Origin: Phascolarctobacterium faecium DSM 14760
Lineage (GTDB): Bacteria; Bacillota; Negativicutes; Acidaminococcales; Acidaminococcaceae
Reading direction: 5' to 3'
DNA: 35,290 nt
Assembly: GCF_003269275.1 (NCBI RefSeq)
Contig: NZ_QLTS01000006.1
Location: 1 to 35,290, forward strand
Under the pieces are notes generated by a model. It made no database searches. It was not told the DNA's origin and saw only the letters and a program-made list of their open reading frames with translations. Numbering within the stretch: position 1 is the stretch's first letter; every line of letters begins with the position of its first letter. This document shows positions 1 to 35,290 of the stretch, in pieces. Position numbers and translations under genes: made by a program.

Positions 1-123
1 ATACAGAGGGTTTTAAAGCGCAATCCAAATCTTAACAGCGCTGAAAGTTCTTTGCTGACTTTCTTTCAAGAAAGTCTAAAAAAGCTAAAAAAGCTTGAAG
101 AAAACATTAAAAGAAAATATTAA
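1..123 (+). CDS. 3' end of an unknown protein (partial)
   Basis: An open frame enters from the left edge and ends at TAA 121-123, leaving 40 C-terminal residues. The tail is strongly basic and helical (LKKLKKLEENIKRKY) and suggests a coiled or amphipathic end, but no family can be assigned. A hairpin terminator at 143-179 follows 20 bases later, which supports this being the true end of a gene. The upstream part lies outside the window. Confidence 0.5.
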   Translation: MQRVLKRNPNLNSAESSLLTFFQESLKKLKKLEENIKRKY

Positions 124-142
124 AAGAAAACATCGTGTTCTT

Positions 143-179
143 TAAAAAGCAGCCCTTTTAAACAAGGGGGCTGCTTTTT
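143..179 (+). terminator. Rho-independent terminator
   Basis: An AAAGCAGCCC / GGGCTGCTTT stem with a short A/T loop is followed by a T run. It sits directly after the partial gene ending at 123. It also overlaps the 3' end of the broken minus-strand frame at 158-349, so it may serve both directions. Confidence 0.75.
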
Positions 180-349
180 GCATACCACAGGGCCTTGCCC
201 CTGATGACCTGACCGCCGGGCTTCATAGCTCCGTCGCCTGGTGAATCGCGCAGATACCATAAGTCCCAGCGGGTTTCGGCATCGCCGCTGTACGGTCCGT
301 CAGCAGCGGTGCTGATGATGTTTGCATTTGCATAGTAGAGATGCTCCTT
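158..349 (-). pseudogene. Broken coding remnant, family unknown
   Basis: On the minus strand, 63 codons run between stops. Third positions are GC-rich and the composition is protein-like (it contains RWDLWYLRDSPGDG and GKALWYAK), but the frame has no ATG, GTG or TTG near its 5' end. A good ribosome binding site (AAAAGGAG, then nine bases, then ATG near 331) is present in a different frame, which stops after 37 codons. The simplest reading is a small gene whose start and body have been put out of frame by an indel. I do not recognise the family. A purely non-coding origin cannot be excluded. Confidence 0.4.
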
Positions 350-384
350 TTAGATTTGATTGGCAAGGGGGTAAAACCCTCACG

Positions 385-550
385 CTATATATAGGGCAGC
401 GAGAGGGATAAAAGTTTACATCGGTTTGAAATTTTTTTTGCAAGGTGGTTTTTAACAGCAGCTCATAACATTTTAGTGATATTTGTGAACAATATGTGAA
501 ATTGCATTTTGGCATGTAAACTTTTCCGGTGTTCGCTGCCCTATATATAG
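385..550. repeat. Long imperfect inverted repeat (37-bp arms)
   Basis: Arms at 385-421 and 514-550 are 37 bases each. The outer 18 bases (CTATATATAGGGCAGCGA) are identical, and so are the inner 12 (AAAAGTTTACAT); only the 7 bases between them differ. The 92-bp centre is AT-rich with no convincing gene. This could be a MITE-like element, a relic of a small insertion, or a large transcribed hairpin. No target-site duplication is evident at the outer ends. Confidence 0.7.
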
Positions 551-553
551 TGA

Positions 554-691
554 CAGTATTCAGTACTGAATTTGTTAGCAGAGTTTTTAAGACTTATAGG
601 GTTTTACTGCTTATGACTTTGAACTTGAATCTAACAAAGAAATACTTACAGCAAAGTAAAGCAATACTTATTTAGTAAGTACTGAATACTG
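554..691. repeat. Inverted repeat pair CAGTATTCAGTACT / AGTACTGAATACTG
   Basis: A perfect 14-base inverted repeat occupies 554-567 and 678-691, and encloses 110 bp of AT-rich sequence without a gene. The left arm overlaps a self-complementary 14-mer (ATTCAGTACTGAAT, 558-571). The pair begins 3 bases after the 385-550 structure and ends just before the coding remnant at 698, so it could be the ends of a short non-autonomous element or a regulator/recombinase binding array. No flanking duplication is seen. Confidence 0.6.
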
Positions 692-697
692 CCATAA

Positions 698-817
698 ATA
701 CTTGCACGACGAGCAGCAGAACATGCAGAGAAGTCCGTTCCAGGCCAGCCGGTGGATCATGAAGCTAATAAAAAACGTCTGCAGAATCTTATAAAAATAT
801 TGTCTAGAAGAATATAA
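698..817 (+). pseudogene. 3' remnant of an unknown gene
   Basis: Thirty-nine codons between stops at 695 and 815 read like the basic, helical C-terminus of a protein (contains EKSVPGQPVDHEANKKRLQ and ends LIKILSRRI). There is no plausible start codon. The frame begins a few bases after the right arm of the 554-691 inverted repeat, consistent with truncation at that junction. The family is not recognised. It may be chance, but the composition contrasts with the surrounding AT-rich DNA. Confidence 0.35.
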
Positions 818-883
818 AATAAAAATATGGCAGATTAATGTTGTATTTGATGATATAAATTCGTTTGTGGGCAAAAGAAGTTG

Positions 884-912
884 TTGCAAAAACTAATTGT
901 TTGTAGTATTAT
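884..912 (+). promoter_or_regulatory. Candidate sigma-70 promoter for the XRE gene
   Basis: TTGCAA (884-889), a 17-base spacer and TATTAT (907-912) lie about 110 bases ahead of the XRE start. The AT-rich surroundings make chance matches common. Confidence 0.4.
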
Positions 913-1024
913 TTTATAAAATAGAATAATATATAATAATCAAATCAGAAAAAATAAGTAAAACAAAAGTAGTTGGTCCGGTAGTTGAAACGATTATATG
1001 GGTAAGAGTGGTGTAGAGGGTAAA

Positions 1025-1270
1025 ATGAAAAAACAGCGTTATGATCTAAATGATTTAGGTAGTAATGTGAAGATGATGCGGAAGGCAAGAAAAATTTCGC
1101 AGGTGAAATTATCGGAAGCCCTGCAGATGTCGCAGCCGCATCTAAGTAATCTGGAGTGCGGCAGGACGTTGATCAGTCTGGAGATACTTGTCAAACTGGC
1201 TGACGTGTTTGATTGTTCGGTAGAAGATATTCTATTGTGCAGTCAGGAAAAAGTTAAAGCAGTAAATTAA
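1025..1270 (+). CDS. Small XRE-family HTH transcriptional regulator
   Basis: An 81-residue protein that is almost entirely a Cro/C1-type helix-turn-helix domain: SNVKMMRKARKISQVKLSEA, then SQPHLSNLECGR as recognition helix, then LVKLADVFDCSVEDIL. A start at 1025 is preferred over the in-frame ATG at 998 because GAGGG lies just upstream of 1025, whereas nothing resembling a ribosome binding site precedes 998. There is no extra sensor domain, so it presumably acts as a dimeric DNA binder. It stands alone, closed by a terminator, beside a degenerate repeat-rich stretch, which fits a leftover regulator of an accessory element. Its targets are unknown. Confidence 0.85.
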   Translation: MKKQRYDLNDLGSNVKMMRKARKISQVKLSEALQMSQPHLSNLECGRTLISLEILVKLADVFDCSVEDILLCSQEKVKAVN

Positions 1271-1287
1271 AAGGGTCAGAACAAAAT

Positions 1288-1321
1288 AAAAGCAACAGCT
1301 TAAACAGCTGTTGCTTTTTTA
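1288..1321. terminator. Bidirectional Rho-independent terminator
   Basis: AAGCAACAGCT / AGCTGTTGCTT stem with A and T runs on the two sides, between the convergent XRE gene and the lysE-like gene. Confidence 0.85.
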
Positions 1322-1339
1322 TATGTGTATTCATTGTTT

Positions 1340-1948
1340 TTACAGCATCTGCCCAAAGGTATAAAGCAGTTTGAGGGCGTAAACAAAAATAACGGCGCCG
1401 CAGATGCGGTTGATCCATTGCAGATGGCTGGGGCGCAGATTTTGGCAGCAGGTTTTGAAGATGCCTGTAAGCCCGAAGAACCACAGGCAGGAGGCTGCTG
1501 CTACGCCGCTGATAAAGAGTGAGGCAGTATCGGCAGGCAGTGATGAGCGAAAGGCGCCCAGCATCAGCGTACCGTCGATAACGGCCTGCGGGTTGAACCA
1601 GGTAACGGTAAAGGCCAGCGTGGCCGTTTGCCACAGCGTCGGCTGGCTGTAAGCAGAGGTGTCTGTCTGCACCTGCGCATGCAGCAGCTGCCAGGCCAGA
1701 TAGATCAAGATCAGTCCGCCGCCGCCGAGCAGTGCTTTTTGCAGTAGCAGACTGTGTTCGATCACAAGGCCGATGCCCCAAAAGCAGGCCAGCGCCAGGC
1801 TGATGTCAAAGAAGGCGACGATGCCTGCAGTGACGAGGGCAATGCCCAAAGGCGCGGTGAGCGCCGTATTGATGACAAAAAGATTTTGGGCGCCGATGGG
1901 GGCAAGATAGGCCAGCCCCATGGTAAGACCCTGTAAAAAAATTTCCAA
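1340..1948 (-). CDS. LysE-family amino acid exporter
   Basis: A 202-residue inner-membrane protein with about six hydrophobic segments. It carries the LysE/RhtB family signatures: an N-terminal GLAYLAPIGAQNLFVI segment and TWFNPQAVIDGTLMLG in the middle, where the Asn-Pro pair is typical. Such proteins export amino acids (lysine, arginine or others) by proton exchange. The sequence resembles the LysE/ArgO branch, but the substrate cannot be read. The start is TTG at 1948, with GAGGGG eight bases upstream. It lies 38 bp downstream of azlD on the same strand, so it is probably the last gene of an amino-acid export operon. Confidence 0.85.
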   Translation of the reverse strand: MEIFLQGLTMGLAYLAPIGAQNLFVINTALTAPLGIALVTAGIVAFFDISLALACFWGIGLVIEHSLLLQKALLGGGGLILIYLAWQLLHAQVQTDTSAYSQPTLWQTATLAFTVTWFNPQAVIDGTLMLGAFRSSLPADTASLFISGVAAASCLWFFGLTGIFKTCCQNLRPSHLQWINRICGAVIFVYALKLLYTFGQML

Positions 1949-1986
1949 AGCAGATTCCCCTCGCTACTGAAGGCTGTGCCGATTGA

Positions 1987-2310
1987 TCAGAGTACGGCCT
2001 GCAGCAGTGCAAAGACGGCGGCGCCGCTGACTATCGCCAGCCCCAGTGATTTTGTTTTATAGACCAGCGGGAAGATGATGACGGTAGACCACAGGTACAG
2101 GTTGTTCAGTCCCAGATCCGGGCTGCCTGCTGGCAGAAAGACGTCGGGCAGGACCAGCGCTCCGAAAATTGCTGTCGGCATGTAGGTGAGCCAGGTTTTG
2201 AACCAGCGCGGCACAGGTTTGCCGGCCAGCAGCAAAAAAGGGATGATACGGGAAATATAGGTGACGCCCATCATAATGAAAATGGCGCCCCAAACGTATT
2301 CAGCGGACAT
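1987..2310 (-). CDS. azlD: AzlD-family branched-chain amino acid export subunit
   Basis: A 107-residue protein with three to four membrane helices that matches the small AzlD subunit. AzlD works with AzlC to export branched-chain amino acids. The start at 2310 (MSAEYVWG) is chosen over an upstream in-frame ATG because GGGAGG lies about seven bases ahead of it. That start overlaps the azlC stop by 11 bases, a usual translational coupling for this pair. Length and hydrophobicity are normal for the family. Confidence 0.88.
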   Translation of the reverse strand: MSAEYVWGAIFIMMGVTYISRIIPFLLLAGKPVPRWFKTWLTYMPTAIFGALVLPDVFLPAGSPDLGLNNLYLWSTVIIFPLVYKTKSLGLAIVSGAAVFALLQAVL

Positions 2311-3010
2311 TATCAGCACCTCCCGCATGGCGTTCGGTGATATAGCAGGCGGTGCCGGAGGCGGCCAGGGTTGCCAGCACGATATGCAGCTGATAGGGGA
2401 CGATCTGCGAAAGCAGGATCGCCAGAAGCCCTGATACCAGCCCGGTGATGATCATTTTCCGGTCGGTGAGATAGTTGACCCAGATGCCGAGGAACATGGC
2501 GATCAGCAGATAGGAGACCAGCTCGGTAGGCGGGTTGAGATAAGCGGCGACATAGCAGCCGAGGGCATTGCTGAGCGACCAGACGGCGCAGGAGGTGACG
2601 TTGAGCCCCAGGGCTTCTTCACACGTCCAGCGGGGCTCGGTTTCTGTTTCAAAGGCGTTCAGGTTGACGGCAAAGGTCTCGTCGGTGATGCCGTGGGCAT
2701 AGCCGATAAGGAAGTTTTTGCTGCGGCCGTTAAAAAAATTCATCAGCGTGGAGCTGAATAAAAGATGGCGCAGGTTGACGATAAAAATAGTGAGTCCGAT
2801 AGAAACGAGGGCCGCACCCTGGGCCATCATGGCGATGCCGATGAACTGACCGGAGCCGGCGAAAACGAGCACGCTCATCCCTAAGGCTTCAAGCGGTGTG
2901 AGACCGGCCTGCTGTGCCAGAATACCGCAGGCGATGCCAAGGGCCAGATAGCCGATGGCGATGGGAATAAGCTTTTGCAGGACACGTCGGTTGACTGTTA
3001 TAGATGACAC
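2300..3010 (-). CDS. azlC: AzlC-family branched-chain amino acid permease
   Basis: A 236-residue inner-membrane protein with family hallmarks: PIAIGYLALGIACGILA at the N-terminus, VFAGSGQFIGIAMM near residue 50, VNLRHLLFSS near 82, and GITDETFAVN near 108. In Bacillus subtilis AzlCD confers resistance to 4-azaleucine by exporting branched-chain amino acids. The start is GTG at 3010 with GGGGAG nine bases upstream. It is the first gene of the azlC-azlD-lysE-like operon, whose genes together look like a relief valve for excess amino acids, as in an amino-acid-fermenting or peptide-using anaerobe. Confidence 0.9.
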   Translation of the reverse strand: MSSITVNRRVLQKLIPIAIGYLALGIACGILAQQAGLTPLEALGMSVLVFAGSGQFIGIAMMAQGAALVSIGLTIFIVNLRHLLFSSTLMNFFNGRSKNFLIGYAHGITDETFAVNLNAFETETEPRWTCEEALGLNVTSCAVWSLSNALGCYVAAYLNPPTELVSYLLIAMFLGIWVNYLTDRKMIITGLVSGLLAILLSQIVPYQLHIVLATLAASGTACYITERHAGGADNVR

Positions 3011-3046
3011 GGATGGACACTCCCCTTATTTAAAACGACTTCCTCT

Positions 3047-3075
3047 ATTATAACTTATTTTGGATGGATAAGAAA
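3047..3075 (-). promoter_or_regulatory. Candidate promoter of azlCD-lysE
   Basis: On the minus strand, TATAAT (3047-3052) is preceded 17 bases upstream by a weak TTTCTT. It lies about 40 bases ahead of the azlC GTG. Confidence 0.4.
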
Positions 3076-3159
3076 CCTGGAAAAGTGTTATATTTATTAC
3101 GCCGCAGGAAAATATTTTTTACAGCGCTGGTGTTTGCTGCGGCGACGCTTGCGTTTTAG
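3064..3159 (+). CDS. Possible 31-residue basic/hydrophobic small membrane peptide
   Basis: ATG 3064 to TAG 3157-3159 encodes a short peptide with a lysine/arginine-rich first half (…LLRRRKIF) and a hydrophobic second half (FTALVFAAATLAF), like a single transmembrane helix or an unprocessed signal peptide. Codon third positions resemble the neighbouring genes. Against it: no clear ribosome binding site precedes the ATG, and the frame overlaps the putative azlC promoter on the other strand. It could instead be the relic of an exported protein's leader. Low confidence. Confidence 0.25.
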   Translation: MDKKPGKVLYLLRRRKIFFTALVFAAATLAF

Positions 3160-3195
3160 GAGAGAACTGAGTAAAATAATATAGATAAGGACTAA

Positions 3196-3224
3196 TTTGA
3201 TTTTAGCATGTGTTTGTATATACA
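3196..3224 (+). promoter_or_regulatory. Candidate promoter of the DUF1015-serC operon
   Basis: TTTGAT (3196-3201), 17 bases, then TATACA (3219-3224). This leaves a short leader containing the GGAGGAGG ribosome binding site before the ATG at 3250. Confidence 0.35.
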
Positions 3225-3249
3225 TACGACGCTGGAGGAGGTTTTTTAG

Positions 3250-4500
3250 ATGACACAGATCAGACCGTTCTGCGGGCTGCGTCCGGTGCCGGAATATGCG
3301 GCAGAGATCGCCGCTTTGCCTTATGACGTGATGGATACCGAAGAGGCGCGGCAGATACTTAATAAGAACCCGCTGAGCTTTTTGCGGGTGACAAAATCGG
3401 AAGCGACGATGTCGGATTGTATCGATCCGCACAGCCAGGCAGTTTATAAGATGGCGAAAACAAATCTCGACAGGTATCTGTCCGACGGGCAGATGAAAAA
3501 AGATACGACGCCCTGCTACTATATTTACCGTCAGCAGATGGGGCAGCATATCCAGATCGGCCTTGTGGCCGCTGCTTCGGTGGAGGAATACCGCGAGAAC
3601 ATTATCAAGAAGCACGAGCTGACCAGGCATGATAAAGAGCAGGACCGGGTCAATCATATTCTGGCGACAGAAGCGCAGACCGGCGCTGTTTTTTTAACTT
3701 ATAAGGGCAAGCCCGAGATCAATAGCTATGTTTTGAGCCTGATGGGAGCCAAAAAGCCGGTATATGATTTTACGTCGGAGGACGGCGTGCAGCACACCCT
3801 GTATGTGGTGGAGAACCTGATGGAGATCGCCGAGCTGACCCGTCTGTTTGAGGACGTGCCGGTAATGTATATTGCCGACGGCCATCACCGCAGCGCTGCG
3901 GCCATGCGTGTGGCTGACGAGCTGGGTAAAACGCCGAAGCATGGCTCTAATGAAGAATATAATACTTTTTTAGCGGTCATTTTTCCCGATAATATGATGC
4001 AGATCATGGATTACAACCGTTTGGTCAAAGACCTGAACGGTTTGTCGGTGGAAGAATTTTTAAGCAGAGTCGGAGAAAAGTTTGAGATCAGCGAGCTGGA
4101 AAACGGCCCGAAGCCGGAAGCGCGGCATCAGTTCAGTATGTATCTGACCGGAAAATGGCGCCGCCTGACTGCGAAGGAAGGTACCTTTGCCGCTGACGAC
4201 GTGATCGGGTCGCTGGACGTTTCGATTTTGCAGGATAATCTGCTGGCGCCGATCCTGGGCATCAAAGACCCGCGTACGGATGAACGCATCAATTTTATGG
4301 GCGGTATCCGCGGGCTGGACGCTTTGGCGGCCAAAGTAGACGCAGGGGCCTACAGTGTGGCTTTTGCCATGTATCCGACGTCGATGGAGGAGCTGATCAA
4401 GGTAGCTGATGCCGGTAAGATCATGCCGCCGAAATCGACCTGGTTTGAACCTAAGCTGCGCGATGCGATGGTCGTGCATTTGATCGGAGAAGATGAATAA
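3250..4500 (+). CDS. DUF1015 family protein (SerC-linked)
   Basis: A 416-residue cytosolic protein of the DUF1015 family, recognisable from the N-terminal RPFCGLRPVPEYA and ALPYDVMDTEEAR segments, the NPLSFLRVTKSE motif, the ARHDKE-like stretch HELTRHDKEQDRVNH, and the strongly conserved YIADGHHRSAAA near residue 205. Full length for the family. The biochemical role is not established, but the gene commonly neighbours serA/serC in Firmicutes and Bacteroidetes. Here its TAA overlaps the serC ATG by one base (TAATG), which implies coupled translation and a link to phosphoserine metabolism. A very strong ribosome binding site (GGAGGAGG) precedes it. Confidence 0.88.
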   Translation: MTQIRPFCGLRPVPEYAAEIAALPYDVMDTEEARQILNKNPLSFLRVTKSEATMSDCIDPHSQAVYKMAKTNLDRYLSDGQMKKDTTPCYYIYRQQMGQHIQIGLVAAASVEEYRENIIKKHELTRHDKEQDRVNHILATEAQTGAVFLTYKGKPEINSYVLSLMGAKKPVYDFTSEDGVQHTLYVVENLMEIAELTRLFEDVPVMYIADGHHRSAAAMRVADELGKTPKHGSNEEYNTFLAVIFPDNMMQIMDYNRLVKDLNGLSVEEFLSRVGEKFEISELENGPKPEARHQFSMYLTGKWRRLTAKEGTFAADDVIGSLDVSILQDNLLAPILGIKDPRTDERINFMGGIRGLDALAAKVDAGAYSVAFAMYPTSMEELIKVADAGKIMPPKSTWFEPKLRDAMVVHLIGEDE

Positions 4501-5585
4501 TGAAACGTATCTATAATTTTAATGCCGGTCCGGCCATGCTGCCGCTGGAAGTGCTGCAGGAGGTACAGTCCGAGCTGCTGGACCTGCAGGGCAGCGGTAT
4601 GTCGATTTTGGAAATGAGTCACCGCGCGCCGATTTATGAAAAAATCAATGCTGAGGCGGAAGCCGACATCAAGGAGCTTTTGGGTCTGGGCGACGATTAT
4701 TGCGTGCTCTTTATGGGAGGCGGCGCCAGCCTGCAGTTTTCGATGGTGCCGATGAATTTTTTGGGGGCTGGACAAACGGCGGCTTATGCCGTGACCAGTA
4801 ATTTTTCGGATAAAGCTGTAAAAGAGGCGGAAAAGGTAGGTAAGGTCGTTATCCCTTTCAGCAGTAAGGCTGAAAAGTATGACCGGGTGCCGCAGCCGGG
4901 TGAGATCAGGCTGCCGGAAAACTGCGCTTATCTGCATATCACGGCTAATAATACGATCGAAGGCACAGAATACAGCGTTTATCCTGAAACCGGTGCTGTA
5001 CCGCTGATCGCGGATATGTCTTCGGATATTTTGAGTAAACCGATCCCGGCTGAGAAGTTTTCGCTGATTTATGCCGGGGTACAGAAAAATATCGGGCCTG
5101 CCGGCGCGGTAGCAGTCATTGCCCGTAAAAAATTTATTGAGGGGCGTTCTAAAGCTCTGCACAGTATGCTGAATTACGAAACTCATCTTGATAACGGTTC
5201 GCTGTATAATACGCCGCCGGCTTTTGCGGTCTATATCGTCGGCAAGGTTGCCAAGTGGCTGAAGGCGCAGGGCGGACTGGTGATGATGGAGCAGCGCAAT
5301 GCGGCTAAGGCCAAGATAGTTTATGATGTGATCGATATGTATCCTGATTTTTTCCGCGGCTTTGCCAAAACTGACAGCCGTTCGCTGATGAACGTGACTT
5401 TTGGACTGCCGACCGAAGCGCTGGAGAAGCGTTTTGCGGCCGAGGCTGAGGAGCTGGGGATGGGTGGACTGAAGGGACACCGCAGTGTTGGCGGACTGCG
5501 GGCCTCGATTTACAATGCGATGCCGCTGGCAGGCTGCGAGAAGCTGGCTGAGTTTATGGAAGCTTTTTATAAAATGCATAAATAA
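4500..5585 (+). CDS. serC: Phosphoserine aminotransferase
   Basis: A 361-residue PLP enzyme that converts 3-phosphohydroxypyruvate plus glutamate into phosphoserine; many SerC proteins also act in pyridoxal phosphate synthesis. Diagnostic segments are YNFNAGPAMLP at the N-terminus, SHRAPIYEKI near 41, the phosphate-loop MGGGASLQF near 72, ADMSSDI near 171, and YAGVQKNIGPAG with the Schiff-base lysine at residue 196. The C-terminus carries the substrate-binding GHRSVGGLRASIYNAM. Length is normal. It is translated from an ATG overlapping the DUF1015 stop. serA and serB are not in the window. Confidence 0.96.
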   Translation: MKRIYNFNAGPAMLPLEVLQEVQSELLDLQGSGMSILEMSHRAPIYEKINAEAEADIKELLGLGDDYCVLFMGGGASLQFSMVPMNFLGAGQTAAYAVTSNFSDKAVKEAEKVGKVVIPFSSKAEKYDRVPQPGEIRLPENCAYLHITANNTIEGTEYSVYPETGAVPLIADMSSDILSKPIPAEKFSLIYAGVQKNIGPAGAVAVIARKKFIEGRSKALHSMLNYETHLDNGSLYNTPPAFAVYIVGKVAKWLKAQGGLVMMEQRNAAKAKIVYDVIDMYPDFFRGFAKTDSRSLMNVTFGLPTEALEKRFAAEAEELGMGGLKGHRSVGGLRASIYNAMPLAGCEKLAEFMEAFYKMHK

Positions 5586-5601
5586 TATTGACCGGGAAAT
5601 A

Positions 5602-5642
5602 GCTAACGCTGCTTGCGCAAAAACAGGCAGCGTTGCTTTTTA
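5602..5642 (+). terminator. Rho-independent terminator after serC
   Basis: AACGCTGC (5605-5612) pairs with GCAGCGTT (5627-5634), followed by GCTTTTT. It separates the serC operon from the amidohydrolase gene. Confidence 0.7.
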
Positions 5643-5671
5643 CCTGAACTGGTTTGAGGGAGGGGCAGCAA

Positions 5672-7084
5672 ATGCAATATGATTTACTGATCAAAAACGG
5701 GTATGTGGTCGATTATGCGTCGGCACGGGAAGGATATTTTGATGTCGCTGTGCAGAACGGTATGATTGCGGCGGTGGAAAGCAGTATCGGCGGCAGCGCC
5801 GTGCAGGAGCTGGATGCGTCCGGCAAGCTGGTACTGCCTGGCTTGGTCGATTCGCATGTACATGCTTCGGCCTGGCTGGGAGGCAGCTACGCCCACACGA
5901 TGCTGGTAAAGGCTGGTGTGACCAGTGCTTTGGATATGTCGGGGCCGGGGACCAGTGTACTGGAGCTGGCACGTGAATATGGGACCGGTCTCAATCTGGC
6001 TACGATCGAATATGTGCGGCCGGGACATACGGTCAGCAGTGACGATCCTTCGTCAGCAGAGCTGCAGCAGCTGATAACGAAAGTGCAGAGGCAGGGGTCG
6101 TTAGGCATCAAGCTGCTGGGCGGGCATTATCCGCTGACGGTGGCAGCAACGGCCAGAGCGATCAGGGCTGCGGCAGAGCTGGGAGCTTATACGGCTTTTC
6201 ACGCCGGGACAGCCGCTCATGGTTCCAATATCGAAGGCATGCTGGAGGCGGTGGAGCTGGCCGACGGCAACCCTCTGCATTTAGCGCATATCAATGCTTA
6301 CTGCCGTGGTACGGTACTGCCGGAGGCGGAAGAAACGGAGCTGGCCCTTAAAGCTTTGGCGGCCAATCCTAATATTTCCTGCGAGTCTTATTTATCACCG
6401 CTCAACGGTACAAGCGCTGAAATCATTGACGGTCTGCCGGGCAGTATGGTTACCCGCCGCTGCCTGAAAACCGGCGGCTTTACGGAGGATGAGGCGGGCA
6501 TGGAGGAGGCGCTTTTGTCTGGCTGGGCACAGGTCAATTATCCGCAGGGACAGGAAATGACTTTGCTGACAGGTGAGGCGGCCAGGGATTATTGGCGCGG
6601 GCAGCAAACGCTGGTTTCCGTCAGTTTTGCGGTCAATCCTGTTGGGCCGCGGGTGCGGCTGGCAACGGCGAAAAAGGCTGACGGCAGTTTTGCTGTAGAC
6701 GCTGTCAGTACTGACGGCGGCGGTATTCCACGCAATGTACTGCTGCCTGCTGGTCTGGCTTTGGTCGATCTGGGCGGGCTGTCGCTGCAGGAGCTGGTGG
6801 CGAAGATCAGCTATCAGCCGGCGCGGCTGCTTGGTCTTGCAAATAAGGGCAGCCTGACAGCAGGGCGGGATGCCGATATTACGATCGTCGACAGGCTGCA
6901 GCGCAGCGCGTTTGCCACGATCATCGGCGGGCAGGTCTGTTATATGGACGGTAAGGTTTTAGGGCGCGGCGGCAGGATCATTACTACTGCCGCAGGGGCG
7001 GACTATGTACTCAGCCAGGGGCTGGAGCCGCTGGTCGTTGACCTGGCTGACAGCAGTTTGATGCAGAAGACGCAAAAAAGATGA
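5672..7084 (+). CDS. Metal-dependent amidohydrolase (dihydroorotase / D-aminoacylase-like)
   Basis: A 470-residue cytosolic enzyme of the amidohydrolase superfamily. The metal-site residues expected of a binuclear member can be seen in order: His62-x-His64 in GLVDSHVHAS, a candidate carbamylated Lys147 in GIKLLGGH, His177 in AFHAGT, His206 in LAHINAY, and Asp348 in STDGGG. The C-terminal half ends with the usual small-domain strands (AGRDADITIVD). It hydrolyses a C-N bond, but the substrate cannot be read. D-aminoacylase, hydantoinase/dihydroorotase-like and enamidase-like activities are all possible. The start at 5672 is set by GAGGGAGGGG just upstream; a TTG at 5654 is less likely. It stands alone between two terminators and converges on the NhaC gene. 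Confidence 0.82.
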   Translation: MQYDLLIKNGYVVDYASAREGYFDVAVQNGMIAAVESSIGGSAVQELDASGKLVLPGLVDSHVHASAWLGGSYAHTMLVKAGVTSALDMSGPGTSVLELAREYGTGLNLATIEYVRPGHTVSSDDPSSAELQQLITKVQRQGSLGIKLLGGHYPLTVAATARAIRAAAELGAYTAFHAGTAAHGSNIEGMLEAVELADGNPLHLAHINAYCRGTVLPEAEETELALKALAANPNISCESYLSPLNGTSAEIIDGLPGSMVTRRCLKTGGFTEDEAGMEEALLSGWAQVNYPQGQEMTLLTGEAARDYWRGQQTLVSVSFAVNPVGPRVRLATAKKADGSFAVDAVSTDGGGIPRNVLLPAGLALVDLGGLSLQELVAKISYQPARLLGLANKGSLTAGRDADITIVDRLQRSAFATIIGGQVCYMDGKVLGRGGRIITTAAGADYVLSQGLEPLVVDLADSSLMQKTQKR

Positions 7085-7089
7085 CAATA

Positions 7090-7131
7090 AAAATAAACCA
7101 CCTGATCGCTCTTGCAGTCAGGTGGTTTATT
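7090..7131. terminator. Bidirectional Rho-independent terminator
   Basis: AAATAAACCACCTGA / TCAGGTGGTTTATTT stem between the convergent amidohydrolase and nhaC-like genes. Confidence 0.85.
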
Positions 7132-7133
7132 TA

Positions 7134-8429
7134 TTAGACTGGGGTTACTTTGTATGGCCGCCATAAATTATACAGGGGCAGCAGATAAAGATAAAAGGCA
7201 AACAGGATCGAAGCGTTGCCGGCGCCTACGGTGGCGAGCGGTACAGCGCAGGCGATCGACCAGGGGATGAGCGCCGCTACTACGATAGTGCTGTTTTCCA
7301 GGTCCAGGGCCAGCTGCTGCATATTGTCAGCGCTGTCCTTGTGCAGCTGATAGGTGAGGATGCTGCTGAGGGTCTGGTTGCAGGTTGCCATACTTGTGAT
7401 GGTGGCTGTAAGCAAAATGCTGCCGTACGGCGTTATTTTTTCTCCAAGCTGTGCAAGGCGGGCCTGCGTAGTATTCAAAAAGCCTGTTGCTTCAAAAATC
7501 CCGGCGTAAGCGGAGGAAAGGATAATTATGACGCTGACGGTGAACATGGAAATGATACCGCCGCCGCTGAGGATCTGGGCCAGCTGCTGATCAGCAGGGT
7601 AAAAGCCGTAGAACATGATCGAGCCAAGTTGGGCGGGAGTGATATCCTGAAGGAAAAGGCAGAGCAGACTGCCGGTAATGATGCTGGCTGCCATCGTCAG
7701 CCTGACATTGACCTTGTACAATGAAAGAACGATGATCAGCAGCGCTGGAATAGTGGTAGTCCAGTGCAGATCGAAGTTTTGCGGAAAGAGTGAGTACAGG
7801 TCGGCTGTGCCGGTGTTGCCGGTACCGGAAAATCCCAGCAGGGCGTAAAGCAGGCAGGTGACTGAAAAAGGCAGCAGCGTTGATTTGAACATATTTTTGA
7901 TATTACAGTAAATATCAGTCTGCGTCAGTTCGCTGATCAGAAGGGCGCTGGTCGACATCGGTGAACAGCGGTCGCCGAAATAGATGCCTGATAAGATAGC
8001 GCCGCCGGTAAAGGTGGGATCGATACCATTGGCTTTGGCGATAGACATACAGATGATGCCGATCGTGGCCGCAGTACCGAAAGAGGTTCTTGTTAAAAGT
8101 GAAATGAAACAACAGAGCAGAAAAACTATCAAAATGAATACCGATGGTATGAGCAGGCCCGACATATGGTAAATAATGAACGGTATCGTGCCGCAGGCCC
8201 GCCAGACGGCGGTGATCATACCGATAAGGATAAAGATGAAGAGGATATTTTTGATCGTGCGGATTCCTCGTCCGGACATTGTCAGTACCTGTACCGGCGT
8301 ATGTCCCTGCCGGAGGGCGTAACCGAAAAACATCAGATAGCCGAAAAGCAGGGCCCAGAGAATGGAGTAGCCTGCCAGAATGCAGCTGAGCAGTATAAAG
8401 GAAAAGATAACGATGATAATAGCTTCCAT
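7134..8429 (-). CDS. NhaC-family Na+/H+ antiporter
   Basis: A 431-residue inner-membrane protein with about eleven hydrophobic segments. The NhaC family is indicated by SFGTAATIGIICMSIA, then the conserved GAILSGIYFGDRCSPMSTSA, with SELTQTDIYCNI just after. Family members exchange Na+ for H+, or couple malate/lactate or amino acid exchange to sodium; which applies here is not visible. Slightly shorter than the 450-480 residues of most NhaC proteins. It is a monocistron with its own promoter (8491-8519) and a shared terminator. Confidence 0.85.
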   Translation of the reverse strand: MEAIIIVIFSFILLSCILAGYSILWALLFGYLMFFGYALRQGHTPVQVLTMSGRGIRTIKNILFIFILIGMITAVWRACGTIPFIIYHMSGLLIPSVFILIVFLLCCFISLLTRTSFGTAATIGIICMSIAKANGIDPTFTGGAILSGIYFGDRCSPMSTSALLISELTQTDIYCNIKNMFKSTLLPFSVTCLLYALLGFSGTGNTGTADLYSLFPQNFDLHWTTTIPALLIIVLSLYKVNVRLTMAASIITGSLLCLFLQDITPAQLGSIMFYGFYPADQQLAQILSGGGIISMFTVSVIIILSSAYAGIFEATGFLNTTQARLAQLGEKITPYGSILLTATITSMATCNQTLSSILTYQLHKDSADNMQQLALDLENSTIVVAALIPWSIACAVPLATVGAGNASILFAFYLYLLPLYNLWRPYKVTPV

Positions 8430-8490
8430 AAAATTTCTCCTGCGGCAGAACGCCGTAATTTTTTAGAGGTCAGTCAGTAATAATACTATT

Positions 8491-8519
8491 ATCATACTGC
8501 TTGCTGCGATGCTTGTCTA
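8491..8519 (-). promoter_or_regulatory. Promoter of the NhaC-like gene
   Basis: On the minus strand, TAGACA (8514-8519), exactly 17 bases, then TATGAT (8491-8496), about 60 bases before the start codon. Confidence 0.55.
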
Positions 8520-8523
8520 ATAA

Positions 8524-8565
8524 TAAATAAGGCGCCGGGCAAATATTTGCCCGGCGCCTTATTTA
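8524..8565 (-). terminator. Rho-independent terminator of the ferredoxin gene
   Basis: A perfect palindrome: GGCGCCGGGCAAAT pairs with ATTTGCCCGGCGCC, flanked by AT runs. It lies just past the ferredoxin stop at 8572. Because it is perfectly symmetrical it may also insulate the other strand. Confidence 0.8.
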
Positions 8566-8571
8566 TTATTA

Positions 8572-9276
8572 TTATATTTCTTCCAGAATCTGACCGTCGG
8601 TGCTGATGGTGACGACCTGCCAGGGGATGATTTTACCGCTTTGCTGCAGCGCTGTTCTGACCGCCTGTTCCATACCGCCGCAGCAGGGTACTTCCATGCG
8701 GACGACGGTAACGCTTTTGATATCGTTTGCAAGCAGGATCTCAGTCAGCTTGCGGCTGTAATCTTCGTTGTCCAGCTTGGGACAGCCGATAAGCGTGATA
8801 TGGTTTTTTATGAATTTACGGTGGAAATCGCCGTATGCGAAGGCGGTACAGTCGGCGGCAACCAGCAGCCTGCTGTTTTGCAGGTAGGGTGCGTGCGGGT
8901 TGACCAGCTTGATCTGGACAGGCCATTGCTGCAGCTCGCTGTTTTGGGGCGTGGCTGCCTGCTGCGCTGGTGCAGGTTCCTGCTGATGCAGTAAACGGGC
9001 CTGTGTGCCGGGGCAGCCGCAGGGAAGTTCAGCTTCCTGGCTGGCTTTATTGGCCAAAACGGCAGCTTCGTCATAGGCTGCGGCTTCACGTACTTCAAAG
9101 GTTATGGCATTGGTAGGGCAAACGGGCAGGCAGTCGCCCAGGCCGTCGCAGTAATCGTCTCGCAGCAGGGCTGCCTTGCCGTCCACCATGCCTATGGCCT
9201 GTTCGTGGCAGGCCTGGGCGCAGAGACCGCAGCCGTTACATTTTTCCTGATCTATAGTGATTATTTTGCGTAACAT
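8572..9276 (-). CDS. 4Fe-4S ferredoxin-domain protein, Crp-linked
   Basis: A 234-residue cytosolic iron-sulfur protein. The N-terminus (1-60) is a ferredoxin module: CNGCGLCAQAC gives Cys13, 16, 19 and 23, and YCDGLGDCLPVCPTNAI gives Cys43, 49 and 53. A second region holds CGC at 86-88, followed by an Ala/Gln/Pro-rich linker (90-118). The C-terminal domain (119-234) has Cys143, Cys165 in IGCPKL and a Cys-Cys pair at 198-199 in VPCCGG. This architecture is common in anaerobic Firmicutes, typically next to a Crp-type regulator and sometimes a hybrid-cluster protein. Electron transfer in oxygen or nitrosative stress is a reasonable guess, but the partner is unknown. It is divergent from the Crp gene. 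Confidence 0.85.
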   Translation of the reverse strand: MLRKIITIDQEKCNGCGLCAQACHEQAIGMVDGKAALLRDDYCDGLGDCLPVCPTNAITFEVREAAAYDEAAVLANKASQEAELPCGCPGTQARLLHQQEPAPAQQAATPQNSELQQWPVQIKLVNPHAPYLQNSRLLVAADCTAFAYGDFHRKFIKNHITLIGCPKLDNEDYSRKLTEILLANDIKSVTVVRMEVPCCGGMEQAVRTALQQSGKIIPWQVVTISTDGQILEEI

Positions 9277-9333
9277 GATGAACCTCCTGTTGTCTTTCTG
9301 TTTTTATTATAGTACGATAGTAGGAAGAAAGCT

Positions 9334-9347
9334 GTTGTTTTTACAAC
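9334..9347. promoter_or_regulatory. Candidate Crp/Fnr-family operator
   Basis: A perfect palindrome, GTTGT-TTTT-ACAAC, with the 5-4-5 geometry of Crp/Fnr-family sites. It lies immediately upstream of the ribosome binding site of the Crp-type gene at 9362 and within the divergent ferredoxin promoter region. A minus-strand TATAAT at 9306-9311 may drive the ferredoxin gene. Autoregulation is inferred. Confidence 0.45.
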
Positions 9348-9361
9348 GGAGGTAAAGAAGA

Positions 9362-10024
9362 ATGGATAAATATTTGCAGATCATAGCGTCGGCATCTTTG
9401 TTCCGCGGTATTGCGAAAACAGAGATCGCGGCAGTGCTGCAGAATCTGGATGCGCAGCTGAGGGTCTATCCCCGGAACAGCTTTATCTGGCAGCTGGGCG
9501 AGCAGGTAACGACAGCTGGTTTTGTCGTTGCTGGCAGCGTGCATATCCTGCGCGAGGATTACTGGGGGCGGCAGAATATTCTGGCGCAGCTGGGCTGCGG
9601 GCATCTGTTCGGCGAGGTCTATGCCTGTCTGCGGCAGGTGCCGCTGACGGTGAGTGTGGCCGCGCCTAATGGAGCTACGGTGATCTTTCTGGACATTAAA
9701 CGTCTTCTGGCGGGTTCGGCTCGCAGCGAAGCTGAAAACAGGCTGCTGCATAATCTGCTTCTGCTGATGGCGGAGCGCAATCTGTTTCTGACTCAGAAAA
9801 TGGAATATCTGACGAAGCGGACGACGCGGGAAAAGCTGCTGGCGTACCTTTCAGAACAGGCGCGCCTGCAGCAGAGCAATAAGCTGACGATACCCTTTAA
9901 CAGGCAGCAGCTGGCCGATTTTCTGGCGGTAGACCGCAGCGCGATGTCAGGTGAGCTCAGTAAGATGCAGGCGGACGGACTGATCAGGTATAAAAAGAAT
10001 AATTTTGAGCTTTTACAAAAATAA
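9362..10024 (+). CDS. Crp/Fnr-family transcriptional regulator
   Basis: A 220-residue regulator with an N-terminal cyclic-nucleotide-binding-like beta-barrel (about 15-115; GSVHILRED, GHLFGEVYACL), a long dimer helix, and a C-terminal winged helix (about 150-218; NRQQLADFLAVDRSAMSGELSKM as the HTH). The N-terminal cysteine cluster of oxygen-sensing Fnr is absent, so it probably senses a small molecule or redox state in another way. It is transcribed divergently from the ferredoxin gene, and a palindrome sits just ahead of its ribosome binding site. The ferredoxin gene is its likeliest target. Confidence 0.9.
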   Translation: MDKYLQIIASASLFRGIAKTEIAAVLQNLDAQLRVYPRNSFIWQLGEQVTTAGFVVAGSVHILREDYWGRQNILAQLGCGHLFGEVYACLRQVPLTVSVAAPNGATVIFLDIKRLLAGSARSEAENRLLHNLLLLMAERNLFLTQKMEYLTKRTTREKLLAYLSEQARLQQSNKLTIPFNRQQLADFLAVDRSAMSGELSKMQADGLIRYKKNNFELLQK

Positions 10025-10052
10025 AACCAGCCGCTTCAAGCGGCTGGTTTTG
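10022..10052. terminator. Bidirectional Rho-independent terminator
   Basis: AAAACCAGCCGCTT / AAGCGGCTGGTTTT stem between the convergent Crp gene and the Gate-domain gene. Confidence 0.85.
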
Positions 10053-10064
10053 CTTATACTGTTA

Positions 10065-11132
10065 TTACATATAAAGGAATTGCAGACAGGTAGCAAATAA
10101 AGCTGCCGTTAAAACCTTGATGACTGCGCCGATAATGGCTGCCGTCATGGCCTCGCGTTCGGTAAGGTCGGTACAGCCGCTCCAGATAGCGGGGATCTGC
10201 CCGAAGATGACCTGCAGCGGGAAGCCGGAGGAAGCCAGGATATACGAGCCGACGACCAGCGGCGGGGCGATTGTGGCGGCAATTTCCTTCAGCTGGGCCA
10301 TTGCCAGCGACCCGCCGACTAAAATAGAAACAGAACCGGTTTCGGCATGGATGTTGAAGGCATTGAGCATGGTATTGATACCGGCCTGAATACCGGTCCA
10401 CAGACCGAAATGGTCTAAAGCGCCGATTGCCGCAAAAACTACGGCGCAGGAGGGAATGATGAGCAAAAACAACAGCTCAGCGCCTTCCTTGGCCGCATTG
10501 AAGATGGTCGGCAGAAAACCGGTTTCAGGTGTGAAGCGGGGCAAGTCTTCAAGCGAGACAGCTTTGGTGTCGCGCCAGATAGTGAGACGCAGAAGCAGCG
10601 GCGTCAAAAGCACCGGCAGGAACACCGCCAGAAAAACGACGACCCAGACGGAAACCTTGGCGGCGTTCAAAGCAATCAAGCCGAAAACGAAGATCGCAAA
10701 GGAGGACTGCGACTGCATCATGGTAGCGATAGCGATTTTCTGCTCGTCTTTGGTGGCTTTGGATTTTTTGAGGATCGGGCCGCCAATACGGCCGGCAGCG
10801 TTGATATCGCCGAGGATATTATATACGGACGGTACGGCTACAGCGGCGTTGACACCGATGACCTTCATCAGGGGCACGAAAATACGCATCAGGGCGTCGG
10901 TAAAGCCAAGGCGTTCCAGCAGGCGCCCCATGGTAACGCTGATGATGATCGCGATACCGATGGAACCTGTGATATAGACCTTGATGATAATAGGGGCGGC
11001 ATGGTTGAACATATTGTTGAACAGGTTCCCGATACCGCCGGGGTTAACTACCAGCATCAAAAAGGAAAAGGCGACTAAAAACAGGCCTACGTATTCGATC
11101 AGTTCGATCTTTCTTTTTCCACCATTCATCAT
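10065..11132 (-). CDS. Nucleoside-recognition (Gate) domain membrane protein
   Basis: A 355-residue polytopic membrane protein with about nine hydrophobic segments. Two Gate-like halves can be picked out: one around residues 55-160 (AVPSVYNILGDINAAGRIGGPIL, then KIAIATMMQSQSSFAIF) and one around 230-340. The family takes its name from nucleoside transporter gates and includes SpmA/SpmB and FeoB-like parts, and substrates are rarely known. It is the last gene of a three-gene operon: the Nif3-like gene ends 11 bp upstream and the FAD oxidoreductase precedes that. Two adjacent ATGs follow GGAGGGG, so the second (11129) is an equally good start. It probably moves the substrate or product handled by its operon partners. 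Confidence 0.8.
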   Translation of the reverse strand: MMNGGKRKIELIEYVGLFLVAFSFLMLVVNPGGIGNLFNNMFNHAAPIIIKVYITGSIGIAIIISVTMGRLLERLGFTDALMRIFVPLMKVIGVNAAVAVPSVYNILGDINAAGRIGGPILKKSKATKDEQKIAIATMMQSQSSFAIFVFGLIALNAAKVSVWVVVFLAVFLPVLLTPLLLRLTIWRDTKAVSLEDLPRFTPETGFLPTIFNAAKEGAELLFLLIIPSCAVVFAAIGALDHFGLWTGIQAGINTMLNAFNIHAETGSVSILVGGSLAMAQLKEIAATIAPPLVVGSYILASSGFPLQVIFGQIPAIWSGCTDLTEREAMTAAIIGAVIKVLTAALFATCLQFLYM

Positions 11133-11143
11133 AAACCCCTCCG

Positions 11144-12154
11144 TTATTCTGTTTTTGGCTTAGGCAGATAATTGCGCGCCATGGTTTCGCCGTAGTTTTC
11201 GATGTGGGTGCAGCCGCAGTGGTCCAGCGGCAGGCTTACCATACGTTCGCGGAAGATGTGGATATCCAGCTCGGGGATCTGCAGACGCAGAGCCCAGGCC
11301 AGGGGGATTCCGTTTTCTAAGATCTCCAGCGCGTGAGAGTTGCCTGCGATCAGGTTCAGGCCCAGTTCTTCGGCTTTTTTGACCAGCGGGTCGCCGGGCA
11401 GCGGTCTGCTGATCGTGCAGACTACGGTGTTGGCTTCGGGGTATTCGGCGTAGGCTTTTTCCAGGTCCTCGGCCGAGAAACCGGTATGCGGGAAAACAGT
11501 GATGGTTTTGCCCAGCTTGTTGTCGGGGCTGCCGACAAAGATTTTGGCGCGGGCTGCGATCGAGGTTTCGTGGATCTCGGTACAGCCGCGGATCTGACGT
11601 TCAGAGGTGAGCACGCGTGATTCGATATCAGTGCCCATGATCGTATCGATACGGTTGAGCAGGTCGCCCAGTGTTTCTACTTCCGGCAGGGCGTTGCCAT
11701 ACCAGACGATCTTACCGGGGACACCGCCAAAGCGGATGTTGACGTGTTTGGCGCAGCTGCCGTGGATCCAGGCGATACCGGGATGCAGGCCGTGAAAGGC
11801 TTCGTGCAGCTCAAAAACAGCCAGATGATACAGATTAAAGTAATCTCTGGCGGTAACGCCGCCGGTATTGGAGCCTTCCGCGATTGGGTGATGGGCGATA
11901 AGGCAGTCGATGCCTGTTGCGCCGGCCAGTTCAATGGCGCTTTCAGTCAGGGTCATCATAACCGCTACTTTTTTGACGGGCATATCTGGATCGCCCCAGA
12001 CGAGACCGGGCAGTTCGGTCACAGCTTTGCCGGGGATACCGGAAGTCTTGGTAACTACGAAGGGGTTAGCGCCGCCGTAACCGAAGGAGTCGGTGATGAC
12101 GCGGCCGCCGGTAATAACGTCGAGGGCTTTGAGGATATCGCGTACAGTTGCCAT
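11144..12154 (-). CDS. Nif3-like putative dinuclear metal protein
   Basis: A 336-residue cytosolic protein resembling the Nif3/YbgI family. Residues 63-92 (KKVAVMMTLTESAIELAG, then DCLIAHHPI) match the Nif3 pattern of a strand, a helix and the metal-binding His-His pair (88-89). Near the C-terminus, NLIAGNSHALEI resembles the second metal-binding His/Glu segment. The middle region is longer than in YbgI and may contain the inserted domain seen in larger members. Nif3 proteins have been annotated as GTP cyclohydrolase type 2, but their reaction is largely unsettled. It sits 18 bp after the FAD oxidoreductase and 11 bp before the Gate protein, so it is surely co-transcribed. Confidence 0.65.
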   Translation of the reverse strand: MATVRDILKALDVITGGRVITDSFGYGGANPFVVTKTSGIPGKAVTELPGLVWGDPDMPVKKVAVMMTLTESAIELAGATGIDCLIAHHPIAEGSNTGGVTARDYFNLYHLAVFELHEAFHGLHPGIAWIHGSCAKHVNIRFGGVPGKIVWYGNALPEVETLGDLLNRIDTIMGTDIESRVLTSERQIRGCTEIHETSIAARAKIFVGSPDNKLGKTITVFPHTGFSAEDLEKAYAEYPEANTVVCTISRPLPGDPLVKKAEELGLNLIAGNSHALEILENGIPLAWALRLQIPELDIHIFRERMVSLPLDHCGCTHIENYGETMARNYLPKPKTE

Positions 12155-12172
12155 CAGATTATCACATCTTTC

Positions 12173-13453
12173 TTATAAGTTTGAGAAAATATTGGTGCAG
12201 CCTGCCGCTTCGACATGGGCCTTGATAGCGTCATCGTCGGTGCTGTAAAGATTTTTGGCCTGCATCCGTTCAAAATAAACTGAGCCGGAGAAGGTGTATT
12301 TTTTATTGCGTGTCTCGGCGTCCAGCATTTGCTTGACAACGTAGCCGATAAATTCGCCGATAGCTGTGGTTTCAGGCAGGATGACTGGCGCCAGACCGTT
12401 GGCGGCTCTGGCGGCGTTATGCCCGGCCAGCGAGCCGCTGACGATAGCTTCCGTATGGCCTACCATTGCTCCGGCACGTTCGCCGCCACAGAAAAGGTTG
12501 GTTTTGCCGTCAGCCTTTAAGGAAGCATCGACATGGGCGAAATTAAAGTAACGCATAGAGTTGCCTTTGCCGCCGGACAGTGGGTCTTCGAAGCGGGACC
12601 GTTCAAAGCCGGGGATCATACGCAGCTCTTCCAGCGGATAATAAGGCGTCATCAGCTTGGCTGAGCCGGTGTCCAGCAGAACGATGTTGTCGGCATAAGC
12701 GTCGAGCGCATACTGCTGGCAGGCTTTCATAGCCAGCTTTTCTTTATGTTTTTTGATTGCTTCGGGAATCGGAACGACGCAGCAGCCTGTCTTTTCCAGC
12801 TCGGTAACGATCTCGGGGGCCAGTGATTCTTTGAACAGCTTACAGGAGCCGCTCATGGCGCCGAGACCGGTAGGCTTTTCTGCTGTCCATTCTTCCACGC
12901 CGGACTGTGTGGTGACGCTGACGCGGGGGCCGAAGCTGTGGCAGCGCAGGATACACATGGCGCAGCCGTTGCCGTGTTTATTGCAGTTGAGCGGCATAGC
13001 CGAAGAACCGCTGACATCTACGAAAGCGTCGGCAGTAAGGCGCAGGCCGCTTTTGGTAATAACGGCGGTGATCGTGTCGCCTTCGTATTCCGTTTTAACG
13101 GCCGGATCGGCCATCAGCAGCTTGATGCCGCGGCTCAGGAGCAGTTTTTTGACCGCGGGCTCGATTTTATAGATATTGTAAAGAGTAGCGTGTTTATGAC
13201 CGGGAAAATCCATGTTTTTGTGAGTTGCAACGGCTTCCATAACTGTAAACAGGTCGCCTGCGCCCATGGCGATACATTCTTCAGCGGCAGTATAGCGGCC
13301 GTTGTTGCGGAAAATCCCGCCGACCAGCCCTGTGCCTAAAAGCATATCGGTACGTTCGAGCAGAGTTACGTCGGCACCGGCTTTTTCAGCAGTAAGAGCT
13401 GCGGCACAGCCGGCCCAGCCTCCGCCGATAACGACGATTTTTTTCTTGGTCAT
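12173..13453 (-). CDS. FAD-dependent oxidoreductase with Cys-rich motif
   Basis: A 426-residue flavoprotein. The N-terminus has a Rossmann dinucleotide motif (VVIGGGWAGCAAA, then LLERTD), and the C-terminal FAD contact GHTEAIVSGSLAGHNAAR is like that of GidA/TrmFO-type enzymes. Residues around 165 hold GNGCAMCILRCHSFGP, a CxxCxxxC-type cysteine cluster that could be redox-active or bind a metal. This protein is neither MnmG nor TrmFO by length and context. It is the first gene of the operon with the Nif3-like and Gate membrane proteins. GGAGGAATCAGG precedes the ATG. TATAAT at 13488-13493 on the minus strand may be its -10. The substrate is unknown. Confidence 0.82.
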   Translation of the reverse strand: MTKKKIVVIGGGWAGCAAALTAEKAGADVTLLERTDMLLGTGLVGGIFRNNGRYTAAEECIAMGAGDLFTVMEAVATHKNMDFPGHKHATLYNIYKIEPAVKKLLLSRGIKLLMADPAVKTEYEGDTITAVITKSGLRLTADAFVDVSGSSAMPLNCNKHGNGCAMCILRCHSFGPRVSVTTQSGVEEWTAEKPTGLGAMSGSCKLFKESLAPEIVTELEKTGCCVVPIPEAIKKHKEKLAMKACQQYALDAYADNIVLLDTGSAKLMTPYYPLEELRMIPGFERSRFEDPLSGGKGNSMRYFNFAHVDASLKADGKTNLFCGGERAGAMVGHTEAIVSGSLAGHNAARAANGLAPVILPETTAIGEFIGYVVKQMLDAETRNKKYTFSGSVYFERMQAKNLYSTDDDAIKAHVEAAGCTNIFSNL

Positions 13454-13587
13454 CCTGATTCCTCCAAACGGGGTAGATTTTTATTTAATTATACCCCTTT
13501 AGTATAACAAATTAATAATTAAAGAGTAAAGCACATAAAGTATGTATACATATAAAAAATTGCATGCTGTACTGGCGCGGCCGGTTG

Positions 13588-13596
13588 TGGTAAAAT
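13588..13596 (+). promoter_or_regulatory. Candidate extended -10 promoter of the racemase gene
   Basis: TGGTAAAAT fits an extended -10 (TGn then TAAAAT at 13591-13596), 40 bases before the GTG start. No good -35 is present. Confidence 0.35.
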
Positions 13597-13635
13597 AAAC
13601 GAATAAAAACAGTTCTTGCTGGTGGAGGGATCAAG

Positions 13636-14349
13636 GTGACCAAGTATAAGAAAAATGGTAAAAAACTGGGTGTGCTGGGAGGAATGGGGCCTGCTGCGGC
13701 GGCAGAGTTCCTGCGGCAGCTGGCGGCAAAGTGTCCGGCGGCAACAGATCAGGAGCACCCTGTGGTATATATGATCGGGGATTGTGAGATACCTGACCGC
13801 AGCACAGCGATCTTCGGCAAAGGCGAAAGTCCGGCGCCGGTTTTGGAAGCGCGGCTGCGCCAGCTGTGTGATATGGGGGCAGAGGTACTGGCGGTGCCCT
13901 GCAATACGGCCCATTATTTTATTGATGATTTTAAAGCTGCTCTGCCGCAGCCGTTAGTGCATATCATTGAAGAAACTGTCCTGGCGGCCCAGCGGCTCAA
14001 TCCTGAAGGCGCTTGGATGCTGTCGACACATGGTACGCGCGCCAGCGGTCTGTATCAGAAATATGCCGATAAACACGGTTATACCTTATATCTGCCCAAT
14101 GAGGAGCAGGCTGAAAAAGCGCAGCAGGCTATCTTTTATGTCAAAGCCGGCGAGCTTGACCGGGCAGGCGCTGTGACTAAAGCTCTCGTAGAAGAACTGT
14201 GGCGCGAGCGTGACCTTCCTGTGATGACGGCCTGTACCGAGCTGCCGTTAGGATACGCGGCTTCCGACCTGCCGCTGGACAGAGAGGTTTCCAGTATCGG
14301 GGCTCTGGTCGATGCCTGCATCAGGATGCTGTATGATGAAGTAAAATAA
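13636..14349 (+). CDS. Aspartate/glutamate-type amino acid racemase
   Basis: A 237-residue PLP-independent racemase family protein. It shows the N-terminal LGVLGGMGPAAAAEFL, the first catalytic cysteine in VPCNTAHYF (near residue 86) and the second in TACTELPL (near 198), the two-base arrangement of Asp/Glu racemases. Aspartate is the likeliest substrate by family, though cysteate or other acidic amino acids are possible. The start is GTG at 13636, with GGTGGAGGG seven bases upstream. It diverges from the FAD/Nif3/Gate operon and is a single-gene unit closed by a terminator. Confidence 0.88.
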   Translation: MTKYKKNGKKLGVLGGMGPAAAAEFLRQLAAKCPAATDQEHPVVYMIGDCEIPDRSTAIFGKGESPAPVLEARLRQLCDMGAEVLAVPCNTAHYFIDDFKAALPQPLVHIIEETVLAAQRLNPEGAWMLSTHGTRASGLYQKYADKHGYTLYLPNEEQAEKAQQAIFYVKAGELDRAGAVTKALVEELWRERDLPVMTACTELPLGYAASDLPLDREVSSIGALVDACIRMLYDEVK

Positions 14350-14355
14350 GCATAA

Positions 14356-14392
14356 AGAAAAGGACTATCTCTATGAGATAGTCCTTTATTTT
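14356..14392. terminator. Bidirectional Rho-independent terminator
   Basis: AAAGGACTATCTC / GAGATAGTCCTTT stem with T runs, between the convergent racemase and TPM-domain genes. Confidence 0.85.
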
Positions 14393-14396
14393 TGTT

Positions 14397-15152
14397 TTAC
14401 CAGCGCCTGCTGGAACCGCCGCCGCCGCCGGAGCCTCCTCCGAAACCGCCGCCACCGCCTCCGCGTCCGCCGCCGCGCAAAAGTGCGAGCAGGATGAACT
14501 GAGTGATGATGCCGCCGAAGAACATATGGTCAACGATGACGAGTACGATCAGGCCGACTGCGATCAGTGCCTTCATCCAGCCAGGCATCGGTGTATCGCC
14601 TGTGCCCTGCTGGGCGCCGCCGTTATAACGCACGCCTTCCAGCTTGACATCATAACTTTTGGCTACGGTAGTTGCGACAGTCAGATAGCCCTGCGCGATG
14701 CCTTTTTCGTACTGGCCCTGTTTAAAGTAGGGCAGCATCTGCTGGTCCTGGATCCGTCCCGTCAGGCCGTCGGGCAGAACGCCTTCCAAACCGTAACCGA
14801 CTTCGATCCGCGATTGTCTGTCATCGACAGCTACTAAGATCAGCGCGCCGTTATTCTTTTCTTTATTACCAAGTCCCCATTGCCGCAGCAGTGTCAGTCC
14901 ATATTCGTCAATGGGCTGGCCGTCAAGTGTTTTCACCGTAACTACGGCGACCTGTGCGGTGGTTTTATTATCCAGATCCTGTCCGATGGCATTAAGGGCC
15001 TGACGGGTCTGCGGTGATAAAACACCGGCATAGTCCTGCACGTAGATGCCGGAGGACACGCTTGGCTTAGGTGGTACCTGGATCGCCGCTTCTGCCCCGA
15101 CGGCAAAGACCGCCTGGATCAGAAGCATCAAAAGGACGAGCCAACGTTTCAT
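14397..15152 (-). CDS. TPM-domain (YgcG-type) exported membrane protein
   Basis: A 251-residue protein with an N-terminal signal peptide (about 1-22), a TPM domain (about 35-160; YVQDYAGVLSPQTRQALNAIG, DNKTTAQVAVVTVKTLDG, DRQSRIEVGYGLEG), a transmembrane region near 188-220, and a C-terminal tail that is almost only glycine with a few serine and arginine residues, ending RRW. The TPM domain faces outside the inner membrane, and the family is repeatedly paired with LemA. Here lemA ends 22 bp upstream. A role in envelope maintenance is suggested by the family, but no reaction is established. Confidence 0.9.
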   Translation of the reverse strand: MKRWLVLLMLLIQAVFAVGAEAAIQVPPKPSVSSGIYVQDYAGVLSPQTRQALNAIGQDLDNKTTAQVAVVTVKTLDGQPIDEYGLTLLRQWGLGNKEKNNGALILVAVDDRQSRIEVGYGLEGVLPDGLTGRIQDQQMLPYFKQGQYEKGIAQGYLTVATTVAKSYDVKLEGVRYNGGAQQGTGDTPMPGWMKALIAVGLIVLVIVDHMFFGGIITQFILLALLRGGGRGGGGGGFGGGSGGGGGSSRRW

Positions 15153-15174
15153 AATCAGTGAGCTCCGTTATCGG

Positions 15175-15729
15175 TTAAAATTGTACTTGCGGAACAGTTT
15201 TTGCGCTTTCGTCTGCTTTAAAGTAATCACGGGCGTCAAAACCGAACATACCGGCATAAAGAACAGTCGGGAAGGATTTGATCTTGGCGTTGAAGCCCTG
15301 AACTGCGCCGTTGTAATCCATACGGGCTACGGCAATGCGGTTTTCCGTACCGGCCAGCTCGTCCTGCAGCTGCAGGAAGTTGGTGTTGGCTTTCAGGTCA
15401 GGATAGTTTTCTGCGATCATCAGCAGGCGGGAAAGAGCGCTGCTCAATTCGCCGTTGGCCTGGCTGGTTTCGGCAACCGTCTTGGCGCCGCCTAATTTAG
15501 CGCGGGCATCGGATACAGCTTTAAAAACGTCGCTTTCGTGGGCAGCATAGCCTTTAACGGTATTGACCAGATTGGGAATCAGGTCGTTACGGCGCTGGAG
15601 CTGGTTTTCGACCTGCGACCATTTGCCGTTGACGTTTTCATTCATGGAAACAAGGCTGTTGTAGCCGCTCATAATAATGCCGGCGAAAATAACAACGACA
15701 GCGATAATAATCATTAAAGTTTTGTTCAT
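15175..15729 (-). CDS. lemA: LemA family protein
   Basis: A 184-residue membrane-anchored protein. One N-terminal transmembrane helix (about 4-24, IIIAVVVIFAGIIMSGY) is followed by the helical LemA domain with its typical segments: VNGKWSQVENQLQRRNDLIPNL, ENYPDLKANTNFLQLQDELA and YNGAVQGFNAKIKSFPT. Normal length. It is the first gene of a lemA-TPM operon with a near-consensus promoter (15776-15804) and a good ribosome binding site (GGAGGT). Function is not established beyond its link to TPM-domain proteins. Confidence 0.93.
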   Translation of the reverse strand: MNKTLMIIIAVVVIFAGIIMSGYNSLVSMNENVNGKWSQVENQLQRRNDLIPNLVNTVKGYAAHESDVFKAVSDARAKLGGAKTVAETSQANGELSSALSRLLMIAENYPDLKANTNFLQLQDELAGTENRIAVARMDYNGAVQGFNAKIKSFPTVLYAGMFGFDARDYFKADESAKTVPQVQF

Positions 15730-15775
15730 TTTTTATTCTACCTCCAAAGATTTTTTTACTTAATGCTTATCTTCC

Positions 15776-15804
15776 ATTGTAACTAAAGCGGGGGCTGCTG
15801 TCAA
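15776..15804 (-). promoter_or_regulatory. Promoter of the lemA-TPM operon
   Basis: On the minus strand, TTGACA (15799-15804), exactly 17 bases, then TACAAT (15776-15781). Confidence 0.75.
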
Positions 15805-15891
15805 ATGGAGCAGCGCCTGAAAATGTAAAATATCTGTGTTATTATGTATTTGTTTTATAATATTGCTGTGAGCTTAATTGAAGCAGAGCGT

Positions 15892-15918
15892 TTGCCAGCA
15901 GATTCCTTGTGGTATAAT
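15892..15918 (+). promoter_or_regulatory. Promoter of the CoA-transferase gene
   Basis: TTGCCA (15892-15897), a short 15-base spacer, and a perfect TATAAT (15913-15918). Its position inside the 5' extension of the longest open frame argues for the downstream GTG start at 15953. Confidence 0.5.
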
Positions 15919-15952
15919 GTTGTTAGAAGATTATAAAGAAGGCGGTGTCGAC

Positions 15953-17113
15953 GTGGGTGCACTTGACGGTATCAGGGTTCTGGATTTGTCGCGGCTTTTG
16001 CCGGGACCGTATTGCAGTATGCTTTTGGCGGACTTCGGAGCGGAAGTAATAAAAATCGAAGAACCGGGGCGCGGCGATTATTCGCGCAGCTTCCCGCCAT
16101 TTCAAAACGGGTTCGGGTACTGGCATTTGCAGCTGAACCGCAATAAAAAAAGCGTTGTATTGGATTTAAAAAGCGACGCCGGCAGAGCGGCCTTTTTAAA
16201 ATTGGCGCAGACGGCGGACGTAGTCTTGGAAAGCTATCGACCCGGCGTTTTAAAGCGTTTAGGTATTGATTATGAGACCGTGAGCAGGCTGAATCCGAAA
16301 ATAGTTTATTGCGCGATCACAGGCTATGGCAAGCGGGGACCATTGGTCGACCAGGCTGACCACGATATCGGCTATGTGAGCCTGGCGGGCATCACGTCGA
16401 TGAGCGGCGAACCAGGAGGCAGGCCGGCGATACCTGGTATTCTGATGGCGGATATGAATGCGGCGCTGATGGCGGGCATGAGTATCCTGATGGCTGTGCG
16501 CCATGCTGAGCAGACCGGGATCGGACAGGAAATAGACATCTCGCTGTATAATACGGCGCTGACCCTGATGCCGGGCGCTGCCAGTTTATATTTCGGCAGC
16601 GGTTTCGTTGCCGAACGTGGCAATAACTGGCTGACCGGTGCATATGCCAACTATAATATTTACGAAACGCGGGACGGCCGTTATGTTTCGGTAGGGTGCC
16701 TGGAGAAAAAATTCTGGAGCAACCTTTGCCTGGCCTTAGACCGCGCCGACCTTATCGATGCTCTGGACGATGAATCGCAGCATGAGCGCGTTAAGTACGA
16801 GCTGACCGAGATTTTCAGGACTAAAACCATGCAGGAGTGGACGGCTTGTTTGGAGGGGAAGGACACCTGCGTAACGCCGGTACTGAATTTTGACGAAGCT
16901 TTGGCTGCGGAGCAGACCCGTGCTAATGCAATGGTGCTGACGGTCGAAGATGAAGAGATCGGCACTTATAAGCAGCTGGGCTTTGCCATGAAAATGTCGG
17001 CAACGCCGGGAACGCTGCAAAAACGTGCTCCCAGACTGGGTGAGGATACGGAAGCAGTTCTGCGCGGCTGCGGTTTGAGCGAGGCTGAGCTGGACCTGCT
17101 GACAAAAGAATAA
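15953..17113 (+). CDS. CaiB/BaiF family CoA-transferase
   Basis: A 386-residue class III CoA-transferase moving CoA between organic acids. Visible family features are the N-terminal LDGIRVLDLSRLLPGPYCSMLLADFGAEVIK, the KKSVVLDLKS segment, AITGYGKRGP, the catalytic aspartate in ILMADMNAALMAG, and the C-terminal RAPRLGEDTEAVL. The GTG start at 15953 is preferred: an AGAAGG-type site lies ten bases upstream, and a promoter with TATAAT at 15913 would sit inside the longer frame beginning at 15878. It is a single gene with no acyl-CoA dehydrogenase or hydratase nearby, so the acid substrate (carnitine-, formate-, succinate- or bile-acid-type) cannot be inferred. Confidence 0.9.
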   Translation: MGALDGIRVLDLSRLLPGPYCSMLLADFGAEVIKIEEPGRGDYSRSFPPFQNGFGYWHLQLNRNKKSVVLDLKSDAGRAAFLKLAQTADVVLESYRPGVLKRLGIDYETVSRLNPKIVYCAITGYGKRGPLVDQADHDIGYVSLAGITSMSGEPGGRPAIPGILMADMNAALMAGMSILMAVRHAEQTGIGQEIDISLYNTALTLMPGAASLYFGSGFVAERGNNWLTGAYANYNIYETRDGRYVSVGCLEKKFWSNLCLALDRADLIDALDDESQHERVKYELTEIFRTKTMQEWTACLEGKDTCVTPVLNFDEALAAEQTRANAMVLTVEDEEIGTYKQLGFAMKMSATPGTLQKRAPRLGEDTEAVLRGCGLSEAELDLLTKE

Positions 17114-17119
17114 AGGCAG

Positions 17120-17157
17120 AAAAAGGACCCGCATCAGAAAGGTGCGGGTCCTTTTTT
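17120..17157. terminator. Bidirectional Rho-independent terminator
   Basis: AAAGGACCCGCA / TGCGGGTCCTTT stem with A and T runs, between the convergent CoA-transferase and PepSY genes. Confidence 0.85.
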
Positions 17158-17168
17158 GGGGGGATGGC

Positions 17169-17672
17169 TCAGCGAACTTGGTATTTAAGTTCTTTTTCCA
17201 TCAGAGCGCCGTTTTCAGGATTGAATTTCATTTCGCCGCGTAATTCGGGGGTATAGAATTTCAACTCATATTCATAAAGGCCGTCGTCGCTGTCAAGTTT
17301 TACTTTAGTGAAGGTTGCGTTGGGGAATTCTTTGCGAACGAGGTCCTGGACATCAGCGGCAGATAGTACGACTCTGGGGCTGCCGAGAACTGTTTGGGCA
17401 TCCATTTTGAATTCTTTTACAGCGCCGCCGTTTTTGAGCACTTCAACTTCATATTCGGTGTTGGTAGCGTTGTCGTAGAATTTTACTTCGTAATAAGCTG
17501 CGTATTTGTGGCTTTCGTCTTTGGTTACCAGATGAGTGCTGCCGGCAGGTACCCATTGTGCAGCGATGCTGCGTGCCTGATCGGCGTTGATGAACTCAGC
17601 GGCAAAAGCGGTTGCTGTGATTGCTAATGTACAGATTGCGGCGGCGATGATCGCCAGGATTTTTCTAGTCAT
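17169..17672 (-). CDS. Secreted double-PepSY domain protein
   Basis: A 167-residue exported protein. It has a signal peptide (about 1-24) with an Ala-rich cut site (TAFAAE), then two PepSY-like repeats: residues about 25-92 (INADQARSIAAQWVPAG, YYEVKFYD, YEVEVLKNGGAVKEF) and about 93-167 (VLSAADVQDLVRKEFPNATF, YEYELKFYTPELRGEMKFNPENG). PepSY domains are thought to inhibit or bind proteases or peptides outside the cytoplasm. No lipobox is present, so it should be periplasmic or secreted. It has a strong ribosome binding site (AAGGAGG) and a promoter with an activator-like tandem repeat (17724-17760). Confidence 0.85.
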   Translation of the reverse strand: MTRKILAIIAAAICTLAITATAFAAEFINADQARSIAAQWVPAGSTHLVTKDESHKYAAYYEVKFYDNATNTEYEVEVLKNGGAVKEFKMDAQTVLGSPRVVLSAADVQDLVRKEFPNATFTKVKLDSDDGLYEYELKFYTPELRGEMKFNPENGALMEKELKYQVR

Positions 17673-17723
17673 GTTTTTTACCTCCTTGCGCCGTTTTCTT
17701 TATTCGGCGTTTTCTTTGTCTTT

Positions 17724-17760
17724 ATTATAACGCGGAAAGATTAAAAGAAGATTAAAAGAA
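17724..17760 (-). promoter_or_regulatory. PepSY gene promoter with 11-bp tandem operator-like repeats
   Basis: On the minus strand, two perfect copies of TTCTTTTAATC (17739-17749 and 17750-17760) stand nine bases upstream of TATAAT (17724-17729), covering the -35 area in which no consensus hexamer is present. Head-to-tail sites with about one helical turn spacing are typical of OmpR/PhoB-family response regulators. Two such regulators are encoded downstream (19131 and 26708), but the match to either is inference. Confidence 0.55.
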
Positions 17761-17864
17761 AATTTAATAAAAATTTATTTTAAAAACTTATTCGTTAATT
17801 TGCTTTTTTATTGTAAAATTCTAGTAGAAGGCTTATTGAAAAATAGGAAAGACAAGGTCTTTTT

Positions 17865-19067
17865 ATGAAAGAAAATAAAAACTGGAAAAAACAGATCGCC
17901 TTATTCCTGATCAGCCAGAATCTGTCGATGTTCGGTTCGTCAGTAGTGGGCTTTTCGATCGTCTGGTATATTACCGTAACGACTGAGTCCGGATTCTGGA
18001 TAACGCTGTCGACGTTGGTAACGCTGATTCCTCAGGTGCTGGTTTCATTGTGGGCGGGAGTATTTGCGGACAGATATAATAAAAAAACGATCATCATGCT
18101 GGCGGACGGTTTTACTGCTTTGGCGACACTGCTGGCTTTTGTGGCTTTTCATTATGGTTTTGCAAATTTAAGCTTTTTGATCTTTATCGCCTGTCTGCGT
18201 TCTGTCGGCGGCGGGTTTCAGGCTCCGGCAGTCAACGCGCTCTATCCGGAGATTGTGCCACGGGAGCATCTGCTCCGGATCAACGGTATCAACCAGATGG
18301 CGAATAATGTGCTGCTGTTGCTTTCTCCGGCAGCCGGCGGCGCTATTTTGGGTATGTTTGGGATGCAGTGGACTTTTTTAGTAGATCTGCTGACGGCAGT
18401 TATTGCCATTGCCATCATGTTCAGGCTGAAAATAGTAACAAGAGCAGCGGACAGATCTGATAGTTCGGTACTGAAGGAACTGAGGGAAGGTGTACGTTAC
18501 ACCTGGTCACAGCCGCTGTTAAGAGTAATGCTGGTCTGCTATGCGGTAACTTTTGTTCTGATCACTCCGGCGGCGTTTTTGTCACCGCTGATGGTAGTAA
18601 GGAGCTTCGGCAGTGAAGTTTGGAAACTGACGGCCAATGAAATGCTGTGGTCGCTGGGCGCTCTTTTGGGCGGCGCGTTTGTCGCCTGGAAAGGCGAGTT
18701 CAAAAACAAGATTACGATGATAGCGGTCTCGTTGGCAGTGTTTGGCTGCACCTTTGCGCTGATGGGACTGTCGCGGGTCTTTTGGGTGTATCTGATCTTT
18801 GATTGCATCTGCGGGATGTTTGTACCGGTACTGATAGCGTCTGAGACAGTTTTGATCCAGACTAATACGGAAAAGGGTTATATGGGGCGTGTTTTTGCAT
18901 TGCTGCAGTTTGTTTCGCAGGGGATGATGCCGATTGCTATTCTTGGCTTCGGACCGCTGAGCGATCTTGTCAGGATAGAGTCGATCATGATCGGCTGCGG
19001 CCTGCTGCTGATATGTTGGAGCCTGTATTTTAAAAAGGCGGCTGGCCGGGCGCTGTGCAGTATTTGA
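17865..19067 (+). CDS. MFS transporter, MefA-like exporter type
   Basis: A 400-residue inner-membrane transporter with about twelve hydrophobic segments. The MFS loop motif between helices 2 and 3 is visible as GVFADRYNKKTIIMLAD, and the N-terminus (LFLISQNLSMFGSSVVGFSIVWYIT) is typical of the MefA/EntS-like drug and siderophore export group. FQAPAVNALYPEIVP and INQMANN follow in the fourth and fifth helices. The substrate is unknown. It lies between the PepSY gene and an OmpR/HK pair and reads in the same direction as the pair, so it could be controlled by them. The ribosome binding site (AAGG) is weak. There is no clear terminator after it. Confidence 0.88.
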   Translation: MKENKNWKKQIALFLISQNLSMFGSSVVGFSIVWYITVTTESGFWITLSTLVTLIPQVLVSLWAGVFADRYNKKTIIMLADGFTALATLLAFVAFHYGFANLSFLIFIACLRSVGGGFQAPAVNALYPEIVPREHLLRINGINQMANNVLLLLSPAAGGAILGMFGMQWTFLVDLLTAVIAIAIMFRLKIVTRAADRSDSSVLKELREGVRYTWSQPLLRVMLVCYAVTFVLITPAAFLSPLMVVRSFGSEVWKLTANEMLWSLGALLGGAFVAWKGEFKNKITMIAVSLAVFGCTFALMGLSRVFWVYLIFDCICGMFVPVLIASETVLIQTNTEKGYMGRVFALLQFVSQGMMPIAILGFGPLSDLVRIESIMIGCGLLLICWSLYFKKAAGRALCSI

Positions 19068-19096
19068 CTGTTGGCAGGGAAACAGCCTTAGGCTTG

Positions 19097-19105
19097 TGCT
19101 ATAAT
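19097..19105 (+). promoter_or_regulatory. Extended -10 promoter of the first OmpR/HK pair
   Basis: TGCTATAAT (TGn plus TATAAT at 19100-19105), 26 bases before the response regulator ATG. There is no -35 at the usual distance. Confidence 0.45.
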
Positions 19106-19130
19106 AAAAATAATTGAGGAGGTTGCGGCT

Positions 19131-19805
19131 ATGAGACTTTTATTTGTGGAAGATGAGCCTGACCTGCGTGAGGTGCTGAAAAAGCAGCTGCAGGGAAGCG
19201 GTTATAGCGTCGATGCCTGCGGCGATGGTCTGGAAGCTCTTGATTATTTACAGCTTACAGCCTATGATGCCGTCATTTTAGATATTATGCTGCCCGGAGT
19301 CGATGGGTTGTCGGTACTGAAAAAAATGCGTAATGCCGGCGATAAAACTCCGGTGCTGCTGCTGACGGCGCGGGGCAGTGTTGAAGACCGCGTCGCTGGT
19401 CTTGATCTGGGGGCTGATGATTATTTAGTCAAACCATTTGCTTTTGACGAGTTGGTGGCGCGTTTACGGGTGCTGCTGCGCCGCAGCAATGGACAGGTGT
19501 CGAACGTGCTGCAGTGCGGTGGTCTGGAAATGGATCTGAACAGCCGCCGCGTCAGCAGAGACGGGCGCGAATTGCAGCTTTCCGCTAAAGAATTTGCTGT
19601 TCTGGAGTATTTACTGCGCAATCAGGGCGTAGTCTTAGCACGCGAAACAATCGAAAACCATGTTTGGGACTATGATTTTGAGGGCGGTTCCAATGTAGTC
19701 GACGTATATATCCGCTATCTGCGGAAAAAAGTAGATGACGGGTTTGAGAAAAAACTTATCCAGACAGTGCGCGGCGCCGGCTATGTGCTGAAGGAGACTT
19801 TATGA
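19131..19805 (+). CDS. OmpR-family response regulator
   Basis: A 224-residue regulator. The receiver domain (1-120) has acidic residues in FVEDEPD, phospho-acceptor Asp51 in VILDIMLPG, a Thr in LLLTARG and Lys101 in YLVKPFAF. The C-terminal winged-helix domain (about 128-224) has LSAKEFAVLEYLLRNQG and NVVDVYIRYLRKKV, then TVRGAGYVL. It is translationally coupled to its kinase by a 4-base overlap. The best-known relatives are CopR/CusR- and QseB/PmrA-type regulators, but no ligand can be read. Nearby candidate targets are the MFS and PepSY genes. Confidence 0.95.
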   Translation: MRLLFVEDEPDLREVLKKQLQGSGYSVDACGDGLEALDYLQLTAYDAVILDIMLPGVDGLSVLKKMRNAGDKTPVLLLTARGSVEDRVAGLDLGADDYLVKPFAFDELVARLRVLLRRSNGQVSNVLQCGGLEMDLNSRRVSRDGRELQLSAKEFAVLEYLLRNQGVVLARETIENHVWDYDFEGGSNVVDVYIRYLRKKVDDGFEKKLIQTVRGAGYVLKETL

Positions 19806-21163
19806 AAAAGCTGTCTGTTAAAATGAAAATAACCTTGTGGTATACAGGGTTGATCGTGATAATTTTGAGTGCTATTTTTACGGCTGTTTTGCTGGCAACA
19901 GACAAGGTGTTGCTGTTGGGTGTACAGAACAAGCTGGAAGAAGAGGTCTATGATTTTGCCGAAGAACTGAAGGTCGAAAGCAATGGCCGTCTGCGTCTGG
20001 AGAAACTGGATTTTTTAAAGGACGGGGTCAGGCTTGCTGTATATCACGAGAATGGTCAGATGATCACGGGCCTTGTGGCCAGCGGTCTGCCGGAAACACC
20101 CTTTGCAGACGAGCTGCTGCAGAAGGCCGGAAGTGACCAGCAAAACTGGTTTGTATATGACTTTTATTTTAAACCGCGTCATGCTGATAATTTTTACTGG
20201 GTACGTGGAACGGTACCGCTCAGTTCTGCATATGCGGAACGGGATAAGATTTTGCGGCAGTGCGCATTGTTTTTTCCGCTGCTGGTCCTACTGGCTGCCT
20301 TGGGCGGCTACTGGATCACTAAAAAGGCTTTTCGTCCGGTAACACGGATCACGGAAGCAGCCGCGCAGATCAGCAGCGGCAGTGATCTGTCCAAAAGGAT
20401 CGAACTGGAAGGCGCTGATGATGAGATCGATACGCTGGCGAAAACCTTTGACGGGATGTTTGCCAGACTTGAGGATGCTTTTGAAGCCGAGCGACAGTTT
20501 ACCGACGATGCTTCCCACGAATTGCGAACACCGACCTCGGTGATCATCGCGCAGGCTGAATGTGGTTTACAGTCGCCTGATCTGGAAAGCAAGCAGCAGG
20601 CACTGCAGGGAGTGCTGCAGCAGGCCGGGAAAATGTCGAAGCTGGTCAATCAGCTGTTGCAGCTGTCTCGGGCGGACAGGCATAAAGAAAGCCTGCATTT
20701 GGAAGAATTTGATTTAAGCGAACTGACCGAGATGGTGGCAGAGGAAGCCCAGGGGCTGGCAGAATCCAAAGCGGTCACGCTGACGGCAGAGATCGAACCG
20801 GGAATCTTAGTTAAAGCTGATCAGACTCTGATGATGCGTATCTGGCTTAACCTGCTGACTAATGCGGTAAAGTATGGCAGGCAGCAGGGGCAGATCTGGC
20901 TTACTTTAAAGAGTGACGGTAAAAATGCGGTCGGTACTGTTCGCGATGATGGCATTGGGATCAGCGCAGCCGAGCTGCCAAAAATCTGGAAACGTTTTTA
21001 CAGAGTCAATACCGCCCGCAGCAGTGGTGACGACAGCGGTACCGGTTTAGGGCTGGCGATGGTGAAATGGATGGTCGAAAGTCATGGAGGAACAGTAAGC
21101 GCTGTCAGTACCTTAGGGGCAGGCAGTACTTTCAGCTTTACGATCCCGCTGCGGCCTTCGTAA
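19802..21163 (+). CDS. Two-component sensor histidine kinase
   Basis: A 453-residue inner-membrane kinase. There are two transmembrane helices (about 14-34 and 154-173) around a 115-residue extracytoplasmic sensor region with no recognisable domain, a HAMP segment (about 174-228), a HisKA domain with His239 in DDASHELRTPTSVI, and an ATPase domain with NLLTNAVKYG (N box), DDGIGIS, and GTGLGLAMVKWMVESHGG. It is the partner of the response regulator immediately upstream (ATG within that gene's last codons). A hairpin at 21179-21210 closes the unit. Confidence 0.95.
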   Translation: MKKLSVKMKITLWYTGLIVIILSAIFTAVLLATDKVLLLGVQNKLEEEVYDFAEELKVESNGRLRLEKLDFLKDGVRLAVYHENGQMITGLVASGLPETPFADELLQKAGSDQQNWFVYDFYFKPRHADNFYWVRGTVPLSSAYAERDKILRQCALFFPLLVLLAALGGYWITKKAFRPVTRITEAAAQISSGSDLSKRIELEGADDEIDTLAKTFDGMFARLEDAFEAERQFTDDASHELRTPTSVIIAQAECGLQSPDLESKQQALQGVLQQAGKMSKLVNQLLQLSRADRHKESLHLEEFDLSELTEMVAEEAQGLAESKAVTLTAEIEPGILVKADQTLMMRIWLNLLTNAVKYGRQQGQIWLTLKSDGKNAVGTVRDDGIGISAAELPKIWKRFYRVNTARSSGDDSGTGLGLAMVKWMVESHGGTVSAVSTLGAGSTFSFTIPLRPS

Positions 21164-21178
21164 AATAAATAGGCAAAC

Positions 21179-21210
21179 AAAAAAGCTCACTTCGCAAGAA
21201 GTGAGCTTTA
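21179..21210. terminator. Bidirectional Rho-independent terminator
   Basis: AAAGCTCACTTC / GAAGTGAGCTTT stem flanked by A and T runs. It ends the sensor kinase transcript on the plus strand and the tRNA-Arg transcript on the minus strand. Confidence 0.8.
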
Positions 21211-21215
21211 ATTTC

Positions 21216-21292
21216 TGGTGGCCCCGGCAGGATTCGAACCTGCGACCTTTTGATTCGTAGTCAAACGCTCTATCCAACTGAGCTACGGAGTC
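21216..21292 (-). tRNA. tRNA-Arg (anticodon ACG), copy 1
   Basis: A 77-nt cloverleaf on the minus strand with CCA encoded. Acceptor 5' GACTCCG, D arm GCTC…GAGC, anticodon arm TTTGA-CTACGAA-TCAAA giving anticodon ACG, T arm GCAGG-TTCGAAT-CCTGC, 3' acceptor CGGGGCC, discriminator A. In the acceptor stem, base 2 (A) faces base 71 (C), a mismatch, and base 4 (T) faces G69. The gene is identical in every base to the copy at 24093-24169. It has a consensus promoter (21327-21355). Confidence 0.95.
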
Positions 21293-21326
21293 ATTGAGAT
21301 TGCCTAAATCTTTAGGCAACGATGAT

Positions 21327-21355
21327 ATTATATCTGATTGCAGTGCTGTTGTCAA
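21327..21355 (-). promoter_or_regulatory. tRNA-Arg copy 1 promoter
   Basis: On the minus strand, TTGACA (21350-21355), exactly 17 bases, TATAAT (21327-21332): a fully consensus sigma-70 promoter. A small hairpin (TGCC…GGCA, 21301-21318) lies in the tRNA 5' leader. Confidence 0.85.
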
Positions 21356-21370
21356 CAACTTTTGTTAAAT

Positions 21371-23890
21371 TTACTGACACCATTTTTGCAGGATGCTATG
21401 AAACTGCTCTAAATCGATCGGTTTACTGAGATGTTCATTCATTCCTGCCTGCAAGGTGGCGGCAATATCTTCAGGAAAAGCGTTGGCCGTCATCGCGACG
21501 ATAGGCACAGTTTGGGCATCTTTAACAGGCAGGGCGCGGATCGCTTTAGCCGCTTCCAGGCCATTCATAACGGGCATTTGGATATCCATCAATATCAGGA
21601 CATAGGTCCCGGGAGGTGCGGCTTTAAATTTATCCAGCCCTTCCAGACCGTTTTTGGCGGTGGTGATATTCAGTCCGGCATATTTTAATAGTTCTACAGC
21701 TATTTCCAGATTAAGTTCATTGTCTTCAACAAGGAGGACTTGTTTGCCACGGCAGCTTATTTCCTGCAGACTGTCGATGCCGGCGGCAGGCGCTGAAGCC
21801 TTGCTGCTGCGTATTTGCTGGTGCGGGCGCAGGTAAACCGTAGCCTTAAAGGCCGAGCCTTTGCCTAAGGTGCTTTGGACATCGATTGTGCCGTTCATCA
21901 TACGGGCGATGTTGAGGGCGATGGTCATTCCCAGCCCTGTACCTTCTATTTCGCTGGTTCGCGAATCGGACGCACGGGCGAACGGTTCAAAAATTTTGGC
22001 GGCGAATTCAGAGTCCATACCGATGCCGTTATCTGTAATAATAAATTCGTAGCCAATAGTATCGTGGAGCCGGGAGTGTGTTTCGCGTACCTCTAAAGAA
22101 ATACTGCCATATGGAGGCGTATATTTGATGGCATTGGCTAAGATATTGAGCAGCAGCTGTTTCAAGCGCAGCTTATCGCCCAGAACATTATCGCGCAGTT
22201 CCGGTGCCTTAGTCAGAGTGAAATGATGTTTTTTAACTAAAAGCTGCGGATTGATCAAATCAAGCAATTCCTGCAGCATTGCACTGATAGAAAAATCTTC
22301 CTCCAGAAGATTGAGCTTGCCGCTTTCGATTTTAGCCATATCAAGCACTTCGTTGATCAGGTTCAAAAGATGATTGCTGGCAGTAGTTATTTTGGCAAGA
22401 CAATCCTGGATACGGTCTTTGTCGTCCAGATATTTACCGGCAATGGCAGTCATCCCCATAATGGCGTTCATCGGGGTACGGATATCATGGCTCATACGCG
22501 AAAGAAATTCATTTTTAGCCATATTGGCAGCTTTAGCGGCGTCAAAGGCCTCCTGCAAAGCCTGCTGTTCCCGCAGTTCCTTCAATTTATCCTCGTGGAT
22601 ATCGCGCAGGGTAAGAATGATCTGATGATAACCGTCACTTTGAGCCAGCAAGGTCGAATTAAAGGCGGTCCAGCGATATTCGGAACCAAAAAGGCGGCTG
22701 CGGCATTCCAGGGCAAAATCGATATGACGGTCCTTTTTTTGCCTGCGCAGACCGGACAGAGAGAAATGTTCTAGAATCTTGGCGCTGTCATCAGGATGAA
22801 AATGGCTGCGCACCAGCGGTTCGATATCATACAGGCCGTTGGTACTGTAGCTTGTAAAAACAGCGCACTCTGTTTCCGGCAGGCGCAGAGGGATACCGGA
22901 ACCGTCTTCAAGATTAACAAGATAGATGAAATAGTAATTAGAGTTGATGCTTGAAAGCAGGTCATAATACTGCTGTTTGGTGCGGCGTTCGTGATTCAGC
23001 TCGCTTTGGCGGGCTTCTTCATCTTTTGTTATATCCAGATAAATACTGTTGATGATCGTATTGCCCTCAGGAGTTTTTGTTTTACGGCCGCTGTCCATGA
23101 CCCATTTCAGGCTGCCGTCTTTACAAGGCACGCGGTATTTTGTCGAGTAAGTAGGATTTCCGTCCTTAAAACATTCGTTGCAGTCAGCCAAAGCCCTGGG
23201 CAGATCCGGCGGATAGACCATTCCCATAGCGTTGTTGCCGGTAAATTTTTTGAATTCTTCCATAGTATAACCAAACATACCAGGCAGCTCTTCGCTGATA
23301 TAGGCATAAGAATAGGTATCGTCGTCATTGCTGGATTTGACGCCGCCGTTGACAGAATGCAGTACGACTTCCATTTGCTGCTGCTTTTGCTGCAGTTGTT
23401 CTTTGGCTTTGTTAAGCTCTGCTTCCATATATTTATAAGTCTGCGAGCCTACCTGAAAAGGAAAGTTTTCTGTACCCTGCAATTCCTGATAGGGATGGGA
23501 AAGATTGATGTAGACATAGCTGAAATCACTGCCCAGATCGCGTATGACGATCGTTGCCCGCTGATGTGTCTGAACGAGCAACTGCTGATCCTCGTCGGAG
23601 GTAAGATAATGACGCCCTTGGGCAAGATAGAGGCCTTGTGCCAGCGGGAGGATAGTCCATTCTTCATTCAATAATTCACAGGCGGGAATCTGCCCTTCCA
23701 GTGAAAGAATAAAATCTTTGGCTGCCTGTGGTGTATCATAATAATTGTGCTCAGCGGCACCGATACCGATTAGCTGCGGGTCGAGATGAGCGAGGATAAA
23801 GGGAATGTCCTGCTGACAAAGCAGCTTAAAGATATATTGGTGTGCAAAATTTTTTATTGCTGTAAGTTTTTCCTGAGGTATATTCAACAT
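21371..23890 (-). CDS. Soluble hybrid sensor histidine kinase (NTF2-like, PAS, HisKA, ATPase, REC)
   Basis: An 839-residue kinase with no transmembrane helix. Residues about 5-135 resemble an NTF2/SnoaL-like sensor module (FILAHLDPQLIGIG, QRATIVIRDL) seen at the front of many anaerobe PAS kinases. A coiled coil follows (155-178), then PAS (about 180-290, with GYTMEEF and KDGSLKWVMDSGRKT), a second PAS-like region (about 308-435), HisKA with His468 in SRMSHDIRTPMNAI, ATPase (NILANAIKYT, DNGIGM, GTGLGM) and a C-terminal receiver (716-835) with Asp769 in LMDIQMPVMNG and Lys823. There is no HPt domain or dedicated response regulator beside it, so its phosphorelay partner is elsewhere. It lies alone between two identical tRNA-Arg genes. 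Confidence 0.92.
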   Translation of the reverse strand: MLNIPQEKLTAIKNFAHQYIFKLLCQQDIPFILAHLDPQLIGIGAAEHNYYDTPQAAKDFILSLEGQIPACELLNEEWTILPLAQGLYLAQGRHYLTSDEDQQLLVQTHQRATIVIRDLGSDFSYVYINLSHPYQELQGTENFPFQVGSQTYKYMEAELNKAKEQLQQKQQQMEVVLHSVNGGVKSSNDDDTYSYAYISEELPGMFGYTMEEFKKFTGNNAMGMVYPPDLPRALADCNECFKDGNPTYSTKYRVPCKDGSLKWVMDSGRKTKTPEGNTIINSIYLDITKDEEARQSELNHERRTKQQYYDLLSSINSNYYFIYLVNLEDGSGIPLRLPETECAVFTSYSTNGLYDIEPLVRSHFHPDDSAKILEHFSLSGLRRQKKDRHIDFALECRSRLFGSEYRWTAFNSTLLAQSDGYHQIILTLRDIHEDKLKELREQQALQEAFDAAKAANMAKNEFLSRMSHDIRTPMNAIMGMTAIAGKYLDDKDRIQDCLAKITTASNHLLNLINEVLDMAKIESGKLNLLEEDFSISAMLQELLDLINPQLLVKKHHFTLTKAPELRDNVLGDKLRLKQLLLNILANAIKYTPPYGSISLEVRETHSRLHDTIGYEFIITDNGIGMDSEFAAKIFEPFARASDSRTSEIEGTGLGMTIALNIARMMNGTIDVQSTLGKGSAFKATVYLRPHQQIRSSKASAPAAGIDSLQEISCRGKQVLLVEDNELNLEIAVELLKYAGLNITTAKNGLEGLDKFKAAPPGTYVLILMDIQMPVMNGLEAAKAIRALPVKDAQTVPIVAMTANAFPEDIAATLQAGMNEHLSKPIDLEQFHSILQKWCQ

Positions 23891-24053
23891 AATGCCCTCC
23901 GCTTATTTACGGTCCAGTCTTTAGGATAAAATAGATATTTAATTTTATTATAGCATTATTTTCAAGCTTTAATATTAAAAATATTAAAGAAAAGCAAAAA
24001 TGGGAGCGGGAAAGTTGCTGGTATCGGACAGGCATGTCGGTGCCAGAAGGCAA

Positions 24054-24083
24054 TAAAAAAACGCATTCCGGAAAGGAATGCGT
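24054..24083 (-). terminator. Terminator of tRNA-Arg copy 2
   Basis: On the minus strand, ACGCATTCC / GGAATGCGT stem followed by seven T residues, ten bases past the tRNA CCA end. Confidence 0.8.
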
Positions 24084-24092
24084 CAATGGCAA

Positions 24093-24169
24093 TGGTGGCC
24101 CCGGCAGGATTCGAACCTGCGACCTTTTGATTCGTAGTCAAACGCTCTATCCAACTGAGCTACGGAGTC
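24093..24169 (-). tRNA. tRNA-Arg (anticodon ACG), copy 2
   Basis: Identical over all 77 bases to the copy at 21216-21292, including the A2-C71 mismatch, and identical for five more bases of 5' leader. The promoter and leader further upstream are clearly related but not identical, so the duplication included its control region and the mature part has been kept uniform. Same strand as copy 1, 2.9 kb away. Confidence 0.95.
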
Positions 24170-24203
24170 ATTGAAGCTGCTTGGATTACTAAGCAACGAT
24201 ATT

Positions 24204-24231
24204 ATTATATATGATTCTGGAAAAATGTCAA
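24204..24231 (-). promoter_or_regulatory. tRNA-Arg copy 2 promoter
   Basis: On the minus strand, TTGACA (24226-24231), 16 bases, TATAAT (24204-24209). It is homologous to the copy 1 promoter. Confidence 0.8.
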
Positions 24232-24262
24232 CTGCTTTTTTTAATATTGTCAGAGGCGTTTA

Positions 24263-24889
24263 TCAGGGGCGAAGGCCTTTAAAAGCAACGCGCAGCCTTT
24301 TTTGCAGACTGCTTTCTGAGGAAACGTCAATAAGTTTTAGTTTATCCATCAGCGGTTCGTTTTTATGCTGCTGTAAGATATTATTTTTGATAATTATCGG
24401 CTGGATCAGTATACTCTGCAAAGTCGTGTAGATTTCATAACTGTTCATATCGCTGCAGATATCGCCTTCACGCTGGGCCTGTTCGATAAGTGTGCGGACG
24501 AAGATAAAATGCTGGACGCGGTAGTTTGTGAAATAGGAGGCAGCTTTGCTGTGATATAAGGCTTCAGTCAGAAAGTTTGCCGTATTGAAGTTTTCGATAA
24601 AATATTTTGTCATACGGTAGAAGATCTGCTGCAGCTGGATAGCGGCTTTGGCATCCTTTTCAGGATAATCCTGCAATTTGGAAAGATAATCTTCGTAAAT
24701 TTTTTGAAAAAGGACTTTCATATATTCTTCTTTAAAACCAAAGTAGTAAACAAACATACCCTGGTTAACGTTTGCTAAAGTACAAATAGCGCGTACAGTC
24801 GGGTCGTAATTACCCTGAGCAATTAATTCTATGCCCGCCTTAATTAAGGCCTGATCTGTGTTGCGTGATTTCCTGCCGATGATAATCAT
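24263..24889 (-). CDS. TetR-family transcriptional regulator
   Basis: A 208-residue regulator. The N-terminal TetR HTH spans about residues 8-57: ALIKAGIELIAQG, TVRAICTLANVNQGMFVYYFGFKEE. The remaining helical domain is the usual ligand-binding and dimer part, without an assignable ligand. The start is uncertain: the only ATG in frame follows AAGGGAG with almost no spacing. It diverges from the sodium:solute symporter gene, and a dyad overlapping that gene's promoter (25104-25134) is a plausible operator, so it probably controls uptake by the symporter. Confidence 0.88.
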   Translation of the reverse strand: MIIIGRKSRNTDQALIKAGIELIAQGNYDPTVRAICTLANVNQGMFVYYFGFKEEYMKVLFQKIYEDYLSKLQDYPEKDAKAAIQLQQIFYRMTKYFIENFNTANFLTEALYHSKAASYFTNYRVQHFIFVRTLIEQAQREGDICSDMNSYEIYTTLQSILIQPIIIKNNILQQHKNEPLMDKLKLIDVSSESSLQKRLRVAFKGLRP

Positions 24890-24970
24890 CTCCCTTAGGT
24901 TCTAATATTCACAAATAAATTGTTAAAATTAATAATTATAATCAAAGACACAGTAAAACAAACACAATTA

Positions 24971-24999
24971 ATTATATCACTGTATAAATTATTGTGCAA
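24971..24999 (-). promoter_or_regulatory. Promoter of the TetR gene
   Basis: On the minus strand, TTGCAC (24994-24999), exactly 17 bases, TATAAT (24971-24976), about 80 bases upstream of the start codon. Apart from this and the symporter promoter, the 309-bp gap 24890-25198 shows no gene. Confidence 0.6.
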
Positions 25000-25100
25000 G
25001 GATTCTTTTATATGAAAAAGCAATAGGTGTTGTCTACAAAAACAAATGTACATATTATATTCCTGCACAGCAGTTTTGTGTGAAATTGTGTAAGTTCTGC

Positions 25101-25134
25101 TTGACTTTAATGTAAACTTTGCGTACAATAAAGT
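25101..25134 (+). promoter_or_regulatory. Symporter promoter overlapped by a dyad (candidate TetR operator)
   Basis: TTGACT (25101-25106), exactly 17 bases, TACAAT (25124-25129). Over it lies an inverted repeat, ACTTTAATGTA (25104-25114) and TACAATAAAGT (25124-25134), matching at 10 of 11 positions around a 9-base centre. Its size and position suit repression by the divergent TetR protein; the pairing is inferred. Confidence 0.6.
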
Positions 25135-25198
25135 TACTCTTTGGCCGTCCACAATAGCGGGCGTTTTTTATTGCCAAAAAATCGGGAGGGGTATTTTT

Positions 25199-26602
25199 AT
25201 GTCAGTTTCTTTAGCGATACTGATACTTTACATCATAGCATTGTTCGGTATCAGTTGGTTTGCTAAAAAGCGCAGCGAAGGCAATGCGGAAAATTATGCG
25301 CTGGCAGGCCGCAGATTATCGGCGCCGCTTATCGCGGTCACGATCATCGGTCTGGCTGTTGGCGGGGCTTCGACGATCGGTGTTTCAGAGCATGCTTTCA
25401 GGGTCGGTTTATCTGCCGGCTGGTATACTATTGCCTGGGCAATAGGCGCTATCGTGATGGGTATTTTTATGGCGAAGAAATACCGCGAGCAAAACATCAC
25501 TACTATTTCTGAACTTATCGAACGACATCATGGCACGAATGCCGTTATTTTGGGCGTGTTCTGCCAAATCGTTATCCAATTGGTAATTATTTCACTGCAA
25601 TATATCGCCGGCGGCAGTATCCTGCATGCTATCATGCCAGAGGTTTTTGATTTTAAAACAGGTATGCTGGTCAGCGCGATTACTTTTATCAGTATCACCT
25701 TTATCGGCGGTATGTGGTCGGCTTCATTGACAAATGTTCTAAACATTATTTTGATTTATTTTGGGATCGTGGTAGCTACCTTTATCCAGCTGGATAAGGT
25801 TGGCGGCATTGATACTCTGGCCAAGACACTGCCCGCTAACGTCCCTTGGTTCAGCTTTACCGAAGGGGTTGGGCTGAAAACGATTGCCAGCTGGGTAATT
25901 ACTTTGGTTACAGTGAATTTGTCGCTGCAGAGTATTCTGCAGATTTCACTGGGTGCTAAAGATGCCGCTACTGCAAGAAAAGGCTTTGTCTGGGGCGGTA
26001 TTATCATGCTTCCGGTAGGCGTTTTGGCGGCACTGCTGGGTATTTGTGCCAAATCCATGTATCCTGACGCTCAGGCAGCTTTGGCTTTGCCGCAGGTCAT
26101 TGTCGGGCTGCAGCCTGTACTGGCGGGCGTTACTCTGGCTGCTTTGTGGGCGGCCGATGTTTCAACTGCCTGTAACCTGCTGCTTTCAGCGGGTACTCTG
26201 TTTTCCAACGATATTTATAAACGTTTTATCAACCCTAAATGTTCAGATGCCAAGCAGCTGACGATGATGCGTCTGTGCATTGTGATCTCCGGCGTACTGA
26301 CGCTGGGGATGGCGATGGGTGTTTCCAGCATTTTGGGAACGATCATGATTGGTCTCAGCCTGACGGCTGCTTTCAGTGTTATTGTTATTGTGGCGTTGTT
26401 TTTCCCGCAGTACAGCTGTAAGGCTGCCGGTTTCTGGACACTGCTGGTCGGTTTTATCATGCTGGTATTGTGGCAGTTTGTACCGGCAGTACGTATTTTC
26501 CCGAATGTTATTTATATGGAATGGTTTGCCTGCATTTTGACTTACGCCGTTGTAGCTGTGCTGCAGCCGGGTAAAAAGCTTGCGGCAGATACAGCCGAAT
26601 AA
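25199..26602 (+). CDS. Sodium:solute symporter (SSS family)
   Basis: A 467-residue inner-membrane transporter with about thirteen hydrophobic segments. The N-terminal part shows the SSS pattern: FAKKRSEGNAENYALAGRRLSAPL, then GLAVGGASTIGVSEHAF in helix 2 and TISELIERHHG. The later GVTLAALWAADVSTACNLLLSAGTLFSNDIYKRF segment corresponds to the conserved Na+-site helix region. Substrates in this family include proline, pantothenate, sugars and carboxylates; none can be chosen from sequence alone. GGGAGGGG precedes the ATG. It is a single gene with its own promoter and terminator and a divergent TetR gene. Confidence 0.9.
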   Translation: MSVSLAILILYIIALFGISWFAKKRSEGNAENYALAGRRLSAPLIAVTIIGLAVGGASTIGVSEHAFRVGLSAGWYTIAWAIGAIVMGIFMAKKYREQNITTISELIERHHGTNAVILGVFCQIVIQLVIISLQYIAGGSILHAIMPEVFDFKTGMLVSAITFISITFIGGMWSASLTNVLNIILIYFGIVVATFIQLDKVGGIDTLAKTLPANVPWFSFTEGVGLKTIASWVITLVTVNLSLQSILQISLGAKDAATARKGFVWGGIIMLPVGVLAALLGICAKSMYPDAQAALALPQVIVGLQPVLAGVTLAALWAADVSTACNLLLSAGTLFSNDIYKRFINPKCSDAKQLTMMRLCIVISGVLTLGMAMGVSSILGTIMIGLSLTAAFSVIVIVALFFPQYSCKAAGFWTLLVGFIMLVLWQFVPAVRIFPNVIYMEWFACILTYAVVAVLQPGKKLAADTAE

Positions 26603-26608
26603 TTTTTT

Positions 26609-26638
26609 AAAAAAGGACGCTGCGGCGTCCTTTTTTTT
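26609..26638 (+). terminator. Rho-independent terminator after the symporter
   Basis: AAAAGGACGC / GCGTCCTTTT stem with a TGCG loop and a run of eight T. Confidence 0.9.
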
Positions 26639-26707
26639 GCAGGATTTATCGCAAATTCAGCTAATTTTAATATGGGTATGGTATAAGTTGCCAGAGAGGT
26701 GAACGCA

Positions 26708-27385
26708 ATGAAAATACTGTTAGCTGAAGATGATAAAAATCTGGGACGGCTACTGCAGAATCTGCTGAAAAAGGAAAATATCAAAACTGACTGGGTGGAA
26801 GACGGCGAGGCTGCTTATGAGCAGTGTTATCGTGACGGCTATGATGTTTTGATTTTGGATTGGATGATGCCGAAGCTTGATGGCATAGCTTTGTGTAAAC
26901 GTCTGCGTGCAGAAGAATACCAGGGCAAAATTTTGCTGCTGACAGCTCGTGACAGTGTGGAAGATAAGGTGGTCGGCCTTAACGAAGGCGCCGATGATTA
27001 TTTGGTCAAGCCGTTTGAAATGGCCGAGCTGTTGGCCAGGCTGCATGCCTTGGTGCGCCGTCAGGGCAGCTACAAGCAGGAGGATTATGTCTGTAAAGGT
27101 GTTACCTTAGCCGTTAAAGACTATACTGTAGGCTATAAAAACAAGAAGATACAGCTGCGCCCACGTGAGTTTAAGCTGATGGAACTGTTATTGATCAATG
27201 CAGGGCAGATTTTGCCGAGGGAGCTGCTTTTGGAACGTGTCTGGGGTATAGACGGCGATGTTACCGAAAATAATCTGGATGTGCATATCCGTTCGCTGCG
27301 ATTGAAATTGGCGTCTATCGGAGCAGAAAGCCTGATCAAGACTGTTCGTGGTGTCGGTTATATGTTAGAGGTAGAGGATGTTTGA
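26708..27385 (+). CDS. OmpR-family response regulator (second pair)
   Basis: A 225-residue regulator. The receiver has Asp51 in LILDWMMPKLDG, Thr/Ala in LLLTARDSVEDKV and Lys101 in YLVKPFEM; the winged helix has LRPREFKLMELLLINAG and NLDVHIRSLRLKL, ending TVRGVGYML. The start at 26708 is preferred over the GTG at 26699 because AGAGGTG is well placed for it. The next gene (kinase) overlaps by 8 bases. The ArnT/PMT-like gene follows the pair, an arrangement recalling PmrAB-type control of lipid modification. Confidence 0.95.
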   Translation: MKILLAEDDKNLGRLLQNLLKKENIKTDWVEDGEAAYEQCYRDGYDVLILDWMMPKLDGIALCKRLRAEEYQGKILLLTARDSVEDKVVGLNEGADDYLVKPFEMAELLARLHALVRRQGSYKQEDYVCKGVTLAVKDYTVGYKNKKIQLRPREFKLMELLLINAGQILPRELLLERVWGIDGDVTENNLDVHIRSLRLKLASIGAESLIKTVRGVGYMLEVEDV

Positions 27386-28652
27386 TAAATTACGTTTAAA
27401 GCTCACCATTATTTATACAGGTATTTTTTCCCTGCTAGTAGTAATGATCGTTACAGGCTGCATTATTCTGTTGGGTCATTCTGTGCTGACGCATGAAAAG
27501 CAGGAGATGCGCGAACTGATCATCCATGAAGGTGAGGAGTTTGTAGCAAGCGGTGAATTGCCGGTGTCCAAGCACTCTATTGAAGTCGGCAGGGAATTGG
27601 CTTATATGCTGCAGCCGGGTTCGGATGTGCTGCTGCACGATCAGGTCAGCGGCAGTCCCGTTGGTCAACAATTACTGGCACTGCGCAGTGAGTGGCCGCA
27701 GCATGACAGAAAAGTAAAATGGGTAACTTTGCGCGATGCAAATGACCGGCTGTGGATCTACCTTATTGGGAGGGATCAGATACTGGACGGAAATGCCAGT
27801 GTTGCAACTTTATATATGTTTAAGGATTTGAGCGACTATTATTATGAAGAAAAGGGCGAGATCCTCTGGCTCGTTCTGATGAGCCTGTTTTTTATCTGCT
27901 GCGGAGCCGGCGTCGGTTATTACCTGGCAGGGCGTAGTATTAAGCCGATCAGGGAAATGTTTAAACGTCAGCGTGAATTTGTTGCCGATGCTTCACATGA
28001 ACTGCGGACTCCGCTTACAGTAATGGGGATAGCCGCAGAGGGTATGGAAGGGGATACGGACAGTAATTTTAGTGAATTTACTGTCGATACTCTGAAAACA
28101 ATGCGCATAGAAATAAAACGGATGAATAATCTGGTTGCAGCGTTGCTGTCACTGGCCCGCAATGACGCTGGCGCCGGTGATCTTAAACTGGAGCAGGTCA
28201 ATTTTAACGTGCTGTTTGAGCAGACACTTGGTACTTTAAGTATGCTGGCAGAACAGAAGGGCTTAAAGCTGGAGCAGCGGCTGGCACAGGAACGTTTGAT
28301 CATTTGGGGCGACCGGATGCGTTTGGAACAGCTGCTGACGATTTTAGTTGATAATGCTATCAAGTATTCGGCTAGAGGGACGGTCACAGTCAGTGCACTG
28401 CGGCAAAACCGCCAGCTTGTTATCAAGGTCGAGGATGAAGGCATTGGCATTGATACCCAAGATATCGAGCGGATTTTTGAAAGATTTTACCGGGTCGATA
28501 AAGCAAGGACGCGTGCTGAAGGCGGTTTTGGCTTAGGATTGCCGATTGCCAAGCTGATCGTTGAGCAGCATCATGGGACGATTGAAGTTGAGAGTAAAAA
28601 AAATGGCGGCAGCAGCTTTATTGTCAAGCTGCCATTAACGGTACAATATTAA
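27378..28652 (+). CDS. Two-component sensor histidine kinase (second pair)
   Basis: A 424-residue inner-membrane kinase: transmembrane helices about 10-34 and 162-184, a roughly 125-residue extracytoplasmic sensor loop of no known domain, HisKA with His207 in VADASHELRTPLTV, and an ATPase domain with ILVDNAIKYS, EDEGIGI and GGFGLGLPIAKLIVEQHHG. A HAMP domain is short or absent, since the second helix leads almost directly into HisKA. It pairs with the overlapping regulator upstream. The extended hairpin 28657-28732 follows its stop. Confidence 0.95.
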   Translation: MFDKLRLKLTIIYTGIFSLLVVMIVTGCIILLGHSVLTHEKQEMRELIIHEGEEFVASGELPVSKHSIEVGRELAYMLQPGSDVLLHDQVSGSPVGQQLLALRSEWPQHDRKVKWVTLRDANDRLWIYLIGRDQILDGNASVATLYMFKDLSDYYYEEKGEILWLVLMSLFFICCGAGVGYYLAGRSIKPIREMFKRQREFVADASHELRTPLTVMGIAAEGMEGDTDSNFSEFTVDTLKTMRIEIKRMNNLVAALLSLARNDAGAGDLKLEQVNFNVLFEQTLGTLSMLAEQKGLKLEQRLAQERLIIWGDRMRLEQLLTILVDNAIKYSARGTVTVSALRQNRQLVIKVEDEGIGIDTQDIERIFERFYRVDKARTRAEGGFGLGLPIAKLIVEQHHGTIEVESKKNGGSSFIVKLPLTVQY

Positions 28653-28656
28653 AAAT

Positions 28657-28732
28657 AACAACTCCTTGTTTCAGGTTATTTTCAGCCGCATTTTTTATGA
28701 TAAGGCTGAAATAAAGGCAAGGAGTTGTTTTT
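28657..28732 (+). terminator. Branched hairpin: terminator that also holds the next gene's ribosome binding site
   Basis: The outer stem AACAACTCCTTG (28657-28668) pairs perfectly with CAAGGAGTTGTT (28718-28729), followed by T residues. An inner stem TTTCAGCC (about 28680-28687) pairs with GGCTGAAA (28704-28711). It ends the kinase gene, but AAGGAG in the right outer arm is also the only ribosome binding site for the ATG at 28734. Translation of the glycosyltransferase gene would be blocked when the stem forms on a long transcript. Confidence 0.65.
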
Positions 28733-28733
28733 T

Positions 28734-30341
28734 ATGAGCAGGAAAAGTTGGACTGTTTTTTGGCTGGCTGCATTATTGCTATTATTTGTGTTTAACGGAT
28801 CTTTACTGATCACAGACTCGGTAGAGTCAAATTACGCGCTGACCGCTAAGGAGATGGTGGTATCGGGAGACTGGCTGTCGCCGCAGATTTACGGACAATA
28901 TTGGTTTGATAAACCGGTGTTTTTTTACTGGCTGACGGCATTGGGGTTCAAAATATTCGGCTTTACCGAATTCGCTGCCCGTTTCTTTCCGTCCTGTTTT
29001 GGTTTGGCAGGTCTGGGGCTGCTTATCTGGGGCGCAAAAAAACTTTTTGATGATAAAACTGCTTTTTACAGTGGTTTAGTGCTTTTAACATCAGTTGAAT
29101 TTTTCCTGATCAGCAAATCAGTCATCACTGATGCGATCTTATTTTTCTTTTTCAGCGCGGTCTTGCTTTTCTTTTATTTGGGCTACAGTACGCCGCAGAA
29201 AAAGTATTATTACGTGATGTATGCCGGCGCCGCTTTGGCAACGCTGACCAAAGGGCCAATCGGTTTTTTGCTGCCGGGGCTTATCATATTTCTGTTTCTG
29301 GCTGTTACTAAAAGCTGGCAGGAATTGAAACAAATGAAGCTCTGCAGCGGTACTTTGCTGTTTCTGATCATAGGGCTGCCTTGGTATCTGGCCATGATCA
29401 GTTTACATGGCGATGCTTTTACAAAAACTTTTTTGGGAACGCATAACTTGCTGCGGGCTACTGTTTCCGAACACCCCCGTGACAATGTCATTTATTATTA
29501 TACTCTTGTAAATATTCTGGCTTTGTTTCCCTGGAGCGGGTTTCTGCCGCAGTGTCTGTGGCAGAAATTCAGAAAACAGGGAAGCTGGCAGCGGCCTGAT
29601 GATTTAACTGTGTTTCTGTTGCTCTGGGCGGCTATAGTGTTTGTTTTTTTTCAGAATATGGCTACAAAGTATATCACTTATACATACCCGCTTTTGTTTC
29701 CGGCAGCGTTACTGTTAGGCCGTTACTTGGCGGTCAAAGGTTCCAGAGTGTTCAGCCGCGGCTATTTGCTGTTCCACGGATTATTTTACGCTGTTTTAGC
29801 CGGAGCAGTTTATTGGTGCCGTTTTAAGGGCATAGCTCCGGTACAGGATGAATTTTTAGTGTTGCTGACAGCACTGGCAGGCCTTGGGCTGGTGTATGCT
29901 GTTAAAAGCTGTAATAAAAAATATCTGACGGCAGCTGTTGCCGCAATGGCTCTGTTTTTCAATCTGGCGCTGATTCCCACGGTGGCAGTGCCGTTGAGCG
30001 GCCTGCGTTCAGGCAAGCAGCTGGCACTGCAGCTGCAGAACAAGTATCCTGAGAAGGCTGAAATCGGATTGTATGGCGAATATCCGACATCAGCGGTATT
30101 TTATTCCGGGAAGAAACTGGTAAAATTATTGCCGCAGGACGAGATCGAAGGCTTCAAACCTAAAGCCTTCAGCTGGAGCAGTAAAAACGTTATGCCCTAT
30201 GCCGAGCTGAAAAGCTATGCAGGGGTAAAAGATAACGTGGTCGTTGTGCAGAGAAAAGCCTTACAGGGCTTTATGGACAATGCCGATACCTATTTGCTGC
30301 TGGCCGGAGAAAATAAAGGCTGGTATATTGTGCAGGGATAG
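28734..30341 (+). CDS. ArnT/PMT-family (GT39-like) membrane glycosyltransferase
   Basis: A 535-residue protein with about eleven to twelve hydrophobic segments. The first periplasmic loop has the family signature: ITDSVESNYALTAKEMVVSG with DWLSPQIYGQYWFDKPVFFYWL, equivalent to the Asp/Glu-containing loop and the FEKPP-like motif of ArnT. LTKGPIGFLLPG near residue 175 also matches. ArnT moves L-Ara4N from undecaprenyl phosphate onto lipid A; others in the family use other sugars and acceptors, so the exact donor is unknown. It follows an OmpR/HK pair, hinting at regulated envelope modification. Its ribosome binding site lies in the preceding hairpin. The start at 28734 fits that site. Confidence 0.88.
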   Translation: MSRKSWTVFWLAALLLLFVFNGSLLITDSVESNYALTAKEMVVSGDWLSPQIYGQYWFDKPVFFYWLTALGFKIFGFTEFAARFFPSCFGLAGLGLLIWGAKKLFDDKTAFYSGLVLLTSVEFFLISKSVITDAILFFFFSAVLLFFYLGYSTPQKKYYYVMYAGAALATLTKGPIGFLLPGLIIFLFLAVTKSWQELKQMKLCSGTLLFLIIGLPWYLAMISLHGDAFTKTFLGTHNLLRATVSEHPRDNVIYYYTLVNILALFPWSGFLPQCLWQKFRKQGSWQRPDDLTVFLLLWAAIVFVFFQNMATKYITYTYPLLFPAALLLGRYLAVKGSRVFSRGYLLFHGLFYAVLAGAVYWCRFKGIAPVQDEFLVLLTALAGLGLVYAVKSCNKKYLTAAVAAMALFFNLALIPTVAVPLSGLRSGKQLALQLQNKYPEKAEIGLYGEYPTSAVFYSGKKLVKLLPQDEIEGFKPKAFSWSSKNVMPYAELKSYAGVKDNVVVVQRKALQGFMDNADTYLLLAGENKGWYIVQG

Positions 30342-30349
30342 AATATTTT

Positions 30350-30379
30350 GTACTCTGGCTGAGGCCAGAGTATTTTTTT
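30350..30379 (+). terminator. Rho-independent terminator
   Basis: TACTCTGGC / GCCAGAGTA stem with a TGAG loop and seven T residues, nine bases after the glycosyltransferase stop. Confidence 0.9.
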
Positions 30380-30474
30380 GTAAAAAAATTACCGATACGG
30401 CAGGGAAAAGAGTTTTTGTGGCTAATATAGTATTTAGTGGAATTATAAGCATTTCCGAAAAGAAGGTGCGGATT

Positions 30475-31125
30475 ATGTCAAAAAAAGCAAATCAAAAAGC
30501 AAAGTTGCTGTATCTGCAGCAGATTCTGCTTGAAGAAACTGACGAAAAGCATGTACTTACAGTACAGCAGCTGATCGAAAGATTGGCAGAGCTGGAAATA
30601 CCTGCCGAACGGAAAAGCTTGTATGACGATATCGCTACACTGCAGGCTTTTGGCTTGGATGTTATTGCTACACGCAGCAGAGCCAATATTTATAGAATTG
30701 GCAGCAGGCTTTTTACGCTGTCTGAGCTGCAGCTGCTGGCAGAAGCAGTGGTTAAATCTTCTGCTATTACCCAAAATAAGGCCCAGAAGCTGGTAGACAA
30801 GCTGGCTCGGTTAGCCAGCAGGTATCAGGCCGAAACATTGAGAGAAAACTTGAAAGCACAGAAATATGATGCTGCTGAGTTGTTATGTCCCGTTGAATTA
30901 CGCTGCAGTAACGAAATAGTGCCGGTCGTGCTGGAATATCTGGCTGACAGTAAAGTGAAAAAAAGTAAGGAAGAAACAAGTGTCATCGAAGGTACTGCCG
31001 TTGTTGACCAGGCTTTTTACGGCTGGATGTTCGGCTTTGGAAATAAAGTTAAAGTGACTGAGCCTGCAAATGTCAAAAAAGATTTTGTCAAATATTGTAA
31101 AAAAGTTCTGAATCAATACAAATAA
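30475..31125 (+). CDS. WYL-type HTH regulator apparently lacking the WYL core
   Basis: A 216-residue protein. Residues 1-70 form an HTH (KAKLLYLQQILLEETDEKH, then ERKSLYDDIATLQAFGLDVI), followed by the usual linker helices (LFTLSELQLLAEAVVKSSAIT, KLVDKLARLASRY). In typical clostridial WYL regulators (about 300-330 residues) the Sm-like WYL domain comes next. Here the sequence passes straight to what looks like the C-terminal WCX part (LRCSNEIVPVVLEYL…FYGWMFGFGNKVKVTEPANV). About 100 residues, including the WYL motif, are therefore missing, while the frame is open. The start at 30475 follows AGAAGG. It begins a three-gene operon with the genes at 31140 and 31554. Confidence 0.7.
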   Translation: MSKKANQKAKLLYLQQILLEETDEKHVLTVQQLIERLAELEIPAERKSLYDDIATLQAFGLDVIATRSRANIYRIGSRLFTLSELQLLAEAVVKSSAITQNKAQKLVDKLARLASRYQAETLRENLKAQKYDAAELLCPVELRCSNEIVPVVLEYLADSKVKKSKEETSVIEGTAVVDQAFYGWMFGFGNKVKVTEPANVKKDFVKYCKKVLNQYK

Positions 31126-31139
31126 TCTAGGAGTGTATT

Positions 31140-31529
31140 ATGCAAGCAATAAAATTCCCTGTTCCCAATAGAAGTGAATATATCCCTTCCCCCTACGAAC
31201 CGGATGCTGACGGTGTGCTTGATATCGGTTATTACAAAGGCTCGATCATTGGCGGCAGGCCCTACGTCCTGGAATGCTGGCAGATGGAAGAGCTGGTAGT
31301 AGCGACAGTCTTTTTTTCAGACGAGGGGCTGGATGCCTATAGTCGTGAGGATTTGGTTCTGCTTTTGGAATTGGAAGATATCATTAAATTTATTGGCGGG
31401 AAGCGGTTGTTTCAGTGTACGCATACTGAGGATGATGCTGGAATGCCTATGTGGGCTGTTAACATTACTCTGCAGAATGCCAAGGGTAAATATGCAGAGG
31501 TTCTGTGTCCTTTACGCAGATATAGATAA
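31140..31529 (+). CDS. Hypothetical protein in the WYL-like operon
   Basis: A 129-residue soluble protein that I do not recognise. It is acidic in the middle (VFFSDEGLDAYSREDLVLLLELEDII), contains GYYKGSIIGGRPYVLECWQMEELV near the N-terminus and a QCTHTEDDAGMPMWAVNITL stretch after residue 100, and ends in basic RRYR. It has no signal peptide, transmembrane helix or obvious catalytic motif. TAGGAG precedes the ATG, 14 bp after the regulator's stop, and 24 bp separate it from the Cys-rich gene, so the three are one transcript. Its fold looks like a small alpha/beta domain, which is a guess. Confidence 0.8.
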   Translation: MQAIKFPVPNRSEYIPSPYEPDADGVLDIGYYKGSIIGGRPYVLECWQMEELVVATVFFSDEGLDAYSREDLVLLLELEDIIKFIGGKRLFQCTHTEDDAGMPMWAVNITLQNAKGKYAEVLCPLRRYR

Positions 31530-31553
31530 ATCAGTATCAGGGGAGGTATGAAA

Positions 31554-31700
31554 ATGGTGAATTGCAACGAAGCCAACTGTACCTGTAAAATGGTGAACTG
31601 TGTGCGTCATGGCAAGTGCTGCGAGTGTATCAATCATCATCGTGAAAAAGGATCTTTGGTAGCCTGTATGAAAGCCGTTGCTGAAGCCGTAAAAAAATAA
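31554..31700 (+). CDS. 48-residue cysteine-rich protein, DUF6485-like
   Basis: A short gene of 48 codons plus stop. Eight cysteines (residues 4, 9, 11, 16, 22, 23, 25, 38) and three histidines occur in a pattern like CNxxxCTC…CxxxGKCCECINHH…C, then a short helix (MKAVAEAVKK). The pattern recalls the small DUF6485 proteins of anaerobes, thought to bind metal. The second ATG is chosen because GGGGAGG lies seven bases before it, whereas the first ATG overlaps that site. It is the last gene of the operon and is closed by a perfect terminator. Confidence 0.75.
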   Translation: MVNCNEANCTCKMVNCVRHGKCCECINHHREKGSLVACMKAVAEAVKK

Positions 31701-31730
31701 AGTCGTGCTGTACGGCACGACTTTATTTTC
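31692..31730 (+). terminator. Rho-independent terminator
   Basis: ATAAAGTCGTGC / GCACGACTTTAT stem with a TGTACG-type loop, then TTTTC. It overlaps the end of the Cys-rich gene. Confidence 0.85.
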
Positions 31731-31751
31731 AGTGTTCTGCGGACAAAGAGA

Positions 31752-31784
31752 AAACCGTTCGCTGGGGATGGTAGCGAACGGTTT
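31752..31784. other. Hairpin in the leader region of the purine permease
   Basis: AAACCGTTCGCT (31752-31763) pairs perfectly with AGCGAACGGTTT (31773-31784). No T run follows on the plus strand, so it is not an obvious terminator. A second small inverted repeat, TAGCAAG / CTTGCTA, lies at about 31828-31849. The region does not match the purine riboswitch core. It might be an operator or an RNA structure. Confidence 0.45.
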
Positions 31785-31937
31785 CTCCATAGGAAAGCTG
31801 TTTATGATGAATTTGATGGGAAGGGTGTAGCAAGTTCATCACTTGCTATGCTTTAAGTATACAACAGACATTTGACAGAAAAAGGGCAAACCTTTGAACA
31901 GTTTGTGAAATGTAAAAATGACCGGAGGAAGCGGCAA

Positions 31938-33341
31938 ATGAATGATTTTGTAGCAAGTTTTTTTAAGTTTCAGGAGCGTAAAACCACTTGGCAGCGTGAG
32001 ACGATCGGAGGAATTACGTCCTTTGTGACGATGGCGTATATCATTTTCGTCAATCCGCAGATCATGGCTGCTGCCGGTATGGATAAAGGTACGGTAATGC
32101 TGGCCACCTGCCTGGCTGCGGCTGCAGGTACACTGCTGATGGCCTTATACGCCAATGCTCCTTTTGGGTTGGCTCCGGGAATGGGGATTAATGCCTTCTT
32201 TGCCTATACTTTATGCGGGGCCATGGGTTATACCTGGGAGCAGGGCTTGGGAGCGGTACTGCTGTCAGGTATTATTTTTGTTGTGGTTTCTGTTACCGGA
32301 CTGCGCAGCAGGATCATTTCGGAAATACCGATGCATTTGAAAAAAGCGATCGGCATCGGTATAGGGATGTTCATTTTGTACATCGGTTTAAAAAATGCAT
32401 CCTTGCTTAGCTTTTCAGCCAATCCGGGAAGTTTTATCCCGTTGGGTGACAGCATGAAACTGGACAGCAGTATCATTCCTGCGCTGACTTTTGCCAATGA
32501 TTCAGCGAAGCTGGCATTGGTAGGGATTTTTCTGAATATCGGTTTTTTACTGCGCGGGACAAGAGGCGGGATGCTGCTCAGTATTATTATTACTTCGATG
32601 TTGGGTTGTTATCTGCAATTTTTCAGCGGCTGGCAGTTGGGGCTGCATCTGCCAGGTTCGATGCCTATTGGTGATTTGAGTGAAACTTTTGGCAAGTGCC
32701 TGAGCGGTTTTGTGCAGCTGTTTGATATTTCTAAGGGAGTCGGAGTTATGATTTTTTCATTGTTTTCAGTGATGATCACAATGACGATCGCCGATATGTT
32801 TGACACGATCGGTACTGTGCTGGCGACTGCTTCAAGGGCTAATCTTGTTGATGAGGATGGCAATATCATCAATGGCGAACGGATTTTATTGGCAGATGCG
32901 ACTGCTACCGTGATGGGAGCCTTTTTTGGAACATCGACGGTAACGACTTATGTCGAGTCTAGCACAGGTGTGGCGGCAGGCGCCAGGACAGGCTTTGCTT
33001 CTGTTGTAACGGCATTATTATTTCTGCTGAGCGTATCTCTGGCGCCGCTGCTGGGTATGGTGCCTGCTGCGGCTACTGCTCCGGTGCTGATCATGGTCGG
33101 TATTATGATGGCATCGGATATTGGCGATATTGACTGGCGGAATCTGGAAGTTGCCGTGCCTGCGTATTTTACAATGATGATTATGTGTTTCGGTTATAAT
33201 ATCGCCGATGGTATTGCGATCGGTTTTATTATGTTCAGCTTTGTTAAATTGGCAGTAGGCAAATGGACAGAGGTTTCCTGGTTGGTGCGTGGTTTGAGCG
33301 CGATGTTCCTGCTGCGTTTTGTTTTTATGTTATTCTATTAA
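31938..33341 (+). CDS. NCS2-family purine permease (AzgA/PbuG type)
   Basis: A 467-residue inner-membrane transporter with about thirteen hydrophobic segments. AzgA-type signatures are GGITSFVTMAYIIFVNPQIM near the N-terminus, APGMGINAFFAYTLC in helix 3, ITMTIADMFDTIGTVLATA in the substrate region, and FFGTSTVTTYVESSTGVAAG in helix 10. This clade imports adenine, guanine or hypoxanthine by proton symport. The start at 31938 is chosen because CCGGAGGAAG lies nine bases upstream; an earlier ATG at 31872 has no site. It is a single gene with structured leader DNA and its own terminator. Confidence 0.93.
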   Translation: MNDFVASFFKFQERKTTWQRETIGGITSFVTMAYIIFVNPQIMAAAGMDKGTVMLATCLAAAAGTLLMALYANAPFGLAPGMGINAFFAYTLCGAMGYTWEQGLGAVLLSGIIFVVVSVTGLRSRIISEIPMHLKKAIGIGIGMFILYIGLKNASLLSFSANPGSFIPLGDSMKLDSSIIPALTFANDSAKLALVGIFLNIGFLLRGTRGGMLLSIIITSMLGCYLQFFSGWQLGLHLPGSMPIGDLSETFGKCLSGFVQLFDISKGVGVMIFSLFSVMITMTIADMFDTIGTVLATASRANLVDEDGNIINGERILLADATATVMGAFFGTSTVTTYVESSTGVAAGARTGFASVVTALLFLLSVSLAPLLGMVPAAATAPVLIMVGIMMASDIGDIDWRNLEVAVPAYFTMMIMCFGYNIADGIAIGFIMFSFVKLAVGKWTEVSWLVRGLSAMFLLRFVFMLFY

Positions 33342-33343
33342 AC

Positions 33344-33377
33344 AAAAGAGGCCGGCATATAGCCGGCCTCTTTTTAA
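33344..33377. terminator. Bidirectional Rho-independent terminator
   Basis: AAAAGAGGCCGGC / GCCGGCCTCTTTTT stem with a four- to five-base ATAT loop, between the convergent permease and lgt genes. Confidence 0.9.
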
Positions 33378-33388
33378 TATGTGCATTT

Positions 33389-34204
33389 TTATTTTTTACT
33401 GCGTTTTTTATTAGTTATCTGCGGTACAGCTTCAGTGTGTTTTTCACGCCAGCCAAAATAGAGGAAGAAGCCTAAAGCGATCAGGAAAAAACAAAGGCTG
33501 GTAGCCTGGGCCGATTTTAAACCAAATAAGAAGGGCTCGACATAATCGCCGCGCAGCATTTCCAGACCAAAGCGTACAGCTGAATACAGCATTACATACA
33601 GACACATGGCCTGCCCTTTAGCGTGATCAGTAGTGCGGAATAAAAGCAGGAGCGCGAAGATAACGATATCCAGCTGGCCTTCCCAAACCTCGGCTGGCCA
33701 TAAAGGAACGGCGCCATAGGTTTTAAAAGCCAGCGTACCTTCCGGATATAAAAGACCAAAATTACCGCCTGTAGGCGTTCCGAAAGCATCGCCGTTCAGC
33801 AGGTTGGCCATACGGCCGATTGCCTGACCGATCAAAATTGCGGGACAGACGATATCGGCTAAAGCGAGCCAGTCGATCTGATGCCGTTTACAGTACCAGA
33901 TGCCTGCCAGAACGCCGGCGATGACGCCTCCCTGTATTGCCATGCCGCCTTGCCAGACAAAAGGTATCTCCAGCAGATGATGCTGGTAATAATCCCAGTC
34001 GAAAAAGAATACATCCCAGAGGCGTCCGCCGATCAAACCGGCAAAGCCGCCGTAAATACCAATGTCCAGGATATGCTGCTGCCAGCGGCCATCCTGTTTG
34101 GCCAGAAAGTAAGCAACACCAGTTGCTAAAAAAATGCTCATACAGAGAACTAAACCGTACATACGGATAGGAAAATCGCCGATGTGAAATAAATACTGAT
34201 GCAT
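33389..34204 (-). CDS. lgt: Prolipoprotein diacylglyceryl transferase
   Basis: A 271-residue inner-membrane enzyme that adds diacylglycerol to the lipobox cysteine of prolipoproteins. Seven hydrophobic segments are visible. The Lgt signature appears as GQAIGRMANLLNGDAFG (residues 126-142, with Arg131), and the later SAVRFGLEMLRGDYVEP holds the conserved Arg and Glu. At the position of E. coli His103 this protein has Gln91 (GGMAIQGGVIAG). The C-terminus ends in a basic tail (NKKRSKK). The remaining features are those of a true Lgt. It is monocistronic, divergent from suf. Confidence 0.92.
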   Translation of the reverse strand: MHQYLFHIGDFPIRMYGLVLCMSIFLATGVAYFLAKQDGRWQQHILDIGIYGGFAGLIGGRLWDVFFFDWDYYQHHLLEIPFVWQGGMAIQGGVIAGVLAGIWYCKRHQIDWLALADIVCPAILIGQAIGRMANLLNGDAFGTPTGGNFGLLYPEGTLAFKTYGAVPLWPAEVWEGQLDIVIFALLLLFRTTDHAKGQAMCLYVMLYSAVRFGLEMLRGDYVEPFLFGLKSAQATSLCFFLIALGFFLYFGWREKHTEAVPQITNKKRSKK

Positions 34205-34373
34205 AGAACCTCCACGTGCCTGCCTGTAAATTTATAGTTTGAGTTGCCGGATAGTACTGCCCAAATGTTTGAATAAGATTATTCTAACACAGTAAGTCTG
34301 AAAATTCTATCTTGCGCAGGAAGTGTGATGATTTAATTCCTACAATTAGAGTATGGTTTTTGCTGGCATTGTA

Positions 34374-34382
34374 TGTTATAAT
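34374..34382 (+). promoter_or_regulatory. Extended -10 promoter of the suf operon
   Basis: TGTTATAAT (TGn plus TATAAT at 34377-34382), about 35 bases upstream of the sufC ATG. There is no clear -35. No IscR/SufR-like box is obvious. Confidence 0.5.
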
Positions 34383-34417
34383 AAATCAGTAAAAATTTCG
34401 GAAAGAGGGATACAATT

Positions 34418-35221
34418 ATGCTGAAAATAGAAAATCTGTCTGTTGCCGTACAAGGCAGACAGATTCTTCACGATATTAACCTGCACATTAAACCGGGTGA
34501 GGTCCATGTTTTATTCGGGCCTAACGGTACCGGTAAATCTACTTTGATCGGGACGATCATGGGCTTTGAACGTTATGAGGTATTAAGCGGTAAAATCTAT
34601 TTTAAAGGTCATGATATTACCGAAGCTCCTTGTTATGAGCGGGCCCGTTTAGGTGTAGGCGTAATGATCCAGCGTCCGCCGACGATCCGCGGCTTGTCGC
34701 TGCGCCATATGATTGAGATCTGTGGAGCTACGCCTCAGGAAACGGAGCAAATGGCAAGATGGATGGGTTTGGCTGATTTTCTCGACCGCAGTGTCAATGA
34801 AGGTTTCAGCGGTGGTGAACTGAAACGTTCGGAGCTTCTGCAGCTGATGGCGCAAAAACCTGATATGCTGCTTTTAGATGAACCTGAATCAGGTGTCGAC
34901 GTGGAAAATATCGCACTTGTAGGACGGGCTGCCAACTACATTCTGCATAACGAGCCCTGTGGCGGCACCGGCTGTGATAAACCCTGCTGTGCCCATAATC
35001 TTGACTGTGACACTTATAATCCGCTCAGCAGTCAGCGCAGCGGTCTGATTATTACTCATGTCGGGCATATTTTGAAGTATGTGCCGGCTTCGCATGCTCA
35101 TATTTTGTATCAGGGCACTTTAAGCTGTACCAGCGGCGATCCTTTGGATGTATTGAGCTGTATCAGCAAGACCGGTTATGAGAAATGTGTGAATGGCGGC
35201 TGCAGGAGGGGAATGAAATGA
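34418..35221 (+). CDS. sufC: SufC Fe-S cluster assembly ATPase with a cysteine-rich insertion
   Basis: A 267-residue ABC ATPase of the SufC type. Walker A is FGPNGTGKST (33-42), the Q-loop is MIQRPP, the signature is GFSGGELKR (129-137), Walker B and D-loop are MLLLDEPESGVD (150-161), and the H-loop is IITHVGH (211-217). SufC drives the SufBC(D) scaffold that builds Fe-S clusters. Between D-loop and H-loop, at about 178-207, is a segment with Cys181, 186, 190, 191 and 197 that ordinary SufC lacks. The C-terminal tail adds Cys237, 248, 257 and 262. It overlaps the next gene by ATGA. GAAAGAGGG precedes the start. Confidence 0.92.
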   Translation: MLKIENLSVAVQGRQILHDINLHIKPGEVHVLFGPNGTGKSTLIGTIMGFERYEVLSGKIYFKGHDITEAPCYERARLGVGVMIQRPPTIRGLSLRHMIEICGATPQETEQMARWMGLADFLDRSVNEGFSGGELKRSELLQLMAQKPDMLLLDEPESGVDVENIALVGRAANYILHNEPCGGTGCDKPCCAHNLDCDTYNPLSSQRSGLIITHVGHILKYVPASHAHILYQGTLSCTSGDPLDVLSCISKTGYEKCVNGGCRRGMK

Positions 35222-35290
35222 GTGAACAGGTAAATCTGCAGGAAGCGCTGGTTAAAAAAGCTGCTTTTGGCAATGATATCGATTTGGAAA
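35218..35290 (+). CDS. SufB/SufD-family scaffold protein (5' end only)
   Basis: An open frame starts at ATG 35218, overlapping the sufC stop, with GGAGGGG eight bases upstream, and runs off the window after 24 codons (MSEQVNLQEALVKKAAFGND…). The N-terminus alone does not name the family. The call rests on position and on coupling to sufC, which is nearly always followed by a sufB- or sufD-type gene. Confidence 0.6.
   Translation, partial: MSEQVNLQEALVKKAAFGNDIDLE

Follow-up and report, generated by a model that had tools for sequence, protein, structure and literature searches.

Results and discussion

A cysteine-rich ATPase next to smsB

Why would the ATPase of an iron–sulfur cluster assembly system carry two segments crowded with cysteine? 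The question is raised by a gene close to the end of a 35,290-nucleotide stretch of Phascolarctobacterium faecium DSM 14760 (contig NZ_QLTS01000006.1, positions 1 to 35,290; hereafter the window). The gene, smsC (34,418–35,221, plus strand), encodes a protein of 267 residues that we assign as the ABC-type ATPase/scaffold of a SUF-like minimal system (SMS), based on its open reading frame, a score below the SufC equivalog cut-off, the alignment of an AlphaFold2 (AF2) model, and a tree.

The ATPase motifs are present and mostly invariant across the alignments of relatives. They comprise Walker A (GPNGTGKST, G34–T42, at 34,517–34,543 on the plus strand, placed by the sequence, the MJ0035 alignment and the pocket residues reported in PMC12192291), Q85, FSGGE (130–134), LLLLDEP (150–156) and the H-loop His214 (35,057–35,059, plus strand), which is invariant in both alignments of relatives (A1, A2). 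The protein contains 11 cysteines, at positions 72, 102, 181, 186, 190, 191, 197, 237, 248, 257 and 262. As the earlier note on this DNA had described, five of them (181–197) lie between the D-loop (SGVD, 158–161) and His214, and four fall in the last 31 residues (237–267). Cysteine makes up 122 of 8474 residues (1.4%) in the 22 other long ORFs of the window. Against this background, the binomial P for at least five cysteines in 17 residues is 3.3e-6, or about 8e-4 over ~250 positions, and for at least four in 31 residues it is 1e-3. A chance cluster was ruled out by these values together with the parsimony step counts given below.

The start of smsB (35,218–35,290, plus strand), recognized from its ORF and neighbors, overlaps the smsC stop in an ATGA and is truncated where the window ends, at a scaffold gap flanked by the same sequence on both sides. 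The copy past the gap encodes 404 aa (L009:7414–8625) and scores 196.9 bits with the NCBIfam SufB model and 180.9 bits with SmsB (NF052511), both below cut-off. Just past the window end, a unit of ~4.66 kb stands in tandem (L009 ~7393–12055 and 12050–16711) with three base differences between the copies; besides smsB, the units hold what we take to be a MerR-like regulator, a UbiD-like gene and the start of a transporter. The repeat may have arisen by recent duplication or may be an artefact of assembly. The genome has two SUFBD_core matches, smsB and its near-identical tandem copy. Because both are smsB copies, no SufD was found: there is no further SUFBD_core match in the genome and no such ORF among the neighbors.

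An SmsB-like ORF adjoins smsC in all 34 loci inspected, loop-bearing and loop-free. The SmsC matches at L151 and L174 sit inside long open frames of 677 and 663 aa, each interrupted by a single TAG, as though smsC and smsB shared a frame with only that stop between them. The earlier note had also pointed to the lack of SufS/SufU beside the gene. None adjoins it, but another contig of the genome encodes a NifS/IscS-type desulfurase (NifS) together with a clostridial-type NifU/IscU-type scaffold, each over its cut-off. The NifU- and NifS-type genes (L041:998–3213) adjoin an oppositely oriented gene for an Rrf2-family regulator.

The ATPase is SmsC rather than canonical SufC

The gene product had previously been named SufC, which is also its best named match. 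Judged from its sequence, the protein is SmsC of the SUF-like minimal system and not a canonical SufC. It scores 178.9 bits with the NCBIfam SufC equivalog TIGR01978, below the cut-off of 212.8. In a tree of bacterial rows, without archaeal SmsC and with long branches flagged by the program, a 100/100 branch splits 74 SmsC-type rows from three canonical SufC.

Structural comparison of the AF2 model ranks SufC first (E. coli 5awf, Z 26.5; T. thermophilus 2d2e, Z 24.6), with M. jannaschii SmsC at Z 24.5 (9h7x) and 22.5 (9h78). The alignment behind this model consisted of the window protein and 39 of the 79 usable loci, namely L046, L047 and 37 SufC-like proteins; it is thus mostly SufC and has no loop-bearing relatives. 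Mean pLDDT is 88.9, and loop residues 182–196 fall below 50. The two canonical SufC proteins share the ABC fold and motifs with the window protein but have neither the cysteine-rich loop nor the C-terminal cysteine site; their partner is SufD, and SufC is not thought to hold a cluster, as stated in passages of PMC12192291. A canonical SufC with an unusual insertion is therefore scarcely credible, given the score below cut-off, the genome without a SufD match, and a tree placement that stands despite the long-branch warning.

Named genomes were scanned with sequence patterns that SufC shares. Among the matches listed, 78 of 80 loci were SufC-like and only L046 and L047 SmsC-like; also among the matches listed, and with L114 dropped from this count, 74 of 77 SufC-like proteins have 0–1 cysteine in the whole chain (the other three have 2, 2 and 4). 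Identity of the window protein to SufC-like loci is at most 39% in the 37 aligned. None of the six peptide patterns used matched a viral contig.

The C-terminal cysteines probably correspond to a known cluster site

The SmsC proteins of M. jannaschii (MJ0035; 9h78, 9h7x) and Methanothermococcus thermolithotrophicus resemble the window protein in being ABC ATPases with a SufB-like partner and a C-terminal cysteine site. In both, three C-terminal cysteines are reported to hold a [4Fe-4S] cluster (PMC12192291, PMC12584684). They are C218, C239 and C242 in M. jannaschii SmsC, where the pocket includes P40 and binding of ATP and cluster is described as mutually exclusive (PMC12192291); the Methanothermococcus protein, there called SufC, requires C218, C237 and C240 for its cluster (PMC12584684). 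The earlier note had assumed that this ATPase normally supplies no cluster ligands. In SmsC proteins that have been studied, it is this subunit that holds the cluster, and so a cysteine tail is unsurprising.

The C-terminal region of the window protein (35,105–35,218, plus strand) contains C237, C248, C257 and C262. C237 and C257 are found in all 75 SmsC sequences counted, and C248 in 63 of the 75; the count includes the partial L197 and excludes L192 and the three canonical SufC, and SmsC without C-terminal cysteines may be under-represented in it because the relatives were gathered by a profile (A1) of the clade and its kin. The ligands were paired with those of M. jannaschii by pattern, as the MJ0035 PDB alignment covers chain residues 9–220 and ends before them. 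P35 aligns with the proline of GPNG in MJ0035, which we take as P40 of the cluster pocket. Since C237 and C257 occur in all 75 sequences and the SmsC ligands are published (PMC12192291, PMC12584684), we regard the tail as the probable counterpart of the known SmsC [4Fe-4S] assembly site, an assignment well supported by homology. The metal or Fe–S role once proposed for both cysteine segments is thus well grounded for the tail and plausible for the loop.

The last two putative ligands are spaced C257-x4-C262 rather than as CxxC. MJ0035 has CxxC (C239, C242), whereas the clade of the window protein has Cx4-6C. The motif CxxC is reported in 292 of 415 archaeal SmsC, and the number, position and spacing of the cysteines vary (PMC12192291). 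Since spacing varies, the absence of CxxC does not exclude membership of SmsC. Against a universal role of the site, the minimal SUF system is reported as not required in Methanosarcina acetivorans (PMC10500019), and ligands have been proposed in SmsB for Thermococcus kodakarensis (PMC12442378).

The cysteine-rich loop is specific to one clade

The five-cysteine segment is part of an insertion defined by alignment (residues 179–207; 34,952–35,038, plus strand) between the D-loop helix and the H-loop strand. It consists of a block with C181, C186, C190, C191 and C197 (34,958–35,008, plus strand) and an invariant Asn-Pro-Leu (NPL). MJ0035 has no cysteine-rich insertion at this place in the aligned stretch 9–220, only a short loop with one cysteine. 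Other bacterial SmsC (loop-free class members, other families of the phylum and the Desulfobacterales protein L046) are 45–65% identical to the window protein (18 rows) and share C237 and C257, but their insertion site is shorter, often rich in Lys/Arg, and holds 0–2 cysteines.

SmsC was found in 46 of 380 genomes of the class (E <= 1e-60). The cysteine-rich loop is present in 26 of these, three (genus g15) have a cysteine-rich tail instead, and 17 have neither. The carriers, 24 in the family of the window and two in another family, span 13 genera. In a phylum sample of 398 genomes, 30 others matched at E <= 1e-60; the loop occurs in none of the 29 loci examined, which have 0–2 cysteines at the site, L192 being truncated there. 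From 99 extracted proteins, 20 were removed as duplicates, the partial L192 and L197 were left out, and the tree was built from 77 rows with the loop and end columns removed.

The 26 loop rows and the three g15 rows form one clade (100/99), in which g15 is nested beside two loop rows that have one additional tail cysteine (99/81). The most parsimonious history, read from this sequence tree, would be one gain of the loop on the 100/99 branch and one nested loss in g15. The earlier note had asked whether the insertion is clade-specific or peculiar to this sequence; with 26 carriers in one clade, it is clade-specific. After C257, g15 proteins carry 4–6 cysteines, compared with one in the window protein and two in the sister rows of g15. 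This exchange of loop for tail is one event and is unreplicated. The g15 SmsB proteins (L164, L217, L036) are shorter and lack an N-terminal KKxxxGxDxDL-like stretch that is kept in most other SmsB aligned.

The two carriers of the other family (L162, L163; genus g83) have a loop-bearing smsC that nests (100/95) with one row from the family of the window, with smsB adjoining in both. SmsC occurs in only 2 of 17 genomes of the family of g83 (1e-60), the other 15 having none. Because of this nesting and sporadic occurrence, smsCB in g83 is best read as a probable horizontal transfer of the pair.

All 46 SmsC examined outside the loop carriers and g15 have CxxC (as GY/F-x-x-C-x-x-C), and all 26 loop carriers and the three g15 rows carry Cx4-6C. 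The gain of the loop and the change from CxxC to Cx4-6C map to the same single branch; as a single event on one branch, the coincidence is only suggestive. We found no account of the loop among the matches listed in searches of openly accessible main texts, and the word "insertion" is absent from the main text of PMC12192291 and PMC12584684. The published survey of SmsC, in the main text of PMC12192291, treats the C-terminal region. The loop seems to be an undescribed addition to a known protein.

The loop cysteines appear to be selected

Across the 26 carriers, C191 is kept in all, C186 in 24, C190 in 23, C181 in 21 and C197 in 15, and the Asn-Pro-Leu after the block is present in 26 of 26 with 0 parsimony steps. 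No loop has fewer than 3 Cys or fewer than 4 Cys+His. In order along the chain, the five cysteine columns require 4, 1, 3, 0 and 4 steps (mean 2.4), compared with a mean of 8.2 for the 23 other non-NPL loop columns (Mann-Whitney P 4e-4, a contrast that may be inflated as MAFFT tends to align cysteines) and 1.6 for the core. The loop cysteines thus seem to be selected, as judged from these step counts. Both cysteine segments are kept in relatives, which disposes of the idea that the cysteines are not conserved.

Fe–S assembly systems in the family

SmsC was found in 27 of 59 genomes of the window's family. Among these 27, a NifU_N match is absent in 14, and an Aminotran_5 match better than 1e-55, the bound set for a desulfurase, in 12; at a bound of 1e-60, G002 (2.4e-60, a partial match) switches side. 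Three of the 12, G001 (100% complete, loop), G015 (98%, loop) and G014 (98%, tail), have SerC, a transaminase, as their only Aminotran_5 match at 1e-20; they show no NifU_N match and, among the matches listed, no second SufC-like one at 1e-30. Because these matches are missing, SmsCB seems from sequence searches to be the sole Fe–S scaffold detected in the three genomes, and no cysteine desulfurase was found there.

G025 encodes a NifS-like protein that is divergent (235.8 bits, cut-off 530.75), and in G009 a protein of the desulfurase family (424.3 bits, cut-off 377) occurs without NifU_N; a desulfurase is therefore not missing everywhere. No link between loop and NifU_N was seen in the 24 family carriers (13 with and 11 without a match). 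At 1e-30, 37 family genomes divide into 22 with SmsC only, one with SmsC and a SufC-like protein, ten with a SufC-like protein only, and four with neither. NifU_N proteins occur here and there in these groups.

Proposed role of the loop

ABC ATPases have a common strand order, which we used with the secondary structure of the model to place the base of the loop. It would lie where the H-loop strand (208–212) begins, on the sheet edge across from the one near the nucleotide.

Our preferred reading, which we put forward tentatively and hold at a little below an even chance, is that smsC and smsB encode a scaffold in which the loop serves as a selected, flexible accessory thiolate site for iron, sulfide/persulfide or a second labile cluster, exchanging with the C-terminal site. 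By this proposal, the two proteins would form an SmsC2B2 scaffold that builds [4Fe-4S] clusters. C237, C257 and C262, perhaps with C248, would by homology be a labile assembly site beside Walker A, where cluster and ATP would exclude each other. The loop would bind its iron, sulfide/persulfide or cluster and exchange it with this site while ATP drives the SmsC dimer to open and close. Since the predicted base of the loop is on the other edge of the sheet from the nucleotide, such exchange would need flexibility, as the low pLDDT suggests.

This reading is consistent with the adjoining, overlapping smsB in a genome without SufD, with the low rate of change in the cysteine columns (2.4 against 8.2 steps) and four or more Cys+His in every one of the 26 loops, and with a history of one gain and one nested loss in which C237 and C257 persist in 75 of 75. 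It also accords with the Cx4-6C spacing of all 26 carriers and the three genomes that lost the loop, against CxxC in the 46 others, with the cysteine-rich tail of the genus g15 that lost the loop, with the lack of another scaffold found in G001, G015 and G014, and with the M. jannaschii SmsC precedent as reported in PMC12192291. Several observations weigh against it: the gain of the loop and the CxxC change share one branch and the exchange of loop for tail happened once, neither being replicated; AF2 leaves the loop disordered, and its start would be across the sheet from the nucleotide edge; carriers occur both with and without a NifU_N protein; MAFFT alignment favors cysteine columns; and a set of four Cys/His also suits zinc.

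The last point leads to the main rival, a structural or regulatory zinc knuckle (Cys4/Cys3His) that stabilizes SmsC or an interface and stands outside cluster chemistry. The 26 of 26 loops with at least four Cys+His, the C-P-H motif in both three-cysteine loops (L024, L028) and a compact block of 19–24 residues closed by the invariant NPL would fit such a knuckle. The cysteine count (3–5) and spacing vary, unlike in a fixed knuckle, in g15 the loop is replaced by a tail adjoining the cluster site, and AF2 gives no confident fold in the loop; we consider zinc rather unlikely, though a serious competitor.

Within the preferred reading of an accessory thiolate site, a more specific form would be a two-site scaffold, in which a second labile iron or Fe–S site in the loop feeds or relieves the remodelled C-terminal site and couples ATP-driven motion of the dimer to hand-over without a separate carrier. 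We regard this form as unlikely.

A sensor of redox state, oxygen or metal, in which the loop thiols oxidize or bind metal and so brake the ATPase or the contact with SmsB, is a distinctly less probable account. An adjacent CC pair in at most 23 of the 26 carriers, the many thiols, the predicted disorder and the exclusive binding of ATP and cluster reported for M. jannaschii SmsC (PMC12192291) would suit it. The loop is also kept where SmsCB is the only scaffold found, which speaks against a sensor. A neutral, tolerated insertion with meaningless cysteines is very improbable: apart from its Cys and NPL positions the loop evolves fast (8.2 steps per column), and it was lost once, but the Cys columns take 2.4 steps and NPL 0 in 26 rows, and the carriers belong to 13 genera and two families.

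SMS has been proposed as the ancestor of SUF, and not until 2025 was its ATPase subunit reported to hold a cluster. If the accessory-site reading is right, a bacterial clade would have acquired a second, selected cysteine site on the SmsC ATPase and changed the primary site on the same branch. As some genomes of this clade seemingly have SMS only, it may provide proteins with which to study cluster loading and hand-over where a carrier and a cysteine desulfurase are lacking.
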